Origin: Cytophagales bacterium
Lineage (GTDB): Bacteria > Bacteroidota > Bacteroidia > Cytophagales > Spirosomataceae
Length of the DNA: 36,614 bases
Assembly: GCA_013298125.1 (NCBI GenBank)
Contig: JAAFJP010000047.1
Location: 1 to 36,614, forward strand
Direction of reading: 5' to 3'
Shown: positions 1-36,614 of the stretch, piece after piece
Layout: each line of letters starts with the position of its first letter
How positions within the stretch are numbered: position 1 is the first letter of the stretch
Program-made: the position numbers and the translations under genes
The notes under the pieces: model-generated
Database searches by the model: none
What the model was told of the DNA's origin: nothing
The model's input: only the letters and a program-made list of their open reading frames with translations

Positions 1-64
1 CCTGATAGTGTTGGACAACGGACAATTTCTCTGTCGCATTCCAACTTTTACGATGTTTGCTCAT
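1..64 (-). CDS. Transposase N-terminus, IS3 OrfA-like (partial)
   Basis: An ATG at 62-64 on the minus strand opens a frame running off the window edge: MSKHRKSWNATEKLSVVQHY and onward. A basic start followed by W/F-x-x-E-K-x-x-V-V resembles the helix-turn-helix N-terminus of OrfA proteins of IS3-family elements, which bind the element ends. Only 21 codons are visible, so the family call rests on a short motif and on its position at the edge of a disrupted gene. Confidence 0.55.
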   Translation of the reverse strand, partial: MSKHRKSWNATEKLSVVQHYQ

Positions 65-112
65 AAGTACACAAGTTAGGAATTTCCCTTACACTTGTGT
101 CCAGTTTTTTAG
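1..112 (-). mobile_element. End of an IS3-like insertion sequence (cut by window edge)
   Basis: The first ~110 bases hold the 5' end of an element whose transposase reads leftward out of the window. The stretch at about 90-112 (CACTTGTGTCCAGTTTTTTA) has the GTGTCCAGTTTTT look often seen near IS3-family ends, so I place the boundary close to 112. An interrupted reading frame becomes open immediately after a TAG at 110-112, which fits an insertion edge. The exact terminal repeat and target duplication cannot be set because the other end lies outside the window. Confidence 0.55.
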
Positions 113-1773
113 CGGGCTGGCAGGAATGTTAAATGGCAAGGAAAAGTTATTAATCTTGATTCTGTTTATTTAAATAGAGATGTAGGTGTAGCTCAGACAG
201 GGAATGCTCTATACAACGAGAAAAGAAATAATGTAGTTGAAGATTCAAGATACCGTCAATATTTTGATAGAATTTATATAGGAGACGTAAGACATTTCAC
301 GCAGTTCCCACAATTAGTAGGGTATACAACGAAAATGATATTATCGTTTCATTCGTAGATGCCCTTGATATTGGAGAATATAATAAAAAAATAAGTAGTC
401 ATAATCAATATATTGTAAAAGAACGGTTTAGTTTCAATGGTAGTATATTTAAAAGTACCGCTGCGTTTAATGGTATTCATTTTTTAGAAGGATTTGAATT
501 TAAAAATACAAAATTTTTGGGCTTTACAGGGTTTGTGAGTTCTATTTTTGATGACTACGCAGATTATCCAAATGTGGTTTTAATTAATGTCATAGATCCA
601 CATGACGAATTTGTAGGTACAACTTTTGATGGAGCTTATTTTAGAGACAAAAAAATTATTGAATCACGTAAATTGTTATTTAATGGAAAAGTTAACGAAA
701 AAGACACATTGAGTTCCGTTGCTTTCTCTCTTTGTAAGTTTTCATCACTAACCATGAAGAATACTATTTTCGATTCTTCGGTAGATTTTATAGATGCTTT
801 ATTTCGTAAAAAAGCCTATTTTAATGATTGTAAGTTTAATAAAAATGTATTTTTCACAGAATCACAATTCAATGATGAGATTTATTTTAACAATGCTAAT
901 TTTTCAGGAGAAACTAATTTTAAAGGTGTTCAATTTAAAAATAGAGTATTTTTTGTTGAATCTGTTTTTAAAGGAGTAACATCGTGGGATAAGACATTCT
1001 TTAATATTACCGCAGATTTCTCCAAAGCCACCTTTAAGCAAACTCCAAGTTTTGATAAAACTCAACTTCCCTTTTATCTTAATCTTACAAACCTTAATCT
1101 AAAAGAACTTAATACTCCCATTCGCTTTGATTTAGCATTGACGGATAGTTTGCAAAAAAGATGGGGCAATGGTCAAAAATGCCATATTTATCTCAACACT
1201 TTTACGGATATTAGCAAAATCGTATTAGATGCTTCAAAATTTACTATCGTCTTCGACCCAACCATGAAGCATGATGATAAAATAGGAGTTTATGAGCAAG
1301 TAATCAAAAAATGCAAAGAAATTGGGTTTGGCGAAAGTACAAAAGGTTTTGATATTGAATTACAAAAATTACAATTACGCCATGGATATCCAATTATCGG
1401 AAACTTCCTAATCTGGCTTAACGATTATTGGTGGAATTTCGGTTATGAGAAAAGTAAAATTTTCAGAAATACAGGTATTGCTTTTTTACTAAGTTTTCTG
1501 ATTTTCTTCTTTCGTTTACCCGATTACGCAAGAGTCTATTTCCCCTCACAGATGGGCATTAGCGATGAAATGGCAACTAAATTACATCTTTTCACTTGGA
1601 TGCGTTTTAGAGTTGCACTGTTTTACACTGCCCTTATTTTCTTTACTTGGAAAATGGAACACGGAGAAGTCAATTATCGGAATTACCCCTTGAAAACATT
1701 ATTTATCTACTTTGTTTTTACGGTTGGCATTATTCATTTAGCGTACTTAGCTGGGGCAGTAATAAGTAGATAA
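113..1773 (+). pseudogene. Pentapeptide-repeat membrane protein, 5'-truncated and frameshifted
   Basis: The intact-looking part (about 334-1773) reads as a pentapeptide-like region with many F-x-x-x-x-F and A/N-F-x-x repeats (for example FNDCKF, FNNANF, FKGVQF, FSKATF). It is followed by a C-terminal domain with two or three membrane segments, ending LAYLAGAVISR. No ATG exists in this frame before about residue 80 of the 517-1773 stretch. A second frame is open from 113 to a TAG at 356-358 and reads naturally up to RHFTQFPQLVG. Restoring one G in the GGG run at 320-322 joins it smoothly to VYNENDIIVSFVDALD. The simplest reading is one gene cut at its 5' end by the adjacent insertion sequence and carrying a one-base deletion. 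A homopolymer sequencing error could mimic the deletion, but not the missing start. The native function is unknown; pentapeptide repeats form a right-handed beta-helix. Confidence 0.7.
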
Positions 1774-1788
1774 AATATTTTTCGCAAC

Positions 1789-1823
1789 ACCCCTCCCAAG
1801 GGTTCAAAACCCTTGGGAGGGGT
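1789..1823. repeat. Perfect 16-bp inverted repeat, 3-nt loop
   Basis: Arms ACCCCTCCCAAGGGTT (1789-1804) and its exact complement (1808-1823) flank the loop CAA. It lies 15 bases after the pentapeptide gene and ahead of the TMEM175-like gene. No T-run follows on the plus strand, so it is better viewed as a dispersed palindromic repeat than as a classical terminator. Its core AGGGTTCAAAACCCT recurs in the hairpin at 6337-6369. Confidence 0.8.
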
Positions 1824-1838
1824 AAAAAAGAACAAAAA

Positions 1839-2414
1839 ATGTCAAAAACCCGCTTAGAAGCATTCAGCGATGGTGTTTTAGCCATCATCATAACCATCAT
1901 GGTCTTAGAAATGAAAGTCCCCAAAGGTACAAGTTTTGAAGACTTACGCCCAGTTTTGAGTATTTTTCTGAGCTATATTCTCAGTTTTGTTTTCGTCTTG
2001 ATTTACTGGAATAACCACCATCATTTATTTCAAGTCGTCAAGCACGTGAATGGGAAAGTAATGTGGGCAAATGGACATTTATTGTTCTGGTTGTCGCTAT
2101 TGCCCTTTGTTTCAGGTTGGATGGGAACAACTCACTTTGCGGCTTTGCCCGTTTTGTGTTATGCAATCGTGGCTTTCATGTCGGGTTTTGCCTACACAAT
2201 TCTGACCAAAAGTTTAGCCAAAATACACGACGACCAATCCATTTTCAAGAAATCTGTCAGTACCAAACGAAAGGAATTGATTTCACTTTATCTGTATATT
2301 TTTGCTGTCCTCATCGCTTATTTTTACCCTTTGGTAGCTTGTGCGGTCTTTACTTTTGTAGCTATCATGTGGTTGATGCCTGATAAAAATGTGGAGAAGA
2401 TAATTAAGTCGTAA
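1839..2414 (+). CDS. TMEM175-like potassium channel family protein (DUF1211)
   Basis: This 191-residue protein begins MSKTRLEAFSDGVLAIIITI. That is the R-x-x-x-F-S-D-G-V signature of the TMEM175/DUF1211 family, whose characterised bacterial members are potassium-permeable channels of about 200 residues with six helices per subunit. The family motif forms part of the pore-lining first helix. Several further hydrophobic segments follow (ILSFVFVLIYW, LLFWLSLLPFV, YLYIFAVLIAYFYPLVACAVF), so this is an inner-membrane protein. It ends one base before the ATG of the Crp/Fnr-type regulator, so the two are probably co-transcribed and may be functionally linked. The family call is firm from the motif; ion selectivity is inferred. 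Confidence 0.85.
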   Translation: MSKTRLEAFSDGVLAIIITIMVLEMKVPKGTSFEDLRPVLSIFLSYILSFVFVLIYWNNHHHLFQVVKHVNGKVMWANGHLLFWLSLLPFVSGWMGTTHFAALPVLCYAIVAFMSGFAYTILTKSLAKIHDDQSIFKKSVSTKRKELISLYLYIFAVLIAYFYPLVACAVFTFVAIMWLMPDKNVEKIIKS

Positions 2415-2415
2415 A

Positions 2416-3000
2416 ATGCTCGAAGCCAAACTTCTCCTCCAAAAAACCATCAACAACATCCACCCACTCTCGGAGAAGGATTTTGAGCAATTTTATGCTT
2501 TATTGAAACCCTTTTCTGCCAAACGAAAAGAGATTTTGACCCACGCAGGTACAGAAGAAAAGCATTTGTACTTTGTCATTAAAGGCTTGCAGAGGATGTA
2601 TTATTTGGATGAACAAAATCGAGAAGCTACTTTATTTTTTACCTACACAGGCAATTTTGGAGGGGTTTTAGACTCCATGATGAACCATAAACCGTCTAAG
2701 TTTTATTACGAAACCCTCAGTCCATCAACTTTCCTAAGAGCCTCTTTTCAACAAGTAGAAATCCTCGCACAAAATAATCCTGAAATTGGTTTACTATTAC
2801 AAAAAGGGCTTATTGGGGCATTTTCAGGGGTTTTAGAAAGATTGGTCGAGATTCAATGTTTTTCTTCCGAAGAGAAATTCAAGCAATTATTACAGCGAAG
2901 TCCACATATTTTGCAAATTGTTCCGCATAAATATCTCGCAAATTATATCGGTATTGATGTGAGTAATTTTAGTAAATTCGTAAATTCGGTGAAGATATGA
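2416..3000 (+). CDS. Crp/Fnr-family transcriptional regulator
   Basis: This 194-residue protein has an N-terminal cyclic-nucleotide-binding-like beta-barrel (about residues 25-115; note HLYFVIKGLQRMYY and EATLFFTYTGNFGG). A helical dimerisation stretch follows, then a short C-terminal helix-turn-helix (KYLANYIGIDVSNFSKFVNSVKI). The overall length and architecture match the many short Crp/Fnr regulators of Bacteroidota, which usually lack the residues that bind cAMP in E. coli Crp. The ligand is unknown. The ATG follows the stop of the TMEM175-like gene by one base, so the regulator may be translated with it. Its targets cannot be read from the sequence. Confidence 0.85.
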   Translation: MLEAKLLLQKTINNIHPLSEKDFEQFYALLKPFSAKRKEILTHAGTEEKHLYFVIKGLQRMYYLDEQNREATLFFTYTGNFGGVLDSMMNHKPSKFYYETLSPSTFLRASFQQVEILAQNNPEIGLLLQKGLIGAFSGVLERLVEIQCFSSEEKFKQLLQRSPHILQIVPHKYLANYIGIDVSNFSKFVNSVKI

Positions 3001-3104
3001 ATTCGCTAATTTAACACAAAGATCAAATAATAATAAATTTGGTGTAGATGAAAATGTACTTTAAAATTTAACAACTTAATAATCAATAACTTACAAAATC
3101 AACC

Positions 3105-3338
3105 ATGTCAAATAACGATATTTTCAAGAAACTCAGAGTAGCATTAAGTCTTCGTAATGATGATATTATTGAGATTACCAAATTAGTAGGATTTACGGTC
3201 ACGAAGGCTGAATTAGGTGATATTTTCAGAGCCGAAGACCACCCCAATTTCAAGAAATGTGGCGACCAGATTTTACGTAATTTCTTGAATGGTTTGGTGA
3301 TTCATATGAGAGGACCGAAGGAAGAAAAGGCATCTTAA
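3105..3338 (+). CDS. DUF1456 family protein (YehS-like), single-repeat form
   Basis: This 77-residue protein starts MSNNDIFKKLRVALSLRNDD and continues IIEITKLVGFTVTKAELGDIFRAEDHPNFKKCGDQILRNFLNGL. This matches the DUF1456 repeat (N-D-I-x-K-x-L-R-x-A-L ... L-R-x-F-L-x-G-L). E. coli YehS carries two such repeats in about 156 residues; here only one is present and the protein stops cleanly after it. No biochemical function is established for the family. The gene lies 24 bases before the TetR-type regulator and may share its transcript. Confidence 0.8.
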   Translation: MSNNDIFKKLRVALSLRNDDIIEITKLVGFTVTKAELGDIFRAEDHPNFKKCGDQILRNFLNGLVIHMRGPKEEKAS

Positions 3339-3361
3339 TTTTATCAAAACCACATTTGTCA

Positions 3362-3916
3362 ATGACCGACAACATCAAACAACCTTGGATTTTGGAAGGG
3401 TATAAAATATTCTCGAAAGAAGGTCAAAAAGGCTTGAAAGTGGAAGTCATGGCTCGAAAAGTGGATAAAAGTAAATCTTCGTTTTACCATCTTTTTGCGG
3501 ATATTGAATGTTTTACAGAAGAATTATTGGCGTTTCATCTCAAAAGAGCCAAGATAATTGCTGAGCAAGAAAGATTATGTGATACCATCGACCCAGCCTT
3601 GATTCATCTACTAATGGAAGTCAAACAGGATTTGCTTTTTAATCGACAATTGAGGGTGAATAGGTCGAATGCAGTATTTAAACAATGTTTTGAGAAAGCT
3701 AATCAGTTGGTTGGAAATGCTTTTTTGGAAGTTTGGGCAAAAGAAATTGGGTTAGAAAGTAAACCCAAATTAGCTGAAATTTTCTTCGGATTGGTCTTAG
3801 AAAACTTCTATTTACAACTCACTGAGGACACCCTAAACTATGACTGGCTATCGGATTATTTCAAGAATATCCGTTTGATGGTAGCTGAGTTTAACAAAGA
3901 AATGGTTGAATTTTAA
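3362..3916 (+). CDS. TetR/AcrR-family transcriptional regulator
   Basis: This 184-residue protein starts at the ATG at 3362, two codons after an in-frame TTG at 3356. The N-terminal 50 residues form a TetR-type helix-turn-helix: a first helix ILEGYKIFSKEGQKGLKVEVMARKV, then the recognition-helix signature DKSKSSFYHLFADIECFTEELL (S-S-F/L-Y-x-H/Y-F). The rest is a helical ligand/dimerisation domain without a recognisable signature. The next gene downstream, a small DUF5367 membrane protein on the same strand, is the obvious candidate target, but no clear palindromic operator was found in the 72-base gap. The effector is unknown. Confidence 0.85.
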   Translation: MTDNIKQPWILEGYKIFSKEGQKGLKVEVMARKVDKSKSSFYHLFADIECFTEELLAFHLKRAKIIAEQERLCDTIDPALIHLLMEVKQDLLFNRQLRVNRSNAVFKQCFEKANQLVGNAFLEVWAKEIGLESKPKLAEIFFGLVLENFYLQLTEDTLNYDWLSDYFKNIRLMVAEFNKEMVEF

Positions 3917-3988
3917 TCATTGTACGGTAACGTCTAAATTGATCAATTGAGTATTACGAAATTTGTTAAAACTTTAAAAAAATAACAA

Positions 3989-4381
3989 ATGAAAAGTTCA
4001 AAAATTGCTCTGTTCGCTACGCTTGGTATTGTGGCTTGGTTTAATGCCGTGATGATTATTAGATTTTTAGGAGAAAGTTGTTTGACCGCCAATAATCCTA
4101 ATCTAATTTGGATGTTTCTCTTAGTCTTTCCAGTTACAATTTTTACCATTTATCTTACCAAACTCATCAGTAAATTCGCCTATTCTGACTTGCTTCGCCC
4201 TATCGTAATTATGACTTTCACCGCTACTTTTTGTGATGGAATTGCCTTGGTTTGGTTCAGGCAAATTTATAGTGATTCCTTTGAAATAGCCCTCCACGGT
4301 GCTGCATTGATACTTTGGGGAGCGGGTTTGGGGTTATTATTTGCTTATATTTTGGAGATTAGAGGGAAGGTTAATCAATAA
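3989..4381 (+). CDS. DUF5367 family small membrane protein
   Basis: This 130-residue protein has four hydrophobic segments (IALFATLGIVAWFNAVMII, NLIWMFLLVFPVTIFTIYL, DLLRPIVIMTFTATFCDGIALVWF, AALILWGAGLGLLFAYI). The pattern, including F-A-T-L-G-x-V-A-W-F-N and C-D-G-x-A-L-V-W-F, matches what I know as DUF5367, integral membrane proteins of unknown function. It follows the TetR gene on the same strand. Its 3' end overlaps the 3' end of the convergent amidase gene by 11 bases, leaving no room for a conventional terminator between them. Confidence 0.7.
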   Translation: MKSSKIALFATLGIVAWFNAVMIIRFLGESCLTANNPNLIWMFLLVFPVTIFTIYLTKLISKFAYSDLLRPIVIMTFTATFCDGIALVWFRQIYSDSFEIALHGAALILWGAGLGLLFAYILEIRGKVNQ

Positions 4382-5255
4382 ACCGCCTCGTAATCGGCTG
4401 ATAGCTGTCCACTCGTCTATCTCGCAAATAGGGCCAAGTCGAGCGATAATATTCAGTTTTATCTAAATCAATTTCTTGTACATGAACTTCCTCTTGGTCG
4501 TGCGAACCTAAATACAGAAGACTTCCAAAAGGATTTGCCACGAAACTTCCACCCCAAAACTGTTGGTCAGCCTCACGTCCTACACGGTTTACAGAGACTA
4601 CGTGTACGCCATTTGCCACCGCATGAGAACGCTGAATAGTTTGCCAAGCTGAATATTGCTCACGGTTGATATTTGGGTCGGTTTCGGTAGTGTCCCAACC
4701 GATGGCAGTAGGATAAAAAAGTACCTCTGCACCCATCAGAGCCGTAATCCTTGATGCTTCTGGATACCACTGATCCCAACAAATCAAGACTCCGATTTTA
4801 GCAAATTTTGTTTCAAAAATCCGATACCCAGATTCTTCGGGCGAAGCATCTCCTGGCGTGAAATAAAACTTTTCATAATAACCTGGGTCGTCGGGAATGT
4901 GCATTTTGCGATATTTTCCTAAATACATTCCATCGGCATCTAAAACGGCTGTGGTGTTGTGATATAAACCAGCGGCACGTTTTTCAAATAAAGAGGCAAT
5001 TATGACAATGCCCAACTCTTTGGCAACGGCTGAAAGTGTGTCCGTAGAAGGTCCTGGTATAGATTCTGCCAATTTAAAATTCTCATGGTCTTCTACATCA
5101 CAGAAGTATAGAGACGTAAATAATTCTTGTAAACAGACAATATTTGCCCCCTTCTGAGCCGCCTCACGAATGCCTGCGATTGCCTTTTGCATATTTGCCT
5201 GCACGTCAGCCGTACACGACATTTGGACTAAGCCTATGTTTATTTTTTTATTCAT
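4371..5255 (-). CDS. aguB: N-carbamoylputrescine amidase (nitrilase superfamily)
   Basis: This 294-residue enzyme hydrolyses N-carbamoylputrescine to putrescine, CO2 and ammonia, the last step of the agmatine route to polyamines. The nitrilase triad is visible: Glu44 (CLQELF), Lys117 (GKYRKMHIPDD) and Cys159 (LICWDQWYPEA). Segments such as QELFTSLYFC, HIPDDPGYYEKFYFTPGD and PTAIGWD are characteristic of AguB rather than of other nitrilases. Length matches the family. The start codon overlaps the end of the upstream glycosyltransferase gene by 8 bases (ATGAATAA), implying translational coupling. The usual partner agmatine deiminase (AguA) is not in the window. Confidence 0.9.
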   Translation of the reverse strand: MNKKINIGLVQMSCTADVQANMQKAIAGIREAAQKGANIVCLQELFTSLYFCDVEDHENFKLAESIPGPSTDTLSAVAKELGIVIIASLFEKRAAGLYHNTTAVLDADGMYLGKYRKMHIPDDPGYYEKFYFTPGDASPEESGYRIFETKFAKIGVLICWDQWYPEASRITALMGAEVLFYPTAIGWDTTETDPNINREQYSAWQTIQRSHAVANGVHVVSVNRVGREADQQFWGGSFVANPFGSLLYLGSHDQEEVHVQEIDLDKTEYYRSTWPYLRDRRVDSYQPITRRFID

Positions 5256-6261
5256 TATTTTTAGAAAATTTCAAATCATTCATACATCTAAAATGCCCCA
5301 ACGGACATTTATCATACCCAATCTTTGAACAGGGACGACAATTCAAATGTATATTCTCAATCACCTCAAAATCAGTCTGATACGGATACATTCCAAACTC
5401 AGGAACGGTATTTCCCCAAATAGAAATTACCTTTTTCTTCAAGGCAGCCGCTACGTGCATCATGCCTGTATCATGGGTGTAAACAATCTTAGCATTTTGA
5501 ATGATGGAGGCTGATTGATTCAAATTACATTTCCCACAAAGGGACAGAATAGCCCCCTCCGCCCCCAGAGGGAGAACTTTCGAGTCCAAATCATCTGAGA
5601 AAGTTCCCCCTCTGGGGGCGGAGGGGGCTAATTTGTCCCCTATAACTAAATCTTCCTTTCCTCCAATTAACACCAAAGGTAGTTTAATCGTTTGGCAAAG
5701 TTCAATCATTTTGTTCAGGGGCAATTTCTTGGTTTCGTGTTGCCCTCCGATGGCATAAACTGCATAGCCATTTCTGAAATTTTCAGGCAACCAATCCAAA
5801 GGCATTTCGTCTTTTTCTGGAATAAAATAATCTAATCCTTTGTTGTCATTTTTTACGCCCAAAGACTCTATCGTTTTCATATACCTATCCACAATATGAA
5901 CATTAGGCATAAGGTTTTTCTTAAATTTTACTAATATCCATTTTTGTAGATTCAACTTATCGAAACTAAAAGACTTTACGCCTAATCTTATCTTAATTAT
6001 GCGTGTCCTAAGATTATTATGCAAATCAATTATATAATCATAACGTTCTGATTGTAAGGATTTTATTAATTCATTCAAGCCATTTTCTAATACAAAAATC
6101 TTATCAATATAGGGATTATTTTCGAGTAAAGATTTATAGGATTTCTTCGTGGCGTAATGTACTTCGGCATCAGGATATTGTTGTTTCAGACAACGTATTA
6201 CGGGCGTAGTCAGGACAATATCACCAATAGATGAAAAACGGAGAATTAGGAATTTGGTCAT
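5248..6261 (-). CDS. Glycosyltransferase family 9 (heptosyltransferase-like) with an in-frame palindromic insert
   Basis: This 337-residue protein starts MTKFLILRFSSIGDIVLTTP, the GT9 N-terminal signature, and contains VYTHDTGMMHVAAALKKKVISIWGNT, the nucleotide-sugar-binding motif of ADP-heptose-type transferases. The family typically adds sugars to lipopolysaccharide core on the cytoplasmic side. I chose the ATG at 6261 because the in-frame GTG at 6276 lies inside a candidate -7 promoter box. Between the conserved IGGKEDLVIGDK and LCGKCNLNQSA segments is an extra stretch of about 28 residues (beginning APSAPRGGTF, ending LPLGAEGA) encoded by a long DNA palindrome (5541-5639). Most relatives pass directly between these motifs. 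The insert likely loops out at the surface. It is cotranscribed with the amidase gene. Confidence 0.85.
   Translation of the reverse strand: MTKFLILRFSSIGDIVLTTPVIRCLKQQYPDAEVHYATKKSYKSLLENNPYIDKIFVLENGLNELIKSLQSERYDYIIDLHNNLRTRIIKIRLGVKSFSFDKLNLQKWILVKFKKNLMPNVHIVDRYMKTIESLGVKNDNKGLDYFIPEKDEMPLDWLPENFRNGYAVYAIGGQHETKKLPLNKMIELCQTIKLPLVLIGGKEDLVIGDKLAPSAPRGGTFSDDLDSKVLPLGAEGAILSLCGKCNLNQSASIIQNAKIVYTHDTGMMHVAAALKKKVISIWGNTVPEFGMYPYQTDFEVIENIHLNCRPCSKIGYDKCPLGHFRCMNDLKFSKNNE
5541..5639. repeat. Long palindromic element embedded in a coding region
   Basis: Arms of 40 bases (5541-5580 and 5600-5639) are complementary except at about three positions and flank a 19-base spacer. The core AGCCCCCTCCGCCCCCAGAG is repeated inverted on the right. 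The whole element is open in the frame of the glycosyltransferase gene and adds residues with no counterpart in the family. Sequence of this type is otherwise familiar as an intergenic dispersed repeat in Bacteroidota. In the mRNA it would form a very stable hairpin. Confidence 0.85.
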
Positions 6262-6275
6262 GCTTAGAATTTTCA

Positions 6276-6283
6276 CAAAGGTA
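6276..6283 (-). promoter_or_regulatory. Candidate -7 box for the glycosyltransferase-aguB transcript
   Basis: On the minus strand this reads TACCTTTG, a match to the Bacteroidota -7 consensus TAnnTTTG, 14 bases before the ATG at 6261. No good -33 TTTG was found at the expected distance, since that position falls in the upstream terminator hairpin. Confidence 0.45.
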
Positions 6284-6319
6284 AATAAAAAAGGTTCAAG
6301 ACGTTTGTCCTGAACCTTT
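6284..6319 (-). terminator. Rho-independent terminator of the 6372-8276 gene
   Basis: A 13-bp stem with one mismatch (AAAGGTTCAAGAC at 6290-6302 against 6307-6319) and a 4-nt loop is followed on the minus strand by TTTTTTATTT. It lies 53 bases after the stop of the secreted-protein gene and directly upstream of the glycosyltransferase promoter. Confidence 0.8.
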
Positions 6320-6336
6320 GGATTTTGTTACATTTT

Positions 6337-6369
6337 AACGCAGGCAGGGTTCAAAACCCTGTCTGCGTT
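6337..6369. repeat. Inverted repeat sharing its core with the hairpin at 1789-1823
   Basis: Arms of 15 bases (AACGCAGGCAGGGTT at 6337-6351 and 6355-6369) pair with one mismatch around the loop CAA. The central AGGGTTCAAAACCCT is identical to that of the hairpin at 1789-1823 while the outer stems differ, suggesting members of one mobile or convergently shaped family. A T-run follows on the plus strand, where there is no gene to terminate. Confidence 0.7.
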
Positions 6370-6371
6370 TT

Positions 6372-8276
6372 TTATTTAAACCCACCCGAATAAACCTCTT
6401 TAATAAAAATCCGATTCGCAAAGCCCGAATTAATTTCTATTTTTTCGATTTGTTCTTGGTAAAAAGTATCTCCATAAAAATCTTCGATTTGATACAAAAT
6501 TCTGTGTGGAACTGCCCCGCTATTCAAACTGATTAATTCTCTATAATCTTGATAAATTTTTCTTTCAAAAGATAGCTTTTTACCATCTTCAAATTCCGTT
6601 TTTTCAGTAGAAACTACTCTATTTTTTTCTTTATCAATGTATAAATGATGCTCCGTTTTAGGAATACTTCTGTTGCTTGAATTGACCGTTTTTTCTACAT
6701 AATTCAAATGATAACATAATTTCCCATCAATCGTAGCATCTGCCAAAAGTTCATAATTATTCCATAAATCCAAACGGAAAGAAGAAAGTAAATATAAGGG
6801 GTCTAAATTGGGCAAAACGTTCAAATAATCAGAATTTGACATTTTTTTCCATTTTTCAGATCTTACTCTATCATCATGTTGCCACGATTCTGCCTGATTG
6901 ACGACTACATAAAAAAGGTCTGGATTTTTCTTTTTCAAGAGATAATTGGTAAAAGCAAGTCCCCATTTTTCATCATAAACGGGTATGTTGGTTTCTTCAA
7001 AAGTGAGTTTAGAAAGCACATGAACTTTCTCAACGCCCTTCAAAATTTGTCCACTTCCAAAACCGTCAATTATTTTCTTCAAAAGTTCTGGATTATTTTG
7101 TCTTTGGATAGAATCTAACATCGAAATTCGGGTCGTTTTAGCCGTTTCAATATACTTCAAACGATTGGCTTTTTCTTGTTCCCAGTCGGCTACGTCACGT
7201 TCAATTTTTTCAAAAAATGCTAATCTTGTATCTTCCTTTTCTTGGATGGCTTCTTGTTGCATTTGGAAGCCCAATTTCTTTAATTCTATGAATCGTGGCA
7301 AATGGTGACGTATTTTTTGATTCACAAAACGAGAATTTTCTGTACGGTCAATAATTTCTCTTCCCCAAACTTTTCGCATATCATTTTTTATCAACAACTC
7401 ACTGAACGACAAGGCTTTATCTTTGTTTTCCAACAAAAAATAAACCTGTGCCAAATTATTGGTTACGATGAAACGGATTTTGGTATTATCGGGCGACTCT
7501 GGGTATTTCGTCAAAAGTCCTTCTAAATACGCCAAATGAGGTACAAGAGGCACAGCATCTAAGCCTTTTTCGAGATTAAACTTCGACATTTGAGTCGTGA
7601 TTTCATTCTCAAATTCAAGCATTTTAGCATATTCTGGGTGTTCTTTATTGGTCAGAAAAACGAAGGTTTCTTTGCTCCGATTGGGCAAATAACTTAATTT
7701 TTGATTGAGCTTTTCTTGAATCCTTAGCAAAGACATATTAATTGCTTTTTCAATTTCAAAACCAAATTCATTTCTCATTTCAATGGCGTGTATGCCTCTT
7801 GCCAGTTCATCTTTTGTCAAAAACTCTCCCACTCGGACTTTTTCTTTGGAATCGAACTCTTCAACGTAAATACTTTGCGATTTACATTTTATTTCCACTT
7901 TAATAATCACCTTGAATATATAAGATGGTACGTAGTAAAAATTGTACGTTTTTTTATTAAAAAAGGTATCAACTTTACTTTTTAAATATTCGGGTGATGG
8001 GATTGAAACATTGATTTTCATTTGCCCATTATCGCCCGCATCTTTGATGAAACCGTCTATTTTAAAATAATCTCTTTTCAAATTTGCTACGGCAACTGGT
8101 ACTTTATCAGCTATTTGAAAGTTGCTTGATTGTGTCAAAACATCGTCTAAACAAGCATATTCAGATGGAAAAATGCTTGAAACAGTAAAATTTTTCTTGG
8201 TAAATTTTACTTTTTCTTGTGCGTATGAACTCACAAAGCAAAGTAAAAGAATGGTGGTAAATAGTAGTTTTTTCAT
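6372..8276 (-). CDS. Secreted protein of unknown function, 634 aa
   Basis: I take the ATG at 8276, which gives a clean signal peptide (MKKLLFTTILLLCFVSSYAQ). The upstream in-frame start at 8315 lies inside the preceding gene's terminator. The mature protein has an N-terminal beta-rich region (to about residue 200), a helical middle (about 210-400) with a charged coiled-coil-like stretch (KEDTRLAFFEKIERDVADWE), and a beta-rich C-terminal part. The C-terminal part (LLADATIDGKLCYHLNYVEK ... EHHLYIDKEKNRVVSTEKTE) resembles the periplasmic LolA/LppX-type fold, in which Y-x-x-L/N and 'YID.. NRVV' elements recur. That similarity is an impression, not an identification. It follows the PQQ-like protein gene on the same strand but behind a terminator. 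Confidence 0.7.
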   Translation of the reverse strand: MKKLLFTTILLLCFVSSYAQEKVKFTKKNFTVSSIFPSEYACLDDVLTQSSNFQIADKVPVAVANLKRDYFKIDGFIKDAGDNGQMKINVSIPSPEYLKSKVDTFFNKKTYNFYYVPSYIFKVIIKVEIKCKSQSIYVEEFDSKEKVRVGEFLTKDELARGIHAIEMRNEFGFEIEKAINMSLLRIQEKLNQKLSYLPNRSKETFVFLTNKEHPEYAKMLEFENEITTQMSKFNLEKGLDAVPLVPHLAYLEGLLTKYPESPDNTKIRFIVTNNLAQVYFLLENKDKALSFSELLIKNDMRKVWGREIIDRTENSRFVNQKIRHHLPRFIELKKLGFQMQQEAIQEKEDTRLAFFEKIERDVADWEQEKANRLKYIETAKTTRISMLDSIQRQNNPELLKKIIDGFGSGQILKGVEKVHVLSKLTFEETNIPVYDEKWGLAFTNYLLKKKNPDLFYVVVNQAESWQHDDRVRSEKWKKMSNSDYLNVLPNLDPLYLLSSFRLDLWNNYELLADATIDGKLCYHLNYVEKTVNSSNRSIPKTEHHLYIDKEKNRVVSTEKTEFEDGKKLSFERKIYQDYRELISLNSGAVPHRILYQIEDFYGDTFYQEQIEKIEINSGFANRIFIKEVYSGGFK

Positions 8277-8281
8277 AAGAC

Positions 8282-8318
8282 AAAAAAATGCCATCAAAAC
8301 GTATTCTGATGGCATTTT
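8282..8318 (-). terminator. Rho-independent terminator of the PQQ-propeller gene
   Basis: A perfect 12-bp stem (AAAATGCCATCA at 8285-8296 with 8307-8318) and a 10-nt loop are followed on the minus strand by an unbroken T-run (8288-8282). It begins 7 bases after the stop at 8325. Confidence 0.85.
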
Positions 8319-8324
8319 GGTTAA

Positions 8325-10217
8325 TTATTTCTTAGCGTCAAATATCATTAATTTATTCTCATAAATATAGAAAATGTTTTGAGTTGCTGGATCAACTTCA
8401 TAAACGGGTCTATCGTTTTTGAAAATCAATTTATCCACTTCCACACCGTCCACTTTTCTTACTTTTACTAATACTTTTCCAGCCGCTTCGTCTTTCGCAT
8501 AGATATATGAGAAGTCTCTATTTTGTTTCATAGCATTGAAACGTGAACCGTATCTTGAAGCTAATTGGTCTAAGGCAACAGAACCAGCCGCTGATATTTG
8601 TGCCTCTGCCAACTTTCCTTTGTCGGCTTTTTTCACAACACCTTGTCTGGAAACACCATTTTCGTCACGATAAGTCATTGTCCATTCGCTTCCTTGCACA
8701 CCAGCAACCATTGCATTCCCTCCAAGATAGGCACTGCCAACCTGAGATAATCCCTTGATTAACATACGATTACCTTCGCCTGGTTGTGTGTAAACTTTGT
8801 GATATTTCTCCTTTCCATCCATTCCAACGCCCATTACTTCCACTGGACCCGACAGCACAACGCCCCAAGGGAACAACTCGATACCGTTCAATTCTTTTTC
8901 TCTTTTGATATTTACCTCCGCAAATGGCTCTGGTTTATCGTCAATGGTAGGATTGAATTTGTATAATTTTTCATCGTTGTACACTAAATATGATTGCGAT
9001 GCTTCGTCGAATGTTGGCAATACAGGGCGTTTTTCGTTAAATTTGATGTTACGTTTCCATAATTTACGACCACTTTTATAGTCCACCATGTTTCCGTAAG
9101 TACCTGTCAAATACATTACTTTTTCGCCAACTTTTCCTAAGTAATAAATTGGGTCTTCTTTTTCGTCAGCAATTTCAATAAAGCTCTTCCAAAGTTTTTC
9201 ACCGTTTTTATTAATCAACATCATTTCGTTTTCAGCCACGTACAAGAAGTCTTGGTCGATTGGAATAACACGCTTTAAACCGTCACCACGAGCATCTTTT
9301 TTCCAGATTTTCTCGCCAGTTTTTAGGTCAAAAAAGTTAAATCCGCCGAAGTGGGCAATCAATAATTTTGTACCCCAATCTTCTAAATATACAACTCTTT
9401 TAGTTTTGATTGATTCTTCCCAAATACTTTTCCCTGTTTCAGTATTCAATACATTTAGGTACTCTTTTGCTCCTAAAAGACCCTTACTGTTTACTACGAC
9501 AATGTTTTTGTCATTTTGCGTAGGGAAAAATCTTGAATAAGTTTCTTCACTTGTCCAGCTTAATTTTCCAGTATTTTTATTGAAAGAATACAATTTTCCG
9601 TAAAGCAAATAATAGATAGTTTCGCCATTGATTTTAGCGATATTTGTGTGAGCTGATTCTTTGAATGAAATCGTAATCAACTTAGCTTTATCAACGGGCG
9701 AATTCCATTTCAAAGCTCCTGTTTTCATGTCTAAAAGAGCAATTGACATATTTGCTCCTGTTTTCAAAGTCAATAAATATTCATCAGATTCTGGAATAAA
9801 ATCCGACTGAAAAACGAAGAATGCTTCCTTTGAAGAGTTATACACAATTTTACCCGTTTCGGTGTTGATAATCATGTACTTAGAATTCACAAAAGCCTCT
9901 ACATAAGGGCTGTTTGAAACGCTGGTCAATTCTTTTTTCTCTTTGAAAAATGCTCCAAATTCAGGGTCTTTGAGCATATCCATTGCAGTGGTTGCTCCAA
10001 AATCTTCTTTGGTCAATTTCCAAACAGGTTGCTTGGTTTCAGAACTAATCCCTTGCAAAGTAGAGCCAACTTTGATGACAATAACCCCTGTAATTTCATT
10101 CTGAACTAAATCTTGGATGTTTCCTTCGGTTTCTATTACGCTGTCGAAATTGCGTTGTGCGAAGGTTGTGGAGATGCTGAAAAATAACAGCAAGAGTGCG
10201 GTAATTTTGACTTTCAT
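8325..10217 (-). CDS. PQQ-like beta-propeller repeat protein, secreted
   Basis: This 630-residue protein has a Sec signal peptide (MKVKITALLLLFFSISTTFAQ). It carries repeated propeller-blade motifs of the form T/S-G-K-x-x-W-K/E: about residues 212-220 (TGKLSWTSEE), 265-272 (TGKSIWEESI), 301-308 (TGEKIWKKDA), GEKLWKSF, and SGRKLWKRN near 385. These are the tryptophan-docking repeats of PQQ-binding-like (quinoprotein-fold) domains, also found in the outer-membrane assembly factor BamB. No PQQ-dehydrogenase active-site motifs are seen, so a scaffolding or binding role is more likely than catalysis. The last 150 residues lie outside the clear repeats. The gene is monocistronic, with its own terminator. 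Confidence 0.8.
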   Translation of the reverse strand: MKVKITALLLLFFSISTTFAQRNFDSVIETEGNIQDLVQNEITGVIVIKVGSTLQGISSETKQPVWKLTKEDFGATTAMDMLKDPEFGAFFKEKKELTSVSNSPYVEAFVNSKYMIINTETGKIVYNSSKEAFFVFQSDFIPESDEYLLTLKTGANMSIALLDMKTGALKWNSPVDKAKLITISFKESAHTNIAKINGETIYYLLYGKLYSFNKNTGKLSWTSEETYSRFFPTQNDKNIVVVNSKGLLGAKEYLNVLNTETGKSIWEESIKTKRVVYLEDWGTKLLIAHFGGFNFFDLKTGEKIWKKDARGDGLKRVIPIDQDFLYVAENEMMLINKNGEKLWKSFIEIADEKEDPIYYLGKVGEKVMYLTGTYGNMVDYKSGRKLWKRNIKFNEKRPVLPTFDEASQSYLVYNDEKLYKFNPTIDDKPEPFAEVNIKREKELNGIELFPWGVVLSGPVEVMGVGMDGKEKYHKVYTQPGEGNRMLIKGLSQVGSAYLGGNAMVAGVQGSEWTMTYRDENGVSRQGVVKKADKGKLAEAQISAAGSVALDQLASRYGSRFNAMKQNRDFSYIYAKDEAAGKVLVKVRKVDGVEVDKLIFKNDRPVYEVDPATQNIFYIYENKLMIFDAKK

Positions 10218-10439
10218 CTGTGGTAGTTTTTTTTAATGTTAAGTATGATTTTGAAAAAACGTAGCTCAATGCACGGTTCTATTTATCATATCAACAATAA
10301 AAAATAGATGAGTAGAAGAGTGCAGAAACTACTTAGGGACAAATATAGAATAAATAATATGAAATGACAAAATATTACAAATTTTCCATTTGGCATGATT
10401 ATTCTGAATATGAAAACAGGCAATTCAAGGCAAAAAAGC

Positions 10440-10447
10440 TAACTTTG
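10440..10447 (+). promoter_or_regulatory. Candidate -7 promoter box for glyS
   Basis: TAACTTTG matches the Bacteroidota TAnnTTTG -7 consensus in the 378-base divergent gap between the PQQ-propeller gene and glyS. No convincing -33 box was found. If used, it gives glyS a leader of about 140 bases containing the inverted repeat at 10467-10556. Nothing else recognisable is in the gap, and no short ORF stands out. Confidence 0.35.
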
Positions 10448-10466
10448 TAATCTTGATAAAGATAGC

Positions 10467-10556
10467 ACACGGATTTAACGGATTGGACACGGATTAAAGA
10501 ATATTAGTTTCTGAAAATAAAAATTAAAATCCGTGTCTAATCCGTTAAATCCGTGT
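10467..10556. repeat. Dispersed inverted repeat of the 'atccgtg / aatccgtta' type
   Basis: The left arm (10467-10497, ACACGGATTTAACGGATTGG then GACACGGATTAA) and the right arm (10525-10556) are complementary apart from one mismatch and a small indel, with a roughly 27-base spacer. Each arm also contains the direct repeat CACGGATT twice. Such sequences are a familiar intergenic repeat class in Bacteroidota. It lies 39 bases before the glyS start codon. Confidence 0.8.
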
Positions 10557-10595
10557 TCCATAAAACGACGATAATCAGTAACGAATAAACAAACA

Positions 10596-12092
10596 ATGGC
10601 AGAACAAAAACAACAAGATACCGCCTCAACGTTAAAAGACATTATTTCGCACGCCAAAGAATATGGCTTTGTGTTTCCTTCTTCTGAGATTTATGACGGT
10701 CTGCAAGCCGTTTATGACTACGGTCAGAATGGCGTTGAATTGAAAAATAACCTCAAAACGCTATGGTGGAAAGCCATGACGATGCTCAATGATAATGTCG
10801 TGGGGATTGATGCGTCTATTTTCATGCACCCGCTTACGTGGAAGGCTTCTGGTCACGTGGATTCGTTCAATGACCCGATGATTGATAATAAGGATTCTAA
10901 AAAACGCTACCGTGCCGACCAATTATTGGAAGCAAAAGCGGAACAATACGAAAAAGAAGGCTCGCCTGAAAAGGGTAAAGCATTGTTGGAAGCAATGGCA
11001 AAAGCCATGACCGATGATGATATGTCGGCACTTCGTCAGATTATTTTGGATGAAGGCATAAAATGCCCGATTTCAAACACGGCAAACTGGACTGAAGTTC
11101 GTCAATTTAACCTGATGTTTTCTACCCAAGTGGGGGCGGTTTCAGAAGATGCTTCTTTGATTTATCTTCGTCCTGAGACCGCACAAGGTATTTTTGTAAA
11201 CTTCTTGAACGTACAAAAATCTGGACGGATGAAAGTACCTTTCGGGATTGCTCAGATTGGTAAAGCATTTAGAAATGAGATAGTTGCGAGAAATTTCATC
11301 TTCCGTATGCGTGAATTTGAACAAATGGAAATGCAGTTTTTTGTTCGTCCTGGTACTGAAATGGAGTGGTACAATAAATGGAAAGAAACTCGTTTGAAAT
11401 TCCACCAAGCCATTGGTTTGCCAGCCGAAAAACTCAAATATCACGACCACGAAAAATTGGCTCATTATGCCAATGCCGCCGTAGATATTGAGTACGAATT
11501 TCCTTTCGGATTTAAAGAAATGGAAGGAATCCACTCACGGACAGCCTTTGATTTGACGGCTCACCAAGAATTGTCAAGAAAAAAACAACAATATTTTGAT
11601 TCAGATTTAGACGAAAATGGTAAGCCTTTCGGAAATTATATTCCTCATGTGGTAGAAACCTCCGTTGGTGCTGACCGTCTTTTCTTAGCCATTTTATGTA
11701 ATGCTTATACCGAAGAAACCACGGGCGAAGGGGAGACTTTGAAACAAAGAACGTACTTGAAATTTCACCCAACTGTTGCCCCAATCAAGGCTGCTGTTTT
11801 GCCATTGGTGAAAAAAGATGGTTTGGCAGAAAAAGCACAAGACATTTATCATGCCTTAAAGCGTTCATTTAATGTAACTTACGATGATGGTGGAGCAATC
11901 GGGAAGCGTTATACTCGCCAAGATTTGATTGGAACGCCATACTGTATTGCGGTAGATTATCAAACGATGGAAGACGAAACCGTAACTATCCGCCACCGTG
12001 ATTCGATGGAACAAGAGCGAGTACATATTTCCGAATTGAGAGAGAAAATTGGGTATGCGGTGAGTATGGAGCGGGTTTTTGAGGTTTTGTAG
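10596..12092 (+). CDS. glyS: Glycine--tRNA ligase, single-chain (alpha2) type
   Basis: This 498-residue cytoplasmic enzyme charges tRNA-Gly with glycine using ATP. The start MAEQKQQDTASTLKDIISHA and the segment FVFPSSEIYDGLQAVYDYGQNGVELKNNLK are characteristic of the eukaryote/archaea/Bacteroidota-type GlyRS. This is a homodimer, unlike the alpha2beta2 form of E. coli. Class II motif 2 (FRNEIVARNFIFRMREFEQMEMQFFV, about residues 227-252) and motif 3 (GADRLFLAIL) are present. The last 100 residues (IKAAVLPLVKKDGLAEKAQDIY ... YTRQDLIGTPYCIAVD) are the anticodon-binding domain. Length is normal, and a terminator follows 18 bases after the stop. Confidence 0.95.
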   Translation: MAEQKQQDTASTLKDIISHAKEYGFVFPSSEIYDGLQAVYDYGQNGVELKNNLKTLWWKAMTMLNDNVVGIDASIFMHPLTWKASGHVDSFNDPMIDNKDSKKRYRADQLLEAKAEQYEKEGSPEKGKALLEAMAKAMTDDDMSALRQIILDEGIKCPISNTANWTEVRQFNLMFSTQVGAVSEDASLIYLRPETAQGIFVNFLNVQKSGRMKVPFGIAQIGKAFRNEIVARNFIFRMREFEQMEMQFFVRPGTEMEWYNKWKETRLKFHQAIGLPAEKLKYHDHEKLAHYANAAVDIEYEFPFGFKEMEGIHSRTAFDLTAHQELSRKKQQYFDSDLDENGKPFGNYIPHVVETSVGADRLFLAILCNAYTEETTGEGETLKQRTYLKFHPTVAPIKAAVLPLVKKDGLAEKAQDIYHALKRSFNVTYDDGGAIGKRYTRQDLIGTPYCIAVDYQTMEDETVTIRHRDSMEQERVHISELREKIGYAVSMERVFEVL

Positions 12093-12109
12093 TAAAATCA
12101 TTCATTTCT

Positions 12110-12149
12110 ACAAAAAGCCCACATTAATCCGTGGGCTTTTGTATTTTTG
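12110..12149 (+). terminator. Rho-independent terminator of glyS
   Basis: The stem AAAAGCCCAC / GTGGGCTTTT (about 12113-12122 with 12131-12140) has an 8-nt loop, with TGTATTTTTG after it. It sits between the glyS stop and the tsaC start. TATTTTTG at 12142-12149 also matches the TAnnTTTG -7 consensus and would give tsaC an almost leaderless transcript. Confidence 0.8.
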
Positions 12150-12156
12150 TGGTCTT

Positions 12157-13110
12157 ATGACAATTATCGGGACAGACATACAGCAAGCAAAAATATTTTT
12201 AGAACAAGGAAACGTCGTTGGGATTCCTACGGAGACGGTCTATGGATTGGCGGGAAATGCCTTTGATATTGAGGCAGTTACCAAGATTTTTGAAGTAAAA
12301 AATCGCCCAACTTTTGACCCACTGATTGTGCATACTGACAGTATTGAAAGGCTTTCGGAATTTGTCCAATTCATTCCAGAAAAGGCTTTGTTATTGGCTC
12401 AAAAGTTTATGCCTGGTCCTCTGACAATGCTTTTACCAAAACATCCATCCATTCCAGATTTGGTAACTTCTGGGCTTGATACCGTTGCCGTCAGGATTCC
12501 CAACCACCCGCTTACGCTTGAATTGTTGCGTAGTTTAGCCTTTCCTTTGGCGGCTCCGAGTGCGAATCCTTTTGGGTATATTTCGCCCACTTCTGCCCAA
12601 CACGTAGCCAAACAATTAGGCGAAAAAATCCCTTATATCTTAGACGGTGGCGAATGTCAAATCGGACTCGAATCTACGATTATAGGTTTTGAGAATGAAG
12701 AGGTTATCGTATATAGGAAAGGCGGTTTGGCTATTGAAGAGATTGAGAAAGTGGTAGGAAAAGTTCGAGTAAATTCTCATTCATCATCTAACCCCAAAGC
12801 CCCTGGAATGTTGAAAAGTCATTATTCTCCGAGAAAAGATTTATTGATTTTTAGGGGTGAAATTTTGGAAGAAAATAAGAATAAAATCGGATACTTAGCT
12901 TTTCAAAAATACAATCCAGAGTTACCCAGAGAAAATCAATTAATTCTCTCTGAATCAGGCGATTATAAAGAAGCCGCCAAGTATTTATTTGCTTACATGA
13001 GGCAATTAGACGGCATGGATATTGATAAGATTTATGTAGAATTATTACCCGAAAAAGATTTAGGCAGAGCCATCAATGACCGCCTAAAACGTGCGGCGGT
13101 GAAAGCGTAA
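12157..13110 (+). CDS. tsaC: L-threonylcarbamoyladenylate synthase (Sua5/YwlC type)
   Basis: This 317-residue protein makes threonylcarbamoyl-AMP from threonine, bicarbonate and ATP for the universal t6A37 modification of ANN-decoding tRNAs. I chose the ATG at 12157 because it begins MTIIGTDIQQAKIFLEQGNV, the conserved N-terminus; upstream in-frame codons lie in the glyS end and terminator. The TsaC/YrdC domain (about 1-205) shows GIPTETVYGLAGNA, KNRPTFDPLIVH, PGPLTMLLP, VAVRIPNHP and PLAAPSANPFG. The linker with APGMLKSHYSP and a C-terminal Sua5 domain (about 220-317) make this the long Sua5/YwlC form rather than the short E. coli TsaC form. Confidence 0.93.
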   Translation: MTIIGTDIQQAKIFLEQGNVVGIPTETVYGLAGNAFDIEAVTKIFEVKNRPTFDPLIVHTDSIERLSEFVQFIPEKALLLAQKFMPGPLTMLLPKHPSIPDLVTSGLDTVAVRIPNHPLTLELLRSLAFPLAAPSANPFGYISPTSAQHVAKQLGEKIPYILDGGECQIGLESTIIGFENEEVIVYRKGGLAIEEIEKVVGKVRVNSHSSSNPKAPGMLKSHYSPRKDLLIFRGEILEENKNKIGYLAFQKYNPELPRENQLILSESGDYKEAAKYLFAYMRQLDGMDIDKIYVELLPEKDLGRAINDRLKRAAVKA

Positions 13111-13141
13111 AATTTATTTCTTACACTTTCATAATCAGGAT

Positions 13142-15031
13142 TTAATTGGGACACCCTACTTTTATCACCTCAAAAAAAGTCTGGCTATTGGTTTGAAAAT
13201 TAGGACGTAATTCTGTGAATTGTGAAAATCTGTACTGTACATTATTCCCAATATTTTGAGTAGAGACAATATTCTTACCTACAAAAGTAGAATTCCCAGA
13301 TGCTGTTCCGTTCAGTACCAAATTATTTAAACAATCACTGAATGTAAACTTTACTGGAACACTATATTCAGACTCAGAAGTTGTCGAAGTTAATTGTATT
13401 CTATAAACTAAGGAATCGCCGCTTGCTAATTCAATATTATCTTCTATAAAAGAACCATTTGTCTCATTAAACTGAAAAAAGAATGAATCATTATTCTTCT
13501 TTCTTTCCAAAGCCATTTTATTACCATTTGACGGAGCTTGAAAATATACTCGTACCCTATTGTCAGCCATTTGAACAACAGAATCTATTTGAGGACGTAT
13601 CGGTAATTGAGGACTAATATTAAATTTTTCAAAAGAAAACGCTCGCAAACTTTTACTGTTTTTTAGGTGCGTACCCACATAAACAGGCGAATGACGTGCA
13701 GGTAAATAGTCTAATGTTCCAGTACCAATAGTTTGATTTAATTTGATAAAAACTCTATTAGCACTTGCCCAAGCATTTTGAACAATAGCATTACTTTGAT
13801 TTATGTAAAAGTAGTTTTTCAATTGCCACAAAGTGTTATTAACAGTAGTGTCATTCGGAAAAACTATTTTCTGATTTTTATCAAAAACCAAGATTAAAGT
13901 ATCATTTGAAGGCTTTTTTATTACTTTTTGTACATCTGGTGGGCTTATTTCTACGGAATCAGTTGCGTTATAAATGTCATATTTGATTTGTTGGAACAGT
14001 TCACTTGCGATTTGCTCGTAACCCTCTCTGGCATGATGTACGCCATCGGGCGTTGCTATTCCCAGGCAAGTGGCAGTTTTTATTTTAGGGTATAGATACT
14101 TCGTTTTTCGTTGAAACTCACGGATTGTTCCACCACAGCTACAACCACAGGTATAAATCCCGACTTGGATATTATAGAAATAGTCGAACGTTCCAAAATC
14201 TTGGTTCATGTTGTTATAAAGTGTAGTAAAATTCCCAGGATAATTATTAACATCAACATACCAAGTACAAGATTCATTTTCGCCTTGTCTCCATAATATT
14301 CCCTTTATTTTACCAACCGCACCAGCCGTCTGAATTTTTGTTAAAAATCGTCCATAAACAGTATTCACGTTTGCATGATTGTTTTCATCTCTGTAATTCA
14401 AAGCACTAATTGGCAGTCCCCCTGATGCTCCATTAATCACACAAGTGGGTATTCCTTTTTCTGAGAGTATCAAAGCCTGTAATTTGATTCCTAAAACACC
14501 AACGCTTCCATAGGGTTGTTCGGCTGGAAACCATTGTAAACTGTTAGGGTCATTACCATTACTAAAATCAAAGTTTCTGAGTAGTCTATCATCTGTTTCA
14601 TTATTGGATTCATTAATTCCTGTTTGAGCAACCATATTAGATTGCCCGTATAATACATATATATCTCCACAAACAATTCGTTCTCGATACATTACCTCAG
14701 AAGAGTCGGTATTGGAAGTGTGAATAAATAACCTAAAAGAGTATTCTTGGGGTAGGGCTGTGATTGTGGTTGTAAAATCATAATTAAGTGGAAAAACTGA
14801 GTTATTTGTAGTAGCTAAACTGTGGTATTTCAACAAAGTATTTTCCTTTTTTACTAATAAACTTACCTTCGTAACCAATCCAGAAGTGATTTGCCCTTTT
14901 ACAGCCACACTTGCTTGATTAAAATTATCTCTCGGAAAAAGCTGAAAATTCTTTGGAGATTCTATAATACTGTATTGAGCGTAAGTATTTAATGAAATGC
15001 AAAATAGTAGGCTAAATAAAATTTTGAGCAT
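13142..15031 (-). CDS. Secreted sialate O-acetylesterase-like SGNH hydrolase with C-terminal surface module
   Basis: This 629-residue protein has a signal peptide (MLKILFSLLFCISLNTYAQ). After a beta-sandwich region (about 25-120), the catalytic domain (about 120-350) shows GQSNM with nucleophile Ser131, NGASGG (200-205), WRQGENE (248-254) and DGVHH with Asp329 and His332/333. These are the blocks of the SASA/SGNH esterase family that removes acetyl groups from sialic acids and other glycans. A fibronectin-like domain follows (about 470-560). The final 65 residues (LNGTASGNSTFVGKNIVSTQ ... FTELRPNF ... FFEVIKVGC) match a C-terminal module I recognise from Cytophagales cell-surface proteins. 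The substrate is not known. Converges on tsaC with a 31-base gap. Confidence 0.8.
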   Translation of the reverse strand: MLKILFSLLFCISLNTYAQYSIIESPKNFQLFPRDNFNQASVAVKGQITSGLVTKVSLLVKKENTLLKYHSLATTNNSVFPLNYDFTTTITALPQEYSFRLFIHTSNTDSSEVMYRERIVCGDIYVLYGQSNMVAQTGINESNNETDDRLLRNFDFSNGNDPNSLQWFPAEQPYGSVGVLGIKLQALILSEKGIPTCVINGASGGLPISALNYRDENNHANVNTVYGRFLTKIQTAGAVGKIKGILWRQGENESCTWYVDVNNYPGNFTTLYNNMNQDFGTFDYFYNIQVGIYTCGCSCGGTIREFQRKTKYLYPKIKTATCLGIATPDGVHHAREGYEQIASELFQQIKYDIYNATDSVEISPPDVQKVIKKPSNDTLILVFDKNQKIVFPNDTTVNNTLWQLKNYFYINQSNAIVQNAWASANRVFIKLNQTIGTGTLDYLPARHSPVYVGTHLKNSKSLRAFSFEKFNISPQLPIRPQIDSVVQMADNRVRVYFQAPSNGNKMALERKKNNDSFFFQFNETNGSFIEDNIELASGDSLVYRIQLTSTTSESEYSVPVKFTFSDCLNNLVLNGTASGNSTFVGKNIVSTQNIGNNVQYRFSQFTELRPNFQTNSQTFFEVIKVGCPN

Positions 15032-15079
15032 ATTTTGGTACGTTAAGTATTAATGTAAATTTATGATTTTTGATTTTTT

Positions 15080-15577
15080 TTAACAAAGGTTATTCGATAA
15101 ACTCGCTACAAATTCCACAGGTTTATCAGGCGTGAGGATAATTTTCTTTTGGTCTTTTGTTTCTACTAAAACGAAGTTATTTTTACGAGTCACATACCAT
15201 GTCATTTTTCCTAATTTACTATTCCAGAATGTACCAAAACTGCCAAAGAAACCGCCTGCACCGAATGTACGAATACTATCTTTGACTTGTGATTCATCAA
15301 TTTCTTGAACGGATTGAATGTTATTTCTGTCTATTTCTACATCTTTTATCATCCTGTGAATCAGTAATTTATCGGACGAAACGGAGTAATTGTTTGGTCG
15401 TAAAAGATAGACAATCACCAAAGAGATAAATGGTATAAAAGCAAACGATTTCGCCATACCTTGTTCACTCTCAGGAGTTAATAAAAAAATAGAACCTATA
15501 ATTATTAATATAACTACACACACAATTGTAGTGGTGATTTTATTGAATTTGTCTAAGGATGTGGTGAATGTTGTCAT
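15080..15577 (-). CDS. Membrane protein with bacterial PH-like domain, 165 aa
   Basis: Two hydrophobic helices near the N-terminus (KITTTIVCVVILIIIGSIF and FAFIPFISLVIVYLL) are followed by a soluble beta-rich domain: YSVSSDKLLIHRMIKDVEID, then ESQVKDSIRTFGAGGFFGSFG, and an end of LVETKDQKKIILTPDKPVEF. The pattern of an N-terminal helical hairpin, then 'I.R......I..I..I', a glycine-rich turn and a terminal 'I.L.PD.P..F' resembles the bacterial PH domain family bPH_5. No function is known. The upstream esterase gene is on the same strand but reads from its own start; nothing ties this protein to a pathway. Confidence 0.55.
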   Translation of the reverse strand: MTTFTTSLDKFNKITTTIVCVVILIIIGSIFLLTPESEQGMAKSFAFIPFISLVIVYLLRPNNYSVSSDKLLIHRMIKDVEIDRNNIQSVQEIDESQVKDSIRTFGAGGFFGSFGTFWNSKLGKMTWYVTRKNNFVLVETKDQKKIILTPDKPVEFVASLSNNLC

Positions 15578-15815
15578 TGATTTTGCTCGCTTTTTTAGTA
15601 ATTTCTCAATCTGTCTTTCTAAAATATCCCAATTTTATTCAACCAAGACCACTGGTTTTTTCAAGAACTCTTTTTTGAGAGGGTAATTGTCCCTTTTATT
15701 ATACAAGCGGATAAATAACCTGCAAATTTGAGTTAAAGAAAAGTGGTCAGTGAAGACACTAAACTAACCACAGAGAGAAGGCTTTGCTTTGCATGGGGGT
15801 TTTGGATTTAATATT
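15578..15815. other. Intergenic gap, no gene seen
   Basis: This 238-base gap separates two minus-strand membrane-protein genes. A weak stem (CAAGAACTC ... GAGAGGG around 15660-15680) and an AT-rich stretch are present. I see no convincing ORF, promoter or repeat. Confidence 0.4.
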
Positions 15816-16355
15816 TTATTGTGAAATAAGATGCGTCAGATTATCAATAAAATCCTTTGGCTCAATAGACATATTTGAGTTGTACGGTAATTCCAAAATC
15901 ATGTGCTTTGAGTTATTCGCATGAATATAAATTTTATTTTTGTAGCCTGCAAATCCCTTTGCACTCACATTGACCGTCTCATAACTAAACGCTTTGAAAT
16001 CCTTGAAATGAATTGTCCTCAGCGGTATAAAATATTGCCCCAAAAGATTGGTACTTTTTATTGTAATTTTTTGATTTAGACTATCAATTGTAACATCGTA
16101 AGGCGTAAAAAACCAGACCAAAATCAACACAGAAGCCAACATGATGATAAAAATAATCCAAAAAATATAATTGGTAATATCCCTATTCAACAACAAAATC
16201 GGAGTAGCCATGTAGAGCAAAAAACTGAACAAAAACACCAGATTGAGGGGTTTTGCTTTTATGGTAAAGCATTGTGGAGTCCCCTCAATGATAACATTTA
16301 GCGGAGCTTGCTTACTTTTTGCCACTAATAAGTCAAAATGGTCATTTCTTGTCAT
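15816..16355 (-). CDS. Membrane protein of unknown function, 179 aa
   Basis: Two adjacent membrane helices (about residues 36-55, LNLVFLFSFLLYMATPILLL, and 63-85, IFWIIFIIMLASVLILVWF) are flanked by a short N-terminal cytoplasmic part and a C-terminal beta-rich domain. The latter includes YDVTIDSLNQKITIKSTNLL, then RTIHFKDFKAFSYE and IYIHANNSKHMILELP. The alternation of strands after a helical hairpin again suggests a PH-like fold, similar in layout to the 165-residue protein encoded at 15080-15577, although no shared motif is clear. The gene is real by length and by codon use like its neighbours. Start and stop are 32 bases from tatD, so it may be the distal gene of a tatD transcript. Confidence 0.6.
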   Translation of the reverse strand: MTRNDHFDLLVAKSKQAPLNVIIEGTPQCFTIKAKPLNLVFLFSFLLYMATPILLLNRDITNYIFWIIFIIMLASVLILVWFFTPYDVTIDSLNQKITIKSTNLLGQYFIPLRTIHFKDFKAFSYETVNVSAKGFAGYKNKIYIHANNSKHMILELPYNSNMSIEPKDFIDNLTHLISQ

Positions 16356-16387
16356 ACTTGAAAAGTAAATTTACATCAAAATTAACG

Positions 16388-17191
16388 CTATATTCCAAAA
16401 AATAATGCTGCATTCAACGTAGTTTGTTCCGCCACTTTCTCCACAGAAATTCCTTTAAATTCTGCCACCGTTGCCGCCACAAAAGGCAAAAATTTAGGTT
16501 CATTTCTTCGTTCTTGGTATTTGGTTAATTGATGCTTTGGAACATTTTTGGGAAGCATAAAAGGAGCGTCCGTTTCAATCATCAGGCGGTCTAAGGGTGT
16601 GTATTTTACGACTTCTTTCAAAAAATCAAAACGTCTTTCATCACTGATTGCCCCTGTGAAACCGAGGTAAAAACCTTTGTCTAAATACGTTTTGGCTTCT
16701 TGCAAACTGCCCGTAAAACAATGCACAACGGCTTTTGGGAGTTTGGATAAATAATTATCTGTAATGGCATTGAAACGCTCAAAAGCGGCTCTCTCGTGCA
16801 AGAATAGCGGTTTTTGAGTTTCGATGGCGAGTTCTAATTGAGCTGCATAACATTGTTCTTGGACAGGTCTTGGCGAGAAATCACGGTCAAAGTCTAAGCC
16901 ACATTCTCCCACAGAAACTACCTGCGATTGTTTTAATAATGCCCTCAATTTAGGAATACTCTGAGCATCAAAACTCTTGGCATCGTGCGGATGAATGCCC
17001 GCCGTAGCGTACAAAAGGTTAGGATATTTCTTTGCCAAAACGGCAGATTGCTCGCTATTACGGATACTCGTACCCGTCAAAATCATCTTAGAAACCTCCG
17101 CATCAATGGCATTTTGGATGATGGTTTCGGTGTCGTTTTGGAATTGTTTGTTGGTGAGGTTTATGCCTATGTCTGTGAGATTATTGGTCAT
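16388..17191 (-). CDS. tatD: TatD family metal-dependent DNase
   Basis: This 267-residue protein of the amidohydrolase-like TIM-barrel family has 3'-5' exonuclease activity on DNA, and on RNA in E. coli, used in repair and DNA turnover. The motifs visible are TDIGINLTNKQF, AGIHPHDAK, GECGLDFDRDFS (metal-ligand Glu), FLHERAAFERF, VVHCFTGS and MIETDAPFMLP, with YQERRNEPKFLP near the C-terminus. The N-terminus reads D-I-G-I-N-L-T rather than D-T-H-C-H-L-D, which marks it as the TatD branch proper rather than the YcfH/YjjV branches. Length is normal. A terminator for the upstream cassette lies 13 bases before the start codon. Confidence 0.88.
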   Translation of the reverse strand: MTNNLTDIGINLTNKQFQNDTETIIQNAIDAEVSKMILTGTSIRNSEQSAVLAKKYPNLLYATAGIHPHDAKSFDAQSIPKLRALLKQSQVVSVGECGLDFDRDFSPRPVQEQCYAAQLELAIETQKPLFLHERAAFERFNAITDNYLSKLPKAVVHCFTGSLQEAKTYLDKGFYLGFTGAISDERRFDFLKEVVKYTPLDRLMIETDAPFMLPKNVPKHQLTKYQERRNEPKFLPFVAATVAEFKGISVEKVAEQTTLNAALFFGI

Positions 17192-17203
17192 TGATTTTTT
17201 GAA

Positions 17204-17239
17204 ATAAAAATGGTCATTACGCTATGCAATGACCATTTT
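17204..17239 (-). terminator. Terminator after the restriction-like cassette
   Basis: A perfect 12-bp stem (AAAATGGTCATT at 17207-17218 with 17228-17239) and a 9-nt loop are followed on the minus strand by TATTTC after a five-T stem end. It begins 7 bases after the stop of the 51-residue ORF and precedes tatD, which suggests that the small ORF, and probably the whole cassette, ends here. Confidence 0.75.
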
Positions 17240-17245
17240 ATGAGT

Positions 17246-17401
17246 TTAAATTGTTGATTTTATTCGATTAGGATTTTTTGCTTTTCGCAAGATTTCCTTT
17301 GCTTTTGCGGTTTTCTCTGGAAATAAATCTATTCCTTTTAGTGATAAAATGACTTCATCGCTAATATGTCTTTTTGTTGATATTGTATTTTGAAATGCCA
17401 T
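17246..17401 (-). CDS. Small basic protein, 51 aa, at the end of the restriction-like cassette
   Basis: An ATG at 17399-17401 opens a 51-codon frame reading MAFQNTISTKRHISDEVILS, then LKGIDLFPEKTAKAKEILRK and a short basic tail ending RIKSTI. It starts 57 bases after the stop of the ATPase-nuclease gene, on the same strand, and is followed by a strong terminator. It is lysine-rich and probably helical in the middle. I do not recognise a family. The context and terminator argue that it is a real gene; its position would suit an accessory or inhibitory subunit, but it could equally be an unrelated passenger. Confidence 0.6.
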   Translation of the reverse strand: MAFQNTISTKRHISDEVILSLKGIDLFPEKTAKAKEILRKAKNPNRIKSTI

Positions 17402-17458
17402 TTTTGAGAGAATTTAAAATTGGAGATATTCAAATTACTTCACAATAGATTCTAAATT

Positions 17459-19312
17459 TTACTTTTTAAAGTGGTCATAAGTGTCAATAAATTCCTTATG
17501 ATACTCTTTTGATTGCTCTAACAACTCCCTGTATGTTTTCACAAATACTTCTCCTGAACGAATATAAGTAGCTTCTTTACTTTTAAAGAACTGGTCTTTC
17601 GATTTGCTGCCACCTATAACGTAGCAAACTACTTTTGAAAATCCAGTTTGCGAAGCATATTTTTCTTCTAAAAAAACCTTGTATCTGTATGCCTGTTCTA
17701 AGGCATTATCATCTACTTCAAATAAACTTCTTTTTATTTCAATTACATATAAAATTTCGCCTAATGCGTTGCTGCACAAAAAATCAATTCTTTTGTTGCT
17801 ACCCTCTAATTTTTCTTCTGGAAAAGTTACTTTTAATAGATTTGTATAAGTTACCTCATCTTTGAATTCTAAAATTCTTGGGTCAAGAAGCCAAGAAAAC
17901 TTTTTAAGAAAATTATGTAAAGTTGGAACTTCTTTTGTATTTGTATCAACATATTCTTCAAATTGTTTAATTACTTCAATTCTTGCAAAAGCTAAATCTC
18001 TGTATTGTTTTGCTTCAATTGCTTTCCAATCATCCATTAATTTTAGTAAAGTTGGAATATCCTCTGGTTTTGAAATGTCCGCAATTTTGGAGGCATATTC
18101 CTTGAAAGTCTTGTTCTCAAATTTACCAATAACTCCTTCAATTATTGCACTTGACTCGGCTACATCAATATTAGCATTTTCAAGAATTGGATCTATAATT
18201 TTATTACTTAATTCTCTTTCATAAGTTGGAAGTGAATTCTGCCACTCTTTTATGTCTAAGCTTGTATTAGATTTAATTGTTTCTGATTTTAATCCAGCTC
18301 TTTTATGTCTCCAATCAGTCCCAATCTTTTTGATAATAAACTGTAAATATGACTGTAACTCTTTTGTTTTATCATTTTCCCAATTTAACGAATGTCTGTC
18401 TGTCGAAATAACATCTTCGTCAAATTCGTCAATAAAATCTACCTCTAAATAACCCGTTACATAACTATGAAATTGGTCATTATCTCTTAATCCATAGAAA
18501 CTTGCAGTATTCACAATTTTACCTCTTGATGTCAGATAAATACCTCCCATCTCAGTGTCTTTTACGGGTGTCTCTGTTGTAATTATAGAACCTTTTACAG
18601 AATTCCAAAATGAATAATCTTTACCAAATTCATCGTTGGGAAAGTCCCAACGAAATTGTTGTTTTAAGTCATTAAATTTCAACTCATTCGTAACTTGTAT
18701 TTCGTCATTTCCATTGAGAGTTGATAAGACTTTCATTTTGTCGAAGATTAAAAACTTTTTTGACAAACTCAGAGATATATCTGGAAGGTCAAAACTTGAT
18801 TTTCTTCTGATTTTTTTCAAAAATATTTTAGTACCTACTTCGCCTGTTGATGCAGGAGTATTGTAATCAATTATTTCGGGATAATAAGAGTCACTTCTAC
18901 TTTTCTTTATCTCATTTATATCCATTTTGAAATGATTTTTCAGTCCATTTTTGATAGAAATCACTTCAATAACATCACAAATCCCAAACACTGAAAGTTT
19001 TCCTAACCCTTTTTTCCCAATTATTTTTCTACCCTTTGAACTAATTTGAGCGTTATTTTCAACTCTTCGATTCCTGCCGATTACTAAATATTTTTCATTA
19101 AGCTCATCAAATAGCATTCCTTCACCATCATCAGAATAGTTGATTTCTTTTATTCCATTTTGGTCTATAAAACTGATTGATACATTATCTGCATCTGCAT
19201 CCCATGAGTTTGAGATTAGTTCTGAAAGTACACTTGGGAGTTTAGAGTATAGTGAAATCCCTAAATGTTCAATTGTGGTTGGATCAAATTTTAATACTAA
19301 TTTTTCTGACAT
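17459..19312 (-). CDS. GHKL (MutL/MORC-like) ATPase fused to a PD-(D/E)XK-like nuclease
   Basis: This 617-residue protein has an N-terminal GHKL ATPase domain with all nucleotide-binding boxes: N-box ELISNSWDADAD (residues 31-42), G1 DDGEGM (61-66), and G2 SSKGRKIIGKKGLGK (91-105). A GTKIFLKKI strand corresponds to G3. A transducer-like and helical middle follows (about 200-460). The C-terminal ~150 residues start with FLKKFSWLL and contain RIDFL with Asp510 and VIEIKR with Glu525 and Lys527, a PD-(D/E)XK arrangement D-x14-E-x-K. The F-L-x-x-x-x-W-L-L lead-in is reminiscent of DUF4263/Shedu-type nucleases. GHKL proteins of the MutL/MORC clade are known to accompany restriction-modification genes. 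Its start overlaps the methyltransferase end by 16 bases. Probable role: ATP-dependent cleavage or sensing of unmodified DNA (inferred). Confidence 0.8.
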   Translation of the reverse strand: MSEKLVLKFDPTTIEHLGISLYSKLPSVLSELISNSWDADADNVSISFIDQNGIKEINYSDDGEGMLFDELNEKYLVIGRNRRVENNAQISSKGRKIIGKKGLGKLSVFGICDVIEVISIKNGLKNHFKMDINEIKKSRSDSYYPEIIDYNTPASTGEVGTKIFLKKIRRKSSFDLPDISLSLSKKFLIFDKMKVLSTLNGNDEIQVTNELKFNDLKQQFRWDFPNDEFGKDYSFWNSVKGSIITTETPVKDTEMGGIYLTSRGKIVNTASFYGLRDNDQFHSYVTGYLEVDFIDEFDEDVISTDRHSLNWENDKTKELQSYLQFIIKKIGTDWRHKRAGLKSETIKSNTSLDIKEWQNSLPTYERELSNKIIDPILENANIDVAESSAIIEGVIGKFENKTFKEYASKIADISKPEDIPTLLKLMDDWKAIEAKQYRDLAFARIEVIKQFEEYVDTNTKEVPTLHNFLKKFSWLLDPRILEFKDEVTYTNLLKVTFPEEKLEGSNKRIDFLCSNALGEILYVIEIKRSLFEVDDNALEQAYRYKVFLEEKYASQTGFSKVVCYVIGGSKSKDQFFKSKEATYIRSGEVFVKTYRELLEQSKEYHKEFIDTYDHFKK

Positions 19313-20523
19313 AATAATTCTTTCATTTTTTGTGCAATTGCATAAGACATTAGTGGTGGTACGGCATTTCCTATTTGTTTGAATGCAGCGGAACGTGAAC
19401 CTTCAAAATAAAAATCATCTGGGAAAGATTGTAACCTTGCCGCTTCTCTTACAGATATAGAACGACATTGTTGTATGTCAGGATGAATGTAATAGTGTCC
19501 ATCTTTTGCAATATGAGCCACAACCGTATGGGAAACCCCTAATCCATCTATTACTTTATATCTGTCAATAAATGAACTTTCGTTTTTATGAGTTTTGAGG
19601 CTTTCAGGTAAATCTGGATATTTTAATCTCACTTTTCCTTTATTCCAAGCCTGAATGGCAGTTTTGTATATCTCTAAATCCCTTTGATTATGAGGTCTGG
19701 TTATGTGTTGAGTTACAAAATCAACGCCATTTCTCAATTCAAATTTTTCTAAGTATTCGTTTTTACTTTCGGTATAATTTGTAGTTCTAAAACCCTCACC
19801 AGGCTTCAATTTAGGCAAATCTTGAAAGGCATCATTGACCGTAAATTGTTTGATTATTTTCTCAAAATCAGGAAATCCAAAATCTTGGTCTTTTTTCCAA
19901 CCAACAATAATTATTCTTTTTCTGGCTTGCAATACTCCAAAATCAGAAGCTGTTAATGTATCGTGATGAACTTCGTAGCCAATTTTTCTAAAATAGGCTT
20001 TTAGGTTTTTGAAATGTTGTCCTTTATTGGCACTCAATAGCCCTGGTACATTTTCAAAAACAAATGCTTTTGGTTTAAACTTTTTCAGGAATCTACCGTA
20101 TTGAATGTACAGTTTATTCCTTGGGTCATTTTCAATATCTTCATGGTGTCTTCCAAGAAGGGAATAGGCTTGACAGGGCGGTCCACCAATAATCAAATCT
20201 ATTTCTTTTTTTGATTTTTCAATAGTTGTAAAAAGCTCAGAAATTGTTTTATCATTAATCTCAACATTGATGACAGAATTCAAGATATCTTCTGGAACTA
20301 ATTGATAAAGTTCAGATTGGGAGATTTCACCTTTTGTATATTTATAGTATACTTCAAGGTTATTCTCAGATTTCAGATGATGATAAGCGGCTCTTGTTTT
20401 AATGGTTGCACACGCCTCTGAATCCATTTCAATATGAGAAACAGGGTTAAACCCAGCTTTGATAAAGCCTTCCGACATTCCTGACGCTCCCGCAAATAAA
20501 TCTATGAAGTTGAGCTTGCTCAT
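19297..20523 (-). CDS. DNA (cytosine-5-)-methyltransferase
   Basis: This 408-residue enzyme transfers methyl groups from S-adenosylmethionine to C5 of cytosine in a specific DNA site. The motifs, in order, are I (NFIDLFAGASGMSEGF, residues 5-20), IV with catalytic Cys117 (IIGGPPCQAYS), VI (FENVPG, 156-161), VIII (QARKRIIIVG, 199-208), IX (RSISVREAARLQSFPDDF) and X (QIGNAVPP). The target-recognition region between VIII and IX (about 215-345) sets the unknown recognition sequence. Length is typical of type II methylases. The start overlaps the XRE regulator gene by four bases (ATGA) and the end overlaps the ATPase-nuclease gene. It therefore forms a modification-plus-attack pair rather than an orphan methylase. 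Confidence 0.93.
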   Translation of the reverse strand: MSKLNFIDLFAGASGMSEGFIKAGFNPVSHIEMDSEACATIKTRAAYHHLKSENNLEVYYKYTKGEISQSELYQLVPEDILNSVINVEINDKTISELFTTIEKSKKEIDLIIGGPPCQAYSLLGRHHEDIENDPRNKLYIQYGRFLKKFKPKAFVFENVPGLLSANKGQHFKNLKAYFRKIGYEVHHDTLTASDFGVLQARKRIIIVGWKKDQDFGFPDFEKIIKQFTVNDAFQDLPKLKPGEGFRTTNYTESKNEYLEKFELRNGVDFVTQHITRPHNQRDLEIYKTAIQAWNKGKVRLKYPDLPESLKTHKNESSFIDRYKVIDGLGVSHTVVAHIAKDGHYYIHPDIQQCRSISVREAARLQSFPDDFYFEGSRSAAFKQIGNAVPPLMSYAIAQKMKELLCQKN

Positions 20524-20741
20524 TTTGTGGGTTTTAATTTTAAATGACTACAAACATTATTTAGAATTTCACTTGGTTTAACGCCAATTGCCAAAGCTAC
20601 AAGATAAAGTTCTTCCGCTTTGAGATTTGTACTCTCATTATGACTAAGCTCACTTAACCGAGCAGTACTTATGCCTGTTTTACGAGAAACTTCTGCCTTC
20701 TTGATTGATTTCTTTGATAAATAGTCTCCAAAAGTTGTCAT
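20520..20741 (-). CDS. XRE-family controller protein (C-protein-like)
   Basis: This 73-residue helix-turn-helix protein has the DNA-binding stretch KKAEVSRKTGISTARLSELS (about 14-33), followed by NLKAEELYLVALAIGVKPSE, the standard Cro/C1-type five-helix core. Its size, position as first gene and four-base overlap with the methyltransferase match the small controller proteins that time expression of restriction-modification systems. A perfect 21-bp inverted repeat (20765-20809) ending 23 bases before its ATG is the likely binding site, so autoregulation is expected. The regulator role is inferred from context; the fold is evident. Confidence 0.88.
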   Translation of the reverse strand: MTTFGDYLSKKSIKKAEVSRKTGISTARLSELSHNESTNLKAEELYLVALAIGVKPSEILNNVCSHLKLKPTK

Positions 20742-20763
20742 TATTTCAATAAATTTTGTTTAG

Positions 20764-20771
20764 CAAAGATA
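20764..20771 (-). promoter_or_regulatory. Candidate -7 promoter box of the restriction-like operon
   Basis: On the minus strand this reads TATCTTTG, matching TAnnTTTG, 22 bases before the regulator ATG. It overlaps the proximal end of the inverted repeat, so a protein bound there would block RNA polymerase. Confidence 0.5.
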
Positions 20772-20809
20772 TACATTTATTTAGATTTTCTAAATAAATG
20801 TATATCTTT
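20765..20809. promoter_or_regulatory. Perfect 21-bp inverted repeat, probable operator
   Basis: AAAGATATACATTTATTTAG plus A (20765-20785) is repeated exactly in inverted orientation at 20789-20809, with the 3-base spacer TTT. It fills the gap between the polA stop (20823) and the XRE start. It is too AT-rich, and lacks the T-run, for a good terminator. The length suits two helical turns per arm, or a dimer of dimers. Confidence 0.7.
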
Positions 20810-20822
20810 CTATTTTCCTCCA

Positions 20823-23693
20823 TCAATGTGCCTCCAACCAATTCAACCCAACACCCATCCCAGTTTCCATCTTCACAGGGAAAGGTATTGCATTGACCAT
20901 CAGTTCGTTAACTTTGGTTTTCATTAGTTCTAATTCTGATTTATGTACGTCAAAAACTAATTCGTCATGTACCGTCAGGATGATGCGGGATTGTAGTTTT
21001 TCTTGCTTAATAAAGTCGTTTACTTTTATCATCGCAATTTTTATCATGTCCGCCGCCGAGCCTTGTATGGGTGCGTTCACGGCGTTGCGTTCGGCAAAAC
21101 CACGCTCTACCATGTTCTGAGAATTGATGTCTCGCAGATACCTTCTGCGTCCCAAAATGGTTTCTACATAACCATTGTCACGGGCAATAATCACGGCATC
21201 GTTCATATATTTTTTGATGGACGGAAATTCCTTCCAATAATTATCAATCAACTCCTTGGCTTCGGTTCTACTCACCCCAATTTGCTCCGCTAACCCAAAG
21301 GCAGAAACGCCATAAATAATTCCAAAATTGACCGTTTTTGCCTTTCTACGCATCTCCGAAGTTACTTCATCCAAACTAACATTAAATACTTTTGCGGCTG
21401 TCGTAGCGTGAATATCTCGCCCTTGATTAAAGGCTTCAATCATAGATTCGTCCTTGGCAAAAGCCGCCATAATCCTTAATTCAATCTGCGAATAATCGGC
21501 AGAAAGGATTAAAAAATCATCATTTTTAGGAATAAATGCCTTCCGAATTTCTCGCCCACGAGCGGTACGAATTGGGATATTTTGTAAGTTCGGATTCGTA
21601 CTCGAAAGTCGCCCCGTGGAAGTAACTGCCTGATTAAACGAAGTATGAATTCGTCCCGTTTTTGGTGAAATCAGTTGTGGTAAAGCATCTACATAAGTCG
21701 ATTTTAATTTTTGCAATTCTCTGAAATCCAAAATCTTACGAGCAATTTCGTGTTGAGATTCTAATTTAGAAAGCACCTCTTCGCCCGTCATGTATTGACC
21801 CGTTTTGGTCTTTTTGGCTTTGGGGTCGAGTTTGAGTTTATCGAATAAAATTTCGCCTAATTGCTTAGGAGAACTCAGATTAAATTCTTGTCCAGCCAAT
21901 TCAAAAACCCGTGTCTGTACTTCCAACATATCTTTCTCCAAAACCTTCGACATTGTAGCCAAAAACTCAACGTCCAACCGCACACCTTCCATTTCAATAT
22001 CGCAAAGCACCTGAGTCAGAGGCATTTCTACTTCCTCAAACAATTGAACAGCACTCGGATTTTGGGCCAACATCGGATGCAATTTATCTCTCAATTGTAG
22101 CGTAATATCCGCATCCTCCGCCGCATATTCTTTCACTTTTTCGATGTCCGCATCACGCATATTGCCTTGTTTCACGCCTTTTTTACCGATGATTTCTTCG
22201 ATAGATACTGGCGTATAATTCAAGAAATCTTCCGCCAAAATATCCATTCCATGACGTTTTTCGGGTTCGATTAAGTAATGAGCCAACATCGTATCGTAGG
22301 TTTTACCCTTTATTTCAACGCCATATTGAGTCAAAACCATCAAGTCATATTTGATATTTTGAGCAATTTTTTCAATCTTTTCATTCAAGAAAATAGGCTT
22401 AAATTCATCCACAATCGCCTGAGCCTCAGTCTGATTGGCGGGTACGGGTACGTAATAGCCTTCACCCGCACGATATGCAAATGACATTCCGACTAACTCC
22501 GCTTCAACGGCATCAACGCTGGTAGTTTCTGTATCAAAACAAATGGCATCTTGCAAACTCAAAAAGTGAATCAGCGATTGGCGTAATTCGGGCGTATCGA
22601 TGAGATGGTATTGGTGAACGGTTGTGTATATGGTGTTCTTGGTACTGTGTTCTGGGTTCTGAGATTCGCTGTCAGAATTTGCTGAAAAAATATCTAATTG
22701 CTTCTCTGGGGCGAGGCTGGCGAACATATCCATTTGTCCAGAATTGGCGGTCGGCTTTCGGCTATCGGTTTTCGGCTGATTGCTGACTGCCGACTGCCGA
22801 CTGCCCGCTTCGCTTGCTTCCTCTCCCAACAATCTCCTCCGCAAAGTCCTAAACTCCAATTCATCCAAAAGTGGCGATAATAATTCTTTATTTACCTCCG
22901 TCAATCTCAAATCTTCCTCCACAAAATCAACGGGAACTTCGAGCATGATAGTCGCTAATTCTTTTGACAAAAGCCCCTGTTCTGCGAAATTGCGTACATT
23001 TTCTTGTTGCTTACCTTTCAGTTTATCAACATTCGCAATCAGGTTTTCTACCGAACCATATTCTTCAATCAGTTTTTGAGCCGTCTTCTCGCCAATGCCA
23101 GGAATGCCAGGGATATTATCAGAAGCATCACCCATCAATCCCAAAATATCAATCACTTTCATCACATCATCAATGCCCCAACGCTCACAGATTTGCTCGA
23201 TACCCAAGACCTCCACGCCCTTGCCCATGTAGGCGGGTTTGTACATGAAAATCCGCTCCTCGACCAACTGCCCGTAATCTTTATCGGGAGTCATCATAAA
23301 TACCTCCATATCCTCATGTCCACGGGCGGCACGTTTCGCAATCGTCCCGATGATGTCGTCGGCTTCGTAGCCTGGTAACACTAAAATCGGGATATTCATG
23401 GCAGTACAAAGTTGTTTTACATAAGGAATTGCAATCGAAATATCCTCGGGTTGTTTTTCACGTTGAGCCTTGTACGCCTCAAATTGAATATGTCGAAAAG
23501 TGGGTTCGGAAGTATCAAAAGCCACACCGATATGCGTAGGTTTTTCTTTGGAAATAACCTCTAAAAGTGTGTTGGCAAAACCAAATACGGCACTGGTATT
23601 CATGCCCGTAGAGGAAATTCGAGGTGTTTTTTGGAAAGCAAAGTGGGCTCTGTAAATCAACGCCATTGCGTCGAGGAGGAAAAGTTTTTTCAT
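20823..23693 (-). CDS. polA: DNA polymerase I with in-frame repeat insert
   Basis: This 956-residue enzyme removes primers and fills gaps in replication and repair. The 5'-nuclease domain (1-290) shows FDTSEPTFRH, GYEADDIIGT, TPDKDYGQLV and GDASDNIPGIPGIGEKTA. The 3'-5' exonuclease domain keeps its acidic residues (FDTET with Asp387 and Glu389, NIKYD, YAAEDADIT), so proofreading should be active. Polymerase motifs A (DYSQIELRIMAAF), B (RRKAKTVNFGIIYG) and C (VHDEL) are intact. Residues 297-320 (GSRQSAVSNQPKTDSRKPTA and NSGQ) look like a translated dispersed repeat inserted in the linker between the 5'-nuclease and exonuclease domains. The extra linker explains part of the slightly long size. 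Convergence with other genes is avoided: the stop is 14 bases from the neighbouring operator. Confidence 0.95.
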   Translation of the reverse strand: MKKLFLLDAMALIYRAHFAFQKTPRISSTGMNTSAVFGFANTLLEVISKEKPTHIGVAFDTSEPTFRHIQFEAYKAQREKQPEDISIAIPYVKQLCTAMNIPILVLPGYEADDIIGTIAKRAARGHEDMEVFMMTPDKDYGQLVEERIFMYKPAYMGKGVEVLGIEQICERWGIDDVMKVIDILGLMGDASDNIPGIPGIGEKTAQKLIEEYGSVENLIANVDKLKGKQQENVRNFAEQGLLSKELATIMLEVPVDFVEEDLRLTEVNKELLSPLLDELEFRTLRRRLLGEEASEAGSRQSAVSNQPKTDSRKPTANSGQMDMFASLAPEKQLDIFSANSDSESQNPEHSTKNTIYTTVHQYHLIDTPELRQSLIHFLSLQDAICFDTETTSVDAVEAELVGMSFAYRAGEGYYVPVPANQTEAQAIVDEFKPIFLNEKIEKIAQNIKYDLMVLTQYGVEIKGKTYDTMLAHYLIEPEKRHGMDILAEDFLNYTPVSIEEIIGKKGVKQGNMRDADIEKVKEYAAEDADITLQLRDKLHPMLAQNPSAVQLFEEVEMPLTQVLCDIEMEGVRLDVEFLATMSKVLEKDMLEVQTRVFELAGQEFNLSSPKQLGEILFDKLKLDPKAKKTKTGQYMTGEEVLSKLESQHEIARKILDFRELQKLKSTYVDALPQLISPKTGRIHTSFNQAVTSTGRLSSTNPNLQNIPIRTARGREIRKAFIPKNDDFLILSADYSQIELRIMAAFAKDESMIEAFNQGRDIHATTAAKVFNVSLDEVTSEMRRKAKTVNFGIIYGVSAFGLAEQIGVSRTEAKELIDNYWKEFPSIKKYMNDAVIIARDNGYVETILGRRRYLRDINSQNMVERGFAERNAVNAPIQGSAADMIKIAMIKVNDFIKQEKLQSRIILTVHDELVFDVHKSELELMKTKVNELMVNAIPFPVKMETGMGVGLNWLEAH
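22734..22805. repeat. Repeat-derived insert within polA, with 7-bp tandem units
   Basis: The stretch encodes PolA residues 297-320. It contains three tandem copies of GACTGCC (22785-22805) and a run of CGGCT/CGG-type units (22749-22778). Composition differs from the surrounding polA codons and resembles the GGCTATTGGCTTTTAGC class of intergenic repeats, one of which lies upstream of polA at 23706-23796. Confidence 0.7.
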
Positions 23694-23705
23694 TGGATAG
23701 TTTTT

Positions 23706-23796
23706 GAGCTGTTGGCTAATGGCTGTTAGCCTTTGGCTTTTAGGGCTGTTTTTATATGTTTCAAGCTAAAAGCCAATAGCCAATAGCCATCAGCTA
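23706..23796. repeat. Imperfect inverted repeat upstream of polA
   Basis: The left arm (23706-23743, around GGCTAATGGCTGTTAGCCTTTGGC) and the right arm (23765-23796, GCTAAAAGCCAATAGCCAAT then AGCCATCAGCTA) pair imperfectly across a ~21-base spacer. It occupies much of the 219-base gap between polA and the toxin gene and could lie in the polA leader. No other signal was noted in the gap. Confidence 0.7.
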
Positions 23797-23912
23797 AATA
23801 ATTGATTTTCAAAAATACGGAAAAGGGAGGGGATTTTTTAGAAAATGGGGATATTTCCGCAGACTAAATAGAAGTAATTTCACAACATAAATTTAAGGTT
23901 AGTATGAAAAAA

Positions 23913-24230
23913 CTATTCTATCAAAAAAATATCTTCGGGATTTTGACTTGTATGGTGAATTCGGATAAATTCAATTCGGTGTTCATAAACATCATAATAA
24001 ATGACGTATTCTTTTTTGAAAACTGCTCGATGGGTGATGCCTTTTAAGCCTTCCTCATATAAACGGAATGCAAAGGGCATTTTGGCAATTGTGAAGAGTA
24101 GGAAATCGTAAATATCAGAGATGAGTTTACGAGCTTTTTGTGGGTTATACTGTTTTTTGTAATCTTCAAGTCTAATCAAATCATCAAGAAAAATATCTTT
24201 GAAAATCAAGTCTCTTTCGTTTTCAATCAT
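23913..24230 (-). CDS. RelE/ParE-family toxin-like protein
   Basis: This 105-residue protein shows helices FKDIFLDDLIRLEDYKKQYN and PQKARKLISDIYDFLLFTIA, then KMPFAFRLYEEGLKGITHRA and VFKKEYVIYYDVYEHRIEFI, ending RIHHTSQNP. The strand pattern 'R.....YVIYY......I.I..I.H..Q.P' is that of ParE/RelE-type toxins, which inhibit gyrase (ParE) or cleave ribosome-bound mRNA (RelE). Which activity applies is not decidable here. It overlaps the antitoxin gene by four bases (ATGA), the usual coupling in type II toxin-antitoxin modules. Confidence 0.8.
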   Translation of the reverse strand: MIENERDLIFKDIFLDDLIRLEDYKKQYNPQKARKLISDIYDFLLFTIAKMPFAFRLYEEGLKGITHRAVFKKEYVIYYDVYEHRIEFIRIHHTSQNPEDIFLIE

Positions 24231-24451
24231 AATCCTAAAATTGCTTTTACTTCGCTTGCTGTATAAGATTTGCTTTTTCTTGAAATATCAAGTTGCTCAT
24301 TCAATTCGTTGATAGTCATGGGTTTGCCTGGAATAGACATATTTCTAATGTTTCCCATGCTAATAACTGATTTTTTTTCTAAGAATGAAAGTAATCCCAT
24401 CACTTCAATTTCATCGTTGTCCGAAAGGATATTTATTTGAATAGATTTCAT
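24227..24451 (-). CDS. Putative antitoxin of the ParE/RelE module
   Basis: This 74-residue protein precedes and overlaps the toxin gene. It begins MKSIQINILSDNDEIEVMGL and has a central LLSFLEKKSVISMG helix. The C-terminal part (PMTINELNEQLDISRKSKSY, then TASEVKAILGL) contains the short 'S.....Y..EE/EVK..L' tail commonly seen in small Bacteroidota antitoxins that wrap the toxin. It has no obvious ribbon-helix-helix signature, so the antitoxin call rests mainly on order, size and overlap. No palindromic operator was found in the upstream AT-rich gap. Confidence 0.7.
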   Translation of the reverse strand: MKSIQINILSDNDEIEVMGLLSFLEKKSVISMGNIRNMSIPGKPMTINELNEQLDISRKSKSYTASEVKAILGL

Positions 24452-24671
24452 AATCTTATCTTTATGTTTTACTAAAATTATGAAATATTCTCATAAATAT
24501 CAAAAACTTTCTTTCTGTAATAAAATTGTGTTACTCTAAAATTAGACTAATCAGAGTTCTAATTCATCAAAGTAAACAAAATGTTATTTTTTGAAAAAAA
24601 TATTCTCCCACCTCCCAAAACTCTTTTCAATTCCCTGTGTTATTTTTACAAAAGAATCAAAAACTAAAAAC

Positions 24672-25889
24672 ATGGTAATCATCATCGGTGCGGGCATTGC
24701 GGGCTTGACTTGTGCAAAATATTTACGAGACAGAGGTATTCAATCCTTAATTTTAGAGGCATCTGATGGGGTAGGGGGGCGTGTGCGTACTGATATACAA
24801 GACGGCTTTCGATTGGATAGGGGTTTTCAAATTTTATTGACAGCTTATCCCGAAGCTCAACGTTTATTAAACTATGAATCCCTTGATTTACAGGCGTTTA
24901 CGTCGGGGGCAATGATTCGGAATACCTCCAAAAATGATTTCTCAGTCATGGCAAATCCTTTTAAAGAACCTGCCAAAATATGGTCGTCTTTGACTTCCGA
25001 TGTGGGGACTTTGACGGACAAAATGAGAGTATTGCGATTGATACTGGATACGGGTAATATCCAAGAAGAAGTCTTTGAAAATCAGGGCATTACAACGATT
25101 GAATATCTCCGAAATTACGATTTTTCAGAAAGTATGATTCAGCAATTTTTTAAACCATTTTTTGGGGGTGTTTTCTTGGAAAATGAATTGAATACTTCGG
25201 CTAATTTTTTCAAATATCTCTTTGGAAAATTCTACGAAGGCGATGCCGTTATTCCTGCCAAAGGTATTCAACAAATTACGGAACAAATTGCCAAAATGTT
25301 GTACGTAGGTACGGTAAAATTGAATACGAAAGTGGTCAAAATACAAGAGAATTATGTGTATTTAGAAAGTGGAGATAGGCTTTACGGTGATAAAATTGTT
25401 TTGGCAACGGATGGTTTTCAGGCGGATAAATTATTAGGAAAAAATCCCGAAAGAAAATTTAACTCAACTACTTGCACGTACTTTTCTGCCGAACGTTCAC
25501 CCTTGAAAATGAAGATGTTAGCTCTCAATCCCAATCGTGCTTCCATGATTCATAACCTCTGCGTACCAAGTGATATTTCGCCTTCATACGCACCCACGGG
25601 TAAGTCCTTGATTTCGGTTTCAACACATGGTTTTGATTTGTATGACAAAAATGAATTAGCCAAAAATATCAAACGTGAATTGACCACTTGGTTTGGTAAC
25701 GAAGTAGAGACTTGGCAACATCTCCAAACCTATCATATTCCGCAAGCATTACCCACTTTTGGCAACACTCAAAACGGGATAAATCCTTTGAAAATAAATG
25801 ATATTCTCTATCAATGTGGCGATGCAACAGCGTACCCATCACTCAATGCGGCAATGGCAACAGGGCGAAAGGTGGCGGAGATGATTTGA
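24672..25889 (+). CDS. FAD-dependent amine-oxidase-like oxidoreductase
   Basis: This 405-residue protein starts at the ATG at 24672, which places the dinucleotide-binding motif at the very N-terminus ([20 protein letters not shown], GxGxxG). Then come [16 protein letters not shown] (the E-A-x-x-x-x-G-G-R motif that binds the FAD ribose) and [14 protein letters not shown]. The C-terminal FAD-contact motif [20 protein letters not shown] is present. The layout fits the NAD(P)/FAD flavoproteins of the amine oxidase/protoporphyrinogen oxidase/phytoene desaturase group. The substrate is not predictable. No operon partner: TA genes diverge upstream and a palindromic repeat follows 6 bases after the stop. 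Confidence 0.85.
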
Positions 25890-25895
25890 TGGATT

Positions 25896-25986
25896 AACCT
25901 CACCCCCAGCCCCTCTCCGATGGAGAGGGGAGAAAAAAGTCGTCGAATACTCCCCTCTCCATCGGAGAGGGGTTGGGGGTGAGGTT
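25896..25986. repeat. Large palindromic element of the 'cctcacccccagcccctctcc' type
   Basis: Arms of 37 bases (25896-25932 and 25950-25986) are complementary except at one position, with a 17-base spacer. The left arm begins AACCTCACCCCCAGCCCCTC. A T-run follows on the plus strand, so it may terminate the oxidoreductase transcript. This is a widely seen intergenic repeat type in Bacteroidota; its spurious translation (...PLHRRGAGGEV) is often mistaken for protein. Confidence 0.88.
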
Positions 25987-26116
25987 TTTGACGAATAATA
26001 AATTTTCTTAAAATTTGTTAAAATCCACGAAACCAATGCACCTTTAAGTAAGTTTTAACGTTAATTTAGTGGTCGAAAAATCACAATTTCGTATAATTTT
26101 AAAAACTAAAATAAAC

Positions 26117-27616
26117 ATGGAAATCAAAAGTAATTTAAAAACCCTTGCGATAGTCGGAGCGTTGAGTAGTGCAACCACGCTCGGAGCTTATAAATTGTTC
26201 TTGGAGAAATCGCCTTCGGAGTCCGTATTTACCAGTACTCCCTCAGCTTTCACTCGTTTAGTTTCAGACAGTTCACCCACACCAGCGGGTACACCAGGTG
26301 ACTTTACGTATGCAGCCGAGAAAGCTACGCCAGCCGTAGTGCATATCAAAACCAAAATGACCCGTAACGTAAGCCGTCAGATGATGGATCCTTTTGAAGA
26401 TTTCTTCGGAGGCTTTGGTGGAGGCAATCCTTTTGGTGGTGGCGGAGGTCGTCGTCAGCAACCAGAAGCTCAAGAAGCATCGGGTTCGGGTGTGATTATT
26501 AGTGCGGATGGATATATCGTAACCAACAATCACGTAGTACAGGATGCTGATGAGGTTTCGGTTATTTTGAATGACAAACGTGAATTAAAAGCGAAAGTTA
26601 TCAGCACTGACCCATCAACAGATATTGCCGTTATTCAGATTAAATCAACGGGGCTTCCTTTCCTAACTTTCGGAGATTCTGACGGAATTCGTGTGGGTGA
26701 GTGGGTGTTGGCAGTGGGTAATCCTTTCAATTTAGAATCAACCGTAACGGCGGGTATTATTTCGGCAAAAGGTCGTCAGAATATCATTGACCGTGACAAA
26801 GATGTAAATCCATTAGAATCTTTTATCCAAACCGATGCCGCCGTAAACCCAGGTAATTCGGGTGGAGCATTAGTAAATTTGAAAGGTGAATTAATTGGAA
26901 TAAACACCGCCATTTATAGCCGTACAGGTCAATTTGCGGGATATTCATTCGCAGTACCCGTGGGAATCGTGAAAAAAGTAGCGGCAGATTTGATTAAATA
27001 CGGAAACGTACAACGTGGATATTTGGGTGTAAGTATTCAAGAAGTGAACAGTAAATTGGTTGAAGAAAAAGACCTGAAAGTAAATGATGGCGTGTATGTG
27101 GGTGGCTTGCCCGCTGGAAGTACCGCCAAAGAAGCGGGTATCAAAGTGAATGATGTTATCGTTAAAATTGATGGTATTCCAACTTCTTCTCAGTCAAAAT
27201 TGATGGAATTGGTTGGACGTAAACGCCCAGGTGAAACCGTAGTCGTAACTGTCAATCGTGATGGTGCGGTCAAAGATTTTAATGTTGTTTTGAAAAACAA
27301 AGATGGTAATACCAACATCGTAAAAGGAGAGACCGCAACGACCATCAACAGCGAATATTTAGGAGCGGAAGTAGCAAATCTTACTGAAAATGATAAAGCA
27401 AAATACAAAATCCAAAGTGGGGTAAAACTCGTAAAAGTAGATCCTAACGGACGCTTTGGCTCACAAGGTTTTGAAAAAGGATTTATCATTACTAAAATTG
27501 ACGATAAAGCTATTGGTGATGTTAAAGAAGTTGCCGAAATGTTCGCTAATCGTAGAGGAAGGGTGAAATTGGAAGGTATCGACGTGGACGGAACACGAGT
27601 TATTATGGTTTTGTAA
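26117..27616 (+). CDS. HtrA/Do-like periplasmic serine protease
   Basis: This 499-residue protein has an N-terminal membrane-spanning or signal segment (about residues 9-28). The ATG at 26117 is preferred to the upstream GTG because it places this segment near the terminus. The trypsin-like domain has the triad His139 (TNNHVV), Asp169 (STDIAVIQI) and Ser248 (NPGNSGGALV). The extended loop with glycine-rich FFGGFGGGNPFGGGGG (96-111) is typical of DegP/DegQ LA-loop regions. Two PDZ domains follow (about 305-395 and 410-499). The family degrades or refolds misfolded envelope proteins. A strong terminator lies 65 bases downstream, so the gene is probably monocistronic. Confidence 0.93.
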   Translation: MEIKSNLKTLAIVGALSSATTLGAYKLFLEKSPSESVFTSTPSAFTRLVSDSSPTPAGTPGDFTYAAEKATPAVVHIKTKMTRNVSRQMMDPFEDFFGGFGGGNPFGGGGGRRQQPEAQEASGSGVIISADGYIVTNNHVVQDADEVSVILNDKRELKAKVISTDPSTDIAVIQIKSTGLPFLTFGDSDGIRVGEWVLAVGNPFNLESTVTAGIISAKGRQNIIDRDKDVNPLESFIQTDAAVNPGNSGGALVNLKGELIGINTAIYSRTGQFAGYSFAVPVGIVKKVAADLIKYGNVQRGYLGVSIQEVNSKLVEEKDLKVNDGVYVGGLPAGSTAKEAGIKVNDVIVKIDGIPTSSQSKLMELVGRKRPGETVVVTVNRDGAVKDFNVVLKNKDGNTNIVKGETATTINSEYLGAEVANLTENDKAKYKIQSGVKLVKVDPNGRFGSQGFEKGFIITKIDDKAIGDVKEVAEMFANRRGRVKLEGIDVDGTRVIMVL

Positions 27617-27680
27617 GATTTGGAATCATTGATAAGTGATACCTAAAACTGAAAAACAACCTTTCATACTATTTCAGGAT

Positions 27681-27721
27681 AAAACCGCATCAAATAGCCA
27701 ATATTTGATGCGGTTTTGTTT
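27681..27721 (+). terminator. Rho-independent terminator of the HtrA-like gene
   Basis: A perfect 16-bp stem (AAAACCGCATCAAATA at 27681-27696 with 27702-27717) and a 5-nt loop are followed by GTTTTAT. Confidence 0.85.
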
Positions 27722-27788
27722 TATGACAGAATCAACCAAAACGAAAAATTAAATCACAATCTCATGTTACGCAAAACATAATTTCATA

Positions 27789-27898
27789 CAACGGATTAAA
27801 ATCCGTTGTTAGGACATCGGTCATCCCTCTGGGATTATTACGAGCGAATAAGTCCCATCGGGACGGTCTATATCCTAACAACGGATTTTAATCCGTTG
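27789..27898. repeat. Palindromic element with 26-bp perfect arms
   Basis: CAACGGATTAAAATCCGTTG plus TTAGGA (27789-27814) is repeated exactly inverted at 27873-27898. The 58-base interior carries a second nested pairing (around TCCCTCTGGGAT and GTCCCATCGGGAC). It fills most of the 330-base gap between the HtrA terminator and the prohibitin gene; I see no ORF there. The nested arrangement differs from a simple terminator and is typical of dispersed repeats of the phylum. Confidence 0.85.
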
Positions 27899-27946
27899 AA
27901 AAAGAGTTTTGAGGAACATCAGTCACAATTTTAAACACAAAAATCA

Positions 27947-28852
27947 ATGTTTTTAATTTTCTTAGGTATTGTAGTATTGATGGTCGGATTTGCCATTAAT
28001 ACACCCTCATTGACGGTTGCCCGTTTTTCTCGACCAGCCAAAGTCGTTGGCGGTGTGCTGATTGTTTTAGGATTATTATCATCGGGTATCAAGCAAATCG
28101 GAGCGGGCGAAGTTGGAGTACAGTCTTTGTTCGGAAATGTCGGACAAAGCACCCTATCAAGCGGATTGAATATCGTAAATCCATTAGCCAATATTGAAAC
28201 CTTTGACATCAAAACCCAAAACTATACCATGTCCGCTCTTCACGATGAGGGCAATCAACAAGGCGATGATGCCATTAGGGTTTTGACGGCAGATGGTTTG
28301 GAAGTAGTAATAGATTTGACGGTTTTGTATAGAGTTATTCCAGGCGAAGCTCCCAAGATTTTAAGAGAAATTGGCGTGGATTATCAGAACAAAATTGTTC
28401 GCCCAATTACCCGTACTAAAATCAGAGATAATGCCGTCTATTATGACGCAGTGGCACTTTATTCGAGTAAACGAGATGAATTTCAGAATGGAATTTTTAA
28501 ATCAATCGAAAAAGATTTTCGTGCGAGAGGGCTTTTGTTAGAGCAACTTTTGGTTAGAAATATTGCTTTGCCAACGTCTGTAAAAGCATCCATCGAATCA
28601 AAAATTAATGCCGAACAAGATGCTCAAAAAATGCAATTTGTTTTGCAAAAAGAAAAACAAGAAGCCGAACGCAAGCGGGTAGAAGCCCAAGGTATTGCCG
28701 ACTATCAAAAAATCCTTTCGACGGGTTTGAGCGATAAACAGTTACAATACGAAGCCATCAAAGCCCAAATGGCAATTGCTACTTCGCCAAATTCAAAGGT
28801 AATTATCATGAGTGGTAAGGGTAATACACCGATTATTTTAGGAGATAAGTAG
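27947..28852 (+). CDS. Prohibitin/SPFH-family membrane protein
   Basis: This 301-residue protein has two N-terminal hydrophobic segments (FLIFLGIVVLMVGFAI and VVGGVLIVLGLLSSGI). An SPFH (band-7) domain follows (about 45-215: GAGEVGVQSLFGNVGQSTLS, then SGLNIVNPLANIETFDIKTQ, and VRPITRTKIRDNAV). After it comes a charged helical coiled coil (INAEQDAQKMQFVLQKEKQE ... RKRVEAQGIADYQK). This is the prohibitin layout; such proteins form ring or cage assemblies on membranes and can scaffold proteases such as FtsH. The HtrA gene upstream is on the same strand but is separated by a terminator and a repeat. The specific role is unknown. Confidence 0.88.
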   Translation: MFLIFLGIVVLMVGFAINTPSLTVARFSRPAKVVGGVLIVLGLLSSGIKQIGAGEVGVQSLFGNVGQSTLSSGLNIVNPLANIETFDIKTQNYTMSALHDEGNQQGDDAIRVLTADGLEVVIDLTVLYRVIPGEAPKILREIGVDYQNKIVRPITRTKIRDNAVYYDAVALYSSKRDEFQNGIFKSIEKDFRARGLLLEQLLVRNIALPTSVKASIESKINAEQDAQKMQFVLQKEKQEAERKRVEAQGIADYQKILSTGLSDKQLQYEAIKAQMAIATSPNSKVIIMSGKGNTPIILGDK

Positions 28853-28886
28853 TTTTTATGATTACCATACATTTTAAAAAGTATTC

Positions 28887-28926
28887 AAGGACGGTATTTC
28901 TTCGTGAAATATTGTCCTTATTTTTT
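28887..28926 (+). terminator. Terminator of the prohibitin gene
   Basis: The stem AAGGACGGTATTTC against GAAATATTGTCCTT (two G-U pairs, UUCG-like loop) is followed by ATTTTTTC. It begins 35 bases after the stop codon. Confidence 0.75.
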
Positions 28927-28981
28927 CACTTAATAACTCATCAACCTTAAACTTATTAACTCTCTTTCAAGTTATAATTCT

Positions 28982-29899
28982 ATGAAAACAATCATCATCG
29001 GGGCAGGAATATCAGGTCTTTCGGCTTCCAGAATTTTAACACAAAAAGGACATACAGTTACCGTTTTAGATAAAGGGCGTGGAGTAGGAGGGAGGATGTC
29101 CACTCGTACCATAGACAACGCAAAAGCTGACCACGGAGCTCAATATTTTTCAGTCAAAACGCTTGAATTTCAAGCATTTATTTCAGAATTACAATCAAAA
29201 AATATTACGGCAGAATGGCAACTCGCACAACGTGAGAATGTCCGTTACGTAGGAGCGAAGGGCATGAATACCATTCCCAAATCTATGGCTTCGGGCGTGG
29301 ATGTACGAGTGAATGAAAAGGTAGTTTTGATTGAAAATAATATCGTAAAGACTGAATCTGGAAATAGCTATCCATTTGACAATCTGATTGTTACGATTCC
29401 TATTCCACAGGTTGTAGATTTATTTCAAAATTCTAACATTCCATTTTCTGAAAGAGATAAAACCGTTTTAGATAGCATTCATTACGAACCATGTATTGCG
29501 GTAATGGCAGTTTTGAAAGAACAAACCCAAATCCTGAGTGGAGGAATTATTTTAGAAAATCAACCCGTGGCGTGGATTGCGGATAATTTCCAAAAAGGTA
29601 TCACAGAAACTCCAACAGTAACGCTTCATGCTAACGCTGAATTTAGTGAAAAATATTTTGATGATGATTTGAAAAGGGTAGGAGAGGAGATGCTATCGTC
29701 TGTAAATCAATATGTTAGTTCTGAAAATATCGTTTCGTTCCAAACCCATCGTTGGCGATTTAGTAATGCTACTAAGCGTTATGCTGAACCATTTTACCAA
29801 ATAGAAAATCAAAATATCTTCTTAGGGGGAGATGGCTTTGGGATTGGTAATGTAGAGGGGGCTTTTTTGTCAGGGTATCATTTAGGAAATGAATTTTAG
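28982..29899 (+). CDS. Renalase-like NAD(P)/FAD oxidoreductase
   Basis: This 305-residue flavoprotein starts MKTIIIGAGISGLSASRILT (Rossmann GxGxxG). Then come VTVLDKGRGVGGRMSTRTID, an E/D-K-x-x-x-x-G-G-R-M-x-T-R motif, and ADHGAQYFSVK. The K-G-R-G-V-G-G-R-M and D-H-G-A-Q-Y-F motifs are the signature of the renalase branch, bacterial members of which oxidise off-pathway isomers of dihydronicotinamide cofactors. The C-terminal FAD motif IFLGGDGFGIGNVEGAFLSG is present. Length is usual. It is unrelated in substrate to the amine-oxidase-like gene at 24672 despite the shared fold. It lies between its own upstream terminator region and a lipoprotein gene 56 bases downstream. Confidence 0.85.
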   Translation: MKTIIIGAGISGLSASRILTQKGHTVTVLDKGRGVGGRMSTRTIDNAKADHGAQYFSVKTLEFQAFISELQSKNITAEWQLAQRENVRYVGAKGMNTIPKSMASGVDVRVNEKVVLIENNIVKTESGNSYPFDNLIVTIPIPQVVDLFQNSNIPFSERDKTVLDSIHYEPCIAVMAVLKEQTQILSGGIILENQPVAWIADNFQKGITETPTVTLHANAEFSEKYFDDDLKRVGEEMLSSVNQYVSSENIVSFQTHRWRFSNATKRYAEPFYQIENQNIFLGGDGFGIGNVEGAFLSGYHLGNEF

Positions 29900-29955
29900 A
29901 CTCGATTACAACTATTTGCGTAAGGATTTTGTCTTTAAAGAAAACGTAGAAAATC

Positions 29956-30465
29956 ATGAAAACCTTTGTTTATATTTTCTTATTTCTCAGCATTTTATGG
30001 GCTTGTAAAAAGACTGACATTCAGCCCAATACTAATAAAATTACGCTTTTGGGTGAATGGCGTTATGTAGGGAAATTCAATACTGCGGCTGATTATTTGT
30101 GTTATGTTTGTCCAAATTTTGATTATGAAAAGAGTATTTACAAGGTTATTTTTAAAGAAGATGGCTCGTTTGATATTCGGATAAATCTATTGATTGGAAA
30201 AGGAAATTATACAGGAAAACCTAATGTAAATGCCACAGCTCCATTGTATTACGGCGATGTGAGTATAACCAATTTGCAAATTTTAAATAAACCCTTTGAA
30301 ACGGAAACGGATAGCGAATTTCAACAACGATTTAGAGAGGTTAAATCGTTTTACCAAAGTACAAAAACTGATAACCCTTTTGGGTATGACGAACTCCATT
30401 TATTTGTACCAGCTCCTAATAAATATAGCGGAGCGGATTACTTGATTTTTGTGAGAAAGAAGTAG
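29956..30465 (+). CDS. Lipoprotein of unknown function, 169 aa
   Basis: A type II signal peptide is clear: MKTFVYIFLFLSILWACKKT, with a lipobox L-W-A-C at Cys17 followed by basic residues. The mature part is beta-rich (GEWRYVGKFNTAADYLCYV, then YKVIFKEDGSFDIRI, and NKYSGADYLIFVRKK). The 'L.G.W........Y....F..DG......' pattern resembles small lipocalin-like lipoproteins of Bacteroidota, but I cannot name a family. Probably attached to the outer or inner membrane. It has its own terminator. Confidence 0.75.
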   Translation: MKTFVYIFLFLSILWACKKTDIQPNTNKITLLGEWRYVGKFNTAADYLCYVCPNFDYEKSIYKVIFKEDGSFDIRINLLIGKGNYTGKPNVNATAPLYYGDVSITNLQILNKPFETETDSEFQQRFREVKSFYQSTKTDNPFGYDELHLFVPAPNKYSGADYLIFVRKK

Positions 30466-30495
30466 ATTTCAAAATAATCCAATAAATACTACAAT

Positions 30496-30531
30496 GACGA
30501 CTTCTCTCAGATTTGTCGTCTTTTTATTTTT
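30496..30531 (+). terminator. Terminator of the lipoprotein gene
   Basis: A short stem GACGAC / GTCGTC (30496-30501 and 30515-30520) around a 13-base loop is followed by TTTTTATTTTT. Confidence 0.65.
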
Positions 30532-30587
30532 AGACAGCCTTTTTACATAACATCAAAACTAATCTTGGCTAAATAAACTTTCTTGCC

Positions 30588-30595
30588 TAATTTTG
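30588..30595 (+). promoter_or_regulatory. Candidate -7 promoter box for pdhB
   Basis: TAATTTTG matches TAnnTTTG. A TTGG at 30565-30568 lies 19 bases upstream, an acceptable -33 element. The predicted leader is about 45 bases. Confidence 0.5.
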
Positions 30596-30645
30596 TATAA
30601 CTATGAAACTAACCCTTTCATAACGATAAACTGATAATATTTAAA

Positions 30646-31629
30646 ATGAGAGAATTACAATTCAGAGAGGCACTCCGTGAAGCCATGAACGAAGAAATGC
30701 GTAGAGACGCATCGGTTTATTTAATGGGCGAAGAAGTTGCCGAATATAATGGAGCTTATAAAGTATCGCAAGGAATGTTGGACGAATTTGGTCCAGACCG
30801 TGTAATCGACACACCCATCGCCGAATTAGGCTTTGCAGGGATTGCCGTAGGGTCTGCCGCCAATGGTTTACGTCCAATTGTGGAGTTTATGACTTTCAAC
30901 TTCTCGTTGGTAGCCATCGACCAAGTGATTAACTCAGCCTCAAAAATGATGTCGATGTCGGGCGGGCAGTATTCTTGTCCAATCGTATTCCGTGGACCAA
31001 CTGGAAACGCTGGACAATTGTCTTCTCAACACTCATCAAATTTTGAAAACTGGTTTGCTAATACCCCAGGATTGAAAGTAGTTGTGCCATCAAATCCAGC
31101 CGATGCAAAAGGTTTATTGAAATCAGCCATTCGTGATAATGACCCCGTTATTTTCATGGAATCTGAATTGATGTATGGCGACAAAGGACTTGTACCAGAC
31201 GGAGAATATTTAATTCCAATCGGAAAAGCAAACGTAGTAAAAGAAGGAACAGACGTAACGATTGTAACCTTCGGGAAAATGCTTTCGAGAGTCGTAATGC
31301 CAGCCGTTGAAGAATTAACAAAAATGGGAATTAATGCGGAGGTAATCGATCTTAGAACGGTGAAACCCATTGATTATGAGACAGTTCTGAATTCAGTAAA
31401 GAAAACAAATCGTTGTGTAGTAGTTGAAGAAGCCAATCCAATTGCGGCACTTTCTTCTGAGGTTGCCTATAATGTTCAACGTTTTGCCTTCGATTATTTG
31501 GATGCTCCCGTTATCCGTGTGAACTCAAAAGATTTACCATTGCCTTATGCTCAAACACTCCTCGAAGCCATCCTTCCAAGTGTTTCTGGAACGATTGAGG
31601 CGGTTAAGAAAGTGATGTATAAAGCGTAA
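30646..31629 (+). CDS. pdhB: Pyruvate dehydrogenase E1 component, beta subunit
   Basis: This 327-residue subunit pairs with E1-alpha to bind thiamine diphosphate and decarboxylate pyruvate for acetyl-CoA synthesis. Diagnostic segments are MRELQFREALREAMNEEMRR, GEEVAEYNGAYKVSQGM (with the ThDP-contacting Glu), DTPIAELGFAGIAVGSA, EFMTFNFSLVAIDQ, and FRGPTGNAGQLSSQHS. The transketolase C-terminal domain has IDLRTVKPID. The YNGAYKVSQG and QLSSQHS signatures favour pyruvate over branched-chain 2-oxoacids. The alpha subunit and E2 are not adjacent, common in this phylum. Length is normal and a terminator follows closely. Confidence 0.95.
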   Translation: MRELQFREALREAMNEEMRRDASVYLMGEEVAEYNGAYKVSQGMLDEFGPDRVIDTPIAELGFAGIAVGSAANGLRPIVEFMTFNFSLVAIDQVINSASKMMSMSGGQYSCPIVFRGPTGNAGQLSSQHSSNFENWFANTPGLKVVVPSNPADAKGLLKSAIRDNDPVIFMESELMYGDKGLVPDGEYLIPIGKANVVKEGTDVTIVTFGKMLSRVVMPAVEELTKMGINAEVIDLRTVKPIDYETVLNSVKKTNRCVVVEEANPIAALSSEVAYNVQRFAFDYLDAPVIRVNSKDLPLPYAQTLLEAILPSVSGTIEAVKKVMYKA

Positions 31630-31650
31630 GAATATTTGTCCGATATAGTC

Positions 31651-31687
31651 AAAAAAGCCTTCTGAAGATATTCAGAAGGCTTTTTTT
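31651..31687 (+). terminator. Rho-independent terminator of pdhB
   Basis: The stem AAAAAGCCTTCTGAA / TTCAGAAGGCTTTTT has a 4-nt loop (GATA) and an extended T-run. It begins 22 bases after the stop. Confidence 0.9.
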
Positions 31688-31810
31688 GATGTGTTAGTGA
31701 TATTTTAGAGATAAGAGGATTTTGATTTATTTTTTCTAATACAAATTTATCGTTTGACAAGTTATTTGCAAAATAATGATGTGTATGACGGTTTTTTGTA
31801 TGTGAATTGT

Positions 31811-31922
31811 AACCACATAGAGGTTTTAGGTGACATTAGTACACAAAGGAAAACTATAACTCCTTCGACCTTATTCTACTTTTCTTCTAAATTTTCTATG
31901 TAACCTATTTCCCTATGTGGTT
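31811..31922. repeat. Dispersed repeat bounded by AACCACATAG inverted ends
   Basis: AACCACATAG (31811-31820) and its complement CTATGTGGTT (31913-31922) bound a 112-base unit in the 291-base gap between pdhB and dinB. Units of this 'accacatag ... ctatgtggtt' type recur between Bacteroidota genes. The right end supplies part of the dinB stop codon (31921-31923). Between the pdhB terminator and this unit I see only AT-rich sequence. Confidence 0.65.
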
Positions 31923-33096
31923 AAAAATTCAAAGTCAATTGCTTCCCCACCATTTCATCCGCAAATTCAAGATTAGAAAGGGAAATTCCTAAGAGTCTTA
32001 CACCCTTTTCAACTGGTTGAATTTGCTCCAATAAATCAAAAGAAATTTTCTCGAAAAAGGCTTTGTCCATGATAGGAGAGAGGGTTGTTTTACTTCTGGT
32101 AATCTGTTGAAAATCAAGGTATTTGACTTTAAGATTGACCGTTCTGCCGTAACCTTTTGTCCGTTCACAATACCGCCAAACGTCTTCAATTAAGGGCAAC
32201 AAGCCCGCTTCTAATTCTATACGAGTTTCTAAATCTGAATCAAAGGTATTTTCAGAACCAACGGACTTCCTGATTCTGTCTGGATTAACGGGTCGATTGT
32301 CGATGGCACGAGAAATATCGTAATAATATCCACCCGCTTTGCCGAAATGTTTACGAAGAAAAGCCTCATCTTTTTGTCGTAAATCCATGCCTGTAAAAAT
32401 CTCCATTTTGTTCATTTTCTCGGCGGTCACTTTCCCGATTCCGTGAAAACGATACACGTCCAAAGTTTCTACAAATTTTTCGCCTTGATTGGGTTTTATC
32501 ACGAATAAACCATCAGGTTTGTTGTAATCGGAAGCTAATTTTGCCAAGAATTTATTGTAAGAAACCCCTGCCGAAGCCGTGAGTCCTGTGCGTTCTTTTA
32601 TCTTGATTTTTATTTCTTTGGCAATCTCCGTGGCGGAGGCAATGCCTTTCAAGTTTTCGGTAACATCCAAATAGGCTTCGTCCAAAGAAAGTGGTTCGAC
32701 CAAAGGAGTATATTCCAAAAATACCTCCCTGATTTGATTAGAAGCCGCTTTGTAAGCATCAAAGCGGGGTTTTACGAAGATAAGATTTAGGCATTTACGA
32801 GCTGCCACCACGGAAGCCATTGCGGAGCGAACGCCAAATTTACGAGCCTCATAACTGGCAGCCGCCACTACGCCACGCTCACGAGAACCGCCTACGGCAA
32901 CGGGTTTCCCACGCAATTCAGGATTATCCCGTTGCTCAACGGAAGCATAAAATGCGTCCATGTCTATGTGGATGATTTTTCTGATGGGTTTTTTAGATGA
33001 ACGTGAAATGACAAAAATAACACCTAACTTGTGTAAACAAATACTATTGACATCGGGTTGCCCAAGAAATACCACACGAAATACTCTTTTGAACAC
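31921..33096 (-). CDS. dinB: DNA polymerase IV (Y-family translesion polymerase)
   Basis: The gene encodes 391 residues from a GTG at 33096, but only from about residue 38 does conserved sequence begin: RKIIHIDMDAFYASVEQRDN, holding the first catalytic Asp. Then LRGKPVAVGG, SYEARKFGVRSAM, and PLSLDEAYLDVT with catalytic Asp-Glu follow. The helix-hairpin-helix region has FHGIGKVTAEKM, and the little-finger domain covers about 290-370. The C-terminal QLTLNF is a good beta-clamp-binding motif. No ATG lies in frame upstream of the essential HID, and the GTG is only 14 bases from the divergent gene at 33111. A non-standard start near ATT at 33009 is possible, because a TATTTTTG box (33012-33019, minus) would otherwise lie inside the gene. 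The product bypasses DNA lesions. Confidence 0.88.
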   Translation of the reverse strand: MFKRVFRVVFLGQPDVNSICLHKLGVIFVISRSSKKPIRKIIHIDMDAFYASVEQRDNPELRGKPVAVGGSRERGVVAAASYEARKFGVRSAMASVVAARKCLNLIFVKPRFDAYKAASNQIREVFLEYTPLVEPLSLDEAYLDVTENLKGIASATEIAKEIKIKIKERTGLTASAGVSYNKFLAKLASDYNKPDGLFVIKPNQGEKFVETLDVYRFHGIGKVTAEKMNKMEIFTGMDLRQKDEAFLRKHFGKAGGYYYDISRAIDNRPVNPDRIRKSVGSENTFDSDLETRIELEAGLLPLIEDVWRYCERTKGYGRTVNLKVKYLDFQQITRSKTTLSPIMDKAFFEKISFDLLEQIQPVEKGVRLLGISLSNLEFADEMVGKQLTLNF

Positions 33097-33110
33097 ATTA
33101 AATCCTCTTT

Positions 33111-36100
33111 ATGAAATCAATTATTTTATTCTTGCTAACGTTTTTTTCTTGTTATTATTCTTTTGCTCAAAGTCCTCTAACAGTTCCATTTACAGAATCA
33201 TTTACTTCAAATGCAAACGGTTGGCGGTTACGTACTCCTGCGGGTTCGCACGACTGGAAATGGTATAATAATGTAGGGGTCGGAGGTACAGGCGGTTTAC
33301 GCATGAAACTCCCTTCTGATAGTAATTATGTTGCATCGCCGAAGATTACTTTGGAGGCGGGTAAAACTTATACCCTCGCTTTCAGAACATATAGCCAAAG
33401 TGGGTCAGCGAACAGGTTGATGACGGTTGGCTTGAATCAAGTCCGTTCGCTTGTGGGAACAACTAATTTTATCTCACAACGCTCACCTTCGAGTACGGAT
33501 TTTGTGGATATAGTTAAAAACTTCACTGTCCCGACTTCGGGTGATTATTTCCTCATTTTCAATTATACTGAAAACGGTTACACGTTTACATATTTAGACG
33601 AAATTACGGTTGAAGAAGTCCAGAATCCAATCATTACTTTGACTTCGCCATTGGCGGGTGGAAGCATGAACGAAAATTATGCGGACAGTACCAAAGTGCT
33701 AATTGAAGCCAATGCCTCTGACTCCGATGGTACAGTCACAAAGGTAGAATTCTTTGCGAATGGTGTGGAAATTGCCGAAAAAACTACTGCCCCATATAGT
33801 TTTTTGTGGAAGGATGTTTTACCAAAAGATTATGTTTTTACGACAAAAGCTACTGACAATCGTGGAAATGTAACTATCTCATCACCAATTAATTATCGGG
33901 TAAATTTTAGAGATGGAACATTCAAGCCATACATTAATTGGGATTTTAATTCGACCAATACTATTGGTAAAAATTTGGACTATTGGACAACTTCGGGAGG
34001 AGACTTTCGCCCACGTGGTGGAGGCTTTCACGGAACGACTTACTTTGATATTTTTAGTGCTTATGCCAATAATTTTACGGCTTCGCCAGGTTTTTATTTA
34101 CAGGCTGGTCAGACGTACAATTTAGAATTTTTAGCTCGTGCAGGAAACAAAACAATTAAATTATTTCTGAATAAAAAACAAGCTCTCAACGACAGTATTC
34201 CGATTGATACCGTTAAGATAAGGTATGGCGAAGACTTTAAAGTTCTGCACAAAAAGAACATAACCGTTACCCAAAGTGGAACGTATTATTTAATTATTCA
34301 TTATCCACTCGTGGAAAGTTATGTTCAAATTAATCTTGACAATATTCGTATTACGGGTGATGGCTTAAACATTGCTCCTGTTGCTAAAATCACAACACCT
34401 GCGGGAAATGTAAAAGTGGCTGAAAATTCAATCTTGACCTTGAATTCACAGGTTTTTGATTTGGATGGAAGCGTCCAGAAAGTAGAATATTTTGCCAATG
34501 AAACCAAAGTAGGTGAATCCTCCGTTCCGCCTGCATATGAGGCTGTTTGGGCAAATATTCCAAGAGGAACTTATAATTTGACAGCTCGCTCAACTGACAA
34601 TGATAACGTACAGGGAACTTCCCTAAAAACTGTTGTTACTTCTGACACCAACCGTTTTGCGGTTTCGAGTTTAATCGGAAGTATCGGACAAGACGAAATT
34701 AGGGGTATTATTTTTCAGAAAAATGGTACAATAATCTTGGCAGCAAACATGGGAAACCTCTCTCATTTAAACCCTAAGACCAAATTTTTGAATGGTGCAA
34801 CTGCGGATTCTTCGGGCGTAATTATTAGACTTTCTTCTGATGGCAAAAAGATACTTTCTATGACTCGTCTGTGTACCAAAATTGCGGATATTTCAAAAGA
34901 TGGTGATGATAATTTATACATAGCCGCCTCAACATCAGGTGTTTTTAAACTAAATACCACGGCAGATACCATTCGTTGGCAAAAGACTTTTGCTAAAACT
35001 GTTCACAGAATTGATGCAGGAATATCTGGAAAAAATGTTTGTATGATTGCCAATGAAACCAATATTGACGATGGAACTTTGACAGGCACAGAAAATTATC
35101 TCTATGATGAAAATGGCACTTTGATTTATCAATACGGGGGCGTTTCTCAGTACGGTGCCGACGTTGCGATTGATGAAGCATCGCAAACCGTGATTATGGT
35201 TGGATTCAAGAATTTTAATACTTATGACAAAAAAGGTGGTACGCAAGTTTTGCCCGTGTATGTGCCTGTATTGCGTGGAAGAGCTTACGACGGCACGACG
35301 AAATACGTAGGGTATGATTGGGTCTCAGATACTTTATCTCCCCGTTGGATTAATAATTCAAACAACAATATGGCAGATGCACGTTTGAACCGCTGTGTGA
35401 TTGGGCAAGATGGAAAATTATACATCGGCGGACAGGTTTACGGTGGAAATCATGTGTTTAGATATTCGCCTTACGACATCATGCAACCTGCCGTTTTGGT
35501 AGGCGGAGACCACTTTTTTACGCTCTCGAACACAGGCACAGAAACACACGTATATGTAGGTAGATATGACCCTGCAACGGGCATCAAAGACCGTGGACAG
35601 ACTTTCACGGCAAGGTTACCCAACACCAAAGGCAATAGTGTATTTATCGAAAATGGTAGTTTAGATGCAGATTCAACAGGTAGAATTTATCTGACAGGAA
35701 CTTCGGCTTTTGGCTTGCCCCTCACCACCGACTATATCCCAGGCGAATACACGGGAGGAGCATATTTGTTGGTGCTAAGTCCAAGCATGGCAGTGCGAGA
35801 AATGTGCGTACGTTTGACGTTTGGCTACGGTAAAGCCATTGGCATTTACAACAGTAAAAGATGGATGTTTGGCGGATATTCAGAAGATACGGAAAGTAAA
35901 TCTTATCTGAAAAATTCATTCCAAAGCACTAATCTAAATATTACTACCAACAAATGGGAGGGGTATTTTAGTTATTATAACACCCTAAAATGCCCAGAAA
36001 CACAGATTTCGAGTGCCATTCCCACAGGCACACTCGGAATGTCGGGCAGATGGGACGTAGGCTCAACATGGCAATGCGGCAAAGTCCCAACGGCAGCCCA

Positions 36101-36227
36101 ACAAGTAACCATCGAAGCTGGACATACTATAATTATGCCCGCTGGTTACACTGGTAAGGCTTTTGACTTGGAATTGAAAGGGATTTTGAAGAAAGAAGTT
36201 GGGGGTGGGTTTGAGATTAAGCGATGA
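33111..36227 (+). CDS. Large modular secreted protein with Ig-like and propeller-like regions
   Basis: This 1038-residue protein has a signal peptide (MKSIILFLLTFFSCYYSFAQ). There are two jelly-roll-like modules (about 22-170 and 270-420; both contain ITLEAGKTYTLAFR / LQAGQTYNLEFLAR motifs). Each is followed by an Ig-like domain with DSDGTVTKVEFFANGVEIAE and FDLDGSVQKVEYFANETKVG, the Big-type repeat. A beta-propeller-like region (about 520-960) has ISKDGDDNLYIAASTSGVFK-type blades, and there is a C-terminal GRWDVGSTWQCGKVPTAAQQ and VTIEAGHTIIMPAGYTGKA module seen at the ends of many Cytophagales surface proteins. Probably exported to or beyond the outer membrane and involved in carbohydrate binding or adhesion (inferred). 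No catalytic residues recognised. Confidence 0.75.
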   Translation: MKSIILFLLTFFSCYYSFAQSPLTVPFTESFTSNANGWRLRTPAGSHDWKWYNNVGVGGTGGLRMKLPSDSNYVASPKITLEAGKTYTLAFRTYSQSGSANRLMTVGLNQVRSLVGTTNFISQRSPSSTDFVDIVKNFTVPTSGDYFLIFNYTENGYTFTYLDEITVEEVQNPIITLTSPLAGGSMNENYADSTKVLIEANASDSDGTVTKVEFFANGVEIAEKTTAPYSFLWKDVLPKDYVFTTKATDNRGNVTISSPINYRVNFRDGTFKPYINWDFNSTNTIGKNLDYWTTSGGDFRPRGGGFHGTTYFDIFSAYANNFTASPGFYLQAGQTYNLEFLARAGNKTIKLFLNKKQALNDSIPIDTVKIRYGEDFKVLHKKNITVTQSGTYYLIIHYPLVESYVQINLDNIRITGDGLNIAPVAKITTPAGNVKVAENSILTLNSQVFDLDGSVQKVEYFANETKVGESSVPPAYEAVWANIPRGTYNLTARSTDNDNVQGTSLKTVVTSDTNRFAVSSLIGSIGQDEIRGIIFQKNGTIILAANMGNLSHLNPKTKFLNGATADSSGVIIRLSSDGKKILSMTRLCTKIADISKDGDDNLYIAASTSGVFKLNTTADTIRWQKTFAKTVHRIDAGISGKNVCMIANETNIDDGTLTGTENYLYDENGTLIYQYGGVSQYGADVAIDEASQTVIMVGFKNFNTYDKKGGTQVLPVYVPVLRGRAYDGTTKYVGYDWVSDTLSPRWINNSNNNMADARLNRCVIGQDGKLYIGGQVYGGNHVFRYSPYDIMQPAVLVGGDHFFTLSNTGTETHVYVGRYDPATGIKDRGQTFTARLPNTKGNSVFIENGSLDADSTGRIYLTGTSAFGLPLTTDYIPGEYTGGAYLLVLSPSMAVREMCVRLTFGYGKAIGIYNSKRWMFGGYSEDTESKSYLKNSFQSTNLNITTNKWEGYFSYYNTLKCPETQISSAIPTGTLGMSGRWDVGSTWQCGKVPTAAQQVTIEAGHTIIMPAGYTGKAFDLELKGILKKEVGGGFEIKR

Positions 36228-36255
36228 GATTTTAATTAATTTTAACGAAAACAAA

Positions 36256-36519
36256 ATGACCCCAGACCATATTTTCATATTTACAAACGACAACGGAAAA
36301 CTTGCTGACCAATTAGTTGAATTTGGACTAAAAGAAGGCAGTAACCGTGTTCATGTTGGACAAGGAACTACGAATCGAAAGTTTTATTTTGAGAACTTCT
36401 TTCTGGAAATTCTTTGGGTGCATGATGAATTGGAAATCAATAGCGAACTCATCAAACCGATTGGACTTTGGCAACGGGCAAAGTATCATTTTAGAAGATG
36501 TTTAAATTTTAGTTTTTAA
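36256..36519 (+). pseudogene. Glyoxalase-like (VOC) protein, 3'-truncated by an insertion sequence
   Basis: From the ATG at 36256 the frame reads MTPDHIFIFTNDNGKLADQL, then VEFGLKEGSNRVHVGQGTTN, then RKFYFENFFLEILWVHDELE and LIKPIGLWQRAKY. This is the N-terminal half of a single-domain glyoxalase-like/VOC protein (D-H-I-F-I at the start, F-F-L-E-I-L-W metal-site strand). It then loses resemblance and stops at 36519, 8 bases before the insertion-sequence end at about 36528. Full-length relatives are roughly twice as long, so the fragment is probably non-functional. An upstream in-frame start at 36199 lies within the end of the previous gene and is not preferred. Confidence 0.65.
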
Positions 36520-36527
36520 TCAAAAAA

Positions 36528-36614
36528 GGGAATCGGTTTGTTATCTTTTAAACGACAAAATTTATAAGATATGCAAACTTGTTACGAAGTTTTAACCGAT
36601 TCCCAGTGGGAAGT
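36528..36614 (+). mobile_element. Start of an IS5/IS4-like insertion sequence (cut by window edge)
   Basis: GGGAATCGGTT at 36528-36538 is the likely element end and is repeated inverted as AACCGATTCCC at 36594-36604, inside the transposase start. The gene directly upstream is broken. The second end and target duplication lie outside the window. Confidence 0.55.
36571..36614 (+). CDS. Transposase N-terminus, IS5/DUF4096-like (partial)
   Basis: An ATG at 36571 opens MQTCYEVLTDSQWE and runs off the window. Y-x-x-L-T-D-x-Q-W is the standard N-terminal signature of IS5-family DDE transposases (DUF4096). Only 14 full codons are visible. Confidence 0.6.
   Translation, partial: MQTCYEVLTDSQWE

Follow-up and report, generated by a model that had tools for sequence, protein, structure and literature searches.

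Restriction enzymes of the GHKL-nuclease type have been on record as a prediction since 2008, and the questions of mechanism they raise are whether they use ATP, how they read their site and in what way the ATPase part gates the nuclease. In the available text of PMC2292703, paraMORC3 proteins combine a GHKL and S5 ATPase with a C-terminal RE-fold nuclease bearing D..ExK, are sporadically distributed, and have C5 methylase and Vsr genes as neighbours. The BbrUII/HgiDII family (NCBIfam NF050001) shows a two-gene pairing with a C5 methylase, and the accessible part of PMC5867850 reports both M.HgiDII and M.BbrUII to be m5C methylases, the former acting on GTCGAC. VcSduA, a Shedu type I-D protein, likewise carries an N-terminal GHKL ATPase and a C-terminal PD-(D/E)XK nuclease in one chain, and its ATPase mutants and nuclease mutants both lose phage defence; the available portion of PMC12137116 describes no methylase partner. 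Among the RM-associated HEF_HK/Response_reg_2 systems (PMC8011034, available sections), a paraMORC-like HATPase_c_3 protein lies beside a C5 methylase, but its C-terminus is a histidine-kinase-like module and not a nuclease. A set of this last type is found 3' of polA in the genus relative G002. Our literature search, mostly at the level of titles and abstracts, returned no further experimental account of the arrangement.

The locus analyzed here lies in a 36,614-nucleotide stretch from a Cytophagales bacterium, and this whole stretch is referred to as the window. Judged from its sequence, the GHKL-nuclease of the window is of an already described kind, a putative paraMORC3-type restriction enzyme. 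The system and its relatives share the paraMORC3 features given above, and no excluding difference was found; the exact order XRE-methylase-paraMORC3 has no mention in the available text of PMC2292703. The first-pass annotation had cited Iyer, Abhiman and Aravind as precedent, and paraMORC3 bears this out with the same domains and restriction-modification neighbours. It had also considered the arrangement not to be a classical type II one, and knew of no biochemical account of this exact four-gene set. Both statements are wrong or go too far: paraMORC3 is described, such proteins are classed as type II restriction enzymes in both PADLOC and NCBIfam, and for the kind as a whole the VcSduA mutant data and the M.HgiDII and M.BbrUII reports exist, as far as the available parts of those papers go.

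Layout of the locus and its foreign origin

The window contains a genuine three-gene DNA-defence set on the minus strand, flanked by polA and tatD, in the order XRE regulator, C5 methylase, GHKL-nuclease. The genes overlap, by 4 nt between the methylase and XRE genes and by 16 nt between the GHKL-nuclease and methylase genes. The following features were annotated:

17183..20820, no strand: inserted segment; no homology at DNA level with what lies between polA and tatD in relative G004 (interval comparison; GC)
17207..17239, minus: terminator-like cassette end before tatD, a perfect inverted repeat of 12 bp and then a short T-run (repeat search, sequence)
17246..17401, minus: 51-aa ORF, outside the conserved system (ORF list; relatives' loci)
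17459..19312, minus: GHKL ATPase - S5 - helical region - PD-(D/E)XK-type nuclease, 617 aa, putative paraMORC3-type restriction enzyme
17732..17791, minus: nuclease active-site stretch R508-x-D510-x14-E525-x-K527 (alignments)
17945..18373, minus: helical middle region, residues 314-456 (AlphaFold2 secondary structure)
18374..18733, minus: transducer/S5-like region, about residues 194-313 (AlphaFold2 model and Foldseek)
18887..19237, minus: GHKL ATPase domain, residues 26-142 (HATPase_c_3, 74.5 bits; invariant motifs)
19297..20523, minus: C5 cytosine DNA methyltransferase, 408 aa, 'type A' (PF00145, 233 bits)
20520..20741, minus: XRE/HTH_26 regulator gene, 73 aa, probable autoregulator/controller (Pfam HTH_26, 42 bits)
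20765..20809, no strand: perfect 21-bp inverted repeat with a 3-nt spacer, 5' of the XRE gene (repeat search)

The cassette is a foreign insertion at a variable site and was horizontally acquired. The GC content of the inserted segment is ~30-35%, compared with up to 42% in tatD and up to 46% in polA, and the site 3' of polA differs among relatives. Relatives of the GHKL-nuclease sit on plasmids and virus-like contigs, and homologues occur sporadically in Bacteroidota, Proteobacteria and one archaeon.

Four genes had originally been proposed for the cassette. The XRE, methylase and GHKL-nuclease genes stand at the coordinates listed, while the 51-aa ORF drops out. A tblastn search (E<=0.01) found no match to it in the 19 close-relative loci L012-L030, at least six of which are short or cut contigs. 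Its sole clear relative (66%, E 8e-12) belongs to the genus relative G006, where no GHKL-nuclease match was obtained at E<=0.001, and its other matches are weak (E 5e-4 or worse). Since it is missing from L012-L030 and has a homologue in a genome without the cassette, the ORF was rejected as a cassette component.

Homologues of the XRE protein with ~61% identity are encoded 5' of the methylase in two loci, L015 and L016, the L016 copy containing an in-frame stop. Because an XRE gene occurs in just 3 of 23 close-clade loci, the conserved core of the system is two genes, the methylase and the GHKL-nuclease. The 21-bp inverted repeat is a candidate XRE operator that would overlap the XRE promoter; no counterpart was present among the repeats listed for L015.

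Domains and family of the GHKL-nuclease

As in paraMORC3, the N-terminal GHKL domain has intact ATP-binding motifs, namely the N-box (E31/N35/D38, with the E31 codon at 19220-19222), G1 (D61-x-G63-x-G65) and G2 (G99-x-K101-G102-x-G104-K105). Neither these nor the nuclease motif vary among the window protein and its 13 close relatives (63-72% identity), and all are likewise invariant in a set of 48 sequences extending down to 22% identity. Because of this invariance in both sets, the ATPase and nuclease motifs exceed chance; the unselected test of the nuclease motif is the 14-sequence set alone, since the 34 IMG/VR members of the larger set were partly picked for D..ExK. The proposal that a complete GHKL ATPase is joined in one chain to a C-terminal D-x14-E-x-K nuclease was upheld. 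A third alignment, which included plasmid and phage relatives, shows E-x-M for E-x-K in its Pantoea member, and 7 of 56 IMG/VR ORFs do not have so much as a loose D..E-x-K match.

The AlphaFold2 model used here was built with 48 sequences (pLDDT 81.5; an earlier 14-sequence model had reached 67). HtpG/TRAP1, MORC3 and MORC2 are among the Foldseek matches listed for it, and it aligns with TRAP1, MORC2 and MORC3 over about 360-450 columns (TM-score by query length 0.30-0.41). The best 50 matches in a viral fold library were mostly rIIA, Hsp90-like, topoisomerase-like or unnamed GHKL-type proteins. In the predicted structure the ATPase part has a GHKL plus S5 fold, with the S5 domain modelled after the GHKL domain as in paraMORC3.

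For the C-terminal domain, the available profile evidence points to PD-(D/E)XK, in line with the original suggestion. A PDB profile search with this region returned NucS (E 0.004), SduA (E 0.18) and EndoMS (E 0.27). The best 50 matches of each listing in the PDB fold search covered the ATPase part only and speak neither for nor against the nuclease fold. Among the 48 members, HSDR_N_2 was matched in 16, SduA_C in 8 and NucS_C in 2 (E<=0.01); the window protein matches HSDR_N_2 only below Pfam's cut-off and has no SduA_C match at E<=0.01. Motif and profile matches together would give the protein the C-terminal RE-fold nuclease with E-D-ExK expected of paraMORC3.

At the family level, NF050001 matches the window protein over its full length (residues 8-614) at 312 bits, below the equivalog cut-off of 550 bits, and the PADLOC REase_II models PDLC03419 and PDLC03485 are matched by 48/48 aligned family members. 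Along with the methylase pairing, these matches support the designation as a restriction-like defence cassette, for which an anti-phage role is plausible. The score under the cut-off is accompanied by a partner methylase that differs in class and in recognition region, and the best reading of these comparisons is that the system belongs to an uncharacterised sister clade of the BbrUII/HgiDII family.

The C5 methylase, its pairing and its target

The methylase and restriction-enzyme genes adjoin and are kept as a pair, as in type II restriction-modification systems, and this gives the GHKL-nuclease the restriction-modification neighbourhood of paraMORC3. A C5 methylase was present in 76/80 IMG/VR loci and absent from the other four, versus 0/40 20-kb stretches of two genus genomes; the 80 loci include near-duplicates, and the control is unmatched for virus or defence context. 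The methylase lies <=1.2 kb from the GHKL-nuclease in 53 of 56 IMG/VR ORFs, the set left after 24 of the 80 were dropped as near-duplicates or short/partial matches, and is annotated as adjoining it in all seven plasmid matches with at least 80% coverage. The conserved methylase partner was confirmed, and homologues are mostly found beside C5 methylases and not consistently alone in non-defence contexts. A viral scan with a streptococcal relative as query confirmed no relative. Vsr genes occur in 8/23 close-clade and 17/80 IMG/VR loci, with none among the ORFs of the window interval.

Type A methylases partner GHKL proteins as distant as 35-38% identity (L050, L112), and methylase class tracks GHKL class: L047, L049, L093 and L094, which lie above the NF050001 cut-off, carry another class. 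The recognition region is kept across type A methylases and differs from that of the class paired with NF050001 members. In the window methylase it is 15-22% identical to the regions of these four loci, whose methylases serve as stand-ins for M.HgiDII, not as its own sequence. Because of this different target-recognition region, the window clade probably has a recognition sequence other than GTCGAC. Genome composition was sampled over 400 kb each (20 x 20 kb) of the own genome and relative G007, and many palindromes were strongly avoided in both, so no target motif can be assigned. For instance, GTCGAC was observed 2 times against 26 expected in the own genome and 0 against 22 in G007, and the observed/expected ratio of CCWGG was 0.53 and 0.23, respectively.

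The window methylase also matches PADLOC DrmMII (568 bits). This match is unspecific, because methylases of types B, C, D and H likewise match DrmMII models. No DrmA, DrmB or DrmC was found between polA and tatD, where the ORFs comprise the XRE, methylase and GHKL-nuclease genes, the 51-aa ORF and overlapping antisense ORFs. A DISARM origin of the methylase was rejected on both grounds.

Proposed mode of action and alternative readings

We consider it likely that the locus is a horizontally moved, type II-like restriction-modification system whose nuclease is a paraMORC3-type restriction enzyme. The C5 methylase would mark a certain sequence within the host genome, the GHKL-nuclease would dimerise via its ATPase and close around DNA, and the C-terminal PD-(D/E)XK site would cut unmarked DNA on entry. 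The XRE protein would bind the upstream palindrome and delay or tune expression, possibly by autoregulation. For the window clade, we infer the dimer clamp, the ATP gating, the cutting at unmethylated sites and the protection against phages.

Unexpected for a strict type II pair are the unrelated methylases of three close relatives. Among close-clade loci with an assessable methylase, 17/20 have one lineage (types A/B) and 3/20 have unrelated types, C in L016 of Pseudarcicella and D in L022 of Limnobacter and in L025; three further close relatives, on short or cut contigs, show no methylase. It is an unusual feature of the relatives that the adjoining methylase is sometimes exchanged beside a largely unchanged nuclease, and the target may not be defined by the nuclease itself. 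An ATP-driven GHKL-nuclease without specificity of its own, recruited or licensed at unmodified sites by whichever C5 methylase (A, B, C or D) adjoins it and reads the site, would work as type I or BREX systems do. We regard this as unlikely, although several observations fit it. The genomes of L016, L022 and L025 (the last a partial MAG) have no type A methylase match anywhere at E<=1e-15. L016 keeps an XRE homologue and a 72%-identical nuclease around a replaced middle, which holds methylase C together with a DUF6998-like gene (below Pfam's cut-off), and in the tree its nuclease clusters with those that have a type B partner (99/96), next to those with a type A partner (84/85). The swapped methylases fall to 15-17% identity with the window methylase in the recognition region (31% in the core), yet the nuclease paired with methylase C has no localised drop in identity. 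However, the swaps are few (C in one genus, D in two loci), the pairing is tight wherever A or B is present, and the nuclease paired with methylase D is more diverged over about residues 1-400. Types C and D may read the sequence of type A through another recognition fold, or may serve the second nuclease-type genes (DUF6998-like, MvaI/BcnI-type) that lie between or beside the system genes in L016, L022 and L025, and the enzymes of the sister family carry ordinary type II names. The bolder form, in which a portable ATP-driven effector with no specificity of its own is directed to its target by whichever C5 methylase adjoins it and is re-targeted by methylase exchange, seems improbable to us; if true, restriction would follow a logic shared between two proteins, 'methylase reads, GHKL cuts', that differs from orthodox type II enzymes. 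With just three genes, wide exchange and methylase swaps that arose in nature, the window clade lends itself well to testing which of the two proteins, nuclease or methylase, sets the target.

A Shedu type I-D (VcSduA-like) nuclease that senses features of phage DNA, with the methylase as a bystander or self-marking device, would have the same domain order, and SduA_C is matched in the eight relatives mentioned; the VcSduA data fit direct restriction with host viability preserved, according to the available portion of PMC12137116. The near-universal methylase linkage and the unmatched DUF4263/SduA_C signature of the window protein make this a doubtful explanation in comparison with the type II-like system. 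Very improbable is a degenerate or non-defence gene set with a repair-type, MutL-like function together with Vsr. The Vsr counts given above would agree with it, as would the nearest solved nuclease, NucS, a mismatch-nuclease relative, but the homologues are sporadically distributed and the ORFs of the window interval include no Vsr. Moreover, Vsr is a common companion of C5 methylases, repairing deaminated 5mC.

Cassette layout and family assignment

Between polA and tatD, the minus strand encodes, in order, an XRE regulator, a C5 cytosine methylase, the 617-aa GHKL-nuclease and a 51-aa ORF, followed by a terminator-like inverted repeat. Overlaps of 4 nt (XRE/methylase) and 16 nt (methylase/GHKL-nuclease) join the first three genes.

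16388-17191: tatD, flanking the cassette on one side
20765-20785/20789-20809: perfect 21-bp inverted repeat directly upstream of the XRE start
20823-23693: polA, flanking the cassette on the other side

The Bacteroidota -7 element is TAnnTTTG. The 21-bp repeat is a plausible candidate XRE operator, because its gene-proximal arm continues into TATCTTTG (minus strand), which agrees with this element, about 22 nt ahead of the start codon. No comparable repeat was found among those listed for the Aquimarina relative. Elsewhere in the window, a ParE-like toxin (PF05016, 30 bits; 23913-24230, minus strand) lies upstream of polA, and a SASA-type carbohydrate esterase (PF03629) occupies 13142-15031 (minus strand).

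Across the window protein and 13 close relatives (63-72% identity), the GHKL motifs and R508-D510-E525-K527 do not vary. The same holds down to 22% identity in a 48-sequence alignment, of which 34 members were drawn from 56 IMG/VR ORFs and partly selected for the nuclease motif. A Pantoea member with E-x-M is an exception, and a loose D..E-x-K match is missing in 7 of the 56 IMG/VR ORFs. An AlphaFold2 model built from the 48 sequences (mean pLDDT 81.5, pTM 0.62) predicts a GHKL domain, an S5-like transducer and long helices, followed by an alpha-beta-beta-alpha-beta C-terminal part that contains the nuclease motif. The best 50 Foldseek matches of this model were HtpG, TRAP1, Hsp90, MORC3 and MORC2. 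The putative nuclease identity of the C-terminal part is based on profile matches, namely HSDR_N_2 (16/48 members), SduA_C (8/48) and NucS_C (2/48), and, for the C-terminal profile against PDB, NucS (E 0.004), SduA (E 0.18) and EndoMS (E 0.27).

According to Iyer et al. 2008 (PMC2292703), the paraMORC3 class is defined by GHKL-S5 with a C-terminal RE-fold nuclease. It is common among Proteobacteria and Bacteroidetes and shares gene neighborhoods with DNA methylases and Vsr, while some members stand alone. The window protein shows every defining feature tested, and PADLOC type II REase models match all 48 aligned members. The NCBIfam BbrUII/HgiDII restriction-enzyme model matches it over the full length at 312 bits (cut-off 550). 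Scores of 751-794 are reached by the haloarchaeal, rhizobial, Deinococcus and P2-like-phage relatives. These four are partnered by another methylase class, with recognition-region identity to the window methylase of 15-22%, compared to 57-87% within type A, the window's own class, and 34-37% for type B. Since M.HgiDII is reported to be a GTCGAC methylase (PMC5867850), this difference in recognition region makes a different target probable for the window system.

The cassette is real, and its kind is already well described in outline. The new four-gene set, including the 51-aa ORF, proposed in the first-pass annotation was not supported; the cassette is best filed as an uncharacterised sister clade within paraMORC3-type restriction-modification systems. 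An annotated ParaMORC3-Dcm pair lies between replication gene A and portal gene Q of a P2-like Escherichia phage (PV340563, 6021-9069), and a paraMORC3-methylase-Vsr set adjoins an annotated DISARM drmC gene on a Deinococcus plasmid (L094, 3947-9866).

Methylase partners and their exchange

The close clade comprises 23 loci (window, L012-L030, L107, L108 and L202; L002 was left out because it is the L016 locus again). Type A methylases occur in 11 loci (the L030 copy is a remnant), the related type B in six (the L020 copy is broken), type C in one and type D in two; no methylase was seen in three, all on short or cut contigs. Vsr accompanies eight loci and XRE three. Among IMG/VR loci of the GHKL-nuclease, C5 methylases were found in 76/80 and Vsr in 17/80, while neither occurred in any of 40 control stretches, each 20 kb long, taken from two genomes of the genus. 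The methylase lies within 1.2 kb of the nuclease gene in 53 of 56 IMG/VR ORFs (upstream co-directional 25, downstream convergent 21, downstream co-directional 5, upstream divergent 2), and an annotated C5 methylase adjoins the gene in 7/7 plasmid hits at >=80% coverage. Broken members were noted in relatives: a nuclease frame break in L012 near 6081, a broken methylase in L020 (128-1017) and a methylase-nuclease remnant in L030 (5424-6204). In three Bacteroidota, a 1225-1238 aa protein is encoded directly upstream of, or overlapping, the GHKL-nuclease gene (L014 2325-6002, L021 2233-5949, L028 2294-6004). The L021 copy matches ORC-CDC6-like models and, weakly, protein kinase models; the pair is possibly a sensor-effector variant.

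VcSduA, a GHKL-nuclease chain, protects against phage in a manner consistent with direct restriction and requires both its ATPase glutamate and its nuclease lysine, as reported in PMC12137116. By analogy, the GHKL-nuclease may be an ATP-gated dimer clamp that would cut unmethylated DNA, while methylase A would shield the host.

The part of the system worth testing is the exchange of methylases in relatives. The Pseudarcicella locus L016 carries an XRE homologue interrupted by an in-frame stop (4322-4531), a DUF6998-like gene, methylase C and a 72%-identical nuclease. In the Limnobacter locus L022, the GHKL-nuclease is accompanied by methylase D, Vsr and an MvaI/BcnI-type enzyme; L025 has the GHKL-nuclease with methylase D and an MvaI/BcnI-like gene, in a different order.

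L022 4415-5830: MvaI/BcnI-type restriction enzyme gene (Pfam match)
L025 1482-2942: MvaI/BcnI-like gene beside the GHKL-nuclease (homologue of the L022 gene)

Type A methylase had no match at E<=1e-15 in the genomes of L016, L022 and L025 (the last a partial MAG). In a 21-row tree, with several other forks weakly supported, the L016 nuclease fell among type B-paired sequences (99/96), and the type A-paired ones were adjacent (84/85). Mean nuclease block identity to type A members, with one C and one D sequence compared, was 68% for partner C, 69% within A, 65% for B and 64% for D. The value with partner C is about that within type A, and the lower identity with partner D falls over approximately residues 1-400, not in the nuclease part. 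The methylase recognition region thus switches class without a matching local change in the nuclease. The observed swaps are few, and they would also be explained by isospecific replacement of the methylase, or by methylases C and D serving the second nuclease gene at their loci.

Distribution and genomic site

Relatives of the GHKL-nuclease at 62-79% identity are found in Bacteroidota, Proteobacteria, a Micavibrio MAG and the archaeon Methanolobus. The clade is rare. At E<=1e-60, five genomes matched out of 395 sampled from the phylum (the window's own, one at 72% and three at 40-41% that cover only about the first 390 residues), and two out of 390 from the order (the window's own and G012). 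At the same threshold, only the seed genome matched among 398 genomes from the phylum of a Marinomonas genome and 395 from the order of a Flavobacterium genome.

The site downstream of polA is a variable spot, probably defence-rich. GC content is ~30-35% within 17183-20820, compared to up to 42% in tatD and 46% in polA. This segment shares no DNA homology with the stretch between polA and tatD in relative G004, where a CoiA-like gene and an HTH gene are found instead. Downstream of polA, the relatives G002 and G005 carry another C5 methylase, 27% identical, which is accompanied by a GHKL protein. The GHKL protein examined, that of G002, ends in a histidine-kinase-like module and has a receiver-like neighbor, a set of the type of the RM-associated systems described in PMC8011034. 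A search for tatD at E<=1e-60 gave no match in G002 or G005, so these two have only the polA side of the site in common with the window.

Within this one genus, gene content at the site differs among the window (17183-20820), L098 (5540-7725), L099 and L100, and two of the three kinds of gene set are restriction-modification-like. Separately, GATC, GGCC, CCGG, CTAG, GCGC and CGCG are strongly avoided (observed/expected 0.00-0.20) in L051-L090, which represent 400 kb each of the window's own genome and of relative G007.
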